DNA of 64,000 nt from the NCBI GenBank assembly GCA_947499555.1, contig CANMOU010000002.1:1-64000 (forward strand), given 5' to 3'. The notes under the pieces were generated by a model that was not told the DNA's origin, did no database searches, and saw only the letters and a program-made list of their open reading frames with translations. Below are positions 1-64,000 of the stretch, piece by piece. The stretch's first letter is position 1; each line of letters starts with the position of its first letter. The DNA is from an uncultured Roseovarius sp. GTDB taxonomy: Bacteria > Pseudomonadota > Alphaproteobacteria > Rhodobacterales > Rhodobacteraceae. Both the position numbers and the translations under genes were made by a program.

Positions 1-532
1 CTTGGTGGTTACGATGTGCCAGAAACCCTCCCTTATCAAATCGACCTAAACTGTCCCATTGGTGCTGACGTTAGACATTCGACGTTGTCTATCGCTCCAA
101 GGGACAGTGCCTAGAATAGTTTTGGTGGCGAGGCATCGCGCCAAGTCTGAAGTGGCTTCGAAGTTAATGGCACAGAAAAACGCGGCGTGCCGAAGGCGAA
201 ATTGGGAAAGTGACGGGACTGAGATCAACAGAGTTGGAACTTTTTTGTGGTCTGCTCCATGACCTGGCACAAGAAACTTGGTTGGGGACTTAGGATTACA
301 CGTCCGCGGGTCCTTCTGAGCTTCAAACGTAAACGGTGCGGCCGAGCATCCAAGTTTATTCATTGCCAACTTTTGAAAGGCTGCAACATTGCATGCAACG
401 TGCAACACACAGCGTGCAACAAACCTTCAGTTTTGGCTTTACGAACAAAGCGGATCCTAGCAGGCCGCTTGATGTTGTTCGGGATTCATGTAGCGCTGTC
501 TTTTCAATGACTATTGAACTGCGGATACTCAT
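1..532. other. Region without a convincing gene
   Basis: No open frame here has a credible product. The frame starting at base 1 is open from the window edge to a stop at 112-114, so it could be the last 37 codons of a gene lying mostly outside the window. I recognise no motif in it. The remaining frames overlap each other on both strands and have no clear ribosome-binding sites. The last 30 bases lead into the SDR gene at 533. Confidence 0.4.
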
Positions 533-1360
533 ATGCGGCCTCTTTCCGGGAAATCAGCAATCGTTACTGGTGCTTCCGCCCCAGAGGGTATTGGACGAGC
601 AATCGCACTACGACTCGCGAAGGATGGTGCTGACGTGGTCGTTGCCGATATTGACGGCGAGATTGAAATAGCTGGTCAAACCAAATCGAAGGCTTCGCTC
701 TTGGAAGGGCTGGTCTGCGAAATCGAGCAAGGCCAGAGACGTGCGATTGCGTTGAAACTTGATGTGACAAGCAAAGACGACGTACTTCGGTGCGTCGAAG
801 ACACTATGTCTGCATTCCAACGCGTCGATATTCTCGTGAATAATGCGGGGTCGCTTGCTGGATCTGACAATTTTCTTTTGACGACCCCGGAGGAGTGGCA
901 GACAAGCTTTCAAGTCAAATTGTTGGGCCCTATGATGATGGCGCAGGCTGTTATACCTGAAATGCGTAAGATGGGTGGTGGACGGATCATAAACATTGGT
1001 TCGACGGGGAGTCTTGGGGCGGAACCAGGATTTGGCGCCTATACGGCCATGAAACATGGGCTTGTTGGATTCAGTAAAACCTTGGCTGCTGAATTTGGAG
1101 TTGATGGCATTCTCTGCAACACGGTTTGCCCAGGTTTCATCGCAACAGACATGCACATGGCTGCAAATGAAAGACTTGCTAAAGAGAGTGGGTTGTCCGT
1201 CAGTGAAATCCAAGAGAGCCGATACGCCAACGTCGCTCTCCGTATTGCTGGAACTCCCAACGATGTCGCAGAGGCAGTCGCTTATCTCGCTGGCCCACAA
1301 TCAGCTTACATCACGGGGATAAACCTACCCGTGACAGGCGGCGTGCCACCTGGGATTTGA
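533..1360 (+). CDS. SDR family NAD(P)-dependent oxidoreductase
   Basis: A 275-residue classical short-chain dehydrogenase/reductase, a cytoplasmic enzyme that interconverts alcohols and ketones with NAD(P). The cofactor motif TGASAPEGIGRA lies at about residues 12-23, NNAG near 104, and the catalytic Ser and YxxxK (YTAMK) near 157-174. The C-terminal region ends in TGGVPPGI. An acidic residue after the second beta strand (VVVADID) favours NAD over NADP. The ATG at 533 has only a weak upstream GGA. It is a single gene, convergent with the M81 peptidase gene downstream. The substrate cannot be inferred from context. Confidence 0.85.
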   Translation: MRPLSGKSAIVTGASAPEGIGRAIALRLAKDGADVVVADIDGEIEIAGQTKSKASLLEGLVCEIEQGQRRAIALKLDVTSKDDVLRCVEDTMSAFQRVDILVNNAGSLAGSDNFLLTTPEEWQTSFQVKLLGPMMMAQAVIPEMRKMGGGRIINIGSTGSLGAEPGFGAYTAMKHGLVGFSKTLAAEFGVDGILCNTVCPGFIATDMHMAANERLAKESGLSVSEIQESRYANVALRIAGTPNDVAEAVAYLAGPQSAYITGINLPVTGGVPPGI

Positions 1361-1415
1361 AACTGCATCCCGGCCATTGCGAGCCCAAAGTGGTCTTCGG
1401 CTACGCGGACCCAGC

Positions 1416-1445
1416 GGACCTTCAAGGTCCCTTGCGGAAAGGTCC
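1416..1445. other. Palindromic intergenic sequence between convergent genes
   Basis: GGACCTT-C-AAGGTCC forms a 7-bp inverted repeat at 1416-1430, and AAGGTCC occurs again at 1439-1445, so alternative hairpins are possible. It lies between two convergent genes but has no T tract on either strand. A termination role is only possible. GCGGACAAAGCGGAC follows at 1451-1465 and belongs to a motif recurring in other intergenic regions of the window. Confidence 0.35.
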
Positions 1446-1539
1446 GGATTGCGGACAAAGCGGACGCTTGGTGTGATTCACTAAAGGTCTGGTTTGCAGC
1501 TGAGGGAGGCGGGAGTTGGTCTTTTTGGACCAATTTAGT

Positions 1540-3000
1540 TCAAACCAAAGCCTCAAACGGATCCTCAACCTTCGGCCAATAAACCGGACAATGCGTGTAG
1601 GCGATGTTGTCAAACACAGGCATCGTCCCACCTGGTGTCGCGACTTGAAGGATCCTGGACGCAATTTTACTGAACGGGCCGTAGAAGTGAAATAGTGACT
1701 TGACTGCGATGATGGATTTCTCGCTCAGTTTTACACCCATTTGCTCAAATGCTTCGGGGTGGTAAACTTGTGTGCGCAGGTCATTAATCAGGATGTCGAT
1801 GTCACCCTTGGCCCGCAGCCAAACCAGTGTGCCAAGCGGTTCGCGGCCTTTGCCAAGATGCTGGCCAAGTCCGGAACGGATGCGCATGATTTTCACCGGT
1901 AGGTCAATGGGCGCACCGGAGTCCGAGCAGGTTTTGCCACCAAACCGAAGGTTCAACGACGCACCTTCGCCCGCATCTTGGCACAGCCGCACCGCCATAG
2001 GGTCCCAATAGATGCCGGACGCGAAATTTGCGAAACCGCGATCCAGCATAGCGCTCAACAGAAAAGTTGCATCGCCAGGCGCGCCGCCGCCGGAATTGTC
2101 GCCCATATCAGCGATCACAACAGTCGCACTCGTGGTATTTTTCGCCATGTCCAACGCTGTATTCATCGGGATAGGCGCGCAGGCATAGTCATGCCTTTTG
2201 TCAAAGAACGCATGCGCCACCCTCTTTGCCTCGCGCTCGGCCAGTGCGGGATCGTTGTTGGTGATCACCAAACTTCTCGCGCCGACATCCGGGACATCCG
2301 CCCATGGAAACCCATGAGCCAATGACACCGATAAAACGCCGGGTTTGGATTCAAGTTCTTGCATGTGATCGACAAAACCCCGCATCGCGCCGGTTTTCGT
2401 CAGGTAGAGATTCACCATTCGACAGTCTTGCATCCGCATGACCGGTCTGATTTCTCCCGCATGGGTGCGCCGGGCCAAGTCAAATAGCTCTAGAGCGCGT
2501 TGGGTCGCGTCATCGTGGGGATACTCTTTGAAACACAGCATCAGATTGCTGTTTTCCAACATCTTTTGGGTCAGATGACAATGCTGGTCTAGCGACACGC
2601 CAATCACGGCTTTGGGGCAAAGTTTCCTAATACGGCGCAGAAGGTCACCTTCGCAGTCATCGAGACCTTCGGCCACCATTGCACCGTGAAGCTGCAACAG
2701 GATGACATCGGTATCTGGGACCTCTTCAAGGTCTGAAAGGATTTCGCCGATCAGTGCAGCATAGCAATCTGCGGTCGTTCGTCCGGCGGGCTCGGCGATG
2801 GCTGCCAGGCTTTCGACAACCTCCCACCCTAATTCTTCGGCGCGTGCGCGCCAGACATGAAGCGCTTCTGTCATCAGGTTCGGTGGCACTTGCGTTGCAG
2901 TGCCATGATGCAGGAAGTAGGCCTCAAACCCGGACATGGCAGTTGGCATAGTTGAGAATGTATTCGTCTCAGTTGACAGCGTTGCCATGAACATCCGCAT
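1540..3000 (-). CDS. M81 family metallopeptidase (MlrC-like)
   Basis: A 486-residue protein matching the M81/MlrC family, named after the peptidase that finishes microcystin degradation. It opens with a FMATLSTETNTFS motif typical of the family. It carries metal-ligand candidates in LQLHGAMVAEG (about 130) and SLDQHCHLT (about 167), and the acidic IADMGDNSGGGAPGD stretch near 300. The likely role is hydrolysis of small or modified peptides in the cytoplasm. The ATG at 3000 follows a GGAG ribosome-binding site. It lies 114 bp downstream of a peptide-type ABC binding-protein gene on the same strand, a frequent pairing that suggests uptake followed by cleavage. The true substrate is unknown. Confidence 0.85.
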   Translation of the reverse strand: MRMFMATLSTETNTFSTMPTAMSGFEAYFLHHGTATQVPPNLMTEALHVWRARAEELGWEVVESLAAIAEPAGRTTADCYAALIGEILSDLEEVPDTDVILLQLHGAMVAEGLDDCEGDLLRRIRKLCPKAVIGVSLDQHCHLTQKMLENSNLMLCFKEYPHDDATQRALELFDLARRTHAGEIRPVMRMQDCRMVNLYLTKTGAMRGFVDHMQELESKPGVLSVSLAHGFPWADVPDVGARSLVITNNDPALAEREAKRVAHAFFDKRHDYACAPIPMNTALDMAKNTTSATVVIADMGDNSGGGAPGDATFLLSAMLDRGFANFASGIYWDPMAVRLCQDAGEGASLNLRFGGKTCSDSGAPIDLPVKIMRIRSGLGQHLGKGREPLGTLVWLRAKGDIDILINDLRTQVYHPEAFEQMGVKLSEKSIIAVKSLFHFYGPFSKIASRILQVATPGGTMPVFDNIAYTHCPVYWPKVEDPFEALV

Positions 3001-3039
3001 CTTGGTCTCCGGCCAATTCCCCTGTTGAGATCAAATGTG

Positions 3040-3069
3040 CCGTGCCGCGGTATGTCGTCCACGGCACGG
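3040..3069 (-). other. Intercistronic stem-loop between binding-protein and peptidase genes
   Basis: CCGTGCCG at 3040-3047 pairs with CGGCACGG at 3062-3069 (8 bp, 14-nt loop) between the two minus-strand genes. It has no T run after it, so it looks more like an mRNA-stabilising or attenuating hairpin than a full terminator. This would fit a binding protein made in excess over the downstream enzyme. Confidence 0.45.
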
Positions 3070-3114
3070 CTGTCTGTCAGCCACCCCTGCTTGAAAGGGT
3101 GTTCGACAGGGAGA

Positions 3115-4713
3115 TCACGTGGCCTTCCACCACCGGTTCATAAAGCTCGCACCGTCCACATCGAGGTTCGAGCCGATCACCTCAGGTGTGCCCACCGCAT
3201 CGCGGGTTGCAAAGACGTAGGACGCAAACATTGGAATGGCGACGCCGCCATCATTGGCGACAAGGTCTTGCATTTCCCAATACATTTCACGGCGTTTAGT
3301 TTCATCCAGTTCAGCACGTGCTTCGGACAAAAGAGTGTCAAAACGTTCGTTTGACCAGAAGCTCTCGTTCCACGAAACTCCGCTCTTGAACGCCAAAGTA
3401 AACATAAGGTCTTCAACTGGGCGACCGCCCCAGTAGCTGGCCACCCATTGCTTTTTCATCCAGACGTCCGACCAGTACCCGTCATTGGGTTCGCGGACCA
3501 CGTTGACATTGATGCCTGCTTGCGTGGCCGAGTTCTGAACCAAAAGGCCCGCGTCAATCGCACCGGAGAACGCGGCATCAGAAGCGGACAATTCAACATC
3601 AAGCGACGAGAGGCCTGCCTCCTTGAGATAAAACTTTGCCTTGTCAGGATCGAATGTCTTTTGTTCCAGTTCGGTGTTGAAGAACCGCTGCCCCGATCCG
3701 ATGGGGTGATCATTGCCAACTGCGCCGTAGCCAAACAGGATTTTTTCGACCAACTCTTCGCGATTGATGGCATATTTCAGCGCCTGTCTCACATTGTTGT
3801 CGTCATATGGAGACATCTTGGTGTTCATCGCAAAGGTATAGTGCTGGTTCCCTGCGATGTTATGCACGGTCAAGCCGGGAGCACCCGTCAAGCGCCCGGC
3901 GGTTTTGACATCGACCTTGTCTGCCAGATCGACATCACCGGTCAGAACTGCGGTCATACGGGCGTTGGTGTCGAGCAGGGCAAGGATTTCCCACTCGTCC
4001 ACAAAACCTTCGTCTTCATTCCAATGGTTTTCGAACCGCGTAAGCTTGGCAGTTACGCCGGGTTCTAGATTTTCAAGACGGTAGGGCCCACAACCCACAC
4101 CCGATTCCCAGTCCATTTTGCCATCGACAGCAGGTTGAACAGGGATGTGATAGTCTGTCAGCACCGCAGGGAAATCCGCGTTGCCGGCGCCCAGCTCAAA
4201 GACGATCATGTCACCATCAGCGGTAATATCCGTAACGCCTGCCATCAGAGGGGCTGCAGCCGAAGTGTTGTCCTCTCCTCGGTGGTGGTTCATCGATGCA
4301 ATCACATCGTCTGCAGTGACAGTCTTGCCGTTATGAAATTCAACGCCCTGTCGCATTTTGAAAGCCCAGGTTTTGGCATCTGATGATGCCTCCCACGATT
4401 CTGCCATGGACGGCTTGACCTCGCTGTTGGGGTCCATTGTCGTTAAGTAACCGTTCATTGCAATGCCAACGGGTATCATGAAGCCAGCGGCGAAGAGCCC
4501 CGGATCCAAGACGTCTGTGGTCGCTCCGTGACCTAGTCCGGCGCGCAATGACCCACCGCGCTGCGGCGTGGCGGCATAGGCGCTATCCGCAAGAGTTGTT
4601 GCTGCTGAAACAGTCAGGCCAGTGGCAAGCACGCCGCGCATAAACTGTCTTCGATCAATCTGGCGATTGATCAGCTTGAGTTCCATCTGTTGGATATAGT
4701 CTTGCTTTTTCAT
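3115..4713 (-). CDS. ABC transporter substrate-binding protein, family 5 (peptide/nickel/opine type)
   Basis: A 532-residue periplasmic solute-binding protein of the SBP_bac_5 family. A twin-arginine-like signal (DRRQFMRGVLATG, about residues 19-31), with a hydrophobic stretch ending in DSAYA, points to Tat export. The family signature appears as MAESWEASSDAKTWAFKMRQ and the later YDDNNVRQALKYAINRE. The start is placed at 4713 because a strong GAGGGAGAG ribosome site precedes that ATG. A longer reading frame to 4785 lacks one. No permease or ATPase genes lie nearby, so the rest of the transporter must be elsewhere. It is probably co-transcribed with the M81 peptidase gene and divergent from the regulator at 4860. 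Confidence 0.9.
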   Translation of the reverse strand: MKKQDYIQQMELKLINRQIDRRQFMRGVLATGLTVSAATTLADSAYAATPQRGGSLRAGLGHGATTDVLDPGLFAAGFMIPVGIAMNGYLTTMDPNSEVKPSMAESWEASSDAKTWAFKMRQGVEFHNGKTVTADDVIASMNHHRGEDNTSAAAPLMAGVTDITADGDMIVFELGAGNADFPAVLTDYHIPVQPAVDGKMDWESGVGCGPYRLENLEPGVTAKLTRFENHWNEDEGFVDEWEILALLDTNARMTAVLTGDVDLADKVDVKTAGRLTGAPGLTVHNIAGNQHYTFAMNTKMSPYDDNNVRQALKYAINREELVEKILFGYGAVGNDHPIGSGQRFFNTELEQKTFDPDKAKFYLKEAGLSSLDVELSASDAAFSGAIDAGLLVQNSATQAGINVNVVREPNDGYWSDVWMKKQWVASYWGGRPVEDLMFTLAFKSGVSWNESFWSNERFDTLLSEARAELDETKRREMYWEMQDLVANDGGVAIPMFASYVFATRDAVGTPEVIGSNLDVDGASFMNRWWKAT

Positions 4714-4859
4714 TTGGCGTCTCTCCCTCAAGCAAATGAATGTCCGTCTTGCGGGAAAGCATCCGCATGCCAGGTCGTTGAACAATTGCGTGACTTTATG
4801 CTAGTTTCACCTTTCTTAAGCATTTTAGTGTCGCGCTATTTATTGTTGACGGAGGGTTC

Positions 4860-5627
4860 ATGGAGCCAAATCTACGGAAAAACCTTCGGTTTCTCTGTGC
4901 AGAAAAACCTTCTGTTGCAATGATTTGCCGCGAAATAGGGATCAATCATCAACAGTTCAGCAAATACCTGTCGGGCCGGTCTAGGCCATCTGCCCATAAT
5001 CTACGCCGTATCGCGGACTATTTCGGGTTGGAAGAAGATCAACTTGCCGTTGCACATAGTGATTTTCTGCGCATCTACCGGGCCAACCGGGCAACGCTTC
5101 AAACTCGGCAAGCCGATCCGCTGACCGGTGTGTTTCCTGGAGATATCGCTAGGTTGCGCCCATTTCTTGGCGCATATCAGGTCTTTTTTAATGCGCCCGT
5201 TGCTCAAGATGGCATTGTGGTGAACACAGTCTTTCTCGATGAGCGCAATGGGATCGTCTACAGCCGCTTGATTGAAACACTCAAAGGCACATCCCAAACC
5301 AGTAGACGGTGGACGCGGTGCGACGGGAAAGTGGCTTATCAGGACGGACGTATGTTCGTTGTGGATACAGAACGCCGCGATGAAAGCGCGCTCAGCATGT
5401 ATATCCTCGCACCACCTCCGCGGCAGAGAAAACAGTATCTTTTTGGTACGATGTGTTTTCTCGCCTCCCTACCTCGCCGGACACCTTATGCCTCCAAAGT
5501 TGTATGGAAACGGTTCGACAACTTTCGATCCGTGCGCGAGCTCTTTGAGACATGCGGTGTTTATTCAAAAAGTAGTCTGAAGGTAGACCCCATTGTGCGT
5601 GGATTTCTCGACGAGAAGGGCAACTAG
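4860..5627 (+). CDS. HTH (XRE-like) transcriptional regulator
   Basis: A 255-residue protein with an N-terminal helix-turn-helix of the Cro/CI type: MICREIGINHQQFSKYLSGR at about residues 21-40, followed by SRPSAHNLRRIADYFGL. The C-terminal ~170 residues match no domain I recognise and may bind an effector. A strong GGAGGG site precedes the ATG at 4860. The gene is divergent from the peptide-binding protein gene with a 146-bp shared upstream region, so control of that gene and itself is the natural inference. Confidence 0.75.
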   Translation: MEPNLRKNLRFLCAEKPSVAMICREIGINHQQFSKYLSGRSRPSAHNLRRIADYFGLEEDQLAVAHSDFLRIYRANRATLQTRQADPLTGVFPGDIARLRPFLGAYQVFFNAPVAQDGIVVNTVFLDERNGIVYSRLIETLKGTSQTSRRWTRCDGKVAYQDGRMFVVDTERRDESALSMYILAPPPRQRKQYLFGTMCFLASLPRRTPYASKVVWKRFDNFRSVRELFETCGVYSKSSLKVDPIVRGFLDEKGN

Positions 5628-5776
5628 GTTTGGTGGGTTTTGATCCCCACAAAGCTGCACGTCAAGTCTGCAACAGTGTCTTCGATTTCGTAGCCTAGAT
5701 TAAAGCCTGTTCCCAAAACCGGAAGTTGGATCGTCAAACAGTTTTGGCAGCTTAGGGCTCTAAGCCGACAACGCCG

Positions 5777-6748
5777 TCATCGTGGGCCACCGTTTGTGCA
5801 CCGGCTTTCGGTGTCACACGGATTCTGACCGTGCAGGAATTGATCAGCAGCAAATCGGTCCGCTTCTGCAATGTCGTAGGCCCATGACCGAAACGCCTCG
5901 ATCTTTGGAGAGTGCCATTTGTGACGTCCCGCGAGCAGACAGATGCCACCGTCAGGCGATTTGCACACCATGTCCGGAAAGGGAGCAACCAATGTTCCTG
6001 ATTCCAACTCATCGCGACATAGAACCAGGTCGGCCATAACGACTCCAACACCCATGACCGCCGCTTTAGCTGCGATGTCAATGTTTGGAAAATCCTGACC
6101 TTCAGCCGGGTCTACGCCGACGAGCCAGAAAGCATCGACCCATGTCCTCCAGTCAGAGTGCCTTCTTGTTTCGTGCAGCAACTCACAGTCTGCAAGCGCC
6201 TCAGGAGATGTCAGCGACTGGTTACGACGATAGTCCGGGGTACAGGCCGGGGTGAGTAAGGTCGGAAAGAGTGTCAGAACCTCAAGATCATGCGAGCGGT
6301 TAGACAAGTTGGATATCGAAAAACCGATATCAGCATTGATTGGATCGAAGCCGCCATCTGGATAAAAATCCGTTGTGAGACGTAAACGGAACTCTGGATG
6401 GGCTTCCCTGAAGCCTTCCAACTTTGGCAGCAGCCACCTGATTGACGTCCCTGGCGGGCAAATGACGCGCAACTCGTTGGCATCCGCGGAAACTTCTTCG
6501 GCCGCACGCCGGATCATGCCGAAAGCCTCTGATAAAGTGGGCAGAAACGCGGTGCCCGCTGGCGTCAACTGGACTCCCTGAGCTCGCCGCTCGAAGAGTT
6601 GAACGCCCAAATGGTCTTCCAGCAGCTTGACGTGCCGACTGATTGCGCCGCGCGTCACATTGAGCTCTTCGCTCGCACCCACAAAACCATGGTGACGTGC
6701 CGCGGCCTCAAAGGCCTTGAGGGCGTTAAGGGGTGGCAATCTTACCAT
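5777..6748 (-). CDS. LysR family regulator (GcvA-like)
   Basis: A 323-residue LysR-type DNA-binding regulator. The N-terminal winged HTH starts LPPLNALKAFEAAARHHGFV and continues with ASEELNVTRGAISRHVKLLE, the GcvA/AmpR subtype pattern. The effector-binding domain follows from about residue 90 (RVICPPGTSIRWLLPKLEGF). The last ~25 residues extend past the usual domain end. It stands between unrelated genes; the small gene at 6856 is divergent and is the most likely target if regulation is local. Confidence 0.85.
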   Translation of the reverse strand: MVRLPPLNALKAFEAAARHHGFVGASEELNVTRGAISRHVKLLEDHLGVQLFERRAQGVQLTPAGTAFLPTLSEAFGMIRRAAEEVSADANELRVICPPGTSIRWLLPKLEGFREAHPEFRLRLTTDFYPDGGFDPINADIGFSISNLSNRSHDLEVLTLFPTLLTPACTPDYRRNQSLTSPEALADCELLHETRRHSDWRTWVDAFWLVGVDPAEGQDFPNIDIAAKAAVMGVGVVMADLVLCRDELESGTLVAPFPDMVCKSPDGGICLLAGRHKWHSPKIEAFRSWAYDIAEADRFAADQFLHGQNPCDTESRCTNGGPR

Positions 6749-6855
6749 GTAAAAGGCTCATTTTTTCTAATCCTTTGGGTGCAAAAGCTTGGTTTGCTCG
6801 AAAGTCTCCGCCTGCGATATCCCTCAGTCAAGTCAGAAAACATGAGGAAATTTCT

Positions 6856-7131
6856 ATGTTGGCCGGTCTGCTTATGAATGGTTCGTCGATCAGGAAAGTC
6901 GCAGATGTGTTTGCTGCGTGCAAGAAATTTATCCCTATGTCAGAGGTACAAACGCCTGACGCACAGCTACAAAAAGATCTGGAGCGCCTTGCTTTGAGTG
7001 CCCCGCATATGCTGGCGGATATAGGGTTTGAGCGGGACCTTAAGGCTTGTTCCTGCGAAAAGGCAGTATGGCGCCGGGGTACTTGCTGCGTGATCGTCTT
7101 TAGCACCAAACACGCCGCTGCCCTGATTTGA
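6856..7131 (+). CDS. Small DUF1127-like protein, Cys-rich C-terminus
   Basis: A 91-residue protein. The segment DLERLALSAPHMLADIGFER (about residues 41-60) resembles the conserved core of DUF1127 proteins (leu-rich, ...LxDIGLxR). In this family some members bind RNA or affect phosphate and stress responses, but function here is unproven. The start at 6856 is chosen over earlier frame positions because GAGGA sits 8 bases upstream. The tail has four cysteines (CSC and CC), unusual for the family. It is divergent from the LysR regulator at 6748. Confidence 0.5.
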   Translation: MLAGLLMNGSSIRKVADVFAACKKFIPMSEVQTPDAQLQKDLERLALSAPHMLADIGFERDLKACSCEKAVWRRGTCCVIVFSTKHAAALI

Positions 7132-7184
7132 AGTCTTTTTCGAGCAAGCGGACAAAGTGGTCTTTGGTGCTAAACGCTTTTTGT

Positions 7185-8819
7185 TTAGGCGGCGTTTGCA
7201 CGACAGAGGCAACTTGCGCGTATTGGTATGTCTGCGCGGGCCACAGCCTGGTCGAGCACCAGCTTGATATGTGGCCGCTCGACTTCTTCACCGCGACGCA
7301 TCAGGCACTCGTGTAAGCCATGAAGCGCCCAGACATTCCGCGGATGCTGGCTAGGGCGGGGCAACTTACCATCGATGCCAAGATCAGCCCGATAGACCGC
7401 CTCGGCCTCTTTGTATTCGCCAGCTTCCAGCAGAAGCGCACCCAGAGCATGCCGGGTTGGTTGAGGCCAGGACCAGGGCTCTTCGTACTCCAGATTGTCG
7501 TCAAGATCGACTGCCTTGCGAAGATGCTTTAGACCTTCCTCTTGCCGTCCCGCCTTGAAGGCTATTTCGCCTTTCATCATTTCTTCTCCCACCGCCAAAA
7601 CATCGCGTGCGGTGTTGTTGAAGAGCATTCTTGTATCGGGAACCTCAGCATAAGCAGCCATAAAATCGACCATAGCGGCCTTGGCTTCCTCGTGTCGCCC
7701 GAGATTCGCAAACGCCACTGCTTTGGCATAGAAGATCAGAGCGTTGGTCGTGACATAGAGCTCCTTGTCCTCGGGCTGGTTAAGCTCAAGGATTTCCGTC
7801 CACATGCCAAAGCGGATGTAGACGTGTGGGGCGGCTGCGACAAAGGTTTCGAAAATATCTGGATATGAACGGACGACTTCATCGGGAACCTCCTCGCGCA
7901 AGCGTTTCGCTGCCGCAATAGCCGGTCCCTTCTGTCCGAGAAACATCGCGCCATAGGACGCAAAGTGAAGATTGTGGATTCGATACAAAGCGTAGAAATT
8001 TGCGGCGCCTGCGTATTCCTTAAAGGCATCGTCAACTTTGGCTGCGAGGAGATTGCGGTGCAGCACGTTCTGATACTCTCCACATAGAACGTCGATGTGA
8101 GTGCCCATATGAACCAGATGCCCGGCACCGGGAACGAGGTCCGTCAAGCGATCCCCGTGGCGTAGCGCACGTTCCGGGTGCGGAGACATTTCCATAAGAT
8201 GGATGTACATGTGCAGTAGCCCGGGGTGATCCCATGCTCCGGGCGTTTGTTCGAACGCACGTTCCATTGCTGCCATAGCTTCAGACGTAGATGCGTCAGG
8301 GTTCGGAACGCCTTTGTGAAAGTCCCAAAGCTGCCATGGAGTCCGGTTCATTAGAGCCTCGGCATACACAAAAACGATGTCGAGGTCGTCCGGGTGATTT
8401 TCATATACAGGCTTCATCGCAGCAGCAAACCCATCGTTAAACGGCTGATAGTCCTCAATCTCCGGATCGGTTGGGTAGCGAGACGCCAACGCTTCGATGA
8501 GTGCTCGTTCTGCAGGCTTGGCACTTGTCAAAGAAAGGCCAGCTTTGAGCGCTACATGAGCACGATTTAAAGCCGGCTCTTTTTCTTCCGGGGTAAACAC
8601 TTCCCACGGCTTGTTGTAGTTGGGACCAAGCGCGTAGGCGATGCCCCAATGCGCGAGAGCACAGGCGGGATCTGCATCAAGCGCCCGTTCGAAGCATATA
8701 ATGGCCTCCTCATGATTATACGCAAACAACCACACTAGGCCGCGGTCGAACCATAACTGTGCTTCTGGCTCAGTGCTGGCTGGACGACTATATGCACCAA
8801 GATCAAAGTATTCGGACAT
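7185..8819 (-). CDS. Tetratricopeptide repeat protein
   Basis: A 544-residue soluble protein with TPR-like helical pairs, for example WFDRGLVWLFAYNHEEAIIC and FERALDADPACALAHWGIAY near residues 23-62. Further repeats occur near 370-400 and 430-490. It has no signal peptide or membrane segment. Full-length relatives of this kind are widespread in marine proteobacteria but have no assigned function. The ATG at 8819 is preceded by GGGGAGC. TPR folds bind other proteins or peptides, and no partner is evident from neighbours. Confidence 0.8.
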   Translation of the reverse strand: MSEYFDLGAYSRPASTEPEAQLWFDRGLVWLFAYNHEEAIICFERALDADPACALAHWGIAYALGPNYNKPWEVFTPEEKEPALNRAHVALKAGLSLTSAKPAERALIEALASRYPTDPEIEDYQPFNDGFAAAMKPVYENHPDDLDIVFVYAEALMNRTPWQLWDFHKGVPNPDASTSEAMAAMERAFEQTPGAWDHPGLLHMYIHLMEMSPHPERALRHGDRLTDLVPGAGHLVHMGTHIDVLCGEYQNVLHRNLLAAKVDDAFKEYAGAANFYALYRIHNLHFASYGAMFLGQKGPAIAAAKRLREEVPDEVVRSYPDIFETFVAAAPHVYIRFGMWTEILELNQPEDKELYVTTNALIFYAKAVAFANLGRHEEAKAAMVDFMAAYAEVPDTRMLFNNTARDVLAVGEEMMKGEIAFKAGRQEEGLKHLRKAVDLDDNLEYEEPWSWPQPTRHALGALLLEAGEYKEAEAVYRADLGIDGKLPRPSQHPRNVWALHGLHECLMRRGEEVERPHIKLVLDQAVARADIPIRASCLCRANAA

Positions 8820-8886
8820 TGGTTTGCTCCCCAGAAATCTGAAGTCAACCTAACAGGTTTCAATTAGACAGCAAAAAGACTGCAAA

Positions 8887-9114
8887 ATGCAGGACCGCCT
8901 AGTGCGTCACTGGGTTTCCTCGATCGGGCTTGAACCCAGCAACTACGGCACGCATTCGATGCGCCGGACCAAGGCTGCCCTGATCTACCGCAAGACAGGC
9001 AACTTGCGCGCTGTTCAGCTGCTCCTAGGTCATACCAAAATGGATAGTACGGTGCGCTACCTCGGTATCGAAATTGAGGATGCTCTCGACATTGCGGAAA
9101 GTGTTGAACTCTAG
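8887..9114 (+). pseudogene. Remnant of a tyrosine recombinase (C-terminal part)
   Basis: Seventy-five codons corresponding to the last third of the integrase encoded at 36775-37407. Shared blocks include GTHSMRRTK, KTGNLRAVQLLLGHTKMDST and the Tyr-containing RYLGIE. The N-terminal two thirds, including the first catalytic Arg, are missing, so it is not expected to be active. It marks an old insertion or recombination point. Confidence 0.8.
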
Positions 9115-9485
9115 AATGCAGGGTTGCGGATGGCTCTCCGTTCGCGATTCAATACCCATCTAATAGCATCGGATAACCGCTTTGAGCCCATTCAACACCT
9201 CTGTTCATCTCACCCATGGCACGGAATCGAGGGGCGTAGCCCCGCCGTGCCAGCGCCGGACCGGCCCGATGGGCCGGCGCTTTGTTGACGTAAGGCGCTC
9301 CGAAGATTTGGCGGCCTGACTTGTCGGGCATAAAGCGCGTTGGTCACACTTCGGATGCGCCGTCCCCCGGTCCGCCGCTGTCACGGCTCGGTGGATAGCA
9401 GCTTTGTCCGCTGAGCGGTCATTGGTTCGCCGAGCGACCTAAGTCGGCAATGCGGACTTTGCAGACCGGCAACGCGGCAGGCCGG
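9115..9485. other. Gene-free stretch with hairpins and repeat fragments
   Basis: No supported gene. It holds AGGGGC-GTA-GCCCC-type (9230-9244) and CCGGCCC-GAT-GGGCCGG (about 9262-9278) hairpins. A segment at 9181-9232 is similar, in reverse, to 59151-59200. The motif GCTTTGTCCGC (9401-9411) also recurs in other gaps. This looks like decayed mobile DNA next to the integrase remnant. Confidence 0.5.
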
Positions 9486-10286
9486 TCAATCAAGCCAAAG
9501 CGAGCGCTCAGCTGATTGTCTTCTTTCGAAGTTTTCATTAGCTTGGATTGACAGAGGCTCGACTTCCTGGGCATCGAGCACCCCGTCTCCATCTTGGTCG
9601 TAGGTGTCTAATAGGCTTTCGTAAGGCGCCAAGAACTCAGCCTCGGTCACTCTGCCGTCGTTATTTTGATCAAAAATGGGCGCAACAAGGATTGGTGGCG
9701 ACCATTGATTTCCGCGCTCGTGCACAAGGCGTGCAATTCCGTCACGATTGGCGGGATACTTTTCTTCCGCGCCCTCAACAACCTCTTCAAAGGTAAAAAC
9801 GCCGTCGCCGTCAAAGTCAAAAAGACCTTCGAGCCTACCAGACAACCGGGCCTCAAGACGTACTTGAATGTCCGCCTCGTCGACAGTGTTTGCAGCGACA
9901 CCTAAGCCCAATAGGGCACCGCGCGCTTCGGGCAGGTAGACTTGGCGTACTTCTTCGATGGTCACAACAGCGTCCCCATTCAGATCATGGGACGCCCAAT
10001 AGGAGTACGAACTGTTTCGGCGCTTGGCATGTTCAATTTGCTGTTTGATCAATGCGTCTTCTTCCGTGACTTCACCCGAACCATCAATGTCGGAGCGATA
10101 GAAAATGTCGCGTAGGACATCTATCAATTTGGGAGAGGGTGAGCGTTTCGAAAGGCCTTCAGCAAGTGACTTAAGATGTCCCTCGGCTTCTAAGTTTACC
10201 GCGTCAGTTTGCTGTGCATCGGCAACTTGACCCGACATTAATGTCAATCCGAGGGCTGCAAATACCGCAAGCCCGACCTTGTGCAT
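9486..10286 (-). CDS. Secreted EF-hand calcium-binding protein
   Basis: A 266-residue protein with a Sec signal peptide (MHKVGLAVFAALGLTLMSGQ, cleavage probably after VADA) and five EF-hand loops: DIDGSGEVTEED, DLNGDAVVTIEE, DFDGDGVFTFEE, DQNNDGRVTEAE and DQDGDGVLDAQE. Each has Asp/Asn at the calcium-coordinating positions 1, 3 and 5 and an acidic residue at 12. It is probably a periplasmic calcium sensor or buffer. The start at 10286 is chosen because it gives a clean signal peptide; the longer frame starts with TTG. No clear ribosome site is visible, so the start is uncertain. Confidence 0.85.
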   Translation of the reverse strand: MHKVGLAVFAALGLTLMSGQVADAQQTDAVNLEAEGHLKSLAEGLSKRSPSPKLIDVLRDIFYRSDIDGSGEVTEEDALIKQQIEHAKRRNSSYSYWASHDLNGDAVVTIEEVRQVYLPEARGALLGLGVAANTVDEADIQVRLEARLSGRLEGLFDFDGDGVFTFEEVVEGAEEKYPANRDGIARLVHERGNQWSPPILVAPIFDQNNDGRVTEAEFLAPYESLLDTYDQDGDGVLDAQEVEPLSIQANENFERRQSAERSLWLD

Positions 10287-10666
10287 TCGCAATTTGCCAG
10301 CGGATACGTACTGATGGTCACCAAAATCAACGGCGAAATTATTCAAACCAAATTCCTTCACGCAACTCTGGTGCAGCAATTAATCCTGGAAAATGGCCAA
10401 ATTACGTTGAGATAATGCATTCAATCAAAGAAAAATTTTGGGCCCAGAGCCGACACCCCGACAAGTTTGGTCGGTAAGTTTCGGGCCAAATTGTAGCAGC
10501 GCGGACAAAGCGCCAATTCGCTGCAGGTGCGCTTATGTCCGCTTACGGTGCGCCAAGCTGGAGCTCGACTACTTTTTATCATCTATTGATTTAGGATTTC
10601 AGCAATCCAAGAATTCAACCAAGGAAATTTATAGATTTTTTTGGTCGACGCTTTACAAAATCGGCC
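10287..10666. other. Divergent promoter region, no gene seen
   Basis: This 380-bp AT-rich stretch separates the EF-hand gene (minus) from the AraC-type regulator (plus). It contains GCGGACAAAGC at 10501-10511 and GCTTATGTCCGC at 10531-10542, partly inverted copies of the motif noted in other gaps. No RNA gene is recognisable. Confidence 0.4.
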
Positions 10667-11698
10667 ATGGCAAGCCAAGATCTCCAAACATTAGACGTCG
10701 TTGCTTTGGTGAGCCCGCACTTCAATGTTTCGGCAACTACGTCTTTTGTTGATCCTTTCCGCATCGCGAACTACCTTTCGGGATCATCTCGATTTTCTTG
10801 GACCTATGCCTCTGATGTTGGCGGCCCAATTGAGTCCAGCAGTGGCTTAGTCGTTGAAACTGTTCCACTTCTGAATGTGATCAATCGCACACCATGGCTG
10901 GTTCTCGTCAGCACAAGTTGGACGCCCGAACGTCACGTGACACCTCAGTTTAAGGTCGCGCTTCAGAAATGGGATGCGGCTGGCGCAATCATTGGTGGGT
11001 TGGATACCGGTGGGATTGTTCTTGCGCAGTCTGGGTTGCTTAAAGGCAAAATCGCAACAGTTCACTATGAACATATTGATGCGTTCGCCGAAATTGCACG
11101 TGACACCACAGTTTCGGAAAACACGTTCATAACGGATGGCAGGATTTTTACGTGCTGCGGAGGGACCGCCGCAACGGATCTGGGATTGCGCTTTGTTCAC
11201 TCTGTGGCCGGTGAAAGCATCGCCAATGCATCTGCGCGATATCTTTTCCACCATACGGTGCGCGGCGAAGGACAATCTCAGAACCCCAAGGATATGGAAC
11301 CACTGGGCTATGTCACATCCAGCATCGTCCGAAAGGCCATTGATTTGATGGAAGCGCATTTGGAAACGACTTTGTCGATCCCATCAATATCGGAGAGCTT
11401 GGGTGTTTCACAAAGGCAGTTAAGCCGCTTGTTCCGGCAATATGTCCAAAAGTCACCGGTCGAGTATTACCGAGATATCCGTCTTGACCGCGCCCGCGGT
11501 TTGGTCACTCAAACCGAGTTGAAATTCAGCGAAATTGCGCAGGCGTCAGGGTTCAATGGACAAGTCCATTTCAGCCGCGCCTATCGCAACCGGTTCGGTT
11601 TGACACCAAGTTCTGATCGCATTGAAGGCCGTGTCCCCTTCGAGTTTCGCGCCTGGCCGATGTTTAAGCCTGATATCGAGCCCGAAGGTGTCTCGTAG
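10667..11698 (+). CDS. AraC/GlxA-type regulator resembling CdhR/GbdR
   Basis: A 343-residue regulator with an N-terminal DJ-1/PfpI-like (glutamine-amidotransferase-like) domain at about 10-190, and a C-terminal AraC double HTH (SISESLGVSQRQLSRLFRQY, then FSEIAQASGFNGQVHFSRAY) at about 235-330. This architecture is used by GbdR and CdhR, which sense glycine betaine or carnitine in Pseudomonas. The position fits: it converges on, and overlaps by 35 bp at the 3' end, a carnitine-dehydrogenase-like gene closing a seven-gene catabolic operon. Regulation of that operon is inferred, not shown. Confidence 0.85.
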   Translation: MASQDLQTLDVVALVSPHFNVSATTSFVDPFRIANYLSGSSRFSWTYASDVGGPIESSSGLVVETVPLLNVINRTPWLVLVSTSWTPERHVTPQFKVALQKWDAAGAIIGGLDTGGIVLAQSGLLKGKIATVHYEHIDAFAEIARDTTVSENTFITDGRIFTCCGGTAATDLGLRFVHSVAGESIANASARYLFHHTVRGEGQSQNPKDMEPLGYVTSSIVRKAIDLMEAHLETTLSIPSISESLGVSQRQLSRLFRQYVQKSPVEYYRDIRLDRARGLVTQTELKFSEIAQASGFNGQVHFSRAYRNRFGLTPSSDRIEGRVPFEFRAWPMFKPDIEPEGVS

Positions 11699-12608
11699 CT
11701 TTTTGCATCGCTACGAGCATCTCATCGCGCTGCGCTGATAGCCCCTCGGTGCTTTGCCCCTGCGTCTGCGCATCCATACCATCGACCAATTGTCTTATCA
11801 CATCCTCGTTCAAGCGTGGATCACCAAGATCGTCCCACCAGCCGTTGAACGTGTCTTTGAAGTGGTCACAAAAGGCCTGTAGGCCTCCTTTGCCTGCGCC
11901 CAAGTGAAACAGAGACGTTGGCCCCATCGCGGCCCATCGTAATCCTGGCCCGGCCCACATCGCTTTGTCGATGTCTTCGACACTTGCGACACCTTCCACT
12001 GCCATATGGACGGCCTCGCGCCAAACTGCGGCCTGCAAACGGTTGGCGACATGCCCCGGCAAGCCCTTGTTGATCCGGATCGTCACCTTACCGATATCGC
12101 TGTAAAACGCATCTGTGCGGTCCAGAACATCGGACCCAGTGGCGTGGTTCGCGGTAAGTTCCACCAGCGGAATAAGGTGCGGTGGGTTGAACGGATGGCC
12201 AAGGATCAGCGGGCTTGGATCTCTCCATCCTGTCTGTAACGCTTCCAGTGTCAGACCTGATGTTGAACTTGAAACGATGGCGTCCGCGCACAACGCCGGT
12301 TCAATTTCTGCGTAAGTCGCATGCTTGATCGGCAAACGTTCCGGTACGTTCTCTTGAACGAATTCTGCATCTGCCACGGCTTCAGCGGCCGTTGGTACGA
12401 AACGGACGGCATCAGGTGTCGCGTGGTCTGTAAGCCCCAGTTCCTTGAGTGCTGGCCAAGCACTCTTAACATAGGCGCGTACGTTTTCTTCGGTGTTTGG
12501 ATTGGGGTCAAAAACGGTCACACTGCGGCCCGCTGCAAGGAACAATGCAGCCCAGCTTGCCCCGATAACGCCGCCGCCGAGAATAGCCGTTCTTTCGATT
12601 TGAGACAT
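11664..12608 (-). CDS. L-carnitine dehydrogenase-like 3-hydroxyacyl-CoA dehydrogenase family protein
   Basis: A 314-residue NAD-dependent 3-hydroxyacid dehydrogenase. The Rossmann motif is AILGGGVIGASWAALFLAAG (about 8-27). The family segments SSSTSGLTLEAL, GHPFNPPHLIPLVEL (about 141-155) and KGLPGHVANRLQAA follow. The Pro-rich HPFNPP segment and length resemble L-carnitine dehydrogenase (CdhA/LcdH), which oxidises carnitine to 3-dehydrocarnitine. The BKACE gene in the same operon would take that product, supporting the assignment. It is the last gene of the operon, with a start-stop contact to the SDR upstream. Other short 3-hydroxy acids are possible substrates. Confidence 0.8.
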   Translation of the reverse strand: MSQIERTAILGGGVIGASWAALFLAAGRSVTVFDPNPNTEENVRAYVKSAWPALKELGLTDHATPDAVRFVPTAAEAVADAEFVQENVPERLPIKHATYAEIEPALCADAIVSSSTSGLTLEALQTGWRDPSPLILGHPFNPPHLIPLVELTANHATGSDVLDRTDAFYSDIGKVTIRINKGLPGHVANRLQAAVWREAVHMAVEGVASVEDIDKAMWAGPGLRWAAMGPTSLFHLGAGKGGLQAFCDHFKDTFNGWWDDLGDPRLNEDVIRQLVDGMDAQTQGQSTEGLSAQRDEMLVAMQKATRHLRARYQA

Positions 12609-13342
12609 CAGAACAATCCCGGATTCAACGGGGACGCGGCTGTCATACCGCCGTCCACGGTGAAAAGCTGGCCCGTTGCAAAGGATGCCTCGTCAGAAGC
12701 CAACCAGAGGGCCATCGCTGCGATATCCGCGGGTTTGCCGAAACGCTTTACCGCATGCCGTGCCAACGCATCGATCTTAGCTTTTGCGGGGTCATTGGCC
12801 AAATCAAACCCGGCGTCCAGCATGCCTGTTTCGATCCACCCCGGGCAGATTGCATTGCAGCGAACCGCCGGTCCATGATCCACTGCAATCGAGCGGGTAA
12901 GCCCATGCACGAAAGCCTTTGATGCATTGTAGAGCGCCATCGACGGATCAGCGACATTGCCCGAGATCGAACCAATGTTGATGATCGAACCACCGGCTCG
13001 CATGTGCGGGATCAATGCGCGGCAGACGTTGAAAACACCCTTGGCGTTGGCCCCCATGACCAAATCCCAATCCGCATCGGTGCTATCCACGACTGTTTTC
13101 TCGACTTGCACGCCGGCGTTGTTCACGACGACATCCAATGCACCAAGTTCTAGCGCGGCTGCACCAACAGCCTTGGCATCAGACACGTCCAGCGACATCC
13201 AGCCAGCCCTTAAACCGTCCGGTGCTGGCCCACGGCCACAGGTGATGACTTCGGCACCTTCTGCCATAAATTGATCAACAATTCCGCGACCAATCCCTTG
13301 CCGACCGCCAGTTACAAAAGCACGCTTGTCAGCCAACCGCAT
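12608..13342 (-). CDS. SDR family oxidoreductase
   Basis: A 244-residue classical SDR with TGGRQGIGRG (about 10-19), NNAG (about 93) and the catalytic Ser plus YNASK (about 135-160). CGRG after the second strand lacks an Asp, which leans to NADP or leaves preference open. It shares single bases with both neighbours, so translation is probably coupled in the operon. It likely oxidises or reduces a hydroxyl intermediate of the pathway. It differs clearly from the SDR at 15703, so it is unlikely to be a recent duplicate. Confidence 0.85.
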   Translation of the reverse strand: MRLADKRAFVTGGRQGIGRGIVDQFMAEGAEVITCGRGPAPDGLRAGWMSLDVSDAKAVGAAALELGALDVVVNNAGVQVEKTVVDSTDADWDLVMGANAKGVFNVCRALIPHMRAGGSIINIGSISGNVADPSMALYNASKAFVHGLTRSIAVDHGPAVRCNAICPGWIETGMLDAGFDLANDPAKAKIDALARHAVKRFGKPADIAAMALWLASDEASFATGQLFTVDGGMTAASPLNPGLF

Positions 13343-14760
13343 CAGTGTGCCACCATAACGTGACGGATCGCTGTATAGGCATCCAGTGCATAGACGGACA
13401 TGTCACTGCCGGTGCCAGAGCCTTTCATCGCAGCCCAGGGCATCTCGGGTGTGGCGACCCCATGCGTGTTGACCCAAGTGAACCCATAGCGCAGTTTTGA
13501 GGTCATCTGCATCGCGCGCCCGACATCGCGCGTCCACACGGATGACGCCGATCCATAAGGCCCGGAATTGGCGACTTTTAACGCCTCATCTGCGTCTGAA
13601 AACCTTGAAACTGTCACGACTGAGCCAAAGACCTCGTTACAGGCAGCCTCGGCATCATTATCAACGTTTGCGATGACCGTTGGTTCATAAAAGAATCCGT
13701 TTCCTTCGCCCGCGTTTCCGCCTGACACGACTTCGGCCGCACTGCGTACACGATCTACAAATCCTGCGACCCGATCTCTTTGAGCCGCCGAAACGAGCGG
13801 CCCCATTTCGGTTCCCTCTGCTTTCGGCGCTCCGATCTGGATTTGACCAACTTGATCTGCAATCGCTGCGACAAGTTTGTCATAGGCTTGATCTGCCACC
13901 ATCACACGACACGGCTGTGCGCAATCCTGACCCGCATTGAAATAACTTCCATAGCGGATCGTTTCAGCGACAGCATTCAGATCCGCGTCTTCAAAGACAA
14001 TGACCGGAGCCTTGCCACCAAGTTCAAGATGCACATGCCTGATCTGTTGTGAGGCTGCCCGCATCGCTGCCATGCCTGCAGCAGGCGATCCGGTCACACT
14101 GATCCCTTCCATTTGCGGGCTATTGATCAATTCATTACCAACAGTGGCCCCACGTCCGTGAATAACATTCAGCACACCCTTCGGCAAAACATCTTGCAGC
14201 AACTCGGCCAGCCGCAGCGTAGAAAGCGGCGTGATTTCGGAAGGCTTTAGCACGACAGGACAGCCTGCCGCGATGAGTGCGGCGATTTTCCAAGACGCCA
14301 TCATCAAAGGATAGTTCCAAGGTGCGATGGCCGCAATTGGGCCAATTGGATCCCGCCGGATCATAGATGTGTGGCCCGCTACATATTCACCTGCAGCGGA
14401 ACCCATCATTGTCCGCCCGGCCCCAGCAAAAAACCGGAAGACATCGATCGTCAGTGGCATTTCGTCGTCATGTGCCGAAGGCCACGGTTTGCCCACATCA
14501 AGGCTTTCAAGCTCTGCCAATTCTTGACTATTCGCTTCGATCACATCCGCAATTTGCAGCAGAAGTGCCGCGCGCTCAGCCGGTGGTATAGCGGAGAAAG
14601 TTTCAAACACCTCTTCTGATCCGCGCACGGCGGCTGCAATCTGTGCATCGCTGGCCTCGTTTACCTTATAGATGACCTCTCCGGTTGCGGGATATAGTAT
14701 TTCAAGCGCATTTCCGTCGCCTTCGACCATTTCGCCGTTGATCAACATTTTCGTTTGCAT
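13342..14760 (-). CDS. Aldehyde dehydrogenase (betaine-aldehyde-type)
   Basis: A 472-residue NAD(P)-dependent aldehyde dehydrogenase. The catalytic Glu lies in LELGGKAP (about 245) and the catalytic Cys in [12 protein letters not shown] (about 279). The fold continues with [10 protein letters not shown] and the C-terminal [11 protein letters not shown]. Sequence style is that of betaine aldehyde/aminobutyraldehyde dehydrogenases. The ATG at 14760 has AAGGAG ten bases upstream, so I prefer it to earlier in-frame codons. In this operon it may oxidise an aldehyde released by the Rieske oxygenase or by hydrolysis of a choline-type substrate. Confidence 0.85.
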
Positions 14761-14770
14761 GCGCATCTCC

Positions 14771-15703
14771 TTAGAACCCAACCTGATCGCCGCCTTTAAG
14801 GGCCAGCCGCGCCCGCGCCTCTGAAGGTGTGGCCACTGTGAGGCCGAGGTTTTCGATGATTGTGCGAATGCGGGTCACTTGTTCCGCATTCGATTTCGCC
14901 AGCTCACCTTTACCGATGAACAGGCTGTCCTCTAGTCCTACGCGAAGGTTACCGCCGCGCATCGCACTTTGCGTGGCGAAGGGCATCTGATGGCGGCCGG
15001 CCGCAAGGACCGACCATTCGTAGTTTTCCGTACCAAACAATTTGTCTGCGGTATTGTGCATGTGGGTCAGGTGGTCAGGGTCGGCACCTACACCACCCAG
15101 AATACCAAAGACCATTTGGATGAAGAACGGGGGCTTGATCAGCCCCTGATCAATGAACCATTTGACGTTGTAGAGATGGCCAAGATCATAGCACTCAAAC
15201 TCGAACTTCGTCCCGTGATCACCCCCCAGTTTTTCAATCGCATAACGGATTGTCTTGAACGTATTGGGAAAGATGAAATCTTCGGTCATCTCCAGAAAAG
15301 GACGTTCCCAATCATGCTGAAACTCCGAGTATTTCTGCAGCATTGGGAAAATGCCAAAGTTCAATGAGCCCATGTTCAGCGAGGCCATCTCGGGGCTGGT
15401 TGACGTTGCCGCCAGCAGTCTCTCGTCCATCGACATGCCCAAGCCACCATCGGTTGAGACATTCATCACCGCATCTGTGGACTGCTTGATCACCGGCAAA
15501 AACTGTTTGAACAGCTCTGGTCGGGGATCAGGTTTACCCGTTTTGGGATGCCGCGCATGCAGGTGAATGATGGATGCGCCTGCCTCTGCTACCTCGATGC
15601 TGGCTGTCGCGATCTCGGCCGGTGTGATCGGCAGATAGGGCGACATGGAGGGCGTATGAATACCGCCCGTCGGCGCACAGGTAATGATGACGGACTTTGG
15701 CAT
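14771..15703 (-). CDS. Beta-keto acid cleavage enzyme (BKACE, DUF849)
   Basis: A 310-residue BKACE-family protein, a zinc enzyme that condenses a beta-keto acid with acetyl-CoA to give acetoacetate and a new CoA ester. Family marks are [20 protein letters not shown] (about 7-26), the zinc-site IHLHARHP (about 46-53), and [11 protein letters not shown]. In known carnitine degradation the homologue CdhC cleaves 3-dehydrocarnitine, giving betainyl-CoA. A carnitine-dehydrogenase-like gene in the same operon makes that role plausible. The gene shares one base with the SDR upstream. Confidence 0.9.
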
Positions 15704-16497
15704 CAGAGCTTCATCTGTTGCACTTGCGCAGACAGCCCGCCGTCAAGCACCCAGAGTTGGCCTGATGCATAGCGCGCTTCATCGCTTGCCAACCAATTAA
15801 CTAGGTTTGCGATGTCTGTTGGCGTGCCATAGGTCCGCATCGGATGCACATCGCGAACCGCCTTTTGCAGTGTTTCAATGTTGCCGCCGCCGCCACCTGA
15901 TCCATCGCCCTCAAAGAAGCTTTGCAGCATAGGGGTGTCGATATAGCCGGGACAGATCGCGTTCACGCGGATGCCTTCTGGACCGTGATCGCAGGCCATG
16001 GCGCGGGTCAGGGCATGAACGGCCCCCTTGGTTGCGCAATAGGCGGCAAGGCCTGGATCAGCGATAAAACCATCGTAGGAGCCAAAGTTGATCAGGCTTG
16101 CACTACTGCCCGACTTTGCAGCTTCTCGCATGAGCGGAAGAGCGTACTTGGAGGTCAGGAACGTGCCCGTAGAGTTTACCGCAAAGCTTTGATTCCATTC
16201 CTCTAGCGTGGTTTCTTCGACGGTCTTCTCAATCTCAATACCCGCCGCATTCACAAGGATATCAAGTTTTCCGTGTGCCGCGCGGACATGATCCATCGCC
16301 GCAATCGCATCTGCTTCTTGCGTGACGTCCAACTTAACGAAATGGCTGCCATCATCGTCATGCCCGGCGAGCGAACCTTGGGGCGTAAGATCGGCGGCAT
16401 GTACGGTTGCGCCTTCTTTCAGAAAACGCGCAACAATCGCACGGCCAATCCCGCCTCTCGCGCCTGTAACAAGGGCGACTTTTCCGTCAAGTGTCAA
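15703..16497 (-). CDS. SDR family oxidoreductase
   Basis: A 264-residue classical SDR: TGARGGIGRA (about 11-20), NAAG (about 88), catalytic Ser in INFGSYDG and YCATK (about 160). AADLT after the second strand has the Asp typical of NAD preference. A short glycine-rich insertion (GDGSGGGGGN, about 205-214) sits in the substrate-loop region and is unusual. It overlaps the sulfatase gene upstream by 4 bp. It may act on the alcohol released by the sulfatase. Confidence 0.85.
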   Translation of the reverse strand: MTLDGKVALVTGARGGIGRAIVARFLKEGATVHAADLTPQGSLAGHDDDGSHFVKLDVTQEADAIAAMDHVRAAHGKLDILVNAAGIEIEKTVEETTLEEWNQSFAVNSTGTFLTSKYALPLMREAAKSGSSASLINFGSYDGFIADPGLAAYCATKGAVHALTRAMACDHGPEGIRVNAICPGYIDTPMLQSFFEGDGSGGGGGNIETLQKAVRDVHPMRTYGTPTDIANLVNWLASDEARYASGQLWVLDGGLSAQVQQMKL

Positions 16498-18029
16498 TGG
16501 TCTTGATCCTTCAGTGGCGGATAGCGATAGCGATTAGCCGCAACCGTCCAATCCATGTTGTTGCGTACATATTGCTGGCTCGCGTCCGACGGCGGGTTGT
16601 AGTCCCACGGCTCGCTCGCGCCTGCCTCCATCGCCGCATGCAGCGCGCGACGCGATTTCTGGGTTGCTATGATCTGTTTGCGTAAGGCTTCGCCGTCCCA
16701 GCGAGCGGCGACTTCTTTGGCAAACGTGCGCGCCGCGTTTTCATAGGCAGGGTCAGCGATGCAGTTGGTCGTCTCCATTGGATCAACGCTTAGGTCATAG
16801 AACTGCGGCGGATCGCTATCGCAGTGGATGTATTTCAATGGACCGCGTCGGATCATGATGACCGGATAGCCCGTCATTTCAGCGCAATATTCACCGATCG
16901 CTTCGTCAACGGGATCGGCCTCACCGTGCGCCAAAGGCATCAGGCTGCGGCCATCAATTGGCTCCCCTATCATGCCCATGTCGCCGCCCCCAATCTCGAT
17001 AAAGGTCGGCAAAAGGTCCACCAAGGATACCGCGTTCGGTGCAGTGCCAGTGGCGACACCGGGCCCTGCCATCACCAATGGCACGCGGGCCGAGTGTTCA
17101 AAGAAGTTCATCTTGTACCACAACCCACGTTCGCCCAGCATGTCGCCATGATCCGCCGTGACAATCACGATGGTATTGTCCAGCTCGCCAGTTTCGTCGA
17201 GCGTTTGAACCAGCTCACCAATCTTGCTGTCAAAATAGCTTACATTCGCCAGATACGCGCGGCGGGCACGGCGAACTTCTTCCTCACTAAGCGGGACGTA
17301 AGAGGCTTCGATCCCATCCATCAAGCGTCGTGAAAAAGGGTCTTGGTCTTCCAAGGCCGGTACAAATGCTGGCAAATCGATATCCTCGTCCGAATACAGG
17401 TTCCACCATTCGGGCCGTGCCACGTAAGGATCATGCGGGTGGATAAAGCTTGCCACCATCGCAAAGGGCGCATCCTGTCCAAGCGCCTTGTCTCGGGCCG
17501 CATCAAAAAGCCAACGCTTGGCTGCAAAGGCCACTTCATCATCATAATCAATCTGGAACGTCGCATGGGCCAAGCCGCTCTCTTTGACGGTTTGCATGTT
17601 GTGATACCACTTATCGATCCGCTCATCCGGCGCTTCCCAATCAGGTGTCCATGCAAAATCTGAGGGGTAGATGTCTGTTGTCACCCTATCTTCAAACCCA
17701 TGCATCTGATCAGGGCCAACAAAGTGCATCTTGCCCGAGAGGCAGGTTCGGTAGCCCAGCGATTTGAGATAATGCGCAAACGTCGGCACTGAGGCTTTGA
17801 ATTCTGATGCGTTGTCATAAGCCGCAATCCGGCTGATGTGCTGACCTGACATAAATGCAAACCGCGAAGGTGCACAAAGGGGCGAATTGCAATACGCGGC
17901 ATCAAAGCGCATCCCGCGCGCTGCCAACGCATCAAGATGGGGTGTTTTTGCGACCTTGTGTCCGTATACCCCTGTGAAGTGCGGAGCCAATTGATCCGCC
18001 ATGATCACAAGGATATTCGGACGCGTCAC
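16494..18029 (-). CDS. betC: Choline-sulfatase-like sulfatase
   Basis: A 511-residue sulfatase that would hydrolyse an O-sulfate ester. The formylglycine signature is SPLCAPSRFAFMSGQ (about 50-64), with Cys as the residue to be modified. N-terminal metal ligands lie in NILVIMADQ, and SGKMHFVGPDQMHGFEDR and ADHGDMLGERGLW match choline sulfatases closely. The BetC C-terminal motif is present as SQQYVRNNMDW. It has no signal peptide, so it works in the cytoplasm, as BetC does. Choline-O-sulfate is the likeliest substrate from family resemblance, but the operon lacks choline dehydrogenase, so another sulfated amine cannot be excluded. It overlaps both neighbours by 4 bp. Confidence 0.85.
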   Translation of the reverse strand: MTRPNILVIMADQLAPHFTGVYGHKVAKTPHLDALAARGMRFDAAYCNSPLCAPSRFAFMSGQHISRIAAYDNASEFKASVPTFAHYLKSLGYRTCLSGKMHFVGPDQMHGFEDRVTTDIYPSDFAWTPDWEAPDERIDKWYHNMQTVKESGLAHATFQIDYDDEVAFAAKRWLFDAARDKALGQDAPFAMVASFIHPHDPYVARPEWWNLYSDEDIDLPAFVPALEDQDPFSRRLMDGIEASYVPLSEEEVRRARRAYLANVSYFDSKIGELVQTLDETGELDNTIVIVTADHGDMLGERGLWYKMNFFEHSARVPLVMAGPGVATGTAPNAVSLVDLLPTFIEIGGGDMGMIGEPIDGRSLMPLAHGEADPVDEAIGEYCAEMTGYPVIMIRRGPLKYIHCDSDPPQFYDLSVDPMETTNCIADPAYENAARTFAKEVAARWDGEALRKQIIATQKSRRALHAAMEAGASEPWDYNPPSDASQQYVRNNMDWTVAANRYRYPPLKDQDH

Positions 18030-19147
18030 GCAGCACCTTTGGCATAAGCATCCAGCACAAGACCGTGGAAGTGATGCACGGCATGTTCAGATTTTCCTGA
18101 TCCATCCGGATCATTGACGATCCGGCCTTGCGTGAAAGCAGGTGTATTCATTCCACGCTGCACGCTTTCAACCAAACCGATGTCCTCGACCTGCAGCACC
18201 TCGTCCAGATAGCGAATGGCATCCAACTCCATCGCGTCCGGCTCTGGTGTTTCAAGGAAGAAGTCATAGGTCTCTAGGGTCCGATCGGGACTAACTGGAA
18301 TGATATTCAACACGATCATGCTAGACCGTCCGGGATAGCGCATCAGGCAAGTTGTCGGGTAAAGCCACCAAACGGCATGCGTCTTAACGGTCGCGTTCGA
18401 CACGTCATACGCGGCATTCGGACTATTGCCAGCGTCGGCCATGTGGCTGGAATAGATGCCATAGGTCGTAACCTTGTAGGTATCCATATCCACCAGATCG
18501 CAAAAGTCTTTATGGGCCGTCGGGCAGTGGTAGCATTCAAGGAAGTTATCCACGACGTTCTTCCAATTGGACTTGATGTCGTAGGTCAAACGGTGCCCGA
18601 AAGTCAGTTGATCAACATCCGGTGCCCAATGGCGCACTTCGGTTTCCAAATCTCCGGACTGCTCAGACAATGACGCAGCTTTGGGGTCTAGATTGACGAA
18701 TACAAATCCACAAAACTCTTCTACCAGCACCGCATCGAGACAGATTTCGTCAGTTCTAAAGTCCTCAAGATTTTCGGTATGAGGTGCTCGGGCCAGTTGC
18801 CCATCAAGTTTGTAAACCCATGCATGGTACGGGCACATGATCCGCGACGTATTGCCTTCACCGGAGAGCAATTCATGCGCTCGGTGTTTGCAAACATTAT
18901 AGAAGGCGCGAAGCGTGCCTTCTTTATCTCGTACCACCGCGATAGGCTGGCCAGCTATTTCGACGGTGACAAAAGAACCCGGTTCATGTGTTTTTTCGAC
19001 ATGACACACCCATTGCCAAGTTTTGGACAGGACTGAGCGAAGGTCAGCGTCAAACCATTTGTCTTCGGTGTAGGCTTCTGCCCGTAAAGAACTGGAGCGC
19101 GATGGATCTTGATCATATCCAAGAGAAATTGATTCTGAATCTGTCAT
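18026..19147 (-). CDS. Rieske non-heme iron oxygenase, CntA/GbcA-like alpha subunit
   Basis: A 373-residue oxygenase component. The Rieske [2Fe-2S] ligands are in CKHRAHEL and CPYHAW (about 85-107). The mononuclear-iron region reads NWKNVVDNFLECYHCPTAH (about 195-215), with Glu rather than Asp before the CYH segment, as in the quaternary-ammonium oxygenases CntA and GbcA. The tail ESVQRGM...GKSEHAVHHFH also resembles CntA. It should demethylate or cleave a quaternary amine. No reductase subunit is encoded nearby. The start at 19147 is chosen for its GGGAGG site; the frame runs on to 19267 without a better one. It is the first gene of the operon. Confidence 0.85.
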   Translation of the reverse strand: MTDSESISLGYDQDPSRSSSLRAEAYTEDKWFDADLRSVLSKTWQWVCHVEKTHEPGSFVTVEIAGQPIAVVRDKEGTLRAFYNVCKHRAHELLSGEGNTSRIMCPYHAWVYKLDGQLARAPHTENLEDFRTDEICLDAVLVEEFCGFVFVNLDPKAASLSEQSGDLETEVRHWAPDVDQLTFGHRLTYDIKSNWKNVVDNFLECYHCPTAHKDFCDLVDMDTYKVTTYGIYSSHMADAGNSPNAAYDVSNATVKTHAVWWLYPTTCLMRYPGRSSMIVLNIIPVSPDRTLETYDFFLETPEPDAMELDAIRYLDEVLQVEDIGLVESVQRGMNTPAFTQGRIVNDPDGSGKSEHAVHHFHGLVLDAYAKGAA

Positions 19148-19307
19148 GTCGTCCCTCCCACGGTCATGACAGGTTATTTCAAGCACAGTTCTGCGATATA
19201 CGAAATTGGCCGCAAATTTGATCTTTTTGGAAGCAGCCATCTCAATGTCAGCCAACCCTGAGCTCAATTTCGCCCACGAAGATCAAGATTCCGCTCGCAA
19301 ATGCAAT

Positions 19308-19378
19308 GCGGTCGTTCGCGCGCACTGCAGCATCTGTCAATTTGGGCTCACAGCTGACCTCAAGGGCACCGCAGCACC
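19308..19378 (+). repeat. Dispersed intergenic repeat, copy 1
   Basis: Begins GCGGTCGTTCGC and contains GCAGCAT then TTGGGCTCACAGCTGACCTC. The same order of blocks appears at 24497-24566 and on the other strand at 37461-37520, with substitutions. The family is degenerate and non-coding. Confidence 0.55.
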
Positions 19379-19555
19379 CGGAACGGTGCGCCTAGAGTGC
19401 TCACCCTGGAAGGCCCTTTGCCGACATTCTGCCTGGTTCAGATTTGATCTGCCCATTTCTTGAAACCAGACATTCGACAATTGCGCAGCATTTCGAGAAA
19501 AAGATGAACGCAATGCGGGGCAAATCCATCGCTAAACCTTTCGTCCGGAAGGACA

Positions 19556-19587
19556 TTCGCGCCGGAGGTTTTGGTGTCCGGCGCGAA
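19556..19587 (-). terminator. Stem-loop after the RTX gene
   Basis: A perfect 11-bp inverted repeat, TTCGCGCCGGA (19556-19566) and TCCGGCGCGAA (19577-19587), with a 10-nt loop, just past the stop of the minus-strand RTX gene. No U-run follows, so it may terminate weakly or protect the mRNA 3' end. Confidence 0.55.
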
Positions 19588-19597
19588 CTGGAGGCTG

Positions 19598-21210
19598 TCA
19601 GAGGATTAAGTCTTCGACCGTAAGGAAATCAGAATTTATCAATTCGACTGAGATTAACATCGTTTCGCCATCACCGACATTTGCGCGGATTTCCGCGTTA
19701 TCCAAGCCAACAGAGAGAATCTTGAGCTGGCCAACTTCCAACTGGTCATTCCAATTGACAACTTCGAACGCGTCGTGCGCTTCCGTTGTAATGTTGGCAT
19801 CAACGGCGCTGAGATCGATGCGGTCAGTTCCGCTAGCAAAATCCGTGATAAAGTCCCCCGCATTTGTCGTTGAATCCTTGTATGTCATGAATTCAAAGGT
19901 ATCTGCACCGGCACCACCTGTAAGCTGATCGCTGCCCGTTCCGCCGTGAAGAAAGTCTTCACCGTCGCCACCATACAAGCGATCCCTTCCACTTCCGCCC
20001 TCCAGAAAGTCAATGCCGTCGTCGCCGTATAGATGATCATCCTGACCTTGGCCCATAAGGCGATCGTTATCTTTGCCGCCATAAAGCCAGTCGTTGCCGT
20101 ATCCACCTTCCAGTTGGTCCTGGCCAGATTGACCGTGAAGTACGTCAGAGTCCCGGTCGCCGTGGAGCTTGTCGTTGCCGAACCCGCCCCAAAGTTTGTC
20201 ATCACCGTAGCCACCATGGAGGTCGTCACTGCCGCCCTGGCCGTAAAGCTTGTCGTTGCCCGAGTTGCCATAAAGATAGTCATCGCCGTACTCGCCATAG
20301 ATTGCATCACTACCGCCTCCGCCATCGACAGTGTCTTTGCCAGAGCCGCCTTTGATGAGGTCGTGCCCCTCGCCGCCATCAATAACGTCCTCGCCGGTGC
20401 CGCCTTTGACATAATCGTTGCCCCAACCGCCCTCGATCGAGTCATCGCCGGTCCCACCATAGATGCTGTCATCCCCGTCGTTGCCATGAAGCACGTCGTT
20501 TTGATTACCACCGTCCAGCATATCGCCGCCGGAGCCACCCCAGAGATTATCTGCGCCTTCGCCGCCCCAGAGCTGGTCGTTGTCGTTCAGGCCGTAGAGT
20601 GTGTCATCACCTTCTTCACCATATAGTTTGTCCGCGCCGTCGTCGCCCTGAAGGTAATCGTCACCGTCGCCGCCGTTGAGCGTGTCGTCATCACGTCCGC
20701 CATAGAGCTTGTCATTGCCGATGGCGCCTGAAAGGTAATCATCACCATAGCCCCCGAATACCTTGTCACCACCCGACCCGCCATAAAGCCAGTCACTTCC
20801 CCGGTACCCCGCCATTAGGTCATTTTCGTCGCCACCATAGAGATAATCCGTATTGGTGCTGCCTCTCAGGGTGTCGTCGCCCGCCTCCCCGAAAAGCCGG
20901 TTAACGCCGCGTGTGCCTTCGATCAGGTCACGCCCTCGCCGCCATATAGCCAGTCGTTTCCGGACCCACCATAGAGCTTGTCGTTACCTTCCTGGCCGTA
21001 GAGGGTATCATTTCCGTTGTCGCCATAGATTTGATCTTGATCCAAACCGCCGTAAGCCGTGTCATCGCCGTCGCCGCCACGCAGCCAGTCGCGGCCATCG
21101 CCAGAGGCGATCACGTCATCGCCGCCCCTGCCGTAAATCGCGTCGCGACCAAGGGTCCCGTTCAGGATGTCTTTCCAGTTGGTGCCGTAGATATGGTTAA
21201 ATTGTGCCAT
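19598..21210 (-). pseudogene. RTX (hemolysin-type) calcium-binding repeat protein, frameshifted
   Basis: Read as one gene, this encodes about 537 residues of GGxGxDxLx-type nonapeptide repeats (for example YGGSGNDWLYGGEG). It ends in a non-repeat tail (FEFMTYKDSTTNAGDF, then DFASGTDRIDLS) like the serralysin C-terminal/type I secretion signal region. The reading frame breaks at 20926-20935: the first part (from ATG 21210, with an AAAGGA site) reads GGEGVT and stops at 20923. Restoring one base gives GGEGDDLIEG and joins the second part, open to 19598. The total length then becomes an exact multiple of three. It is either a genuine single-base deletion or a sequencing error. No protease or lipase domain is present. 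Confidence 0.8.
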
Positions 21211-21338
21211 GATTTTTCCTTTCGAGTTGCAAGCATGGTTGGTTTGCCCAGTGCTGTGCCGCACTGGCATTCTGTCTTTCCGTGAGTGGGATTAGGTTTC
21301 GCGCGGTACGGTCTGACCACCGCGGTTTTGTGTGGGGC

Positions 21339-21896
21339 CTAGGCTGCCATGTCTTGCCTTGAGGTTGGACAGGATAGGGGTTTGTCCATCTCAAGTGCGC
21401 CGAAATTTATTCCGCCTGGCAGTGTGAGATTCACAGGTCGCCCGGGCAAGTAGCCCAAATGTCGATAGAGCGGCACGCCAGACAGTGTTGCCGTCAGTGA
21501 CGCTTTGGCAAAACCTGCGGCCATGATGTCGCGCTCAATCCGTTTCATCATTTGGCCGCCGATGCCCCGTCGCGCCCACGTGGGGTGCACATAGACACTG
21601 CGAACGGTCGCCTTGGGCGCGATGGTGGCCGGATCGTCGACAGCGTTGCATTTGCTGTATGACGCCTGACGCGTGGACCACCCGCCAGAACCAACAAGAA
21701 TACCCCCGAGAGAGGCGATCAAATAGGTGCCGTCGTCGATAAGATGGTCATCCATCGTACCGATCTCGGAAATGAAAGCGTCAATTGCGTTGCGCGGATA
21801 GAAATCCGCACCCAGTCGACGCATCGCGTGGGCTTGCATCAATCTGAGTGCCGTGCGGTCCGCCATCGAGGCGGTGTAAATGACAAGGTCAACCAT
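21339..21896 (-). CDS. GNAT family N-acetyltransferase
   Basis: A 185-residue GNAT acetyltransferase. The acetyl-CoA-binding motif A is seen as VRSVYVHPTWARRGIGGQMM (about 107-126), followed by PLYRHLGYLPG. The ATG at 21896 has AAAGGA upstream, and the frame beyond it has no good ribosome site. It is divergent from the LysR gene at 22012 (115 bp between starts), a typical regulator-target layout. The substrate is unknown. Confidence 0.85.
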   Translation of the reverse strand: MVDLVIYTASMADRTALRLMQAHAMRRLGADFYPRNAIDAFISEIGTMDDHLIDDGTYLIASLGGILVGSGGWSTRQASYSKCNAVDDPATIAPKATVRSVYVHPTWARRGIGGQMMKRIERDIMAAGFAKASLTATLSGVPLYRHLGYLPGRPVNLTLPGGINFGALEMDKPLSCPTSRQDMAA

Positions 21897-22011
21897 CGTT
21901 TTGTGTCCTTTGCTATTCCTTGAATGTGACACTCTGATGCTTGCGCTGCGCGTGATGAAAAAGCCAACGAGTAGTGTAAACTTGGTCCATGAGCGATTCT
22001 CATGGGGCCCG

Positions 22012-22863
22012 ATGAATACTGATTTGCTGAAGACATTTCTGGCGATTTGCGAGACGAAAAGCTTTACCGCTGCGGCTGATCGGGTGGGACGGACGCAATC
22101 GGCGATCAGCCTGCAAATGCAACGACTCGAATTATCGCTTGGACGCCCTTTGTTTGTGCGCGGTGGCGGTGCACTGGAAATGACCGAGCATGGCGTGCTG
22201 TTGCAATCACATGCGGCAAGAATTCTCGAGAGTGTCGCCGACGCCAAGGCAGCATTTGACGTTGGCAAGGTTGACGGCGTTGTCGTGCTTGGCGTGCCCG
22301 AGGATTACGCACCGAAAATTCTGACAGAGGTTTTGCGTAGTTTTACCGAGCTGTATCCGGCCGCGACCATAAACCTTGTCTTGGACGAATCCCGCCAGTT
22401 GGTGCGGCATCTGGCAGAAGGGTCGGTTGATCTGGCATTCGTGACTGAGGGCGAAGGGCCGGTTGCGAATGGACGAGTGGCGTTTCGCGACCAGATAGTT
22501 TGGGTCGGCCGCGAAGGAGGCGACCTGCATCAACAAGACCCGCTGCCGATCGCTATCTGGGATGAAAATGATGGATACTCGTCGCGTATGTTCAAAGCGC
22601 TTGCAGAGATGCAGCGGAGCTATCGGACGGTGGTCATAAGCCGTAGCATGACCGGTTTGCGCGGTGCGGTTCAAAGCGGTATCGCCGTAAGCGCCATGAT
22701 GCGCAGCAGTATCGTGCCGCCAATGCAGGAACTGACAGTGGATGACGGTTTCCCGCCACTGGATGAGCTGTCGATAAGGCTGGAGCGCGCGCACCAGAAG
22801 AAATCGACCTTGATTGACCGGCTAGAGGCGCATCTTTTGTTGTTGTTTGAACAAACGGGTTAG
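22012..22863 (+). CDS. LysR family transcriptional regulator
   Basis: A 283-residue LysR regulator: HTH LLKTFLAICETKSFTAAADR then VGRTQSAISLQMQRLE at about 4-40, and an effector domain from about 85 (GVVVLGVPEDYAPKILTEVL). The start at 22012 aligns with family length; a longer frame to 21880 would add unrelated residues. The divergent GNAT gene is the likely target. Confidence 0.85.
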   Translation: MNTDLLKTFLAICETKSFTAAADRVGRTQSAISLQMQRLELSLGRPLFVRGGGALEMTEHGVLLQSHAARILESVADAKAAFDVGKVDGVVVLGVPEDYAPKILTEVLRSFTELYPAATINLVLDESRQLVRHLAEGSVDLAFVTEGEGPVANGRVAFRDQIVWVGREGGDLHQQDPLPIAIWDENDGYSSRMFKALAEMQRSYRTVVISRSMTGLRGAVQSGIAVSAMMRSSIVPPMQELTVDDGFPPLDELSIRLERAHQKKSTLIDRLEAHLLLLFEQTG

Positions 22864-23185
22864 TAATCTACGGCCCATTCCTGCCGTTCGTCAGCCGATC
22901 AGGATGCCGTGGTGCAGCCCGTCGAACCAGCCATTCGCTGCGACTTCAAAATCTCAAAACAAGCGAACTCGCACTCAGCGGGACAAAGCTGCCGTTGGCT
23001 TTGATGATTTGAATGACGGGTTTCTTAGAGCAGCTGACCGGTGAAAATTGAAAGTCATTCGTTCACGCCCCAAAGTGATTGGAGCAGAATATTCAGCAGA
23101 CTTCTACGCGCATCTATGTTTTGAGGAAGCAACTAGTCGGACATGTGTATCGGAGAGATGCATGTGACAGCGTGGAGGAGTTAGT
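22864..23185. other. Intergenic region, no gene seen
   Basis: A 322-bp gap. It contains GGGACAAAGCTG near 22980, similar to the GCGGACAAAG motif of other gaps. The last 20 bases hold the GGAGGAG ribosome site of the next gene. Confidence 0.4.
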
Positions 23186-24430
23186 TTGAGTGAAGTTGAC
23201 GTAATCATAGTCGGGGCAGGCGCAGCGGGTATTGGAGCGGCCTTGGAGTGCCAAGCGCAGGGCGTTTCGTGCCTGGTATTAGAGGCTGGCAGCCGCATTG
23301 GCGGCCGCGCCTACACGGCCAAAGCCGGATTAGCACAACCTTGGGATCTAGGATGCCACTGGATGCATTCTGCGTCTGAAAATGCGCTTGTTGCCTTCGC
23401 TGACCAATTTGGCGCGCACTATTCCAAAAGCTCCGGATGGGAAAACTCAATACTCTGGTCAGATGGCGGGATGGTTGGTGATGCGGATATTGCCGCGTCT
23501 GAAAACGCCGTGAGTGCTGCCTTTGACGCCGTATACAATGCTGGTCAAACTGGCATAGATGTGGCAATCGCGGAGGTGTTGCCAGAACCGTCGCGATGGG
23601 ATCGTTGCGCGCGGCATGTATTGCAACTTGAGGTCGGCGACGACCCCGAACTCGCCAGCACTGCCGCCTATTCCGACTACAGCGATACAGAGGAAGATTG
23701 GCCCGTTCTCAGCGGCTATGGTGCGCTGATTGAACGTGTGGCAGAGGGCCTGGACACCCGTTTGGATACGCTGGTCAGACATCTGGCCGAAACCGCTACT
23801 GGCATTTGTGTGACTACTCCAACCAGAGAGTTTTCTGCCAAAGCGGCGATTGTCACCGCATCAACCAACGTTCTGGCGTCCGGCGCAATTCAGTTCGCAC
23901 CTGGGCCAGCGGCAGATTTTGCTTCCAAGGCTTCACATATTCCGTGTGGAGCATTTGAGAAGGTGGCTTTCACCTTATCACGCCTACCGGAAAAACTTGG
24001 TGGAGCGCGGCATGTTATTGTGAACTCTCCAGACAATGCACCCGCGATTGATTTCAAGGTGAAGACAGGTGCAACACCGATGATCATTTCAACAATTGCA
24101 GGCGGTGCTGCCCGCGCATTGATGAAGCTGACCGAAGACGAGCGCATTGCCTTCGTCCAAGCCCGTCTGAGCTTGGCGCTCGGGCCTGAAGTTGATGGTC
24201 TGATCACGGGAGCGGCTTGCACGAATTGGCTGAATGACCCGCTCTTTCGCGGCTCCTATTCGCATGCAAAGCCAGGTTTTGGGCAGATGCGCCGTGATAT
24301 GATCCAGCAAGACACCGGGCGTATCGGCTTTGCGGGCGAGGCGTTCTCTCTCCATCATCAGGCGACCGCTCATGGCGCTTACACGAGTGGCCGAAACATC
24401 GCCAAGCGACTGACGGAGAGATACAGCTAG
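23186..24430 (+). CDS. FAD-dependent amine-oxidase-like protein
   Basis: A 414-residue flavoprotein with an N-terminal dinucleotide-binding motif (VIIVGAGAAGIGAALECQAQ, about 5-24) and the GG-doublet region ASRIGGRAYT typical of flavin monoamine oxidases. The C-terminal FAD segment is GRIGFAGEAFSLHHQATAHG (about 375-394). The only suitable start is a TTG at 23186, seven bases after GGAGGAG; a stop lies just upstream in frame. It would oxidise an amine using FAD, producing H2O2 or passing electrons on. The substrate is unknown. It stands alone, with an IS immediately downstream. Confidence 0.8.
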   Translation: MSEVDVIIVGAGAAGIGAALECQAQGVSCLVLEAGSRIGGRAYTAKAGLAQPWDLGCHWMHSASENALVAFADQFGAHYSKSSGWENSILWSDGGMVGDADIAASENAVSAAFDAVYNAGQTGIDVAIAEVLPEPSRWDRCARHVLQLEVGDDPELASTAAYSDYSDTEEDWPVLSGYGALIERVAEGLDTRLDTLVRHLAETATGICVTTPTREFSAKAAIVTASTNVLASGAIQFAPGPAADFASKASHIPCGAFEKVAFTLSRLPEKLGGARHVIVNSPDNAPAIDFKVKTGATPMIISTIAGGAARALMKLTEDERIAFVQARLSLALGPEVDGLITGAACTNWLNDPLFRGSYSHAKPGFGQMRRDMIQQDTGRIGFAGEAFSLHHQATAHGAYTSGRNIAKRLTERYS

Positions 24431-24496
24431 TTGCTGTCCTGAGTGATTGCTCACTAATTCTGGTCAACTCATGGCGATGCCGCGAGTTTTCTGTAA

Positions 24497-24566
24497 GCGG
24501 TCATTTGTGCTGGATGCAGCATCAGTCATTCTGGGCTCACTGCCGACCTCGGATGCGGCGCAGCAT
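24497..24566 (+). repeat. Dispersed intergenic repeat, copy 2
   Basis: Related to 19308-19378: GCGGTCATTTG, GATGCAGCAT, then CTGGGCTCACTGCCGACCTC. It ends about 45 bp from the left inverted repeat of the insertion sequence. An overlapping 9-bp inverted repeat (ACCTCGGAT at 24546, ATCCGAGGT at 24574-24582) could fold as a hairpin. Confidence 0.55.
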
Positions 24567-24611
24567 CAGCTGGATCCGAGGTGCTGGGCGAGTCAAGGAC
24601 GGCCCAAATGT

Positions 24612-24625
24612 ATGTACCGGCTGCT
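24612..24625. repeat. Inverted repeat of the IS, transposase-3' side
   Basis: ATGTACCGGCTGCT, the exact reverse complement of 25950-25963. The match stops on both sides, so the repeat length is 14 bp. Confidence 0.8.
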
Positions 24626-24841
24626 GTTCGCAAATGATTTCTGGCATGTTCTCGGAAGTCGCTCATATGTATCCGGCCTTTTGATCGACACGCGGGTCGT
24701 GGCCTTGTTGGGGTTACGCTCGCACCGTGATCTCATTACCGGACAAGCCATCTTCGACTATTTGGGCCGTCAGATTCTGGGGGCGTATTTTTTCCGTTCC
24801 ATGCTTTCTGTCAGTAGCGAACTCCTTTGGATCGCTTCGGC
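24626..24841 (-). ncRNA. Candidate IS1111 guide (seeker/bridge) RNA region
   Basis: 216 nt between the left inverted repeat and the end of the transposase gene, with no open frame of its own. IS1111-group elements are known to encode a targeting RNA downstream of the transposase, so the position fits. I have not identified the two guide loops, and the exact RNA ends are unknown. Confidence 0.4.
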
Positions 24842-25900
24842 TCAGACGCCGATAGCGACCTCATCTTGCTGCGCATCAAACGCCGTTTTGTGCCTCAGTA
24901 TGCTCCAAGCCATGCGCGCGAGCTTGTTCGCCAGGGCGACGGCAGCCTTGTTGCGATGCATGCGTTCGGAAGCGCGTGCCAGCCAATCGCCAAAGCTGAA
25001 GTCGGGCCAACGATGCGGTCGCATCATGATGATCTTCGCCGCCTGAACGAACAGCATCCTCAGATACCTGCTGCCGCGTTTAGTGATGCGGCCAAGGACC
25101 GTTCGTCCTCCTGTGCTGTACTGTCGGGGAACTAATCCTACCCAAGCCGCGAAGTCGCGTCCGCGATCAAACGCCTCTCCTTCACCGACGGCAGCGACCA
25201 TCGCCGTCGAGATCATCGGGCCGATACCGGGCACCGTCATGACGTTGACGCAGTTCTCTTCGGTCCGGCTGATCTCTTCGATCTCGGCGGACACCTTGTC
25301 GATCCGGTCGTCCATCCACATCCAGTCACCGTAAAGGCCGATCAGGATCGACCGCATGCGCGGCGATATCTCGTCCTTGCGCTCTTCCAGGATCGCTTCG
25401 AATGAGTTCTTCAGAGCCCGCAGGCCTTTTCTGACCGTGATACCCTGTTCGATCAGAAAGGCACGGATCTGATTGATCGTCGCCGTCCGGCGCGAAACCA
25501 AACGCGACCTGACACGGTGAAGTACCTGCAGGTCCAGCTGATCCTGGCTCTTCTCGGACACGGTCTGCAAGTTGGGACGAAGCGCGGCTTCAGCGATAGC
25601 CTCTGCGTCGTTGTAATCGTTCTTCTGCCCCTTATTGAAAGGCTTCACATAGATCGCAGGGATGATCCGGGGCTCAAATCCCATCTCGCGCAGTGTTCGG
25701 CTGACAAAGTGTGCGCTCAAACACGCCTCCAGGCCAACGATACAGCGCGGCAGCTTTTCAAACGTCGCCGCCAACGCCAGTCGCTTGATCTGTTTGCGCA
25801 GGACCCGCTGCCCCGTCGGATCGAAGCCCACGATGTGGAATGTGTCTTTGCCAATATCGATGCCAATCGACATCAGCTCATCAAAGTCGTTCTTCGCCAT
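24842..25900 (-). CDS. IS110/IS1111 family transposase
   Basis: A 352-residue transposase with the RuvC-like DEDD N-terminal domain: GIDIGKDTFHIVG (about 12-24), the Glu in VGLEACLSAHF, and DYNDAEAIAEA (about 100-110). The C-terminal transposase_20 domain, containing TVPGIGPMISTAMVAAVGEG and the catalytic-Ser region, follows at about 220-320. All expected acidic residues are present, so it may be active. The ATG at 25900 follows GGAGAAG; the ten residues upstream in frame lack a site. Confidence 0.9.
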   Translation of the reverse strand: MAKNDFDELMSIGIDIGKDTFHIVGFDPTGQRVLRKQIKRLALAATFEKLPRCIVGLEACLSAHFVSRTLREMGFEPRIIPAIYVKPFNKGQKNDYNDAEAIAEAALRPNLQTVSEKSQDQLDLQVLHRVRSRLVSRRTATINQIRAFLIEQGITVRKGLRALKNSFEAILEERKDEISPRMRSILIGLYGDWMWMDDRIDKVSAEIEEISRTEENCVNVMTVPGIGPMISTAMVAAVGEGEAFDRGRDFAAWVGLVPRQYSTGGRTVLGRITKRGSRYLRMLFVQAAKIIMMRPHRWPDFSFGDWLARASERMHRNKAAVALANKLARMAWSILRHKTAFDAQQDEVAIGV

Positions 25901-25949
25901 GCTACTTCTCCAGTTTGCAGAAATAGGCAAAGCCTAACCTGCTGGGTGA

Positions 25950-25963
25950 AGCAGCCGGTACAT
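25950..25963. repeat. Inverted repeat of the IS, transposase-5' side
   Basis: AGCAGCCGGTACAT, reverse complement of 24612-24625, 49 bp upstream of the transposase start. Confidence 0.8.
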
Positions 25964-26318
25964 CCCATTAGCGGACCTTGAACTCGGCCATCAAATGCTG
26001 CGGTGGCAGCCCGCATTCCAGACATTCGCTGCAGTTGCGCCGTTCTCGGTTATCCAAGGGTCGATAGAGTGGACCATACCGATGCATGGGCCGTTGCCAA
26101 TTGAGATCGAAACCCATAGTAGAACTGCCGCTCCCTTTTAAGGGATGTCGTTCTGCGGAGTTTCGCACTTTCAGCCGGTCGGTTTTCAGTGAAGGTTCTT
26201 TGCTGCTAACAAATGCAATTTTCTCAGATTTGAAACCTGTTTGATTGTATCCATATTCTTCAACGTAGCTCTTCGACGATCGCTAAAGCCAAAAGTGTTT
26301 ATCGTGCATATTGCAAAA
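25964..26318. other. Intergenic region beside the IS, no gene seen
   Basis: About 355 bp without a supported gene. Its first ~75 bp, read in reverse, resemble part of the dispersed repeat family (GCAGCATTTG then GAGTTCAAGGTCCGC), weakly. The rest is AT-rich promoter DNA for the flavoprotein operon. Confidence 0.4.
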
Positions 26319-26346
26319 AGTGAATATTCATCGTTAAATATTCACT
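26319..26346. promoter_or_regulatory. 28-bp palindromic operator, copy 1
   Basis: AGTGAATATT and AATATTCACT flank an 8-nt spacer (10-bp perfect arms), 33 bp upstream of the flavoprotein start at 26379. A 28-bp palindrome with the same AGTGAA...TTCACT ends lies at 32581-32608. Position and symmetry point to a repressor or activator dimer site, probably for the XRE-cupin regulator at 35715. Confidence 0.7.
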
Positions 26347-26378
26347 CACCAAGCGACCCATTCAAAGCGAAATAGAGC

Positions 26379-28826
26379 ATGTCAATTCCCGCTAAAACAG
26401 ACGTTGTCATCGTTGGTGGCGGTGTTGCAGGGTGTTCGATTGCCTATCACCTTAGCAAGATTGGTATCACGGATGTGGTGCTTTGCGAACGCAAACAACT
26501 GACTTGTGGCACCACATGGCACGCGGCCGGATTAGTGACGCAACTACGCGCCACGCGGAACATGACGGAGCTGGCGAAGTATACTGGCGAGCTGTTTTCC
26601 TCGCTTGAGGCGGAGACCGGCCAGGCCACAGGGTTCAAACAAAACGGCGCGTTGCGTCTCGCCAAGACCGAACCACGTTTCGAAGAGCTGAAGCGCGGTG
26701 TCTCGATGGCGCGTAACTTTGGACTGACCGCGGATGTCATAAACCCCGGCGAGGTGAACGAGCGCTGGCCCGGCGTTGAAACCGGCGATCTGGCGGGTGC
26801 GATCTGGATGCCGAAAGACGGGCAGGTCAATCCGTCGGATGTCACCATGGCCATGGCCAAAGGTGCGCGGATGAAGGGCGTTCAAATACTTGAAAACACG
26901 CCCGTGCATCGCATCCTGACCGAAAACGGCAAGGCAATGGGTGTCGCTGTTGAAGGTGGTGACATCCGAGCGAAGAAGGTCGTGATCGCCGGCGGCATGT
27001 GGTCGCGCGAATTGGCCGCCCAGATTGGTGTTTCCCTGCCTCTGCACGCTGCCGAGCATTTCTACATCGTGACCGAGCCGATCCCGGGTCTTCAACGTGA
27101 CCTGCCGGTGCTTTTTGTGGGTGATGAAAGCACCTACTACAAGGAAGACGCAGGCAAATTGCTGGTTGGGTGTTTTGAACCAGAAGCCAAACCCTGGGGC
27201 ATGAACGGCATCCCCGAAGATTTCTGTTTTGATGCCCTGCCCGAGGATATCGAGCACTTCGAGCCGATCCTGGAACAAGCCATCAAACGTGTCCCAATGC
27301 TGGCGGATGCAGGCATTCAACTCTTCTTCAACGGGCCGGAAAGCTTCACGCCCGATGACCGGTATCTGCTGGGCGAAACGCCGGAAATCCAGGGGCTGTT
27401 CTGCGCCTGCGGGTTCAATTCCGTTGGCATCCTGTCCTCGGGTGGCGTGGGCAAGGCGCTGGCGGACTGGATCCGCGATGGTCACCCACCGGTCGAACTG
27501 GCGGATGTAGACGTGCGGCGCATGCAACCGTTCCAATCCAATCGCCACTACCTGCATGACCGCACGAAGGAGACTTTGGGCCTGCTCTTCAAAATGCACT
27601 GGCCCAACCTGCAATACGAAACCGCCCGCGACGTGCGCCGCAGCCCGTTTCATGACCGATTGCTGCAAGCGGGCGCTTCAATGACCGAGGCAGCGGGGTT
27701 CGAACGCCCTGGGTTCTTCGCACACGACGGACGATCCACCGACATCACCTATTCCTACGGGCTTCAAAGCTGGTTTGATGACACTCGGCGTGAATGTCTG
27801 AACACAGCCAAGTACGTCACGCTTTTTGACCAAAGCTGCTTTGCCAAGTTTCGCCTGGAAGGACGTGATGCGGCGGCGGTTTTGAACCGCATTTGCGCGG
27901 CGGATATCGACGTACCGGTGGGTCGCATCGTCTACACTCAATGGCTCAACCCACGGGGCGGCATCGAAGCTGATGTCACGGTCACACGAGTGTCCGAGAC
28001 CAGCTTCATGATCGTGACCGTCGCGGCCAGCCAGACGCGCGACTTTTCCTGGCTCACGCGGCACATCCCCGACGAGGCCCATGCGTTTGCCAGCGACATC
28101 ACTTCAGGTCTGCCGATGCTGGCACTGATGGGTCCAAACTCGCGTGCCCTGCTTCAGGCACTGTCGGGTGAAGACCTGTCAAACGCTGCACTGCCCTTCG
28201 GGCACAGCCGTGAGGTTTGCCTGGGCTATGCTCAGGTCCGCGCCAGCCGTCTGACCTTTGTGGGCGAGTTGGGATACGAACTCTATATCCCTGCCGAGTT
28301 CGCGCCGCATGTCTTTGATCGGATCGTCGAACGCGGGTCAGAGTTTGGCCTGGCTCATGGTGGGTTCTTTGGCATCAATTCCATGCGTATGGAAAAGGGC
28401 TATCGCCATTGGGGGCACGACATTGGCGAAGAAGATACGCCACTGCACGCAGGGCTGGGCTTTGCCGTCGGGTGGGACAAACCGGATTTCATCGGGCGCG
28501 ACGTGGTCTTGCGCCAGCGGGACAAGGGCACGCCCACCAGACGGCTGATTCAAGTTCGGCTGGAGGGGCGCGAGAACGCGCCGATGCTCTATCACGAGGA
28601 ACTCATACTGCATGACGGCCGGATCATCGGATCCGTAACCTCGGGCGCTTTCGGACATCGCGTCGAGGCATCTCTGGGCCTTGGATATGTCAGTTGCCCG
28701 GACGGTGTGACCGCGGATTTTCTCAGCTCGGGCGATTTCGAAGTTGAAGTGGCCTGTGTCCGGTACAAGGCACAGCTTCAGCTGGGCGCATTTTACGACC
28801 CAAAGAACACGACGATCAGAGTTTGA
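26379..28826 (+). CDS. Dimethylglycine/sarcosine dehydrogenase-type flavoprotein
   Basis: An 815-residue two-part enzyme. The N-terminal half is an FAD oxidoreductase ([17 protein letters not shown] at about 9-25) containing [11 protein letters not shown], whose His is the covalent FAD attachment residue in dimethylglycine dehydrogenase. The C-terminal half is a GcvT-like folate-binding domain (about 430-815, with [20 protein letters not shown] near 667-686). Such proteins oxidise N-methyl groups and pass the C1 unit to tetrahydrofolate. It is first in an operon with the aldehyde dehydrogenase, 20 bp away, and is preceded by the palindrome at 26319. The true substrate may be another secondary or tertiary amine. 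Confidence 0.9.
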
Positions 28827-28846
28827 CAGACAAAGGGAGAAGACAA

Positions 28847-30358
28847 ATGGGAGATGTATTTAGTCACCTCAAACGTGTCAGCGGTGGCATCTACCGGGCG
28901 GGCGGCATCGCCCCCAGTGGGGCCAGTGACGGGCGGGACGTGATTGACCCGGCCACAGAACAGGTCATTGGCAGCCTGGCCGAAACACCGCAGGCTGAAA
29001 TTGATGCCTGCATCGAAGAGGCCAATGCGGTTCAGAAACACTGGTGGAAAGATCTTTCCGCCGTGGATCGCGCCCATGCCCTGCACGAGGTTGCCACCGA
29101 GATCGAGCGTATGCGCCCGCTTTTGGCGGAGTCGCTGACACGTGAAATGGGCAAGCCCTACAAGGAATCCGTCGACGAGGTGAACTGGTGCGTGCACTCC
29201 CTGCGCTACTCTGCCGAGGTGGGGCGCTCGGACATGGGCCGCGTGATGGGTCCCGCGGTGGCCGGGCAGATGCATTACACGCTCAAACAGCCTTTGGGCA
29301 CGATCGCAATGATCATGCCCTTCAACTATCCGATGGTCCTTTTGGCGTGGGAGGCTGGCGCGGCCTTGGCGGCAGGCAATGCCTGTGTCATCAAGCCATC
29401 TGAATACACCACGCTGACGACGCTGCTGTTTGCCGAGGCCTTTGCGCATCTGCCCAAAGGGCTTTTCCAGATCGTGACAGGCGGCGGTGATGTAGGGCGT
29501 CGGCTGATCGAACATGACGGCACACATGGCGTGGCCTTCACGGGCAGCGTGCCGGTCGGGCGGCAGGTCTCGAAGACCTGCGGCGATCTGATGAAACCGG
29601 CACTAATCGAAACCTCGGGCAATGATCCGTTCCTGATCATGCCATCCGCTCCGCTGGACATCGCCGCGCGCGCCGCGGCCTTTTCGGCCTACATGAATTG
29701 CGGCCAGATCTGTGTCTCGGCTGAACGGTTCTACGTGCATGAAGAAATCCACGATGCGTTTGTCGAGAAACTGGTTGAGGAAACCGCCAAGCTGCGCATC
29801 GGCAACGGCATGGACAAGGTCGATATGGGCCCGCTTGTGTCCTCTAAAGAGCGGGACCGGTACGAGGCGCTGATGACCAACGCACAGAATGAGGGCGCGC
29901 GCGCTGCTATCGGCGGAGGCCGTCCAGCCGAGTTCAACCGCGGCTGGTTCGTGGACGCCACCGTACTGGTCGATTGCACACCGGACATGAGCCTTTTCCA
30001 CAATGAAAGCTTCGGCCCGGTTGCCCCAATCTGCAAGGTCAGCAGCTTTGACGAAGCGATCGCACATGCCAACAACAGCAAATATGGGCTGGGCGCGAAT
30101 ATCTACACCAAGGATCTGGGCGAAAGTATCCGGGCGACCGAGGAAATCCAGGCCGGCATGGTCTGGGTCAACGCGCCGCTTCTGGACAATGATGCCGGGC
30201 CGTTTGGTGGCTCAAAAATGAGCGGGCTGGGCCGTCAGTTGGGCCACGAAGGTTTCGAAACCTTCCGCGAAACCAAGATGATCATGATCGACCCTGACTG
30301 TGCCCCGCAGGATTTCTGGTGGTTCCCCTATGCGGACGAGGAAATGGCACCGCAGTGA
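28847..30358 (+). CDS. Aldehyde dehydrogenase family protein
   Basis: A 503-residue aldehyde dehydrogenase. The catalytic Cys is in NCGQICVSAER (about 287-297). The usual ELGGK segment reads ETSGNDPFLIM here, keeping the Glu but changing the rest, as in some succinate-semialdehyde-like subgroups. The ATG at 28847 follows AGGGAGAAG. It follows the flavoprotein closely and likely oxidises an aldehyde formed in the same pathway. Confidence 0.85.
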   Translation: MGDVFSHLKRVSGGIYRAGGIAPSGASDGRDVIDPATEQVIGSLAETPQAEIDACIEEANAVQKHWWKDLSAVDRAHALHEVATEIERMRPLLAESLTREMGKPYKESVDEVNWCVHSLRYSAEVGRSDMGRVMGPAVAGQMHYTLKQPLGTIAMIMPFNYPMVLLAWEAGAALAAGNACVIKPSEYTTLTTLLFAEAFAHLPKGLFQIVTGGGDVGRRLIEHDGTHGVAFTGSVPVGRQVSKTCGDLMKPALIETSGNDPFLIMPSAPLDIAARAAAFSAYMNCGQICVSAERFYVHEEIHDAFVEKLVEETAKLRIGNGMDKVDMGPLVSSKERDRYEALMTNAQNEGARAAIGGGRPAEFNRGWFVDATVLVDCTPDMSLFHNESFGPVAPICKVSSFDEAIAHANNSKYGLGANIYTKDLGESIRATEEIQAGMVWVNAPLLDNDAGPFGGSKMSGLGRQLGHEGFETFRETKMIMIDPDCAPQDFWWFPYADEEMAPQ

Positions 30359-30385
30359 CCATTTGAACTGGGCAGACCATCACTT

Positions 30386-32551
30386 TCACGTAACGGTTTG
30401 CCCGCCTGCTGAACTTGCTAATCCCGTTGCGGGAATGATCCGTGCGTCCAGCGCGAAGGCACCTTCGGGCAGAACCAGAACAGGGTTCAGTTCTACAGCA
30501 TCGATGTGGTTGCGCATCTCACATGCGGCCGCTGCGACCGCGACGGCTATGGCCGCAGCGGCATCAACATCCAGAGGCGGCCGTCCGCGAGCGCCATTTA
30601 GAATTGCCGCGCCTTTGAGGGACTGGATCAGCTCAAGAGCTTGCTGGTGTGTTACCGGCGCCAGCGCTGTCGCGGATTGCGCCAGGATTTCGGTATAGAC
30701 GCCCCCAAGGGCAATGGTGATCAAAGGCCCCAGATGGCCGTCGATCCGGGCCCCGATCAGAAGTTCGACCCCGTCATCAAGCGGCAACTGGCGTTCCAGC
30801 GTGATTTTGGACTTGGGAAAGCGGTGTCTCAGATCAAGGAACGCAACTTTGACCTCATTCTCATTCGCAAGCCCAAGTTTGACGCCTCCTTCGTCTGATT
30901 TGTGCAGCAGATCAGCCGCCTTCATGACAAGTGGAAAGCCAAGGCGAGTTCCGGTTTCCGTGACCCCGGACTCTGTCGCAACAAGAGCACCTTCGGGGAA
31001 GCACACGCCACGGTCGAAGAAATAGTTCCGCGTGGACCAGTAATCCGTTGGAACTGGGTTATCCAAGATTGCATTCGGTAGGGCAGGTATGGTTTGGGGC
31101 ACCGGCCGAGTGAGGACGTGATGTAGCGCATGCACCGCACTGTCGAGGTCACGTTGCACCGGTATACCGCGATCCCTAAGCGTGTCCCCCGTTGCAAAGT
31201 CGGGATAAAGCGTATGCAGGATTAGTGGTTTGCCCGTGTCCTGCGCCACATCTGCCATAGCTTTCGCGGCCTCAGCTTCTGCTCGCGCAACATCGTCATC
31301 CTGCGCGGAATACCCGCCGAAGTAAGCCGAAACCAGCACGGCATCCAATTCGTCGGACCGCAACATCTCGGCAACCACACGGGCGTAAACTGCTGTCTCG
31401 TAGTCGGCCTCACCGGCAAGATCGACCGGGTTCGAGGTGCCGACACGCGGCCCGGACACGTCTTTGAGCCGCGTCTGCAATGCGTCCGACAGGACAGGCA
31501 TGTCGAGACCCGAGAACGATACCTGCTCGGAAGAGAGCGAGCCCAGACCGCCACCGTCGGTCACGATACCGACGCGCGATCTGGACGGGGCCCCACCCAG
31601 TTTGGACAACGCGTCGGCAACGGCAATCGCTTCGCGGGTTGAATTCACACGCAGAATTCCCGCGGCTTTACACGCCGCATCAACCGCATCCATGGGTGTG
31701 ACTAGGGCGCCGGTATGCGACAAAGCACTGCGCGCGGCAGCTTCGCTCGCGCCGACCGTTAGAAGGATCACAGGTATACCACTGGCGCGCACCTTAGCAG
31801 CGGCGGACAAAAAACACCGGCCATCCCGCATGTCTTCGCAATAGACGATCAGCGCCTTGGTCGCTGAGTGGCCATCAAAGCTGCGAACAGCGTCGGCCAA
31901 ACCGATATCCGCCTGGTTGCCCAGGTTCAGGGCGCGTGAAAACCCTGTCTTCTGAGCGGCGGCATAGCGGCTTAGGTCATGGGTGACCAAACCGCTTTGT
32001 GACACAACGCCGATCGGACCCTCGGGGTAGACAATACGTGTGGCATAAAGTTCAGCGGCACTGTCCTGAAAGCCAACGATATTGGGCCCCAGCAAAACCG
32101 CCCCCGCGCCGCGGACGGCCTTAGCCATCCTTTCCTCGGCTGCCTTGCCCTCGGCGCTGATCTCACCGAAACCCGCCGTCATGACGCAAAAGGCCTTTGC
32201 GCCAAGGCGCAAACCCTCCATGACCGCAGTTTCTGCTGCCTCTGGCGCAACGACAATCAGGAGGCATTCCGGCACTTCCGAAATATCAGCAAGCGATTTA
32301 ACGGTGTCTACGCCGTCTATCGTGCCTCCCCGAGGGTTCACCAGATACACCCGCCTTCGTCCCGCACCGCGCAATAGATGGCGCGCAATGTGGTTTCCCC
32401 ATTTATGCGGCGCTGTCGAAGCTCCGATCAGCGCGATGGACCGTGGATCGAACAGGCCACACAAATTTCGTTCCGCTTTTTTGCAATTGATGTCGTCTGA
32501 TGGAACGTCTTTGACCATGTCTGTCATGCAAAAGAGTTTTCGGTGGGGCAC
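30386..32551 (-). CDS. Acyl-CoA synthetase, NDP-forming type
   Basis: A 721-residue fusion of the alpha and beta subunit domains of NDP-forming acyl-CoA synthetases. A CoA-binding domain (IALIGASTAPHKWGNHIAR, about 35-53) and ligase-CoA domains carry the phospho-His loop SALSHTGALVT (about 275). A C-terminal ATP-grasp follows from about 500 (GFPLVMKAADLLHKSDEGGV). It would activate a carboxylic acid with CoA. The listed start is GTG; ATGs at 32527 and 32518 are alternatives, and none has a convincing ribosome site. It is divergent from the Rieske gene with the 32581 palindrome between them. Confidence 0.85.
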   Translation of the reverse strand: MPHRKLFCMTDMVKDVPSDDINCKKAERNLCGLFDPRSIALIGASTAPHKWGNHIARHLLRGAGRRRVYLVNPRGGTIDGVDTVKSLADISEVPECLLIVVAPEAAETAVMEGLRLGAKAFCVMTAGFGEISAEGKAAEERMAKAVRGAGAVLLGPNIVGFQDSAAELYATRIVYPEGPIGVVSQSGLVTHDLSRYAAAQKTGFSRALNLGNQADIGLADAVRSFDGHSATKALIVYCEDMRDGRCFLSAAAKVRASGIPVILLTVGASEAAARSALSHTGALVTPMDAVDAACKAAGILRVNSTREAIAVADALSKLGGAPSRSRVGIVTDGGGLGSLSSEQVSFSGLDMPVLSDALQTRLKDVSGPRVGTSNPVDLAGEADYETAVYARVVAEMLRSDELDAVLVSAYFGGYSAQDDDVARAEAEAAKAMADVAQDTGKPLILHTLYPDFATGDTLRDRGIPVQRDLDSAVHALHHVLTRPVPQTIPALPNAILDNPVPTDYWSTRNYFFDRGVCFPEGALVATESGVTETGTRLGFPLVMKAADLLHKSDEGGVKLGLANENEVKVAFLDLRHRFPKSKITLERQLPLDDGVELLIGARIDGHLGPLITIALGGVYTEILAQSATALAPVTHQQALELIQSLKGAAILNGARGRPPLDVDAAAAIAVAVAAAACEMRNHIDAVELNPVLVLPEGAFALDARIIPATGLASSAGGQTVT

Positions 32552-32580
32552 AAGAGGTAAAGCGCATACAATCAGTCAAA

Positions 32581-32608
32581 AGTGAAAATTTCAATTGAAA
32601 AATTCACT
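32581..32608. promoter_or_regulatory. 28-bp palindromic operator, copy 2
   Basis: AGTGAA and TTCACT ends with a central perfect TTTCAATTGAAA. Only two positions per arm break symmetry. It lies between the divergent acyl-CoA synthetase and Rieske oxygenase genes. Its length and ends match the site at 26319-26346, so one protein probably controls all three transcripts. Confidence 0.7.
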
Positions 32609-32660
32609 CGTGGTTTGGTACGGTAAACTGTCTGACGGAACAAGATTTCGGGTTACTCTC

Positions 32661-33797
32661 ATGGCTCCTCACTCTTCGATGCCAGCTTCTGCACCGGGCA
32701 GCGCCGATCTGGGAATTGACGTTGCTGCGATTTCTGATGGGTTGTCTCACAGCATCGGTTTTCCCGTTCGGCACTATCACGATCCGGGTATCTATGCGCT
32801 TGAGCTTGCACGCATTTTCGAAGGGCGCTGGCAGTATTTTTGCCCGGTGGCGATGGTGGCCAAACCCGGCGATGTCATGACAGGCATGATCGGCAACACG
32901 CCTGTGGTCGTCACGCGAGACAAGGATGGGCAAGTGCACGGACTGGTCAACGTCTGCCGACATCGCGGTTTCCGGGTCGTCGGCGATGCCGAAAGGAATT
33001 GCACCCGACTCTATTGTCGCTATCACGCTTGGACCTACCGGCTTGATGGGTCACTTGCCCGCGCGCCGGACCTGGAGAGCGACACCGAGTTCGACAAATC
33101 CGAGCACGGTCTGCGGCGGATCGCGGTGGGAATCTGGGGCCCGGCGGTGTTCGTCAATTCCGACGATAGTGCCGAACCGCTGCATACGGCCATGCCCGAG
33201 CTACAGGAGTTTTCCGACAGGCTTGGCGTTGACGAAGATCCAGAAAATTACATCCTGCATGACACGCACATCTCGGAGCAAAAAGCGAACTGGAAACTTT
33301 GGACCGACAACAGCGTTGAATGCTATCACTGCGGCTCGATCCACGGGGAAAGTTTCAACCAGGCTTTCGTGGTGGAAACCGAAGGAGGCGTGCAGTCACC
33401 GGTCCTGCACAAGGGCGCAATCATGTCGAGCGTGTTTGAACCCCAGAAGCCAAAAGGGGATGGGTTGCGAACAAGTTTCTACCGATCCCTGCACCTCTTT
33501 CCCGGCGCCCATATCGTCCAGCACGACGACATCATGCTGATGGGTCGTATGGTGCCCACTGGCCCCGAAAGTTGCACCTATACCGGGCACTATATGCGCC
33601 ACAAGGACACGCCAGAAGACCGTGCATCGGAGTGGGTGGAGCTGTACAACAAGACCTTCGCCGAAGATGCAGAAGTGGTCGAGTTGCAGCAGATAAATCT
33701 CAGAAGCCCGAACGCCATGCCTTTCCGGTATAATCCGGGACGCGAGGAAACATCGATCCTGACAAACAAGCTAATCGTTCAGGCCCTTGCAGATTGA
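32661..33797 (+). CDS. Rieske non-heme iron oxygenase alpha subunit
   Basis: A 378-residue oxygenase with Rieske ligands CRHRGF and CRYHAW (about 91-115). The mononuclear-iron region is NWKLWTDNSVECYHCGSIH (about 210-228). It is related to, but clearly different from, the oxygenase at 18026. It probably demethylates or hydroxylates a quaternary amine or a small acid. No reductase gene is nearby. The ATG at 32661 is preferred, since the frame begins with TTG at 32595 inside the palindrome. It leads an operon with the acyl-CoA dehydrogenase and hydratase genes. Confidence 0.85.
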   Translation: MAPHSSMPASAPGSADLGIDVAAISDGLSHSIGFPVRHYHDPGIYALELARIFEGRWQYFCPVAMVAKPGDVMTGMIGNTPVVVTRDKDGQVHGLVNVCRHRGFRVVGDAERNCTRLYCRYHAWTYRLDGSLARAPDLESDTEFDKSEHGLRRIAVGIWGPAVFVNSDDSAEPLHTAMPELQEFSDRLGVDEDPENYILHDTHISEQKANWKLWTDNSVECYHCGSIHGESFNQAFVVETEGGVQSPVLHKGAIMSSVFEPQKPKGDGLRTSFYRSLHLFPGAHIVQHDDIMLMGRMVPTGPESCTYTGHYMRHKDTPEDRASEWVELYNKTFAEDAEVVELQQINLRSPNAMPFRYNPGREETSILTNKLIVQALAD

Positions 33798-33815
33798 CCA
33801 AAGTCGGAGCGCGCC

Positions 33816-34991
33816 ATGGATTTCACTTTACCCGACGACGTGCGAATGCTGCACGATCTGGTGCGCCGCTTCGTGCGTGATGAACTGGTGCCACTGGAAC
33901 CTGACGTCATTGCCCGCGAAGCGGCCGGGCAATCCAGCTATCTGACCGCGGACGAACAAAGCCGCGTAGATGCCCGGGCGCGCGAGTTGGGCCTTTTCGG
34001 ATTGGACGCGCCCGAAGACATTGGCGGATCAGACTTGCCGCTCTCGGCTCTTGTAGGTGTGAATGAAGAACTGGGCAGCACGCCTGTTTTCTATCTCCTG
34101 CCGCCTGACACGCCCAATCTGACGGTGCTGTTGCAGGATGGAACGGACAAGCAAAAGGACAAATACTTGCCCGGTCTGATGTCCGGGGCGCTGAAAACAG
34201 CCATTGCCGTCTCCGAGCCGGGCGCTGGAGGTGACCCTTCCGGCATGAATACCAAGGCCGAGAAAGTCGATGGCGGCTGGCGACTGACCGGGCGCAAGAT
34301 CTGGATATCGAACGCAAGCGGCGCGGACTTCATGATTGCTTTCGCGGTCACAGGCCGGTCTGACGCAGGACGCCCCGAGGTGACGGCGTTTTTCGTGGAC
34401 AAGGACACGACGGGGCTGTCGGTCGAACGACGCATACCGATGTTGGCCGGCTGGTCCACCTACGAAGTCGCGTTTGATGACTGTTTCATTGCCGATGACA
34501 TGGTTTTGGGACAAGTCGGCCAAGGCTGGGTGCCAATGCAGAAACGCCTTGATGCGCGGCGTCTGCAAGTGGCGGCGTGGAGCATCGGGGCCGCGCGTCG
34601 GGCGCTGGAGATGATGCTGGACTACGCCCCTCAACGGGTGACATTCGGTCAGCCTCTTTCCGACCGTCAGGTGGTGCAGGTCTGGATTGCCGAGGCGCAG
34701 ACAGCGATCCATGCCAGCCGATTGATGTGTCAGCATGCGGCGTGGAAACTGGACAATGGCACCAATGCCAGCACAGAGGTATCCATGGTCAAGGCCTACG
34801 CCTCGGAAATGGCGCAAACAATCATCGACCGGGCGATGCAGCTACACGGCGGCATGGGTGTCTCGAAAGAAACACCCCTCTACCTGCTGGCGGAAAATGT
34901 ACGATTGGCCCGCGTCTATGAAGGGCCGACCGAAGTGCTTCGATGGCGCGTGGCGCGCGATATCCTGAAGGGCAAATTTACGATCAACTGA
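33816..34991 (+). CDS. Acyl-CoA dehydrogenase
   Basis: A 391-residue FAD-dependent acyl-CoA dehydrogenase. Family marks are AIAVSEPGAGGDPSGMNTKA (about 130-149) and WRLTGRKIWISNA. The C-terminal domain has YAPQRVTFGQPLSDRQ and, near the end, QLHGGMGVSKETPLYL and YEGPTEVLRWRVARDI. The catalytic Glu is presumably the one in YEGPTEV. It introduces a double bond into a CoA thioester. It lies 18 bp after the Rieske gene, so co-transcription is likely. Confidence 0.9.
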   Translation: MDFTLPDDVRMLHDLVRRFVRDELVPLEPDVIAREAAGQSSYLTADEQSRVDARARELGLFGLDAPEDIGGSDLPLSALVGVNEELGSTPVFYLLPPDTPNLTVLLQDGTDKQKDKYLPGLMSGALKTAIAVSEPGAGGDPSGMNTKAEKVDGGWRLTGRKIWISNASGADFMIAFAVTGRSDAGRPEVTAFFVDKDTTGLSVERRIPMLAGWSTYEVAFDDCFIADDMVLGQVGQGWVPMQKRLDARRLQVAAWSIGAARRALEMMLDYAPQRVTFGQPLSDRQVVQVWIAEAQTAIHASRLMCQHAAWKLDNGTNASTEVSMVKAYASEMAQTIIDRAMQLHGGMGVSKETPLYLLAENVRLARVYEGPTEVLRWRVARDILKGKFTIN

Positions 34992-35007
34992 AAAGGACAG
35001 ATCTCTG

Positions 35008-35721
35008 ATGGTAGAACTGGCGAATGGCGACCTGCTTTTCGAAGTCTCGGACGGCGTGGCGCGGTTGAGGTTGAACCGGCCGTCCAAGGCCAATTCGATC
35101 ACGTTTGCCATGTTGAAAGGCATCATTGAAAGTTGCCAAAACCTCGCCCAACAGAAAGACGTCAATGCGCTGGTGCTTGAAGCAGAGGGCCAAAATTTCT
35201 CCGGCGGGGTGGATCTGGCGGTGATGGACGTCGACAAAAACTCCAAATCAGAGTACGAGCGTTATCTGGCAATGTGGGACCTGATGATCGACGCGCTGCA
35301 GTCGCATCCGGTGCCGGTCATCGCGGCCATTCAGGGGCCCGCGATTGCAGGGGGCCTTTCCATCGCGTTTGCCTGTCATATCCGCGTGGCATCGACTGAC
35401 GCCCGGTTTGGTTATCCGCGCATTCCGCAGGGCCATCTTCCGGGGAGGCACAACCTGTCCAACCTGGTGAAGTTGATTGGACCGGGGCGCACGCGGCTGA
35501 TCCTGGAAGGTGCGATGGTGCTTTCAGCTGCCCGCGCATATGATTGGGGGCTTGTGGACCTGCTGACCACGCCGGAGAGCCTGGAACGCGAAATCGTCGA
35601 AATGACGCACAAAATGGTCGGAACGCCGCGCCCGGTGCTGGAGATGACTCACAAGTTAATTTCTGATCCGGAAAATGACGCGCTGTGGAATGCCGCAGAC
35701 CAGAAGACGAAAACTCAGTAG
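35008..35721 (+). CDS. Enoyl-CoA hydratase/isomerase family protein
   Basis: A 237-residue crotonase-fold protein. The oxyanion-hole segments are EGQNFSGGVDLAVMD (about 62-76) and GPAIAGGLSIAFACHIRVAS (about 110-129). The catalytic Glu region reads PRIPQGHLPGRHN, where hydratases usually have Glu, so it may be an isomerase, hydrolase or altered-activity member. It is third in the Rieske operon and its 3' end overlaps the convergent regulator by 7 bp. Confidence 0.8.
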   Translation: MVELANGDLLFEVSDGVARLRLNRPSKANSITFAMLKGIIESCQNLAQQKDVNALVLEAEGQNFSGGVDLAVMDVDKNSKSEYERYLAMWDLMIDALQSHPVPVIAAIQGPAIAGGLSIAFACHIRVASTDARFGYPRIPQGHLPGRHNLSNLVKLIGPGRTRLILEGAMVLSAARAYDWGLVDLLTTPESLEREIVEMTHKMVGTPRPVLEMTHKLISDPENDALWNAADQKTKTQ

Positions 35722-36374
35722 CTGGGCGGTGTGATCGCCCAGATCACAACCGCCTCGCCCTCGCCGGTATTGGCGTACCTGTGTGGCCGATCGCTGGAAA
35801 AAGCAAAACTATCCCCAACGCTCAGAACGATCTCTTCGTCTTCCAGCCACAGCGTCATTTGCCCCGCGAGGACAAATCCAGCCTCCTCGCCGATATGGCT
35901 GTAGGGCTCGGACCCGCTGGCTGACCCAGGTGGGAAGACACAGCGCAGAAGCTCGATCTGCCGGTCGAGATTGGGGGACAGCAATTCGTCGGTGATGCCG
36001 TTTTCAAAACTCAAGGACCGCCGTCTTTCAGCGCGCACGATCGTATCGCGAAGATGCCCTTCCGCTTCGCCTGTGGGGTCGCTGAAGAACCAACTGATCG
36101 TCACACCCAACGCTCGACTGATCGAGTGCAACGCCTTGACCGACGGGCTGGAAATGCCTCGTTCGATCTGGCTCAGATAGCCCTGAGACAGCCCTGTCTT
36201 CTCGCTGAATTCCGCCAGCGTCGTGTTTCTGGCGCGTCTAAGCCCACGTATTTCCGCACCAACTCGAGACTCGATCCTGGTCAGGTCTTCTGCAGCAACC
36301 TTCTTTGTGTCCGGTTCGCGTGCGGACAGGTTCGAAGGACGCAGCATACGCGGCAGTGACGCATTTTTGGCCAT
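35715..36374 (-). CDS. XRE-family regulator with cupin domain
   Basis: A 219-residue regulator of the PuuR type: HTH at about 35-62 (LAEFSEKTGLSQGYLSQIER), then GISSPSVKALHSISRALGV, and a C-terminal cupin at about 145-215 (HIGEEAGFVLAGQMTLWLED then GDSFAFSSDRPHRYANTG). The ATG at 36374 follows AGAGGA. Such regulators sense small metabolites in the cupin pocket. It lies at the end of the catabolic island, facing its hydratase gene, and is the best candidate to bind the palindromes at 26319 and 32581. Confidence 0.85.
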   Translation of the reverse strand: MAKNASLPRMLRPSNLSAREPDTKKVAAEDLTRIESRVGAEIRGLRRARNTTLAEFSEKTGLSQGYLSQIERGISSPSVKALHSISRALGVTISWFFSDPTGEAEGHLRDTIVRAERRRSLSFENGITDELLSPNLDRQIELLRCVFPPGSASGSEPYSHIGEEAGFVLAGQMTLWLEDEEIVLSVGDSFAFSSDRPHRYANTGEGEAVVIWAITPPSY

Positions 36375-36774
36375 CAATATCCTCTTGTAGCGGAGCCCGT
36401 GAGAGCATTTCTTCGAATATTGGACCTTCAGCCCGATACCTGCCAGCATATTCGCGCCTCTCATGGCCAGCAAGTGAGCAAGGTTTTTGGAAAATTCTCG
36501 CGATATCTAACTTCTGAGTTGAGAAACGAGGTTGTCGACCAAATGAATTCCATCGCATGGAATTCGCGATACTGCGACTTTCGCGAACCAAAGTAAACTT
36601 TAGCAACACACTCCGGAAACAATGGCGCTGCAAACAGAAATACACAACCTACGCAAAATTAGCCACTTTGGGCTCACAACGGGTTTTTGCCGTGAGTTTT
36701 CAGAGCCATGGTATCCTTCATTGTCAACATTGTGTTGTCGTTGTGGGAGGGCGTGGCGGATCGGAGGATCCGTC
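36375..36774. other. Intergenic region with a palindrome, no gene seen
   Basis: A 400-bp gap between the XRE-cupin regulator (minus) and the integrase (plus). It holds the palindrome at 36545-36565 and the integrase ribosome site GGAGGA near 36762. No RNA gene is evident. Confidence 0.45.
36545..36565. promoter_or_regulatory. 21-bp palindrome upstream of the XRE-cupin regulator
   Basis: GAATTCCAT-CGC-ATGGAATTC, 9-bp perfect arms with a 3-nt centre, 171 bp upstream of the regulator start. It shares only the outer GAAT/ATTC with the 28-bp sites. It may be an operator for another protein or an autoregulatory site. Confidence 0.4.
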
Positions 36775-37407
36775 ATGGAGATTGCAAACTTACCCGCCAT
36801 TCGCGCACTCAGGCCCGCCTGGAACAAGGGCCGCATCGTTGGCCAGAAACGCCCACTGAAGCCGAAACATGTTTGGGCCATCCGCGTTCGCCTTGAACTG
36901 GCGGAAAACCATCGGGACCTGGCCTTGTTCAACCTGGCCATCGACAGCAAGTTGCGAGGCTGCGATCTGGTCAAAATGAAGGTTGTGGACGTCATGGCAA
37001 CCGGACAGATCAAGGAGCGAGCATCCGTCCTGCAGAGCAAAACCAATAAGCCCGTTCGGTTTGAGATCATGGAAGGCACACGGGTTTCGCTCGAACGCTG
37101 GATGGAAGACCCGCTGATGATCGGGTCCGAGTATCTCTGGCCCTGGCGATTTCACGAGCGCCTTCACATCTCGACACGACAATATGCCCGGATTGTCAGA
37201 GATTGGGTGACGTCCATTGGCCTTGAAGCAACAGCATTTGGCACACACTCGATGCGCCGCACGAAGGTCACCCAGATCTACAAGAAAACGGGCAATCTGA
37301 GAGCGGTTCAACTTCTACTCGGTCACACCAAGATGGACAGCACTGTCCAGTATTTAGGCGTCGAACCGGAAGATGCACTAGCCATCGCCGAAGCCATCGA
37401 AATCTAA
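36775..37407 (+). CDS. Short tyrosine recombinase/integrase
   Basis: A 210-residue tyrosine recombinase consisting mainly of the catalytic domain. Catalytic residues are the Arg in SKLRGCDLVKM (about 61), HSMRRTK (about 161-167), the His in LLGHTKMDST (about 187) and the Tyr in QYLGVE (about 196). It lacks the usual N-terminal core-binding domain. The ATG at 36775 has GGAGGA upstream. Such compact integrases are common in Rhodobacteraceae. A degraded partial copy lies at 8887-9114. No attachment sites or cargo boundaries are visible. Confidence 0.85.
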   Translation: MEIANLPAIRALRPAWNKGRIVGQKRPLKPKHVWAIRVRLELAENHRDLALFNLAIDSKLRGCDLVKMKVVDVMATGQIKERASVLQSKTNKPVRFEIMEGTRVSLERWMEDPLMIGSEYLWPWRFHERLHISTRQYARIVRDWVTSIGLEATAFGTHSMRRTKVTQIYKKTGNLRAVQLLLGHTKMDSTVQYLGVEPEDALAIAEAIEI

Positions 37408-37413
37408 CGAAAC

Positions 37414-37436
37414 GGGCCGCTCGATGAGGGCGGCCC
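37414..37436 (+). terminator. Hairpin after the integrase
   Basis: GGGCCGC at 37414-37420 pairs with GCGGCCC at 37430-37436, six bases past the integrase stop. No strong T run follows. Confidence 0.45.
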
Positions 37437-37460
37437 ATAGCTGACTTTAGAGCAGAGGTG

Positions 37461-37520
37461 TCACGAATGTCTGCTTTGAGCCCAGACTTATCGCAGTGCT
37501 ACAGCGTAGCGAACGGCCGG
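37461..37520 (-). repeat. Dispersed intergenic repeat, copy 3 (reverse)
   Basis: Read on the minus strand it gives CGTTCGCTACGCTGTAGCA and then TGGGCTCAAAGCAGACATTC, aligning with the copies at 19308 and 24497. It lies between the integrase terminator and the DUF1992 gene. Confidence 0.5.
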
Positions 37521-37526
37521 TGAGCG

Positions 37527-37862
37527 TTATGTACCCATGAAGCGTCTGCGCGCCTCGACAGCGATATTGTAACGCTGTTGCAGGTCCGCGATCAGTGCCA
37601 TGGTAACGTGTTTGGCATCGTCGCCCTCTGCGTCACGATAGCTTTGCTTCGCTGCCTCCAGAAGTTTCTTTATTTTGAATTCTTCGGGCAGAGCACCTGC
37701 TTCGGCCATTATGCGAGCTGCTACAGCAGTGGCCATGTCGGTGAATGCCTCGCCTGATCGATCCGGAAGCGGTTTACCCTCACCCTCCAAACCGCTCAAC
37801 TGACCCTCGGCAAGTGCCTTTTGAATCTGCCGCTCTACTAGGCGGTCAAACGACTGGCTCAT
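37527..37862 (-). CDS. DUF1992 (DnaJ-homologue subfamily C member 28-like) protein
   Basis: A 111-residue protein covering the DUF1992 domain: FDRLVERQIQKALAEGQLSG (about 5-24), the characteristic GEGKPLPDRSGEAF, and a helical C-terminus. No J domain is present. Bacterial members are small cytoplasmic proteins of unknown role, and human DNAJC28 carries the same domain. It stands alone on the minus strand. Confidence 0.8.
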   Translation of the reverse strand: MSQSFDRLVERQIQKALAEGQLSGLEGEGKPLPDRSGEAFTDMATAVAARIMAEAGALPEEFKIKKLLEAAKQSYRDAEGDDAKHVTMALIADLQQRYNIAVEARRRFMGT

Positions 37863-38139
37863 GATGCAATCTCAGGTGTCTCTTCGTGCTTCTGCAGATG
37901 CTAAAAGAATACTACCCTTCTTACGGGTTCTAATGAAGCAGACATTCAACTCGACATGCCGAACGGCAGCAAAGTCCGCATAGCAGCCGTTGGTCCAAGG
38001 TGCAGCGAGTGTCGGCTTACCACCCATGCAGGCAGTCTCACGCCGAAGATTAATCGCAGCAATCTCAAATCGTGGTAGCCAGGTGGTAGCCGCCCGAAAA
38101 CAAAACTACGCTCTAATTAAGCTAAGTTATTGATTTCAG
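37863..38139. other. Intergenic region, no gene seen
   Basis: A 277-bp gap between DUF1992 and tRNA-Lys. I see no repeat or open frame worth reporting. Confidence 0.4.
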
Positions 38140-38215
38140 TGGTGAGCCGTACAGGATTCGAACCTGTGACCCACTGATTAAAAGTCAGTTGCTCTACCAA
38201 CTGAGCTAACGGCCC
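38140..38215 (-). tRNA. tRNA-Lys(TTT)
   Basis: A 76-nt cloverleaf on the minus strand. The acceptor arm GGGCCGT pairs with ACGGCTC (one G:T), the D loop holds AGCTCAGTTGGTAGAGC, the anticodon loop CTTTTAA gives anticodon TTT, the T arm contains GGTTCGAATCC, and a CCA end is encoded. It would read AAA and AAG. Confidence 0.95.
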
Positions 38216-38322
38216 ACTAGGCGGCCTATCTAGAAAGCACCGGGCAGACGGTCAACCCCTTATTGTCTTGATTTTACACCTGTGGCTGGATTCGTCGCGC
38301 TGGTGGCTTTATATGCCCGGCC

Positions 38323-39156
38323 ATGAGCACCGCAGAGCCCTCTGGTTTGCCCTTTATGAAAATGCATGGGCTGGGCAACGACTTTGTCGTTGTGGATGCG
38401 CGTGCGCGCGACGTCGAGATCACGTCGGCCTTGGCAAAAGCCATTGGCGATCGGCGGATGGGCATAGGCTTCGATCAGTTGGCCGTCATTGAACCGGGCC
38501 AAGGCGACGCGCATCTGCGGTTCTGGAATGCCGACGGCACGATGTCGGGCGCCTGCGGCAATGCCACGCGATGTATTGCTCGATACCTTTTGGATGAAAC
38601 CGGCAAGGATCATCTGCATCTGACCACCGAACGCGGCGATCTTTTTGCGACCGACGCAGGTGACGGGCTGACATCGGTGAACATGGGTGCGCCACAGCTT
38701 GAATGGCAGGATATTCCACTTGCCGAGGCGATGGACACATTGGAATTGCCGATTGAGGGCGCCCCGACCGCGACGGGTATGGGCAATCCGCATTGCACTT
38801 TCTTTGTTGAGGATGCAGAGGCCGTGCCGCTTGAGACATTCGGCCCCCGGTATGAGCAACATCCACTCTATCCGGAACGCACAAATGTGCAGGTTGTCAG
38901 TGTTGCAGGCACAAATCTTTTGCGTATGCGCGTCTGGGAAAGAGGCGTGGGCGTGACGCTCGCTTCCGGCTCTTCATCTTGTGCCGTGGCGGTTGCAGCT
39001 GCACGAAAAGGTCTGACAGACCGAGCGGTAACGATTGAACTTGATGGCGGTCGGATGCAGGTGGAGTGGCGCGAGGATGGGGTCTGGATGACGGGCCCGA
39101 CAGCACATGTCTGTGACGGCGTGATAAGCCGGAATTTCATCGAGGCCGTCCGATGA
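38323..39156 (+). CDS. dapF: Diaminopimelate epimerase
   Basis: A 277-residue enzyme converting LL- to meso-diaminopimelate for lysine and peptidoglycan. The N-terminus MKMHGLGNDFVVVDA and FDQLAVIEP are diagnostic. The first catalytic Cys lies in GACGNATRC (about 78). The second, normally in a CGTGAC-type motif, reads TLASGSSSCAVAVAAARKG (about 223-241), so the usual Cys is Ser while a Cys four positions later remains. The length is normal. It is followed by mtaB with a 4-bp overlap, so they are co-transcribed. Confidence 0.9.
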   Translation: MSTAEPSGLPFMKMHGLGNDFVVVDARARDVEITSALAKAIGDRRMGIGFDQLAVIEPGQGDAHLRFWNADGTMSGACGNATRCIARYLLDETGKDHLHLTTERGDLFATDAGDGLTSVNMGAPQLEWQDIPLAEAMDTLELPIEGAPTATGMGNPHCTFFVEDAEAVPLETFGPRYEQHPLYPERTNVQVVSVAGTNLLRMRVWERGVGVTLASGSSSCAVAVAAARKGLTDRAVTIELDGGRMQVEWREDGVWMTGPTAHVCDGVISRNFIEAVR

Positions 39157-40406
39157 GTGCCCCGATCTTCACGACACTGGGCTGCCGTCTCAACGCTTAT
39201 GAGACCGAAGCCATGAAAGAGCTGGCGGATGAGGCCGGACTTCGGGATGCGGTTGTCGTCAACACTTGTGCCGTGACCGCCGAGGCAGTTCGCAAGGCAC
39301 GCCAGGAGATTCGCAAGCTGCGGCGGGAGAACCCCGGCGCGCGGCTCATTGTGACCGGCTGCGCCGCTCAAACCGAGCCTGACACCTTTTCCCGAATGGA
39401 CGAGGTGGACGCCGTTATCGGCAATACCGAAAAAATGACCGCGAAGACATGGCAGGGGCTGGCCGCCGATTTTATCGGCGAGACAGAAGCGGTTCAGGTG
39501 GATGACATTATGTCGGTCACCGAAACAGCAGGGCATCTGATCGACGGGTTTGGCACGCGCAGTCGCGCTTATGTGCAGGTGCAAAACGGCTGCGATCATC
39601 GCTGTACTTTCTGCATCATCCCCTATGGTCGGGGCAACTCGCGCAGCGTGCCGGCAGGTGTCGTTGTCGACCAGATCAAGCGCCTTGTGGATCGTGGCTA
39701 TAACGAAGTTGTCCTGACAGGCGTCGACCTGACCAGTTGGGGCGCAGACCTGCCGAAGGCGCCGCAACTGGGCGATCTGGTGATGCGCATTCTCAAGCTG
39801 GTGCCGGATCTGCCGCGCCTGCGGATTTCGAGCATCGACTCCATCGAGGTGGACGAAAACCTGATGCAGGCCATTGCGACGGAACCTCGTCTCATGCCGC
39901 ATCTGCACCTGAGCCTGCAGCATGGCGATGACCTGATCCTCAAGCGGATGAAGCGGCGCCACCTGCGCGATGACGCGATCCGCTTTGCCGAGGAGGCGCG
40001 CGCATTACGGCCAGAGATGACCTTTGGCGCGGATATCATCGCCGGTTTTCCGACCGAGACCGAGGAAGCCTTTGAGAACTCGCTGAAGCTGGTCGAAGAG
40101 TGCCATCTGACTTGGCTGCATGTCTTTCCCTACTCGCCGCGCCCCGGTACGCCTGCAGCGCGGATGCCGCAGGTGGAGGGGCGAACAATCAAATTCCGTG
40201 CGGCGCGCTTGCGCGAGGCCGGTGCGGCGCGTGTCGCCCGTCATCTGGCAGACCAGCAGGGGCGCACACACCGGGTCCTTCTGGAGAACCCGCATATGGG
40301 GCGGACCGAGCAATTTTCCGAAGTTGTCTTCGAGACCGACCAGCCCGAGGGTCAGATTGTGACGGCGACGATCTTGGGCCAGACGGGTCATCAGCTTGTC
40401 GCCTGA
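39153..40406 (+). CDS. mtaB: tRNA t6A37 methylthiotransferase
   Basis: A 417-residue radical-SAM enzyme converting t6A to ms2t6A at position 37 of ANN-decoding tRNAs. The N-terminal UPF0004 domain carries Cys in TLGCRLNAYE, NTCAV and TGCAAQTEP. The radical-SAM motif is CDHRCTFCIIPYGRG (about 148-162), and a TRAM-like tail follows from about 360. Family features (GVDLTSWGAD, ISSIDSIEVDENL) separate MtaB from MiaB. It overlaps dapF by 4 bp and the GST gene downstream by 11 bp. Confidence 0.9.
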   Translation: MSAPIFTTLGCRLNAYETEAMKELADEAGLRDAVVVNTCAVTAEAVRKARQEIRKLRRENPGARLIVTGCAAQTEPDTFSRMDEVDAVIGNTEKMTAKTWQGLAADFIGETEAVQVDDIMSVTETAGHLIDGFGTRSRAYVQVQNGCDHRCTFCIIPYGRGNSRSVPAGVVVDQIKRLVDRGYNEVVLTGVDLTSWGADLPKAPQLGDLVMRILKLVPDLPRLRISSIDSIEVDENLMQAIATEPRLMPHLHLSLQHGDDLILKRMKRRHLRDDAIRFAEEARALRPEMTFGADIIAGFPTETEEAFENSLKLVEECHLTWLHVFPYSPRPGTPAARMPQVEGRTIKFRAARLREAGAARVARHLADQQGRTHRVLLENPHMGRTEQFSEVVFETDQPEGQIVTATILGQTGHQLVA

Positions 40407-41055
40407 CACGCAATTGCCAATTCTTTGGTCTTTCCGGCGTTGCCCCTACGCGATGCGTGCGCGCCTTGCGATTGCTGTCTCGGGCCAGAATGTCGAATTG
40501 CGCGAAGTCGTCTTGCGCGACAAACCACAGGCCTTTTTGCAGATATCTCCATCTGCGACCGTGCCATGCCTTGAAACTTCAGACGGTGTTATTGACGAAA
40601 GTCTCGACATCATGCTTTGGGCTTTGGGACGGCATGATCCGCTCAGCTGGCTTGAGATACCTGACGAAGGGGAGGCTCTCATCCAACACAATGACGGGCC
40701 GTTCAAGGTGGCTTTGGATCGATACAAATACGCCTCTCGGCATCAGACAACTGATCCGTTGGCGGAAAGAGACCGGGCCGCCTTTTTCTTGCTTGAGCTA
40801 GACAACCGCCTTCGCAATGCCCCTGCTTTGTTTGGTTGTTCTGAGTGCCTTGCCGACATGGCCATCTTGCCTTTTGTTCGTCAATTTGCACATGTCGACC
40901 TGGGCTGGTTCAATGACCAGCCTTGGCCACATCTGCGCACCTGGCTTGAGCGCTTCAAAGACTCTGAGCTTTTCGCGCAAATCATGCGCAAATACCCAGC
41001 CTGGTCTGAGGACAGCGACAAGATAAAGTTTCCGCCGAAAGGCATTTTGGCTTAG
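40396..41055 (+). CDS. Glutathione S-transferase family protein
   Basis: A 219-residue GST-fold protein. The thioredoxin-like N-terminus has FRRCPYAMRARLAIAVS (about 13-29), with Cys at the position of the CPxx motif of glutaredoxin-like GSTs, and TVPCLETSDGVIDES for glutathione binding. The C-terminal helical domain spans about 90-200. It starts inside mtaB, so translation is coupled. The substrate is unknown. Confidence 0.8.
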   Translation: MSPDTQLPILWSFRRCPYAMRARLAIAVSGQNVELREVVLRDKPQAFLQISPSATVPCLETSDGVIDESLDIMLWALGRHDPLSWLEIPDEGEALIQHNDGPFKVALDRYKYASRHQTTDPLAERDRAAFFLLELDNRLRNAPALFGCSECLADMAILPFVRQFAHVDLGWFNDQPWPHLRTWLERFKDSELFAQIMRKYPAWSEDSDKIKFPPKGILA

Positions 41056-41125
41056 TCAAAAGCGCAAACTGGCCCTAGCTGGCGGCGACGGCTTCTTTGA
41101 TAGTCCCATAAACAAAGAGACGGTC

Positions 41126-41743
41126 ATGCACCCAAATCCCGCCTTCCGCCAAACGCCCCAAGAGCGCAACATCGCATTCTCGCGCGAAGTCGGTTTTGGC
41201 ATACTGGCAATCGGCACAGAAGCTGCGCCTCTGATGAGCCATATTCCCTTTCTTTTGTCCGAGGACGGCAACACGGCGGAGTTCCACCTCGTCCGCTCCA
41301 ATCCGATTGCAAGGCGCATGTCGAACCCTTTGGAGGCGCGCCTCGCGGTCAGCGGCCCTCATTCCTATGTTTCGCCGGACTGGTACGAGATCGACGATCA
41401 GGTTCCGACGTGGAACTACATTGCCGTACATCTCGTGGGAGAGATTGAACGCCGCCCACAAGAGAACATGCGGGATCTCCTAAACCGGCAATCGGCCCAT
41501 TTCGAAGATCAGCTGCGGCCCAAGCCGCCATGGCTCACCGAAAAGATGACACCTGAGGTTCTAGAACGCATGATGAGGCAAATCGTGCCCTGTCAAATGC
41601 GTGTCCACGAAATACACGGGACATGGAAGCTCAATCAAAACAAAGATGAAGATGTGCGTCTGCGCGCCGCCGACAAGGTAGAGGCCGCCGGCATGGGCGC
41701 GCAAACTGATCTGCTTGCCCGACAAATGCGCACGTTGCCCTAG
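41126..41743 (+). CDS. PaiB-like FMN-binding protein
   Basis: A 205-residue member of the PaiB/FMN-binding negative-regulator family, with a split-barrel fold. Visible segments are SHIPFLL, HLVRSNPIARRM, YVSPDWYEIDDQVPTWNYIA (about 75-94) and the C-terminal WKLNQNKDEDVR (about 172). Bacillus PaiB affects sporulation and protease genes, but most members have no proven role. It sits 48 bp before the GST gene at 41792. Confidence 0.85.
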   Translation: MHPNPAFRQTPQERNIAFSREVGFGILAIGTEAAPLMSHIPFLLSEDGNTAEFHLVRSNPIARRMSNPLEARLAVSGPHSYVSPDWYEIDDQVPTWNYIAVHLVGEIERRPQENMRDLLNRQSAHFEDQLRPKPPWLTEKMTPEVLERMMRQIVPCQMRVHEIHGTWKLNQNKDEDVRLRAADKVEAAGMGAQTDLLARQMRTLP

Positions 41744-41791
41744 ACATTCAAAACACGCGCCCTCAACCTGACAAAAAAAGGACCTTTCGCC

Positions 41792-42394
41792 ATGAAGCTG
41801 ATTTCCGCAAAACCGTCGCCCTTTGGCCGCAAAGTCAAGGTCATGCTGATCGAGACGGGGCAGGCGGATCTCGTGGAACGGATCGAGGTCATGACCACAC
41901 CGGTGGCAACAGATCCCAAGGTCGCTGCCGCCAATCCGGTTGGCAAGATTCCGGCTCTGGTCCGCGATGATGGCCCAACGCTTTACGACAGCCGGGTCAT
42001 TTGCAGATTTCTTGATGCGCAATCCGGAGCCGGGCTTTATCCCGATGCGCGTATCTGGGAAACGCTGACGCTTGAGGCCACCGCGGACGGGATCATGGAT
42101 GCCGCGGTTCTTATGGTCTACGAACATCGCGTCCGCCCCGAGGCAATGGTCTTCGACGACTGGATCGAAGCGCAGTGGTCCAAGGTGATCCGAAGCGTAA
42201 AGGCCGTCAACGACCGCTGGATGAGCCATCTCAACGGGCCACTGGATGCCAGCCATATCGCTATGGGGTGCGCGTTGGCTTATCTAGATTTCCGCCAGCC
42301 AACTCGCGATTGGCGCAGTGGGAATGATGCATTGGCGGCGTGGTTCACAACATTCGCCGAGCGTGACAGCATGAAAGAAACGGCCCCTGAATAG
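41792..42394 (+). CDS. Glutathione S-transferase family protein
   Basis: A 200-residue GST. The N-terminal domain has SAKPSPFGRKVKVMLIETGQ (about 4-23), NPVGKIPALVRDDG and the glutathione-binding DSRVICRFLD. It lacks a Cys in the usual N-terminal site, which favours Ser as the catalytic residue. The C-terminal helical domain follows. It is unrelated in detail to the GST at 40396. Its stop codon lies inside the terminator hairpin at 42381. Confidence 0.85.
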   Translation: MKLISAKPSPFGRKVKVMLIETGQADLVERIEVMTTPVATDPKVAAANPVGKIPALVRDDGPTLYDSRVICRFLDAQSGAGLYPDARIWETLTLEATADGIMDAAVLMVYEHRVRPEAMVFDDWIEAQWSKVIRSVKAVNDRWMSHLNGPLDASHIAMGCALAYLDFRQPTRDWRSGNDALAAWFTTFAERDSMKETAPE

Positions 42395-42400
42395 GGGCCG
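42381..42400. terminator. Terminator between convergent genes
   Basis: CGGCCCCT and AGGGGCCG pair with a 4-nt loop (20 bp in all) between the GST (plus) and the outer-membrane protein gene (minus). Read on the minus strand the stem is followed by TTTCTTTC, so it best terminates the minus-strand gene, but it may serve both. Confidence 0.7.
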
Positions 42401-42423
42401 CTTGTCGCACATTTGGTACTGAC

Positions 42424-43107
42424 TCAGAAGCTATAGCTGATCCCGATATTGACCGCATGGGTGAGAAGCTCTGTGTTGAGCTCTCCATCAGGGGCGCCAC
42501 CACCTGCTGAGTCGATAGTGATTTCATTGTCAGACCAGGTGAACTGATATTCACTGAAGATCGCCCAACGATCATTGAAGTCATACTTGATGCCCGCGAT
42601 GCCTCGAACGGCGGGCCCGGTAAACTCGAACCCGAAAGTACGGTTGGGCGCACCTGTGACAATGGCGTCCACATGGGGGACAGCAATACCGATACCACCG
42701 CCAACATAAGGCGTGAACTTACCGTTGTTAAAGGCTCCGGGCCAGCGTTTCATGATGTTCGCCGTGAAGATGTTGTGCCCATCTGAGAGCTCGAATCGAT
42801 CAAGGCCAATCGCCGCTGCCTGTGCTGAGGGAGCAATCGCTTTGGTATGGGTGCCTTCGATGCCAAACCCAATGCCGTTGTCATTCCACCACATCGCGCG
42901 ACCACCGTAATAGATTGGCATGTCGAACGGGTTGCCTTCCCAGTCGATATTCGAATTGAAGGTGCCGCCACCCCCTGGCAGCGTGCCGCTTGCCGTGCTG
43001 TCTGTCACCCCTTGAGCACCAAGATAGAGGCTGAGCTCAAATTCAGCGGCAGCAGGGGTTGCGAGTGCGACAAGGGCGAAAAAAGCGGCTTTTGCAGTTT
43101 TGATCAT
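42424..43107 (-). CDS. Outer-membrane beta-barrel protein
   Basis: A 227-residue exported protein. Signal peptide MIKTAKAAFFALVALATPAA is cleaved near AAAE, followed by alternating strands (FELSLYLGAQ, WAIFSEYQFTWS) and a final strand ending INIGISYSF with terminal Phe, the beta-barrel assembly signal. It resembles the OmpA-like/OMP_b-brl or lipid A PagP-sized barrels of Rhodobacteraceae. It may be structural or a small porin; no enzyme motif is recognised. It is the first gene left of the petABC promoter region. Confidence 0.8.
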   Translation of the reverse strand: MIKTAKAAFFALVALATPAAAEFELSLYLGAQGVTDSTASGTLPGGGGTFNSNIDWEGNPFDMPIYYGGRAMWWNDNGIGFGIEGTHTKAIAPSAQAAAIGLDRFELSDGHNIFTANIMKRWPGAFNNGKFTPYVGGGIGIAVPHVDAIVTGAPNRTFGFEFTGPAVRGIAGIKYDFNDRWAIFSEYQFTWSDNEITIDSAGGGAPDGELNTELLTHAVNIGISYSF

Positions 43108-43260
43108 CTTGGGGGGCTCTCTATTTTTGGCTGACGCGTCTGACGATTCCTTACACAGCGCTTACACCAGCGACAAGCGCGACACATGCGCACCCTGATC
43201 AATTCTGCATCATTGTGTACTGGACGCCTCAATCTTCGGTCGTTAAACACCCATTCGATC

Positions 43261-43286
43261 CCGCTAAAGAGTCGTCTTTTTAGCGG
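43261..43286 (+). other. Stem-loop in the petA leader
   Basis: CCGCTAAA at 43261-43268 pairs with TTTAGCGG at 43279-43286, 44 bp upstream of the petA start, in the likely 5' untranslated region. It may affect stability or translation of the operon mRNA. Confidence 0.4.
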
Positions 43287-43330
43287 CTAGAAGATTTAGC
43301 CGATTCAGGCTTGAAAAATGGAGGATCGTC

Positions 43331-43903
43331 GTGTCCCACGCAGAAGACCACGAAGGCACGCGCAGAGACTTTTTGTATTATGCCACCGCTGGGGCGGGTG
43401 CTGTCGGAGCCGGTGCTGCAGTTTGGCCCCTTGTGCACCAAATGAATCCCTCTGCTGATGTTCAGGCCCTGAGCTCAATCCGTGTTGACGTTTCAGGCAT
43501 CGAGCAAGGCACGCAGCTGACGGTAAAATGGCTTGGAAAACCGGTGTTTATCCGCCGCCGTACTCCTGAAGAGATAGAAGAAGCGCGGTCTGTCGACACG
43601 TCGACGCTGCCCGATAACGAGTCGCGGAACTTCCAGACACAAGGCCAGGACGGCGCCGACGAAAACCGGGCAATGGATGAAGCTGGTGAGTGGCTGGTTA
43701 TGATGGGTGTTTGCACGCATCTGGGCTGTGTGCCGCTTGGCAATGCCGGGGAGTTCTCGCTTGACGGCGTCGGCGGTTGGTTCTGCCCTTGCCACGGCTC
43801 TCACTATGATACGTCGGGACGCATTCGCAAAGGTCCGGCCCCGGAAAACCTTCCGGTGCCACAAGCTGAATTCATCGACGAAACAACCGTAAAACTGGGA
43901 TAA
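43331..43903 (+). CDS. petA: Ubiquinol-cytochrome c reductase Rieske iron-sulfur subunit
   Basis: A 190-residue Rieske protein of the bc1 complex. The N-terminal [20 protein letters not shown] (about 11-30) is a Tat-type membrane anchor. The iron-sulfur ligands are in CTHLGC (about 132-137) and CPCHGSHYD (about 155-163). It passes electrons from ubiquinol to cytochrome c1. It starts with GTG at 43331, seven bases past GGAGGA; the nearby ATG is out of frame. It is first of petA-petB-petC. Confidence 0.95.
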
Positions 43904-43915
43904 GGAATAGCGACC

Positions 43916-45238
43916 ATGGGTGGAATTCCTCACGACCATTACGAACCGAAGGCAGGCTGGGAAAAAGGTCTGGCCAAGCGGTTGCCAATCGTCGGCCTGC
44001 TCTATGACACGCTGATGATCCCGACGCCCAAGAACCTCAACTGGATGTGGATCTGGGGCATTGTTCTGACCTTCTGTCTGGCGCTACAGATCATCACCGG
44101 CATCGTTCTGGTGATGCACTACACGCCGCATGTGGACCATGCGTTCGCCTCCGTCGAGCACATCATGCGGAACGTAAATGGCGGACACATGCTGCGATAC
44201 CTGCACCAGAACGGTGCGTCGCTATTCTTTGTGGCGGTCTATGCGCATATTTTCCGCGGTCTTTACTACGGGTCCTACAAGGCCCCGCGTGAGATCACAT
44301 GGATCATCGGCATGCTGATTTACCTGCTGATGATGGGCACAGCCTTTATGGGTTACGTGCTGCCTTGGGGTCAAATGTCCTTCTGGGGCGCCACCGTGAT
44401 CACTGGTCTCTTTGGTGCGATCCCGTTTATTGGTGAGCCGATCCAGACATGGCTTCTTGGCGGACCTGCGGTGGACAACGCGACGCTGAACCGCTTCTTC
44501 TCGCTCCACTACCTGCTGCCCTTTGTCATTGCGGCCCTTGTGGCGCTGCACATCTGGGCCTTTCACACCACGGGCAACAACAACCCCACTGGGGTGGAAG
44601 TGCGCCGTGGCTCGAAAGCAGAAGCCGAGAAAGACACAGTGCCATTCTGGCCCTACTTCGTGATAAAGGATCTCTTTGCTCTCGCGGTTATCCTCGCGGT
44701 CTTCTTCGCCATCGTCGGGTTCATGCCGAACTACCTTGGCCACCCTGACAACTACATCGAAGCCAACCCGCTGGCGACGCCTGCGCATATCGTGCCGGAA
44801 TGGTACTTCCTGCCGTTCTACGCAATCCTGCGCGCCTTCACTGATGAGGTCTGGATCGTGCAGTTTGCCGGCTTCGTCACAGGTGGCATCATCGACGCCA
44901 AATTCTTCGGCGTGCTGGCGATGTTCGGTGCGATTGCCGTGATGGCGCTTGCGCCTTGGCTGGATACATCATCCGTGCGCTCGGGTCGGTACCGTCCGAT
45001 GTTCAAATGGTGGTTCTGGCTTCTGGTGATCGACTTCATGGTTCTGATGTGGGTGGGCGCAATGCCAGCCGAAGAACCATTCAACACGATCTCGCTCATC
45101 GCGTCGACCTACTGGTTTGTGTATTTCCTGGTGATACTGCCGCTTCTTGGCGTCATCGAGAAACCACTGCCACAGCCAGACACGATCGAGGAAGATTTCA
45201 ACGATCATTACGGCAAATCGGCCGAACCGGCTGAATGA
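43916..45238 (+). CDS. petB: Cytochrome b of the bc1 complex
   Basis: A 440-residue integral membrane cytochrome b with about eight transmembrane helices. Heme-binding His pairs lie in helices B and D (for example [13 protein letters not shown] and the HIWAFHTTG region). The Qo-site [13 protein letters not shown] motif (about 286-298) is intact. It binds the low- and high-potential hemes and both quinone sites. It sits 12 bp after petA and is followed 14 bp later by petC. Confidence 0.97.
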
Positions 45239-45252
45239 GAAAGGACCAGACT

Positions 45253-46053
45253 ATGCTTAAGACAATCGCAATCAGCGCTGTCGCCGCTCTGGGTCTTTCG
45301 GCCGGAGCTGCATTTGCCGCAGGTAAAGCGGGCGAAGTCAAAGATGTTGACTTCTCTTTTGAAGGCCCGTTCGGCACCTTTGACCAGGCCCAGCTTCAAC
45401 GAGGCCTGCAGGTCTATACAGAGATCTGCGCGGGGTGCCACGGCCTTCAATACGTGCCATTGCGCACGTTGGGCGATGAAGGCGGACCACACTTCTCAGA
45501 GGAAGAGGTGATCGCCTATTCCGAACAGTTTGAAGTTTGGGATCCGGAACTTCTGGACGGCGAAGGTGATTTCCGCCCAGCGGTTCCAACCGATCACTTC
45601 CCGGCCTCTGCGATCCGCAATGCACCTGACCTGAGCCTGATGGCCAAGGCGCGTGCAGGGTTTAGCGGCCCTGCCGGCTCTGGGATCAACCAGTTGGTCA
45701 AAGGCATGGGCGGCCCGGAATATATTTACTCACTCCTGACCAGCTACACAGGAGAAGAAAAGGAAGAAGCCGGGACGATCTTTTACGAGAACAAAGCTTT
45801 CCCTGGCGGCTGGATCGCAATGGCACCACCGCTTTATGGTGAGGACGTCGAATTTGCCGATGGTCACGAAAACGACCTGAGCCACATCTCCAAAGACGTG
45901 GCGGCCTTCCTGACATGGACTGCCGAGCCCAAGCTCATGGCGCGCAAGCAGGCTGGCCTGACGGCTGTGATCTTCCTGACGATACTGTCCGTTCTGCTCT
46001 ATCTCACAAACAAGCGGATCTGGGCGCCAATCAAGGGTAAGAAGAACAGCTAA
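45253..46053 (+). CDS. petC: Cytochrome c1
   Basis: A 266-residue heme protein with a Sec signal peptide ([20 protein letters not shown], cleaved near AFAA). The [11 protein letters not shown] heme motif is at about 58-68 and a C-terminal membrane anchor ([20 protein letters not shown]) near 236-255. The sixth heme ligand Met is probably that in [10 protein letters not shown]. The ATG at 45253 has AGGA upstream. It ends the operon, before the strong terminator at 46081. Confidence 0.95.
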
Positions 46054-46080
46054 ACCTGTACCTGTCTTCACAAAGCAAAG

Positions 46081-46117
46081 AAAAGACCCCCGCTGAAGCT
46101 CAGCGGGGGTCTTTTTT
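46081..46117. terminator. Strong bidirectional terminator after petC
   Basis: AAAAGACCCCCGCTGA and TCAGCGGGGGTCTTTT form a 16-bp stem with a 3-nt loop, followed by more T on the plus strand and TTTTCTTTG on the minus strand. It ends petABC and, in the other direction, the puc operon. Confidence 0.9.
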
Positions 46118-46136
46118 GTGAGTGGATAGCCTTGAG

Positions 46137-46841
46137 TTAGCGACGCGTCATGACCGCTGGGAAACCCAGCGCCCGCGAGAGCGGCAGCGAACCGCCTGGG
46201 ATCACGGACAGACGGCGCTGTTTCGTCGACAAAAGCTTTTGCGGCCAGAACCCTCTGGACATGTGTTTGCCGCCACGAATGGCCGAGCGCGCGTCACGCC
46301 CCTTCTTAAGAAGCGGCATCGGCCAGAACATGCGGGACATATGTTTGCCACCACGGATCGCCGATGTCCGTGGACGATGCTTGAGCAAAAGTTTCGGGCC
46401 TAGCCCGTGCGAAACCGGACCTCCCGAAGGAATGCGCCGATCATCCACACGGCTTGTCAGGAAATGAGGATGCGTGTCGAGGATGCTTGGCGCATGGCTC
46501 GGCCGGTCCGGAACGTAGGTCTCTTCCGTCGCGCCCCGCATATCAATTGGATCGTTCCGGTCCAGGACACTGCGTGTCAGCTTGGCTGCGCCCAAGGGCC
46601 GATAGGTGGCATGCACGACGACAGCCGCCCGTCCGTCGCTGATATGCGATGCGTAGGCTTTGGCGGCCCCCGCATCCACATCAAACTTTCCAAGGCGTGC
46701 GGCAATGTCTTTGCTGCTTTCGCCAGCCCTGGCGGTCACAACACGCATGGCGCTGGTTGGAATGCCTTCAAAGCGCAGCCTGTCGACCACGCCTCTCGCC
46801 CGTTTCTCACTTTCAAATACCCGGCTGATGACCTGTGTCAT
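46137..46841 (-). CDS. Puc-operon protein with an internal repeat tail
   Basis: A 234-residue protein with two parts. Residues 1-75 (VISRVFESEKRARGVVDRLR then FEGIPTSAMRVVTA) resemble the alpha/beta start of DUF1269/stress-type domains that sense redox or lipid, only loosely. From about residue 135 there are four imperfect 26-residue repeats of the form I-x-G-G-x-x-x-S-R-x-x-x-x-P-x-x-L-L, clearest as AIRGGKHMSRMFWPMPLLK and AIRGGKHMSRGFWPQKLL. The tail is basic with no membrane segment. Its start overlaps the pucC stop (ATGA), so it is translated with pucC and probably has a light-harvesting-related role. I recognise no described family. Confidence 0.6.
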   Translation of the reverse strand: MTQVISRVFESEKRARGVVDRLRFEGIPTSAMRVVTARAGESSKDIAARLGKFDVDAGAAKAYASHISDGRAAVVVHATYRPLGAAKLTRSVLDRNDPIDMRGATEETYVPDRPSHAPSILDTHPHFLTSRVDDRRIPSGGPVSHGLGPKLLLKHRPRTSAIRGGKHMSRMFWPMPLLKKGRDARSAIRGGKHMSRGFWPQKLLSTKQRRLSVIPGGSLPLSRALGFPAVMTRR

Positions 46842-48289
46842 GATACCTCCACCGATTTTTGGTCTGGTCCCGCCACTCGCCGCGCGGACGCGATCTGTGA
46901 ACGGGGTTCTTTAGTGCCTTGCCCCAGAGGGACCGCCACCATGACGGCCAGTGCGAGCACGACGATTTCGATCGTGAATACCAAATTATAGGGCGCGTGC
47001 GCTGCAATTCCAGCGGAGCTCGAAGCACCTAGCATGATGTCCCGGACAATGCCGGCCAACGCAACGGCAATTCCCGCACAGGTGGCCTGTACAGCCCCCC
47101 ATGTGCCCAGAGCCAGACCGATCTGACCCTTCGGTGCCGCGCGCATCATCGCAGTCAGTGTCGCATGTCCAAAAAGCCCGGCTCCGAGCCCGGTCAGGAA
47201 CGTCCCAGCGAGAAACATCACGATCCCGCCACCTAGCGACGACAGGATGATGGCCGCAAAGCCCGGGATCCCAATCAAAGCGCCCGCGCGGCCCAGCCTT
47301 GTGGGCGATGCGCCCTGGCCCAATACATGCGAGGCATAGCCAAATCCCAGAAGCGTTCCGCCAGCAAGCAATGCGGTCAGTTTCGTCGTCTGCGCAACGC
47401 TAAGGCCAAGGGCCTGCCCGCCATATGGCTCAAGCAGAACATCGGCCATACCATAACCAAACGTGCCCAGCCCGATCACGACAAGAAGCCGCTTCAGCTT
47501 TGGACGCTTGACGAGATTGTGCAGTGCGATCTGAAACTTTTCGGGACGCGCGTTCAGCATCTCCATCGCGCGCCCACGGTCTCTTGCCTCTTGTTTCCAC
47601 ATGGCAAACATGTTGAGCGAAACTGTAACGACAGCGCAGCCCTGGATGACCTGAATAAGCCGCCCTGGCGTATAATTCTCCAACAGCGCGCCAAAAATCA
47701 GGGCGCTTCCCACCATGCCCAAAAGAAGCATGACATACATCAGCCCGACAACCTTGGGCTGGTCTTCGTCCGCAACAAGGTCTGTCGCCAGAGCAAGGCC
47801 CACCGTCTGCACGATATGCAGGCCTGCGCCGACCAGCAAAAAGGCCAGCGCGGCAGAGCATATGCCGATCCACCTTGGTGCATCCACGGCCTCGCCATAT
47901 CCTGACAGGACCAAAAGGGCGAATGGCATGATGGCAAAGCCACCAAACTGATAGAGCGTGCCCTTCCAGATGTAGGGCGCGCGCCGAAGGCCGAGAGCTG
48001 AGACATGCGTGTCTGACTTGTATCCAACAAGCGTGCGCAGTGGGGCAAAGACCAAAGGCAAGGCCAGCATGACTGCGACAATCGACGCCGGAACCGCCAG
48101 TTCAACAATCATTACACGGTTAAGCGTGCCCACCAAAAGGACAAGCGCCATTCCCACCGTGACCTGAAAAAGCGAAAGTCGGAGCAGACGCGACAAAGGC
48201 ACCTCATCGGTCGCCACATCTGCGAAAGGCAGATATTTTGGCCCGATAGACGCCAGTTTGCGTAGGGCAAAGCTCCGATAGTTGAACAT
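46838..48289 (-). CDS. pucC: PucC-family light-harvesting assembly protein
   Basis: A 483-residue membrane protein of the PucC/LhaA branch of the MFS fold, with about 12 transmembrane helices. Marks are TLNRVMIVELAVPASIVAVM (about 56-75), the YKSDTHVSALGLRRAPYIWK loop (about 93-112), and the FGYGMADVLLEPYGGQALGL segment in the second half. PucC helps insert or assemble LH2 bacteriochlorophyll-protein complexes. It lies 102 bp after pucA with two stem-loops between, and overlaps the repeat-protein gene by 4 bp. Confidence 0.93.
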   Translation of the reverse strand: MFNYRSFALRKLASIGPKYLPFADVATDEVPLSRLLRLSLFQVTVGMALVLLVGTLNRVMIVELAVPASIVAVMLALPLVFAPLRTLVGYKSDTHVSALGLRRAPYIWKGTLYQFGGFAIMPFALLVLSGYGEAVDAPRWIGICSAALAFLLVGAGLHIVQTVGLALATDLVADEDQPKVVGLMYVMLLLGMVGSALIFGALLENYTPGRLIQVIQGCAVVTVSLNMFAMWKQEARDRGRAMEMLNARPEKFQIALHNLVKRPKLKRLLVVIGLGTFGYGMADVLLEPYGGQALGLSVAQTTKLTALLAGGTLLGFGYASHVLGQGASPTRLGRAGALIGIPGFAAIILSSLGGGIVMFLAGTFLTGLGAGLFGHATLTAMMRAAPKGQIGLALGTWGAVQATCAGIAVALAGIVRDIMLGASSSAGIAAHAPYNLVFTIEIVVLALAVMVAVPLGQGTKEPRSQIASARRVAGPDQKSVEVS

Positions 48290-48298
48290 CGAGTTTCG

Positions 48299-48354
48299 GC
48301 GCCACGTCGTGGCGCAGTCCTGAATATGTGTGCGGCGGTACCCGTCAACCGCCG
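48299..48354 (-). other. Two stem-loops between pucA and pucC
   Basis: CGGCGGT/ACCGCCG (48333-48354) and GCGCCAC-GTC-GTGGCGC (48299-48315) lie in the pucA-pucC gap. The second ends 10 nt before the pucC start, where no good ribosome site is visible. Similar stable hairpins in puf/puc operons protect the upstream LH mRNA and lower pucC expression. Confidence 0.6.
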
Positions 48355-48391
48355 TTTTGCGAAAGGCCCGGGACGCGCCCGGCCCCCTAGC

Positions 48392-48718
48392 CTATTGTGC
48401 GACAGACGCCATTACATCTGGCTTCTGAATGATCGCCGTTGCGACTGATCCATCCGGCATGACAAGTGTCACTTCGGTCTGACCATCCGCGCGCGGTGTC
48501 ACATAGCTTACCTTGGCGGTATCAAGTTGCTCGGTCTGCTCCAAAGCTGCCGATTGATCGCCCGACCCCATTGGAACACCCTGTAGGAAATCATCCACCC
48601 AGGAGGTGTTGCTGAGAACAGCGACATGCACGGCAAAAGAGCCTACCGCAACAGCACCAAGGAAAATCGGTACGCCCACATTCGGGGATACCACGAGCCA
48701 CATCTTAGCATTATTCAT
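48392..48718 (-). CDS. pucA: LH2 alpha polypeptide with a long C-terminal extension
   Basis: A 108-residue light-harvesting alpha chain. Residues 1-50 match PucA: MWLVVSPNVGVPIFLGAVAV, transmembrane helix and SFAVHVAV with the bacteriochlorophyll-ligand His. Normal PucA ends near residue 55, while here about 55 more residues follow (from GSGDQSAALEQTEQLDTAKV to the end), polar and rich in Thr/Asp with no second membrane helix. The stop is 13 bp after pucB. A long alpha chain is known for puc2A of R. sphaeroides, but this one is shorter. Confidence 0.88.
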   Translation of the reverse strand: MNNAKMWLVVSPNVGVPIFLGAVAVGSFAVHVAVLSNTSWVDDFLQGVPMGSGDQSAALEQTEQLDTAKVSYVTPRADGQTEVTLVMPDGSVATAIIQKPDVMASVAQ

Positions 48719-48730
48719 GTCAGCTCCTCC

Positions 48731-48886
48731 TTAGCCCAGCCACGGTGTGGACACGGCCACGAGTATATGCGCCAAAAGCGCGATGACGCCGAAGACGCGC
48801 GTGCCATCAATCAGATAGCTGTGCACTTCCTCCGCTTCACGTAATGTCAGGCCGGTTGGCCAGACTTTATCAGGATCATCGGACAT
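48731..48886 (-). CDS. pucB: LH2 beta polypeptide
   Basis: A 51-residue light-harvesting beta chain. It has GLTLREAEEVHSYLIDGTRV with the upstream His, then a membrane helix with the bacteriochlorophyll His in ALLAHILVAVSTPWLG. It starts at the ATG at 48886, 8 bases after AAGGAG; the frame runs upstream to 48955 without a ribosome site. It is first in pucBAC, under the PpsR sites at 48996 and 49022. Confidence 0.93.
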   Translation of the reverse strand: MSDDPDKVWPTGLTLREAEEVHSYLIDGTRVFGVIALLAHILVAVSTPWLG

Positions 48887-48995
48887 TTTCCGTCTCCTTC
48901 TTCTTGGTCCTGCACAGTGAATTTCGCCAGCCCATTTGGACAGGCCAAATACCACTGCAGGCCGGCGTTGCAGGCACGCCAGCCTGATAGAAGGG

Positions 48996-49013
48996 TGTCA
49001 TATTAATTGGACA
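48996..49013. promoter_or_regulatory. PpsR/CrtJ binding palindrome 1
   Basis: TGTC-N10-GACA (fits TGT-N12-ACA), 110 bp upstream of pucB. PpsR/CrtJ represses puc genes in high oxygen in purple bacteria. Confidence 0.8.
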
Positions 49014-49021
49014 AAAACAAA

Positions 49022-49039
49022 TGTAATTTTTAATTTACA
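49022..49039. promoter_or_regulatory. PpsR/CrtJ binding palindrome 2
   Basis: A second TGT-N12-ACA site eight base pairs from the first. Tandem sites about 8 bp apart are the classic cooperative PpsR arrangement. Confidence 0.75.
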
Positions 49040-49274
49040 CTTTGCGGCAATCCGGCCGTGAACCTAATGAAACTCTGATCTGCTGTGTCAGAATGTCGCA
49101 ACCCGACTGATATCGCAGGGAAAACTACGGCGGTCCCGACAGAATTGTCTTCAAGAGCACAATTCAAAAAATTCCCAAAACGATGATGATGTATAGCCAG
49201 GCAAGCAATTTGGCCGGTTGTCGGCTGGCAAAACCGGCCAAGCGATTCCGTGATTAGCGAAAGAAATTGATGCC

Positions 49275-50417
49275 CTATCGAGGTTGGGGTGTTTGCGCAG
49301 AGTTATAGGGCGTCCAATCCGAAATCTCGGGATAGTAGGTCTTCCGCCACTGACGAACTCTGGGGTTCATGACGCGCCGCCAAATCGGAGGCACCATCGC
49401 CGCCATGGTCATCACCGGATACCCATAGGGGAGCTGCGGCGCTTCGTCGTCGGTATAGGTCTGCAACAATGGAAACCGCCGGTTGGGTTTGTAGTGATGA
49501 TCCGAATGCCGCTGCAGGTTAATCAACAGCCAGTTCGACGCCTTGTGAGATGCATTCCAACTGTGCTGCGGCTTGACATGTTCATACTTCCCGTCGCCGA
49601 GATGTTTGCGTGTCAGACCGTAATGCTCAACATAATTGACAAGCTCCAGCTGCCACACCGCGACGAAAGCCTGCCATATGAAAAGCAAAACACCGGCCCA
49701 GCCGCCAAGCAGCAATGCGAGACTCAGGGCGTAAGCCTGCAAGCCCCAGTAAAACCAAAACGGGTTTGACAGATCGTGCCATGGCTTGCCTCGACGCTCT
49801 TGTAACGCGGCCTCTGCCTTGAAAGCGGATTTAAAGCAGTTGATCAGAACGCGCGGGAAGAAACGGTGAAAGCCTTCATTGTAGCGCGCGGTGACCGGAT
49901 CGCGGGGCGTGCCCACATAGCGGTGATGCACCAACAGATGCTCAGAGCGAAAATGCGAATAAAGCACCATCGCAAGCAGCGCGTCGGCAAAGAACCGTTC
50001 ACTTCGGTTCTTCTGATGCATCAACTCATGGGAAAAGTTGATCCCGACCGTACCGGAGATCACGCCCATCCCAAAGAAAAGCGCGATGGTCTCTAACGCC
50101 GACAGACGCTCACTTCCCGGCCCTGTCGCGTACCAGATCATCCAGAAAAGCAGGCAGAATTGTATGGGCGTCCAGATGATCGTAACTGCGGTGTAGAGCC
50201 GAACATGTTTGTCGCGCGTCTCTGGGTCTAGGTTTTCGAGCTCCAGCCCAAGGACCACGTCGAGAGCTGCAAAGAAGTACCAGGTGATCACAGGAAGCAG
50301 CAGCAAGGACCAGCCACCTTGCAGCGCTGCGTAGATCGCGAGCGGAACAAGTCCGAGAGCCATCCAGAATGGCAAGACTCGTTGCCATCGGCCGATATCA
50401 GAGGTGATCGAGGTCAA
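49275..50417 (-). CDS. alkB: Alkane 1-monooxygenase
   Basis: A 380-residue integral-membrane diiron hydroxylase that oxidises the terminal carbon of alkanes. The His boxes are HELMHQ (about 130), HLLVHHRYVG (about 160), LQRHSDHH (about 305) and NYVEHYG (about 262). Six hydrophobic segments are expected, two of them near the N-terminus. It stands beside the puc operon; rubredoxin and rubredoxin reductase are not in the window. The ATG at 50417 lacks a strong site. Confidence 0.93.
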   Translation of the reverse strand: MTSITSDIGRWQRVLPFWMALGLVPLAIYAALQGGWSLLLLPVITWYFFAALDVVLGLELENLDPETRDKHVRLYTAVTIIWTPIQFCLLFWMIWYATGPGSERLSALETIALFFGMGVISGTVGINFSHELMHQKNRSERFFADALLAMVLYSHFRSEHLLVHHRYVGTPRDPVTARYNEGFHRFFPRVLINCFKSAFKAEAALQERRGKPWHDLSNPFWFYWGLQAYALSLALLLGGWAGVLLFIWQAFVAVWQLELVNYVEHYGLTRKHLGDGKYEHVKPQHSWNASHKASNWLLINLQRHSDHHYKPNRRFPLLQTYTDDEAPQLPYGYPVMTMAAMVPPIWRRVMNPRVRQWRKTYYPEISDWTPYNSAQTPQPR

Positions 50418-50450
50418 GACATCTCCAAGGTGAACCCAAAAGTGAAACGA

Positions 50451-51512
50451 TCAGTTTAGATTTTGCAGCTTTTCTCGCGCCAAGTCAAAAACCTTCCGCA
50501 TGACGGTAGGTAACTCCGCGGGTCGAAAAAGCTCTGATTCTACGAATTCACCGGCATCTGGCTCGGAAGATTGGCCGACAACGGCAATTTCGACGTCCAG
50601 GTGAAGATGAAAATGCGTGAAAGTATGCCGGGCCTGCGCGCCTAGTTTTTTCCAGGATGCCGCCACCGGAGGGGCCGGAACAGGCTTTGCTGACCACTCG
50701 CTTCCGGGCCACCCGAGCATCCCGCCCAACAGGCCTTTGTCTGGCCGGCGCTCCAACAGCCACGCACCATCAGCGCGGCGCGCAACATAGGCTATTCCAT
50801 AGCGCGTCGGCTTCGGTTTCTTCGGGGTCTTGGCAGGCAGTTCTGCCTGTATGCCCGCCTTGCGGGCACGACATGCGGACATCCAAGGGCAAATCCCGCA
50901 GGCCGGGGCGCGCGGTGTGCAGATGGTGGCTCCAAGGTCCATCACGGCCTGGGCATAGTCACCTGCACGCTTGGTAGGCGTCAGGCGCGCAGCGCATTCC
51001 TTGATCTCCGGCTTGGCCGCTGGCAACGGCGTGCGAAGCTCAAACAACCGCGCCATAACCCTCTCAACATTGCCATCCACAACCACCTCAGACGCATCAT
51101 ACGCAATGGCTGCTATGGCTGCAGAAGTGTAAGGGCCAATGCCCGGCAAGGCCTGCAAGGCTTGGGCTGTCTGTGGGAAAACACCGCCATGGTCCCCGGT
51201 CACAATCCGGGCGCATTTCAACAGGTTGCGCGCCCGCGCGTAATACCCAAGTCCCGCCCATTCGCCCATCACATCTGCGTCCTTGGCATTTGCCAGGTCC
51301 GATACCGTCGGCCAGAGCGACGTAAACCTCTCAAAATAGTTTTTGACTGCGGCAACTGTTGTCTGTTGCAGCATGATCTCGCTTAGCCAGACACGGTAAG
51401 GATCAGGGCGCACACCACGTTTTCGATCAGCAGGCGAAACACGCCATGGCAGCTCTCGCGCATGCCTGTCGTACCAATCGAGCAAAGCCTCGGACATTTC
51501 CAATTCACGCAT
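50451..51512 (-). CDS. mutY: A/G-specific adenine glycosylase
   Basis: A 353-residue base-excision enzyme removing A from 8-oxoG:A pairs. The HhH-GPD domain includes EIMLQQTTVAAVKNYFERF (about 45-63, with the catalytic Glu), LPGIGPYTSAAI and VDGNVERVM (catalytic Asp). The iron-sulfur cluster is CTPRAPACGICPWMSAC (about 200-216). A C-terminal MutT-like domain (about 235-350) recognises 8-oxoG. GGAG is found nine bases before the ATG at 51512. Confidence 0.93.
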   Translation of the reverse strand: MRELEMSEALLDWYDRHARELPWRVSPADRKRGVRPDPYRVWLSEIMLQQTTVAAVKNYFERFTSLWPTVSDLANAKDADVMGEWAGLGYYARARNLLKCARIVTGDHGGVFPQTAQALQALPGIGPYTSAAIAAIAYDASEVVVDGNVERVMARLFELRTPLPAAKPEIKECAARLTPTKRAGDYAQAVMDLGATICTPRAPACGICPWMSACRARKAGIQAELPAKTPKKPKPTRYGIAYVARRADGAWLLERRPDKGLLGGMLGWPGSEWSAKPVPAPPVAASWKKLGAQARHTFTHFHLHLDVEIAVVGQSSEPDAGEFVESELFRPAELPTVMRKVFDLAREKLQNLN

Positions 51513-51605
51513 CTGTTACTCCGCGTTATTCTGCTGTGAGAGGCTTTGCATTTGTGTCACTCGCCACATGCCTTACATTAGAGTGAATTGCAGGGGAGAA
51601 CAGCC

Positions 51606-52133
51606 ATGCCCGCGCGCAAGGGCACGACATTCGGCTTCAAACGTGGCGGCACTTTGCTCGCATCGCAGATCCGCAAAGGATCGGAGAGCCGGGGGTTTGC
51701 CGTGTCGCGGGTGCTGACACAATGGCCTGAGATCGCCGGTGAGGAAATCGCGGCGCAGTCCCGGCCCGTGAAAGTGAGTTATGGTCGAGGTGGGTTTGGT
51801 GCCTCGCTGACCATCCTGACCACCGGCGCGAACGCCCCGATGCTGGAGATGCAGAAAGAAAACCTGCGCGAACGCGTGAACGCGGCTTACGGCTACAACG
51901 CCATTTCTCGCATCCTCATCACACAGACTGCGCCGATCGGATTTGCCGACGGTCAGGCCGATTTCGATCACCGCGCAGGCAAACCCGCCGAGACATCCGA
52001 GCCAAACCCGCAAACACGGGCCGAAGCCGCTGATCTGGCGGCACCGGTTGCCAACAATGATCTGCGAAGTGCCCTTGAAAAGCTGGGGCAGAACGTGCTT
52101 ACCAAATCACAAACATCAAAACCTCAAAGGTGA
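51606..52133 (+). CDS. DUF721/DciA-like protein
   Basis: A 175-residue protein of the DUF721 family, whose best-studied member DciA loads the replicative helicase. The domain is at about 20-110 (LTQWPEIAGEEIAAQSRPVK and NAPMLEMQKENLRERVNAAY); the tail is disordered and Ala-rich. The start at 51606 follows GGGGAGAA; an upstream TTG frame start is weaker. It lies divergent from mutY and directly before the DsbA-like gene (3 bp gap). Confidence 0.75.
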   Translation: MPARKGTTFGFKRGGTLLASQIRKGSESRGFAVSRVLTQWPEIAGEEIAAQSRPVKVSYGRGGFGASLTILTTGANAPMLEMQKENLRERVNAAYGYNAISRILITQTAPIGFADGQADFDHRAGKPAETSEPNPQTRAEAADLAAPVANNDLRSALEKLGQNVLTKSQTSKPQR

Positions 52134-52136
52134 TTA

Positions 52137-52820
52137 ATGAACAAAGTTGTACTTTCAGGGGTTCTTGCCCTTGCCCTCGCTGCGCTTGGCGCCTGGTGGA
52201 TGACATCAAGCTCCAGCAGCACCGATCAGGCGGCGGCAAATCTACTTGGTGCCGCACATGCCCAGGACAGCGATGCCGAGGTTGACACGTCACTGGTCAA
52301 GGAAATGACCCTTGGCGCGGAAGACGCGCCGGTGACCTTGGTCGAATACGCATCCTTCACCTGCCCGCATTGTGCCTCTTTCCACATGAACCAGCTCAAA
52401 GAGCTCAAAGCCGATTATATCGACACCGGCAAAGTCAGGTTCGTCTACCGCGACGTCTATTTTGACCGTTTCGGCCTTTGGGCAGCGATGGTGGCCCGCT
52501 GCGGCGGTGAGGAGCGGTTCTTCGGCATATCCGACATGATCTACGAGCAGCAACGCGACTGGATCGGGTCAGGGCAGGATCCTGTTGCCATTACAAGTAA
52601 CCTGCGGCGTATCGGCAAGGTCGCAGGGCTGAGCGACGAACAATTGGATGCATGCCTGTCTGACGCCGACAAGGCGCAAGCCTTGGTCGCGGTGTACCAG
52701 CAGAACGCAGAAGCAGACGCGATCAATTCCACGCCAACGCTGATCATCAATGGCGAAAAGCATGGCAACATGTCCTACGCCGAGCTTCAGGGCATCATCG
52801 ACGGTCTCCTGCCGCAATGA
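52137..52820 (+). CDS. DsbA-family thioredoxin-like protein
   Basis: A 227-residue periplasmic thiol oxidoreductase or disulfide carrier. A signal segment (MNKVVLSGVLALALAALGAW) with cleavage after AHA is followed by the active site TCPHC (about 79-83) and the cis-Pro loop STPTLIINGEKHG (about 202-214). It is of the BdbD/DsbA (thioredoxin_4) type. It overlaps the CoA-transferase gene by 4 bp. Confidence 0.85.
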   Translation: MNKVVLSGVLALALAALGAWWMTSSSSSTDQAAANLLGAAHAQDSDAEVDTSLVKEMTLGAEDAPVTLVEYASFTCPHCASFHMNQLKELKADYIDTGKVRFVYRDVYFDRFGLWAAMVARCGGEERFFGISDMIYEQQRDWIGSGQDPVAITSNLRRIGKVAGLSDEQLDACLSDADKAQALVAVYQQNAEADAINSTPTLIINGEKHGNMSYAELQGIIDGLLPQ

Positions 52821-53938
52821 AACCAGCACCTCTTGCCGGGTTAAAGGTCGTTGAACTGGCACGCATTCTGGCTGGCCCCTGGGCTGGCCAGACGCTTGCC
52901 GATCTCGGCGCTGAGGTGATCAAGGTGGAAAGCCCGGCTGGCGATGATACGCGTCAGTGGGGACCACCCTTTATCGAACGCAAAGGCGACAGATCCGCCG
53001 CGTATTACCATTCCTGCAACCGCGGCAAGCAAAGCATCACAGTCGATTTCAGGACCGACGAGGGCAAAGCGCGCGTCCGTGATCTTGTGCGCGGCGCAGA
53101 TATCGTCTTGGAGAACTTCAAGGTTGGCGGACTGGCCAAGTACGGGCTTGATTACGAGAGCCTCGCCAAGATCAACCCGCGCCTCATCTACTGCTCGATC
53201 ACGGGCTTCGGCCAAGACGGCCCCTATGCGCATCGTGCGGGATATGACTACATCATTCAGGGCATGTCGGGTGTCATGTCCGTGACCGGTGATGCCGAAG
53301 CCCAGCCCATCAAGGTCGGTGTGGCGATTGCCGATCTGTTTACCGGCGTCTATGCGACAACAGCCATTCTTGCCGCCCTGCACCAGCGCCAGTCCACCGG
53401 CAGGGGGCAGCATATCGATATGGCATTGCTGGATGTGGCTTTGGCGATTACAGCCAATCAGGCCATGAACTATCTGGCCACCGGCACGCCGCCGGGGCGG
53501 TTGGGGAATTTTCATCCAAACCTCTCTCCTTATCAGGTGTTCGACTGTGCCGATGGCCATCTGATCATCGCGGTCGGAAATGACAGCCAATATGCCAAGT
53601 TCTGCGCACTTCTGGGCTGTCCGAAATTGGCGGAGCATGCTGATTACCAGACAAATGCAGACCGGGTGACGCATCGATATGCGCTCACCGATGCGCTGAC
53701 GGAATACACCCTCAAACGCACCAAAGCGGAGCTTCTGGAGGCCTGCGAAGCGCATGGCGTGCCTGCAGGTCCGATCAACAACTTGCAAGAAGTGCTGGAC
53801 GATCCGCAAATCAAAGCTCGGGAGATGCAGATCGAGCTGGATGGCGTTCCTGGCCTGCGCACGCCGATCAAATTTTCGGATGCCGACCTTGCCCTGCATC
53901 GCCCGTCCCCGAAGCTGGGCGAAGACAAAATTGGCTAA
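52817..53938 (+). CDS. CaiB/BaiF family CoA-transferase
   Basis: A 373-residue class III CoA-transferase. The core LKVVELARILAGPWAGQTLA lies at about 9-28, GADIVLENFKVGGLAKYGLD near 95-114, and the catalytic Asp in DMALLDVALAITANQA (about 200). It transfers CoA between acids, subject unknown. It overlaps the DsbA-like gene and converges with lpxK, overlapping its end by 4 bp. Confidence 0.88.
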   Translation: MKPAPLAGLKVVELARILAGPWAGQTLADLGAEVIKVESPAGDDTRQWGPPFIERKGDRSAAYYHSCNRGKQSITVDFRTDEGKARVRDLVRGADIVLENFKVGGLAKYGLDYESLAKINPRLIYCSITGFGQDGPYAHRAGYDYIIQGMSGVMSVTGDAEAQPIKVGVAIADLFTGVYATTAILAALHQRQSTGRGQHIDMALLDVALAITANQAMNYLATGTPPGRLGNFHPNLSPYQVFDCADGHLIIAVGNDSQYAKFCALLGCPKLAEHADYQTNADRVTHRYALTDALTEYTLKRTKAELLEACEAHGVPAGPINNLQEVLDDPQIKAREMQIELDGVPGLRTPIKFSDADLALHRPSPKLGEDKIG

Positions 53939-54927
53939 AGGCCGATTTTCTTCAGCAGAGCGTCAATAGCGGACCAGTCGTCAAGCTCCAGGCGCACGGG
54001 CACTGTAAGGACCTTTTTTCGAAACTCCGATTGCAAACGCACTGCATCTTTTTCGGTTGTGACAAGCTGTGCGCCCAGCAGCATCGCCTCGTTCTCAAGC
54101 CGTGTCATGAGCGAGGATGTGAGCGGCTGATGATCCTCAAGGGCTTCGCTGCGAACCAGCTCAACCCCAAGGTCCCGCAATGTCGCAAAGAACTTTTCCG
54201 GATGTCCGATCCCGGCGAAGGCAAGCGCGCGCAATCCGTCCCACTCCATGCCTGTCTTCAAAGGCGCAAGGTGGCCACGGGCATGCGGCACTGCAACCAT
54301 ATCTCCCCAATTCATTTCGAACTGCGCCTGTGCTGGTTTTGGTCCGATGCTCAGCAGAAGGTCTGCCCGGCTCAAGCCGATGGCAACCGGCTCTCGCAGC
54401 GGCCCAGCAGGCAGGCAAAGGCCGTTGCCGAACCCTTTGACCGCATCGACCACAACAAAAGCGAGATCGCGCGCCACTGCCGGATTCTGGTGCCCATCAT
54501 CCATGATGATGACATCAGCGCCCGAGGCCGATGCGGCCTTTGCCGCTGCTGCGCGATCCTTCGCGACCCAAACCCGCGTAAAGGCGGAGATAAGCAAAGG
54601 CTCATCGCCCACTTCGTCGGCACGATGGTTGCGTTCATCGACTTCGACTGGTCCTTCAAGACTGCCGCCATGGCCTCTTGAGATGACCGCAGGGTCGCGC
54701 CCGCGGGCCTGAAGATGCTGCAAAAGGGCGATGACCGTGGGCGTCTTTCCAGTGCCGCCGGCATTCAAATTGCCCACGCAGATCACCGGTTGAGGCGTTT
54801 TGAATTCAGGCGGGCGGGCGATACGGCGGGCGGTGGCTGTCGCATAGAGCCAGCCCAGAGGAGACAATGCCCGTGCCCGCAGACCCGGGTGATCTGCCGG
54901 ACGATCCCAAAAGGAAAATGCACGCAT
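53935..54927 (-). CDS. lpxK: Tetraacyldisaccharide 4'-kinase
   Basis: A 330-residue inner-membrane-associated kinase that phosphorylates lipid A precursor. The Walker A is NLNAGGTGKTPTVIALLQHL (about 51-70), ISRGHGGSLEGP follows, and the DDGHQN motif is near 155. The ATG at 54927 lies in the waaA stop region (TGATG overlap), giving a two-gene lipid A/Kdo unit. An upstream frame extension to 55014 would lie inside waaA and is not needed. Confidence 0.92.
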   Translation of the reverse strand: MRAFSFWDRPADHPGLRARALSPLGWLYATATARRIARPPEFKTPQPVICVGNLNAGGTGKTPTVIALLQHLQARGRDPAVISRGHGGSLEGPVEVDERNHRADEVGDEPLLISAFTRVWVAKDRAAAAKAASASGADVIIMDDGHQNPAVARDLAFVVVDAVKGFGNGLCLPAGPLREPVAIGLSRADLLLSIGPKPAQAQFEMNWGDMVAVPHARGHLAPLKTGMEWDGLRALAFAGIGHPEKFFATLRDLGVELVRSEALEDHQPLTSSLMTRLENEAMLLGAQLVTTEKDAVRLQSEFRKKVLTVPVRLELDDWSAIDALLKKIGL

Positions 54928-56147
54928 CACACTGCCCCTGCACGGTCCAGAAGCGCGTGAACTCTTTCGGCGATCTTTTCGGTCAGTGCCGCGCTGCGCG
55001 ATGCCACATCCCAAGCCGCGTGGGCCATCGTCGCCGATTGATCTGGCGGGATCAGTCTTTTCACCGAGGTCGCAAGCGTTTCTGCGTCGCGGACGATCCG
55101 CGCCCCGCCGGCTTCGGCAAAGCGCGCGTAGGCTTCGAGTTGATCCTCGATATGAGGGCCATAAAGGATCGCACTTCCATGCGCAGCAGGTTGGTTCGGA
55201 TCAGAGCCATGCGAGCCTGCAAAAAGAGAGCTTCCCATGAAACTGATCGGCGCGAGCCGGTACCATAGCCCCATTTCACCTTCGGTGTCGGCCAGGATCA
55301 CTTGTGTCGTTTCTTCCGGGAATTTTCCGGAGGACCACTCGATGTAACGCAAGCCGCTCTCATCCAGCGATGATTTGAACTGCGCCGTGTCGCTCACCTG
55401 CGCAGGCACCAGGATCAGCATGGCCCGGTGAGACAGCTTGGTGATTTCCCGATGGGCCTGAAGCACGGTCTCGGCTTCGGTTTGCAGGCAGTCGGCAGCA
55501 AGCCAAACAGGCCGCCCGCGCATGATCTCTGCAAGCTCGTCCCGGTCGCTTTCATTGTAGTCAAGCGCCACCGGGCCATCGAGGAACGGTCCGCTGACAG
55601 ACATATTGCGGCCCCAGACGCCGACACGCTTGAGGTACACGCTGGTTTGCTCGTCGCGGGTCATCACGAAGTCAAATGATCGAAGCAATGAACGCGGCAG
55701 ATCAGGGAACCAACGCCAGGCCGATCGGCTTAGCAAAGGTTCAGCGGCATCCACCAGCCCAAGCGGAATACCGGTTTCGGCTGCGTGGTTCAGAATGGCG
55801 GGCTTGAGATCTCCTCCGGTCCACAGCCCGACATCGGGGGACCAATGCTCCAGAAAGCTTTGGGCAGAGGTGACCGTGTCATCGGGCAAGACTTCAACGA
55901 TAACCTGGTCCCCAAGCGCTGCGTCAAGCTGCCCAAGACCGGGCGCTTTGGTCAGCAACATTGTCAGGTCCGGTCGGAACGTCATAAGGCGTTCATGCAA
56001 TTCGGCCAAAGCCTTGGCATGCGAAGGCTCGACCGCATGTGCCCAGACCAACGTGCCCGCAGGACGGGGCGTCTGCGCGACGTAAGCGGCTCCGCTGCTG
56101 CCTCGGGCATAGGCCAGATAGGCCTTCAGGCTGAGCGATCGCGCCAT
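54927..56147 (-). CDS. waaA: Kdo transferase (3-deoxy-D-manno-octulosonic acid transferase)
   Basis: A 406-residue glycosyltransferase adding Kdo to lipid IVA. The N-terminal part ends with WAHAVEPSHAKALAELHERL, and the C-terminal GT-B half has GSSLFAGSHGSDPNQPAAHG (about 318-337) and ILYGPHIEDQL. The GGHN-type loop of the family is altered to GSHGSDPNQP. The start at 56147 is chosen over 56183, where no ribosome site is seen. It is co-transcribed with lpxK. Confidence 0.85.
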   Translation of the reverse strand: MARSLSLKAYLAYARGSSGAAYVAQTPRPAGTLVWAHAVEPSHAKALAELHERLMTFRPDLTMLLTKAPGLGQLDAALGDQVIVEVLPDDTVTSAQSFLEHWSPDVGLWTGGDLKPAILNHAAETGIPLGLVDAAEPLLSRSAWRWFPDLPRSLLRSFDFVMTRDEQTSVYLKRVGVWGRNMSVSGPFLDGPVALDYNESDRDELAEIMRGRPVWLAADCLQTEAETVLQAHREITKLSHRAMLILVPAQVSDTAQFKSSLDESGLRYIEWSSGKFPEETTQVILADTEGEMGLWYRLAPISFMGSSLFAGSHGSDPNQPAAHGSAILYGPHIEDQLEAYARFAEAGGARIVRDAETLATSVKRLIPPDQSATMAHAAWDVASRSAALTEKIAERVHALLDRAGAV

Positions 56148-56375
56148 TGGAGAGCTAGGCCCGCGCGCCGAGGCTGGCCGCAACCAAGCTGCTGAAAAAA
56201 AAGGATTTATCGAGGGTTCTTAACGCGAAAGTCAGACACTGGCCCATTCGGTTGTCCTGTTGCGGCGGTTCTGCCCGCAGCCTATTGCTTTGCAAAGGCA
56301 CGTCAAGGGACCTCGCTGCCTTGACCTGGCCTGCAAATAGCGCCAACCAAGGTATGACTTACGCGGAGTTCTTTG

Positions 56376-57113
56376 ATGCCAAAGCCCTTTCTTATCCTGC
56401 AGTTGCGTCCGGAGACGGAGGCGTCAGATGACGAGTTTGCCGCCATTCTGAAGAAAGGTGGTCTTTCCGAGGATCAGGTGACCCGCATCAGACTCGATCA
56501 GGAGAGCCTGCCCGACGCCCTGTCACTGGATGATATCGCGGGCGTGATCGTGGGCGGGGGACCGGGATGCGTAAGCGACAAGCCCAAGGACAAATCCGAG
56601 GTTGAGGCCCGCATCGAAGATCAGGTCATGTCCCTCATGCCGCAAATCACGGAGCGTGACTTTCCTTTTCTGGGATGCTGCTATGGCATTGGAATTCTTG
56701 GACAACATCTGGATGGCGATGTAAGCAAACGCGCGTTTGGCGAGCCTGTCGGGACCTCGGCCTGCGAAGTGACGGCAGCAGGCAAGGACGACGCCTTGCT
56801 TGATGGCGTGCCCATGGCTTTCGATGCTTTTGTGGGTCACAAGGAAGCCTTGCAAAGCCTGCCTGAGGGCTGTGCGCATCTGGTCCGGTCTGAGGCCTGT
56901 CCGTTTCAGATGGTGCGCCATGGAGAGAATGTCTACGCCACCCAGTTTCACCCCGAGGCGGATGCCGAAGGCTTTGAAACACGGATCAATATCTACAAGA
57001 CCAGAGGCTACTTCGCGCCCGAAGCAGCAGACGACATCATCGCCATGTGCCGGGCCGCTGATGTGTTCGCGCCCGAGATGATTTTGCGGAATTTCGTACG
57101 GCGGTACGGGTAG
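56376..57113 (+). CDS. Class I glutamine amidotransferase-like protein
   Basis: A 245-residue amidotransferase-fold protein resembling the GuaA amidase domain. The nucleophile elbow is LGCCYGIGIL (Cys about 105-106), and the His-Glu pair is in QFHPEADAEG (about 192). The family includes stand-alone relatives of unknown substrate. The ATG at 56376 follows GGAG. It is monocistronic. Confidence 0.85.
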   Translation: MPKPFLILQLRPETEASDDEFAAILKKGGLSEDQVTRIRLDQESLPDALSLDDIAGVIVGGGPGCVSDKPKDKSEVEARIEDQVMSLMPQITERDFPFLGCCYGIGILGQHLDGDVSKRAFGEPVGTSACEVTAAGKDDALLDGVPMAFDAFVGHKEALQSLPEGCAHLVRSEACPFQMVRHGENVYATQFHPEADAEGFETRINIYKTRGYFAPEAADDIIAMCRAADVFAPEMILRNFVRRYG

Positions 57114-57462
57114 CCAGCATCCAAAAGGTTAACGCCCTTATTTTGCGGGAATTCCGACGTCGGTATCGCGTCGGTATTACGTCGGTATTGCGTCGGTGCG
57201 GGGTCGGCAAGACGCCCTGACCTCCCATTTGTGAACAATGCGCGCGATCGATTTGGAAGGTCTTAAGAAACGCACCCGATGATCCGATCCCGTGCCAAGG
57301 GCGGTTTCAGGATTGATGCGACGTCGGCTTGTCACCATGATGACAGCCTACAAAATCAACCTAAGCGGTTTCCAATGTCGGGTTTAAGGCACACGAAAAT
57401 AGACATCTCAAACACCCTGGGTTAGAGACCGGATAGTGACGGCCTTTTTGAGAGGTGATTTG
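57114..57462. other. Intergenic region with phased repeats, no gene seen
   Basis: The gap between the amidotransferase and small membrane-protein genes holds the 11-bp-phased GTCGG repeats at 57159-57207. Otherwise no gene or hairpin is seen. Confidence 0.5.
57159..57207 (+). repeat. Five GTCGG blocks spaced exactly 11 bp
   Basis: GTCGG starts at 57159, 57170, 57181, 57192 and 57203. The units read GTCGGTATCGC, GTCGGTATTAC, GTCGGTATTGC and GTCGGTGCGGG, then GTCGGC. The 11-bp step is close to one DNA turn, which would align blocks on one face of the helix. Confidence 0.75.
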
Positions 57463-57918
57463 ATGGCGACCGAAAATGCAAACGGCCACGCTACCGTTTC
57501 TTGGTTTGTCTCGCCCGGCGAAAGCGACCACCTGGCCTGGGTATCTTTTGCTTTTATTTGCCTCGCTATTTATGGGCTCGTGACGCTTTACGCAGCCTTC
57601 GATCGCTGGGCCGAGCACCAGTCCAAGGGCACGCCATTGGCGAAGACAATACCAACAATGCTGACCATCGCGTTGCTATATGAAATTTTCCCGCTTGGGC
57701 ACTTTAACATCTTGCTGCCATTGGCCGCCATCCTGATCGCTCTGATGGCGGATTGGTCGCGCTTTAACCTGCGTAACAAGACTGCGCCGGAGCCGATGAT
57801 CGCGGCGCGCGCAGACACGGGTGACGACCCGCAAGTCACTATCAGTGGGCCAGACGAGACCGCGGAAAGCAATCCTGATCATCCAGACGCTGTCAAAAAG
57901 GGGCCTGTCGATGTTTGA
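57463..57918 (+). CDS. Small membrane protein paired with an HlyD-type protein
   Basis: A 151-residue protein with two predicted membrane helices: AWVSFAFICLAIYGLVTLYA (about 29-48) and ALLYEIFPLGHFNILLPLAA (about 75-94). The C-terminus is soluble and acidic. I do not recognise the family, although it resembles the small partner of YibH-like proteins. AGAGGTGATTTG precedes the ATG. It overlaps the HlyD-type gene by 8 bp. Confidence 0.6.
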   Translation: MATENANGHATVSWFVSPGESDHLAWVSFAFICLAIYGLVTLYAAFDRWAEHQSKGTPLAKTIPTMLTIALLYEIFPLGHFNILLPLAAILIALMADWSRFNLRNKTAPEPMIAARADTGDDPQVTISGPDETAESNPDHPDAVKKGPVDV

Positions 57919-59107
57919 GCTTCTTTTGACCTCGTTTCCAGTTATAATCAGGTATTTTCAACTCAAGCGCCGCGGCGAAGTGATGACCGTCTGGAACATG
58001 CGGACCGCAGTCTTTTTGTGGGCGATTCTCGCGTTCTTGCTATTCCTTGTGATCTTCTATTTTCATCCCAAGTCTTATTCGGGATTGTTGCCTTTCCGAA
58101 CCGTCTCGGTTGTGGCCCAAACCAGTGGTCCAGTCACCGAAGTGGCCGTGCAGAACGGCCAGCGCGTGGCGGAAGGCGATCTGCTTTTTCGTATCGAAAA
58201 CAGTGCGCAACAGGCGGCGGTGAGGCAAGCTGAAGCCAATTTGGAGAAGCTTTCAGCCGCCGAAACGCAGGCGCAGGACGCGCTGAAACTGGCACAGGCG
58301 AGCGAACTTGAAGTAAGAGCGAAGCTGGACAAGTTGCGTGTTGATCTTGAAAACGCGCAGACATTGCTTGCCCGCAACGTCGGAACCCAGGACGCCGTGC
58401 GCAAACTGGACGCTGAGGTGGCGGTTGCAGAGGCCGAACTGGTCGCGGCAAAAGCGCAGGTGGACGCTGCAGAATCAGACATTGCGCAATCTATTCCGGC
58501 GCAGCGCAAAGCGGCCCAAGCCGCCCTGGATGGGGCGCGGGTGGCGCTTGATCAGACCAATGTGAATTCGTTTACCGACGGGATCGTAACACAGTTGGCA
58601 ATGAGCGTCGGCAGCCCAGCATCCCAACTCATACTAAGCCCTGCGATGGTCATAATACCCGACCGCCCTGACGGCCTGCCGCTTCGGATCACTGCCGGGT
58701 TTTCGCAGGTGGCTCGCGCCACGCTTTACGAAGGGATGCCTGCCGAAATTGCCTGTGACAGTAACATCGGCTTGTCGTTCCGAAACGCGGTATTGCCTGC
58801 AAGGGTCGCGTCCATCCAGCCGGCGATTGCTGCCGGTCAGGTTGTGCCCGGCGGTCGTCTTCTGGAACCCAATGATGGTTTGACCCGCGGATCGCTGCTG
58901 GTCTATTTTGAACTTGAACACCCCGAACACGAAGCGGTCATGATTGATGGCAGCGGCTGTATCATACAAACCTATACCAATAACCTCAGCGGGTTTACGG
59001 GGCATGTGATTGCCGCAACTGGTGTTGTTAAAGCTGTGGGCCTGCGCCTGAAAGTGTGGGGGTCTTTGATCTCTGGGGTGGGTCTTGCAGGTGGCGGTGG
59101 TCATTGA
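57911..59107 (+). CDS. HlyD family secretion/adaptor protein
   Basis: A 398-residue membrane-fusion protein. It has a cytoplasmic N-terminus, one membrane helix (TAVFLWAILAFLLFLVIFYF, about 32-51), a biotinyl-lipoyl-like segment (TSGPVTEVAVQNGQRVAEGD, about 72-91), a long alpha-hairpin (about 95-215) and a beta-barrel domain. It would bridge an inner-membrane transporter to the outer membrane, as EmrA or YibH. No MFS or ABC transporter or TolC gene is adjacent; only the small membrane protein upstream. The start is the ATG at 57911. Confidence 0.85.
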   Translation: MFELLLTSFPVIIRYFQLKRRGEVMTVWNMRTAVFLWAILAFLLFLVIFYFHPKSYSGLLPFRTVSVVAQTSGPVTEVAVQNGQRVAEGDLLFRIENSAQQAAVRQAEANLEKLSAAETQAQDALKLAQASELEVRAKLDKLRVDLENAQTLLARNVGTQDAVRKLDAEVAVAEAELVAAKAQVDAAESDIAQSIPAQRKAAQAALDGARVALDQTNVNSFTDGIVTQLAMSVGSPASQLILSPAMVIIPDRPDGLPLRITAGFSQVARATLYEGMPAEIACDSNIGLSFRNAVLPARVASIQPAIAAGQVVPGGRLLEPNDGLTRGSLLVYFELEHPEHEAVMIDGSGCIIQTYTNNLSGFTGHVIAATGVVKAVGLRLKVWGSLISGVGLAGGGGH

Positions 59108-59394
59108 CCGGCTATGGAAGCCAATCGAACCAACCAAATGTCGAAAACTGCCTCTCGAATCCGTGCCATGGGTGCTGTAAAAGAGTGTGCATCTTGGGCA
59201 CCGGGCGGTCTTTCGGTGATTTCGTTCGACCTTCATCTGTCTCCTCTTGTAACATTGAGTTCCAAGGGCAGAAGAGGTTGGCAGAATGAGGTTCCAAGAC
59301 TTTGGCACTGTCGTCACGGAACTCTGGTGCCACAACTAAAATGACGGCCCGCCGCTGGACGGGCCGTTTCCTACTAGCGGGTCTGAACGCCCGC
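59108..59394. other. Intergenic region, no gene seen
   Basis: A 287-bp gap carrying a copy (59151-59200) of a sequence also found, reversed, at 9181-9232, and the terminator hairpin at 59344-59367. No coding frame is convincing. Confidence 0.45.
59344..59367 (-). terminator. Hairpin at the end of the chrR gene
   Basis: ACGGCCCG (59344-59351) pairs with CGGGCCGT (59360-59367). On the minus strand it is followed by CATTTTAG, so it likely ends rpoE-chrR. A second small stem (GCGGG/CCCGC, 59377-59394) touches the chrR stop. Confidence 0.6.
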
Positions 59395-60051
59395 TCAGAT
59401 GCGCAGGAAGGGTTGCGCGATGCGGGGGATCAGGCTGCGGAAGCGCAGCGGCGCGTCGGTGGCGGCCAGGCAGATGCAGTCTGCACCGATATCGGCGACA
59501 GGCGTGTGATCCACCTCTTCGTTGGCGATCTCGATGTCACCGGCGCCGAAATGATCGACCTCATCGGCGAAGGCACCTTGCAGCACCAGCGTAAGTTCGG
59601 TGCCCCGGTGGCCGTGATCGGGCACCGCCGCCCCGGCCGGAATATAGAGCAGGCGCGCCGTGGCCTTTTTTGAGGTGGGCAGGATGGCCTGCTTCACGCC
59701 CATGCCGACAGAGCGCCATTTGACCGCGTCCAGGTCACCACCCACATAGTCCTGAACCGGCTTGGGCAGCACGCCCTTCGACCGGATCGCCGCAGGAGAT
59801 TCTGTGGCGGCGGGGACATCGTTGATCCGCGCCATTGTGGCCTCGAAACTGCCTTCGGACACCGCGACGTCCACGGTTTCATCCATCAAGGCGCCCCCGA
59901 TCGTGTCGAACGCGCCAAGCCGTGCACGGCACTCATCACACATGGAGATATGGGCCGCTACGGTCAGACTGAACGCTTCCGGCAAGGTGCCTGCCGAATA
60001 GGCCATCAGCAGGCCGTCATTCAGGTGATGTTTAATCATCTCAGTCATCAA
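59395..60051 (-). CDS. chrR: ChrR-type zinc anti-sigma factor
   Basis: A 218-residue anti-sigma factor. Zinc-binding ligands are likely His8/9, His34, Cys38 and Cys41 (HISMCDEC). A C-terminal cupin-like domain (about 110-210) carries HGHRGTELTLVLQG with the second metal site. In R. sphaeroides, ChrR holds RpoE until singlet oxygen triggers its degradation. It starts 3 bp after rpoE, translationally coupled. Confidence 0.93.
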   Translation of the reverse strand: MMTEMIKHHLNDGLLMAYSAGTLPEAFSLTVAAHISMCDECRARLGAFDTIGGALMDETVDVAVSEGSFEATMARINDVPAATESPAAIRSKGVLPKPVQDYVGGDLDAVKWRSVGMGVKQAILPTSKKATARLLYIPAGAAVPDHGHRGTELTLVLQGAFADEVDHFGAGDIEIANEEVDHTPVADIGADCICLAATDAPLRFRSLIPRIAQPFLRI

Positions 60052-60054
60052 CTC

Positions 60055-60606
60055 TCAGCTCATGGCATGGCGCAATCGGTCCAGCGCCAACCTAATTCTC
60101 GATTTGATCGTGCCCAGGGGGAGACCTGTCTGCTCTGCGATTTCGCTATGGCTCAGGTCGCCGAAATAGGCTTTCTCGATCAGCTCCTTTTGTTTTGCCG
60201 GAAGCGACGCAATTGCCTCGACCAGCTTTTCACTCTCCTGTTGCAGCGCCAGAGCGTCTGCCTGATCGGGTTCCTCTTGTGGTCCCCATGGCAGGTCCTC
60301 GGGCTCGGGACGCCGTTGTTTGCGGAACGCGTCAATTTTGCGATTCCGCGCAATCGTGAAGATCCAGGTGGCCGCGCTGGCGCGGGTTGGATCAAAAAGA
60401 TGGGCCTTGTGCCAAAGCGTGGCCATGACCTCTTGCGTACATTCCTCAGCCAGCGATGCATTCGCCCCGGAGCGCAGCAGGAAGGCCCTGACGCGCGGCG
60501 CGAAGTGATCAAACACCACCCGAAAGGCGGCCTTGTCCTGATCATCGCGCACTCTGGCGATCAACATCGCCCAGTCCGGACCGTCTTGTGTCTTCGGTTG
60601 CTTCAC
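60055..60606 (-). CDS. rpoE: RpoE-type ECF sigma factor
   Basis: A 183-residue ECF sigma factor: region 2 (FDHFAPRVRAFLLRSGANAS, about 33-52; DPTRASAATWIFTIARNRKI, about 74-93) and region 4 (IEKAYFGDLSHSEIAEQTGL then PLGTIKSRIRLALDRLRHAM, about 140-180). The start is uncertain. GTG 60606 gives the usual length with AAGGG upstream, but ATG 60729 lies at the probable transcription start and could begin a leaderless form with an extra N-terminus. GTG 60747 is upstream of the -10 element and is excluded. It is co-transcribed with chrR from an autoregulated promoter. Confidence 0.88.
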   Translation of the reverse strand: MKQPKTQDGPDWAMLIARVRDDQDKAAFRVVFDHFAPRVRAFLLRSGANASLAEECTQEVMATLWHKAHLFDPTRASAATWIFTIARNRKIDAFRKQRRPEPEDLPWGPQEEPDQADALALQQESEKLVEAIASLPAKQKELIEKAYFGDLSHSEIAEQTGLPLGTIKSRIRLALDRLRHAMS

Positions 60607-60734
60607 TGTCAAATTACCCTTCCCTGCAGACGTCGCAGTCCCACTGGATACCCTTTTGGGCAAGCCTGAAGCGGGCCGCTGCGAGCGCGCAGCGTAGGTC
60701 GGTTCGACAGGGTCAGCACCACTGAACATGTAGG

Positions 60735-60763
60735 GCTTACGTGCCACAGATCAGGGCGGATCA
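60735..60763 (-). promoter_or_regulatory. RpoE-dependent promoter of rpoE-chrR
   Basis: On the minus strand TGATCC (60763-60758) and TAAGC (60739-60735) are 18 bp apart, matching the R. sphaeroides RpoE promoter pattern. Transcription would start near 60729. Confidence 0.65.
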
Positions 60764-60848
60764 CTTTCTTGGCAAAATTCTTTCTCATCCGTTTGGCCCG
60801 ATCATGCGTAAACCTGCATAGACACTAAAAACACAGGTTCACGACAGA

Positions 60849-62150
60849 ATGCCATTCGAAAATGCAGCGCCTGCGCGCAGAAAGATTGCCGTTATCGGCG
60901 CGGGGATCACAGGGCTTGGGGCCGCTTGGCGTTTGTCCGAGGACCACGACGTTACGGTGTTTGAGGCCGAGCCGCGATTGGGCGGGCACGCGCGCACAAT
61001 CATGGCGGGGAAAAATGGCGATCAGCCGGTGGATACCGGCTTTATCGTTTTCAATTATGCGAACTACCCCAATCTGGTGCAGCTTTTCGAGGCGATTGAT
61101 GCGCCGGTGGTCAAATCCAACATGAGCTTCGGGGCGTCGGTGCGCGGCGGCAAGCTTGAATACGGGCTGAATGGCGCGCCGGCCTTTTTTGCACAACGCA
61201 GCAATGCGATGAGCTTCAAGTTCTGGGGCATGCTGCGCGACATCTTCAAATTCAATGCGCGCGCCACACGGCTTGCGGCGGCCAATGAGAACCTGACCAT
61301 CGGCGAGTTTCTTGACCGGCTGAAAATGGGGGTGTGGTTTCGCGACTATTACCTTCTGCCTTTGACCGGAGCGATCTGGTCGACACCAACGGAAAAAATT
61401 CTCGACTTCCCCGCGCAGGCTATGATCCGGTTCATGGAAAACCACGCCCTGCTTGGCTATTCCGGCCAGCACCAGTGGTACACGGTCAAGGGCGGCTCTA
61501 AGGCCTATGTCGACCGGCTTGATACTTTGCTGCGTTCGCGTGGTGTGCAGATCAGGCTTGGCGCGCCGATTGCAGGCGTCAGACGCAGCGGTACTCGCAC
61601 AGAAGTGCGGGCCTCCGGATCAGAGTGGGATCTATATGATCATGTGATCTTTGCCACCCATGGTGACGATTCCCTGAAAATGCTTGCCGATCCGACGCCA
61701 CAGGAGCAGGCGGCATTGGGGGCAGTGAAGTACCAGGCCAATGATGTTGTGCTGCATTGCGACACATCCGTGATGCCCAAACGGCGCGCGGTCTGGTCAT
61801 CGTGGAACTATGCCGAAGCACCTGCGCGGCGTGAGGGGCAGATTGACATCACCTACTGGATGAATAGCCTGCAGCCCATTCCGATGGACGATCTGCATTT
61901 CGTGACGCTGAATTCGGAGCGCCCCATCCGCGAAGAGCTGATCTATGATCAGACAGTGCTGCGCCATCCGGTTTACGATCTTGAAATGCTGGAGGCACAA
62001 TCGCGTGTCCGCGCCATGAACGGTGCGCAGAACACATGGTATTGCGGCGCCTGGATGCGCAATGGCTTTCATGAGGATGGCATTGCGACCGGTCTGGAGG
62101 TTGCGGATGCGATTGTCGCGCAAAACAAGATAGCGCTGGCGGCGGAATGA
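60849..62150 (+). CDS. FAD-dependent amine-oxidase-like protein of the RpoE region
   Basis: A 433-residue flavoprotein with KIAVIGAGITGLGAAWRLSE (about 12-31) and EPRLGGHARTIMAG for FAD binding. FMENHALLGYSGQHQWYTVK lies near 198-217, and the C-terminal segment is TWYCGAWMRNGFHEDGIATG. Homologues lie in RpoE/ChrR-controlled clusters in R. sphaeroides, where one flavoprotein (UfaD-type) desaturates methylated fatty acids on the way to furan fatty acids. That link is by genomic context here. It overlaps the DUF1365 gene by 4 bp. Confidence 0.85.
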   Translation: MPFENAAPARRKIAVIGAGITGLGAAWRLSEDHDVTVFEAEPRLGGHARTIMAGKNGDQPVDTGFIVFNYANYPNLVQLFEAIDAPVVKSNMSFGASVRGGKLEYGLNGAPAFFAQRSNAMSFKFWGMLRDIFKFNARATRLAAANENLTIGEFLDRLKMGVWFRDYYLLPLTGAIWSTPTEKILDFPAQAMIRFMENHALLGYSGQHQWYTVKGGSKAYVDRLDTLLRSRGVQIRLGAPIAGVRRSGTRTEVRASGSEWDLYDHVIFATHGDDSLKMLADPTPQEQAALGAVKYQANDVVLHCDTSVMPKRRAVWSSWNYAEAPARREGQIDITYWMNSLQPIPMDDLHFVTLNSERPIREELIYDQTVLRHPVYDLEMLEAQSRVRAMNGAQNTWYCGAWMRNGFHEDGIATGLEVADAIVAQNKIALAAE

Positions 62151-62902
62151 GCCAGATCCACCATATCGCGGGCCATACATGGCATGGGCGCAAGGGCGGG
62201 ATTGAGAACGCCTTTCGCTACGGCATTGACTATGTGCTGCTTGATGCCGAAGCGGCTGTTCGATCGAATTGGGTCTTTGGCCGTAACCGGCGGGGTCTTT
62301 TCTCGTTGCGGGACCTCGATCATGGCGGCGCACCGGGCGCGGGACGCGGCGCTGCGTGGGTGCATGATGTTCTTGCGGCGCATCGGCTGGAGAAACCGGA
62401 GCGGATCGAGATTCTGGCGCAGCCCCGCGTGATGGGGCATATCTTCAACCCTGTTTCCTTCTGGCTGTGCTATGACGCCGATGATGCGCTGCGGGTGGTG
62501 ATCTCGGAAGTGACCAATACCTATGGCGACAGGCATTCCTACCTTTGTCTGCGCGACGATCACGGGCCTATCAGACCCGAAGACCGGCTTTTGGCGACAA
62601 AGGTCCTTCACGTCTCGCCCTTTCAGGAAATCAGAGGTGATTACCAGTTCCGCTTCGATATCCGACCTGACCGTATCGGGATCTGGATTGACCACACAGG
62701 CGGCAATGGCGGTGTGATAGCCACGCTTGTGGGCAAGCGCACCGTGCTGAGCACGGCTGGCGTCTTGAAGGCGCTTCTGCGGCGGCCACTGGGCTCTCGG
62801 CGGGTGCTGGCGCTCATTCATTGGCAGGCGATGAAGCTTTGGTGGAAGGGCGCGCGGTTTCACAATCGGCCCGAACCGCCCGCGCAAGAGGTCAGCCGAT
62901 GA
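62147..62902 (+). CDS. DUF1365 protein
   Basis: A 251-residue protein of the DUF1365 family, typically next to flavoproteins and cyclopropane-fatty-acid-synthase-like genes. Visible family segments are HTWHGRKGGIENAFRYGIDY (about 7-26), RIEILAQPRVMGHIFNPVSF (about 86-105) and KVLHVSPFQEIRGDYQFRFD. Function is unknown, but a fatty-acid or lipid role is suggested by context. It overlaps both neighbours by 4 bp. Confidence 0.8.
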   Translation: MSQIHHIAGHTWHGRKGGIENAFRYGIDYVLLDAEAAVRSNWVFGRNRRGLFSLRDLDHGGAPGAGRGAAWVHDVLAAHRLEKPERIEILAQPRVMGHIFNPVSFWLCYDADDALRVVISEVTNTYGDRHSYLCLRDDHGPIRPEDRLLATKVLHVSPFQEIRGDYQFRFDIRPDRIGIWIDHTGGNGGVIATLVGKRTVLSTAGVLKALLRRPLGSRRVLALIHWQAMKLWWKGARFHNRPEPPAQEVSR

Positions 62903-64000
62903 CCCTGTCTCCTGCCCCTCGTCTTCCGGCATTCGCGCTTTTTGCCGCAATGCTTGCCGCAGCTGGTCTGCCGCTTTACATGCACGCACCAAAGTTTTTC
63001 GTGGATGAGTATGGCGTATCGCTGGCCGCGCTTGGCACGGTGCTTTTCGTGCTGAGACTGCTGGATGTGGTGCAGGATCCTTTGCTGGGCAAACTGGCCG
63101 CCGCGATCCGCGCCTATCGGGGGATTTCGGTTGCCGTGGCCGTCGTGGTGATGGCGCTTGGTATGGTGGGGCTTTTTGGTGTCGCGGCCCCCATTGCGCC
63201 GCTCTGGTGGTTTGCGATCATGCTGACCTTGGTCTTCTCGGCCTTCAGCTATCTGACAATCTGCTTTTATGCCCAAGGCGTCTCAGCTGCGTCCGAGATT
63301 GGGCAGGCGGGGCATCTTAAGGTCGCGCGCTGGCGCGAAACGGGCGCCTTGCTTGGCATCTGCGCGGCTGCGGCAGCGCCGGTTGTTCTGGGCGGCTACG
63401 GTGCCTTTGCTTTGGGTTTTGTCGTTTTGGCAATCGCCGCGATCTGGGCCATGGGGCAGCAATGGACCGGCAAGGTGGTGCCGCAAACCGGCCTTGGTCC
63501 GGTTCTGGCAGACCCTGTCGCGCGCCGGTTGCTCCTGGTTGCGCTGGCGAATTCCGCGCCGGTCGCGGTCAGCTCGACGCTGTTTCTTTTCTTTGTGGAA
63601 GACCGTCTTGGCCTTACCGGCTGGGAAGGGCCGCTCTTGTTGCTTTTCTTCCTGTTTGCGGCCTTGTCAGCGCCCTTCTGGTCGCGCGCCGCCGAGCAAT
63701 ATGGCGCGCGCAATGTGCTTATCTTCGGGATGGTTCTGTCGATTGTCGCTTTTGCCTATGCCGTCCTGCTGGGCACCGGAGATCTTGTTGCTTTTGCCGT
63801 TATCTGCGCGGCGTCGGGCGTCGCACTTGGGGCGGATATGACGCTTTTGCCGGCCCTTTTTGCCAAGCGGATGGAGGAAATCTCACCGGGTGCGGCGGAA
63901 GGGTTCAGCCTGTGGTCCTTTGTCAGCAAGATGACCTTGGCCATCGCCGCCGTTGCCCTTTTGCCGCTCTTGCAAAGCTCGGGCTATGTGCCCGGCCAAA
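62899..64000 (+). CDS. MFS-type transporter, 3' end outside window
   Basis: The open frame starts at ATG 62899, overlapping DUF1365 by 4 bp, and is still open at the window end (367 codons). It is hydrophobic with about nine membrane segments visible and resembles the MFS_2/GPH cation-symporter fold (AALGTVLFVLRLLDVVQDPL near 43-62). It is common in RpoE-linked clusters with DUF1365 and may move lipids or sugars; the substrate is unknown. Confidence 0.75.
   Translation, partial: MTLSPAPRLPAFALFAAMLAAAGLPLYMHAPKFFVDEYGVSLAALGTVLFVLRLLDVVQDPLLGKLAAAIRAYRGISVAVAVVVMALGMVGLFGVAAPIAPLWWFAIMLTLVFSAFSYLTICFYAQGVSAASEIGQAGHLKVARWRETGALLGICAAAAAPVVLGGYGAFALGFVVLAIAAIWAMGQQWTGKVVPQTGLGPVLADPVARRLLLVALANSAPVAVSSTLFLFFVEDRLGLTGWEGPLLLLFFLFAALSAPFWSRAAEQYGARNVLIFGMVLSIVAFAYAVLLGTGDLVAFAVICAASGVALGADMTLLPALFAKRMEEISPGAAEGFSLWSFVSKMTLAIAAVALLPLLQSSGYVPGQ

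Follow-up and report, generated by a model that had tools for sequence, protein, structure and literature searches.

Two 28-bp palindromes in the genome of an uncultured Roseovarius species are very probably the operators of one XRE-cupin regulator, encoded at 35715-36374, and would tie three transcripts into a single local regulon for demethylation and carbon-chain oxidation. Positions throughout are those of the window, the whole 64,000-nucleotide stretch of DNA that was analysed. Because the motif occurs with orthologs of the regulator and is absent from eight of eight paralogs and from four of four DMGDH-like genes that lack the regulator, control of all three transcripts by one regulator is favored with good confidence. 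The predicted sites and the genes of the island are as follows.

23040..23067, no strand: possible weak third site, intergenic, upstream of the flavin amine oxidase gene
23186..24430, + strand: flavin amine oxidase, a possible further target
26319..26346, no strand: predicted operator 1, AGTGAATATTCATCGTTAAATATTCACT, of the form AGTGAATATT-N8-AATATTCACT, ending 32 bases before the start codon of the DMGDH-like gene
26379..28826, + strand: DMGDH/Mabo-like flavoprotein, 815 aa (DAO, FAO_M, GCV_T and GCV_T_C), the presumed core target
28823..30358, + strand: aldehyde dehydrogenase, overlapping the end of the DMGDH-like gene in the same operon
30386..32518, - strand: ADP-forming acyl-CoA ligase (CoA_binding_2, Succ_CoA_lig and ATP-grasp_5)
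32581..32608, no strand: predicted operator 2, AGTGAAAATTTCAATTGAAAAATTCACT, of the form AGTGAAAATT-N8-AAAATTCACT, between two divergent starts
32661..33797, + strand: Rieske oxygenase
33816..34991, + strand: acyl-CoA dehydrogenase
35008..35721, + strand: enoyl-CoA hydratase/isomerase family protein
35715..36374, - strand: XRE-cupin regulator, 219 aa (HTH_3 and Cupin_2), tail-to-tail with the hydratase gene

Both palindromes, with their shared AGTGAA and TTCACT ends, were confirmed where an earlier note on this DNA had placed them, and the gene order that it described also holds: the flavoprotein and aldehyde dehydrogenase genes follow site 1, divergent operons flank site 2, and the XRE-cupin gene stands at the end of the island. 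The protein encoded at 26379-28826 has the four domains of the DMGDH/Mabo type (DAO, FAO_M, GCV_T and GCV_T_C) together with a TWHAAG motif, which we take to be FAD-linking; dimethylglycine dehydrogenase 4pab has a segment that aligns with it. The open frame of the CoA ligase extends to 32551, and translation could start at 32518, 32527 or 32551. Operator 2 is therefore separated from the candidate CoA-ligase starts by 29, 53 or 62 bases, and from the Rieske ATG by 52 bases. The CoA ligase scores 251 and 247 bits against hydroxyacid CoA ligases and, less strongly, 202 bits against a solved DMSP lyase (7cm9).

Alignments of about 200 residues link the Rieske protein to its best solved relatives, among them 3vca (named a ring-hydroxylating dioxygenase), 4qup (named a monooxygenase/demethylase) and carnitine monooxygenase. 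Against the glycine betaine monooxygenase GbcA model (NF058607) the score is 150.3 bits, compared with a cut-off of 670. Two more Rieske genes, 39% and 24% identical to that of the window, lie elsewhere in the same genome (L040 7044-10476, G000:C5), adjoined by an XRE-like gene (30%). An IS110-family transposase gene (24842-25930, - strand) is located between the amine oxidase gene and the DMGDH operon. Just past the regulator, the open frame at 36622-37407 (+ strand) is presumably tyrosine-recombinase-like, as judged by eye from its translation, and suggests the edge of the island.

A scan of the genome for the pattern, which the earlier note had proposed, revealed that the exact form is rare. 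AGTGAA-N16-TTCACT occurs only twice in the whole 3.73-Mb genome, at 26319-26346 and 32581-32608, and these two copies are 6.3 kb apart. Looser versions are as common as expected by chance, with 17 matches of up to three mismatches in the window versus 18.3 expected, and 52 matches of up to two mismatches in the genome versus 58 for a reversed control. The claim is therefore based on the exact form and on comparison. A stricter form derived from the window, AGTGAAWWTT-N8-AAWWTTCACT, has two copies in this genome and none in 294 other family genomes, a count that measures rarity; the regulator is absent from most of those 294 genomes.

When the motif was relaxed, three matches with one mismatch were found in this genome. 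That at 23040-23067 retains GTGAA...TTCAC intact, its mismatches affecting both outermost bases and one inner base, and it was kept as a weak candidate. Relatives of the adjacent flavin amine oxidase (23186-24430) were absent at E <= 1e-5 from the ortholog loci searched. The other two matches (C2:65009 and C6:55730) lie inside long open frames and were dropped as further targets. Upstream of site 1, at 26230-26259, a promoter scan returned two promoter-like matches that overlap each other, where shuffles averaged 0.7; around site 2 it returned none, and no sigma-70-like promoter in that scan overlaps either palindrome.

The regulator carries an N-terminal XRE helix-turn-helix (HTH_3, 56.4 bits against a cut-off of 23) and a C-terminal cupin domain (Cupin_2, 66.4 bits against 27.2). 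Its best NCBIfam match is PuuR (NF007408), but the score of 70.5 bits is below the cut-off of 211 and the protein is therefore not filed as PuuR. In the window, palindromes are found within about 10 kb of the regulator gene, at the predicted targets rather than at the regulator promoter. The predicted regulon is small and local, comprising the two exact sites of the genome, both in the island, and one weak intergenic candidate in the window. In its own genome the regulator matches only itself at E <= 1e-40. Orthologs that are 55-68% identical were identified in 11 other genomes and on two plasmids: 7 of 84 other genus genomes (64-67%), 4 of 393 other family genomes (57-65%, with at most seven candidates per genome scored), and the two plasmids pP24_b and pSMR1-6 (64 and 68%). 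Seven more of the 84 genus genomes have only an XRE-cupin paralog (44-51%).

Outside the window there are thus 13 ortholog loci (G602, G558, G559, G591, G613, G813, G140, G755, G594, G598, G845 and the two plasmids). Absence of the palindromes from orthologous islands was the outcome that the earlier note had named as refuting its proposal. At 12 of these 13 loci, a site with zero or one mismatch and a spacing of 16 is present beside the regulator, likely targets or both. In G602, G558, G559, G591, G613 and G813 it occupies the region between the regulator and the DMGDH-like gene, which in all six is followed by an aldehyde dehydrogenase ortholog (72-83%). In G140 the site is between the regulator and divergent genes, the DMGDH-like gene being second in line, and in G594 it is between the regulator and a DMGDH-like gene in tandem order. 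G598 and both plasmids have the motif at the regulator and again in front of a hyuA operon. The site in G755 is exact (L060 10356-10383) and separates the regulator ortholog from a divergent gene for a CrtO/phytoene-desaturase-like flavoprotein; the 15 kb fetched contains no DMGDH-like gene. The only locus with no site is that of G845, whose regulator is a 55-59% ortholog and where a DMGDH-like gene (66%) is also present. Some loci are near copies of one another, namely G558, G559 and G591, and likewise G598 and the two plasmids. When near copies are counted once, nine groups remain, eight of which have a site. A second exact site in G594 (L061 879-906, G594:C382) precedes the gene for an ABC permease of the oligopeptide type, and in relatives the regulon may therefore extend to transport genes.

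Paralogs provide one control. Regulator starts were scanned over 600 bases upstream and 60 inside the gene (418 in all for G598), with mononucleotide shuffles for comparison. A site with at most one mismatch was present in 9 of 12 orthologs, including that of the window, versus none of eight paralogs (43-49% identical). The three misses are the window and G594, which have their sites at target genes instead, and G845. Upstream of the regulator in the window, the best site has three mismatches, which 15 of 100 shuffles also reached, and autoregulation there is not supported. Among spacings of 10-23, only 16 fits across orthologs; G813 alone also has a one-mismatch match at a spacing of 22. The earlier proposal that the XRE-cupin regulator binds both palindromes therefore receives strong comparative support, in that the motif tracks regulator orthologs and not paralogs.

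The same association is evident across the genus. With the exact pattern taken from the window alone, the scan gave eight sites, distributed over 7 of the other 84 genus genomes. Five of them are at the regulator locus, in four of the seven regulator-bearing genomes, and the other three are single sites in 3 of 77 remaining genomes (Fisher p = 5.8e-4, uncorrected for relatedness of the genomes). Each of the other three regulator-bearing genomes has a one-mismatch site at the regulator locus. The relaxed pattern matched 9 of 85 genus genomes, which are seven of the eight with the regulator, including that of the window and excluding G613, plus G583 and G609, where the matches are inside open frames; because this pattern was built after the sites of relatives had been seen, the result is partly circular. 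The DMGDH-like gene at E <= 1e-290 is found in all seven regulator-bearing genomes versus 1 of 77 others (p = 1.8e-9, again uncorrected for relatedness).

Four DMGDH-like genes without a regulator ortholog were examined, and none has the motif. In G608, the single genus genome that has the gene but not the regulator, there is no site with fewer than three mismatches in 5.4 kb around the gene, and on plasmids of Shinella, Mesorhizobium and Sphingobium there is none with fewer than four mismatches in the 700 bases upstream. One match with two mismatches does occur in the Sphingobium stretch, about 9 kb from the DMGDH-like gene.

An alignment of fifteen sites, with near copies left out and both strands read, gave the consensus AGTGAA-[TCA]-W-T-T-N8-A-A-W-[AGT]-TTCACT. 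TGAA and TTCA are invariant, and 29 of 30 half-sites retain the neighboring G or C. Between them lies an AT-rich middle, which in many sites is not palindromic. Each window palindrome forms 12 of 14 complementary pairs, and 7 of the 15 sites form just 6-7. Invariant ends and an AT-rich middle that is often not palindromic favor two half-sites whose centers are 22 bp apart, and count against an RNA hairpin. A subdivision of each window palindrome into tandem sub-operators (two TGAA-N2/3-TTCA-like repeats) was rejected, as positions 11-18 are unconserved (0.23-0.47 bit in the 15 sites).

The protein segment [IL]S[SN]PS, just after the putative recognition helix, is present in all 12 aligned orthologs, including that of the window, and in none of eight paralogs. 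The helix itself reads S[QK]GYLSQIER in 8 of the 12 orthologs and SVSFISKIER in five of the eight paralogs. G755, which has a site, carries SVGYLSQVER, close to the SVGYLSQLER of two site-less paralogs. The helix discriminates poorly between orthologs and paralogs and was set aside as proof of specificity.

Several other origins of the palindromes were weighed against these data. They might be bound by another regulator encoded elsewhere, with the XRE-cupin gene a mere neighbor. The resemblance of the recognition helix to that of two site-less paralogs is compatible with this, as is the location of the regulator gene in the window, about 9 kb from site 1 and with no clear site of its own. However, in different genera and on plasmids alike the motif accompanies the regulator ortholog, even in G755 where the divergent gene is not DMGDH-like, and DMGDH-like genes lacking the regulator lack the motif as well, which renders a different regulator quite improbable. 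Less probable still is a role as RNA hairpins, whether attenuators or terminators, in place of protein-binding DNA. An inverted repeat of 28 bases shortly before a start codon could form a stem, and both window sites have 12 of 14 pairs. Nonetheless, full conservation is confined to the TGAA and TTCA ends, almost half of the aligned sites pair poorly, the scan showed no terminator-like site near either palindrome, and site 2 would need to serve two opposite directions. Chance similarity between the ends of two unrelated inverted repeats could be argued from the lack of enrichment of loose matches in the window or genome, yet two exact sites occur 6.3 kb apart here when 77 regulator-less genus genomes contain only three, and sites recur at the corresponding place in other genomes; the comparative data refute this explanation.

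A further alternative concerns what site 2 controls and is compatible with the binding part of the preferred explanation. Site 1 would be inherited and site 2 bound too, but the divergent genes at site 2 would belong to a different pathway captured by the regulator. The DMGDH-like gene and the regulator form the conserved core, and searches with the Rieske, CoA-ligase and acyl-CoA dehydrogenase proteins did not find the complete set (DMGDH-like and aldehyde dehydrogenase genes, CoA ligase, and the Rieske-acyl-CoA dehydrogenase-hydratase genes) together elsewhere. With the Rieske protein, the only match in 149 family genomes at E <= 1e-80 was its own. At 1e-60, two of 385 class genomes matched, its own (which also has a 39% paralog on C5) and G182 (40%). 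Four of 85 genus genomes matched, its own plus G558, G559 and G591 at about 38-39%, and relatives in two Acidimicrobiaceae MAG loci of the genome_contigs collection are 36-37% identical. Not more than about 8 kb from its Rieske gene, G182 encodes an aldehyde dehydrogenase, an acyl-CoA dehydrogenase and a hydratase related to those of the window (33%, 28% and 33%, respectively), and the 20 kb fetched contains no regulator, DMGDH-like gene or motif. In G591 the Rieske relative sits on a different contig.

The CoA ligase has only its own match at E <= 1e-120 in 85 genus genomes, with none in the 84 others; relatives on six plasmids are 33-40% identical, and on a Rhodococcus plasmid such a relative is followed by a 29% acyl-CoA dehydrogenase. 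Relatives of the acyl-CoA dehydrogenase occur in 27 plasmid records, three of which were inspected. An annotated hydratase adjoins the relative on a Chelativorans plasmid, and the Rieske-CoA-ligase set is absent from all three (by annotation for two, by tblastn for L071). In these searches no close orthologs turned up for site 2 or its genes, so site 2 is supported just by its sequence match to the motif. Against capture of a separate pathway, neighbors are also swapped around the core where the chemistry fits one pathway, as on the hydantoinase-type plasmids. Moreover, about 7 kb from the motif, G558 and G559 carry a relative of the Rieske gene (38%) along with a ProXWV-like ABC transporter. 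It would also make chemical sense for a Rieske N-demethylase to supply a DMGDH-like one. We regard capture as unlikely on balance, with appreciable weight remaining, and that the three transcripts serve a single pathway is plausible.

The gene context of the motif on plasmids suggests what that pathway might act upon. By annotation, pP24_b and pSMR1-6 have the motif before genes for hyuA, hyuB, an ABC transporter, a DMGDH-like protein and an MFS transporter, and on the other side in the gap that separates the regulator from an ETF-folD-purU-gabT operon; in pSMR1-6 a succinate-semialdehyde dehydrogenase gene follows that operon. A transposase gene stands between the regulator and hyuA in pP24_b, and this plasmid, like the window, carries an IS110 gene (38%), about 5 kb past its DMGDH-like gene. 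From these annotations we infer opening of a lactam ring to 4-methylaminobutyrate, demethylation with folate and ETF, and then breakdown of GABA; this suggests that an amino acid, for example 4-methylaminobutyrate, is N-demethylated. The island of the window has neither the hyuA-hyuB and gabT genes carried by both plasmids nor folD, purU or ETF genes, and has the CoA-ligase and Rieske genes instead. Its enzymes are predicted to demethylate a nitrogen compound, which its gene content indicates is probably an N-methylated amino acid. Gamma-butyrobetaine is our guess for what the Rieske/CoA set feeds in.

In the preferred explanation, a dimer of the regulator would occupy the AGTGAA and TTCACT half-sites, which are separated by about two helical turns, near the start codons. 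When inducer is lacking, it would most likely shut off the DMGDH-like and aldehyde dehydrogenase genes from site 1 and, from site 2, the divergent CoA-ligase and Rieske-acyl-CoA dehydrogenase-hydratase operons together. Once the cupin domain bound a compound of the pathway, which is probably an N-methylated amino acid, the regulator would let go, and the genes that remove methyl groups and oxidize the leftover carbon chain would be expressed jointly. Comparison supports the link between regulator and motif, the two sites and the local regulon. Dimerization, repression and release by a ligand are expected from the protein family, the kind of substrate is predicted from gene content, and the inducer and the sign of regulation are likewise predictions.

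Relatives retain the regulator-site pair while the attached pathway genes vary. Tentatively, and with a little less than an even chance of being correct, these loci may represent a portable demethylation regulon, in which the regulator and operator are locked to a DMGDH-like demethylase and the feeding module is swapped. The modules would be a hydantoinase-type set with an ABC transporter, an NCS1-like transporter, an oligopeptide-type ABC transporter, or, in the window, the CoA ligase with the Rieske-acyl-CoA dehydrogenase-hydratase genes. The window version would then represent a so far undescribed pathway for a quaternary or tertiary N-methyl amino acid (e.g., gamma-butyrobetaine) in marine Rhodobacteraceae. 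The 28-bp motif is readable across genomes, where it marks likely targets of the regulator and points to genes for N-methyl amino acid breakdown, including those on mobilizable plasmids. A compound that releases the regulator from both sites would also be a cheap route to the substrate of the Rieske/CoA gene set.

Within the part of the literature covered, no published description of such a regulon was recognized. N-methylpyrrolidone-type clusters combine hydantoinase AB, a flavoprotein and a semialdehyde dehydrogenase. Such clusters are suggested by pP24_b and pSMR1-6, which share the regulator, the motif and the DMGDH-like core with the window. In the nicotine degradation module of Arthrobacter nicotinovorans pAO1, Mabo, Mao and Sad act on N-methylaminobutyrate and its product (PMC6122326). 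This module has the three enzyme types of the island: a sarcosine-dehydrogenase-like demethylase with bound FAD, plus an amine oxidase and an aldehyde dehydrogenase. The organism is different, the likeness is by enzyme type alone, and the island amine oxidase is weakly tied to the regulon.

Characterized Pseudomonas XRE-cupin proteins inhibit neighboring metabolic genes via palindromes, and most have one or two targets (PMC7901475). PsdR, PauR, ErfA and others resemble the window regulator in their HTH and cupin domains and in having intergenic palindromes near the regulator gene, and they likewise have few metabolic targets and are exchanged together with them as a group (PMC7901475). Their motif is different, and in the window the regulator gene is not adjacent to site 1 and its promoter lacks a convincing site. 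PuuR, the putrescine repressor of E. coli, also shares the HTH and cupin domains but differs in its targets (function given in PMC7901475). DbuR of Pseudomonas putida, an XRE-cupin repressor, protects a 44-bp stretch with a 20-bp palindrome (PMC12724383). As proposed here, it represses a divergent catabolic operon from a palindrome by the promoter, but its palindrome is AATTCTCATATATTAGAATT and the operon is for a D-amino-acid oxidase (PMC12724383). The predicted window operator is 28 bp with a 16-bp spacer, whereas sites of the family are given as 15-25 bp (PMC12724383). The regulator would thus work like a known class, the local XRE-cupin repressors, with an operator longer than this range.
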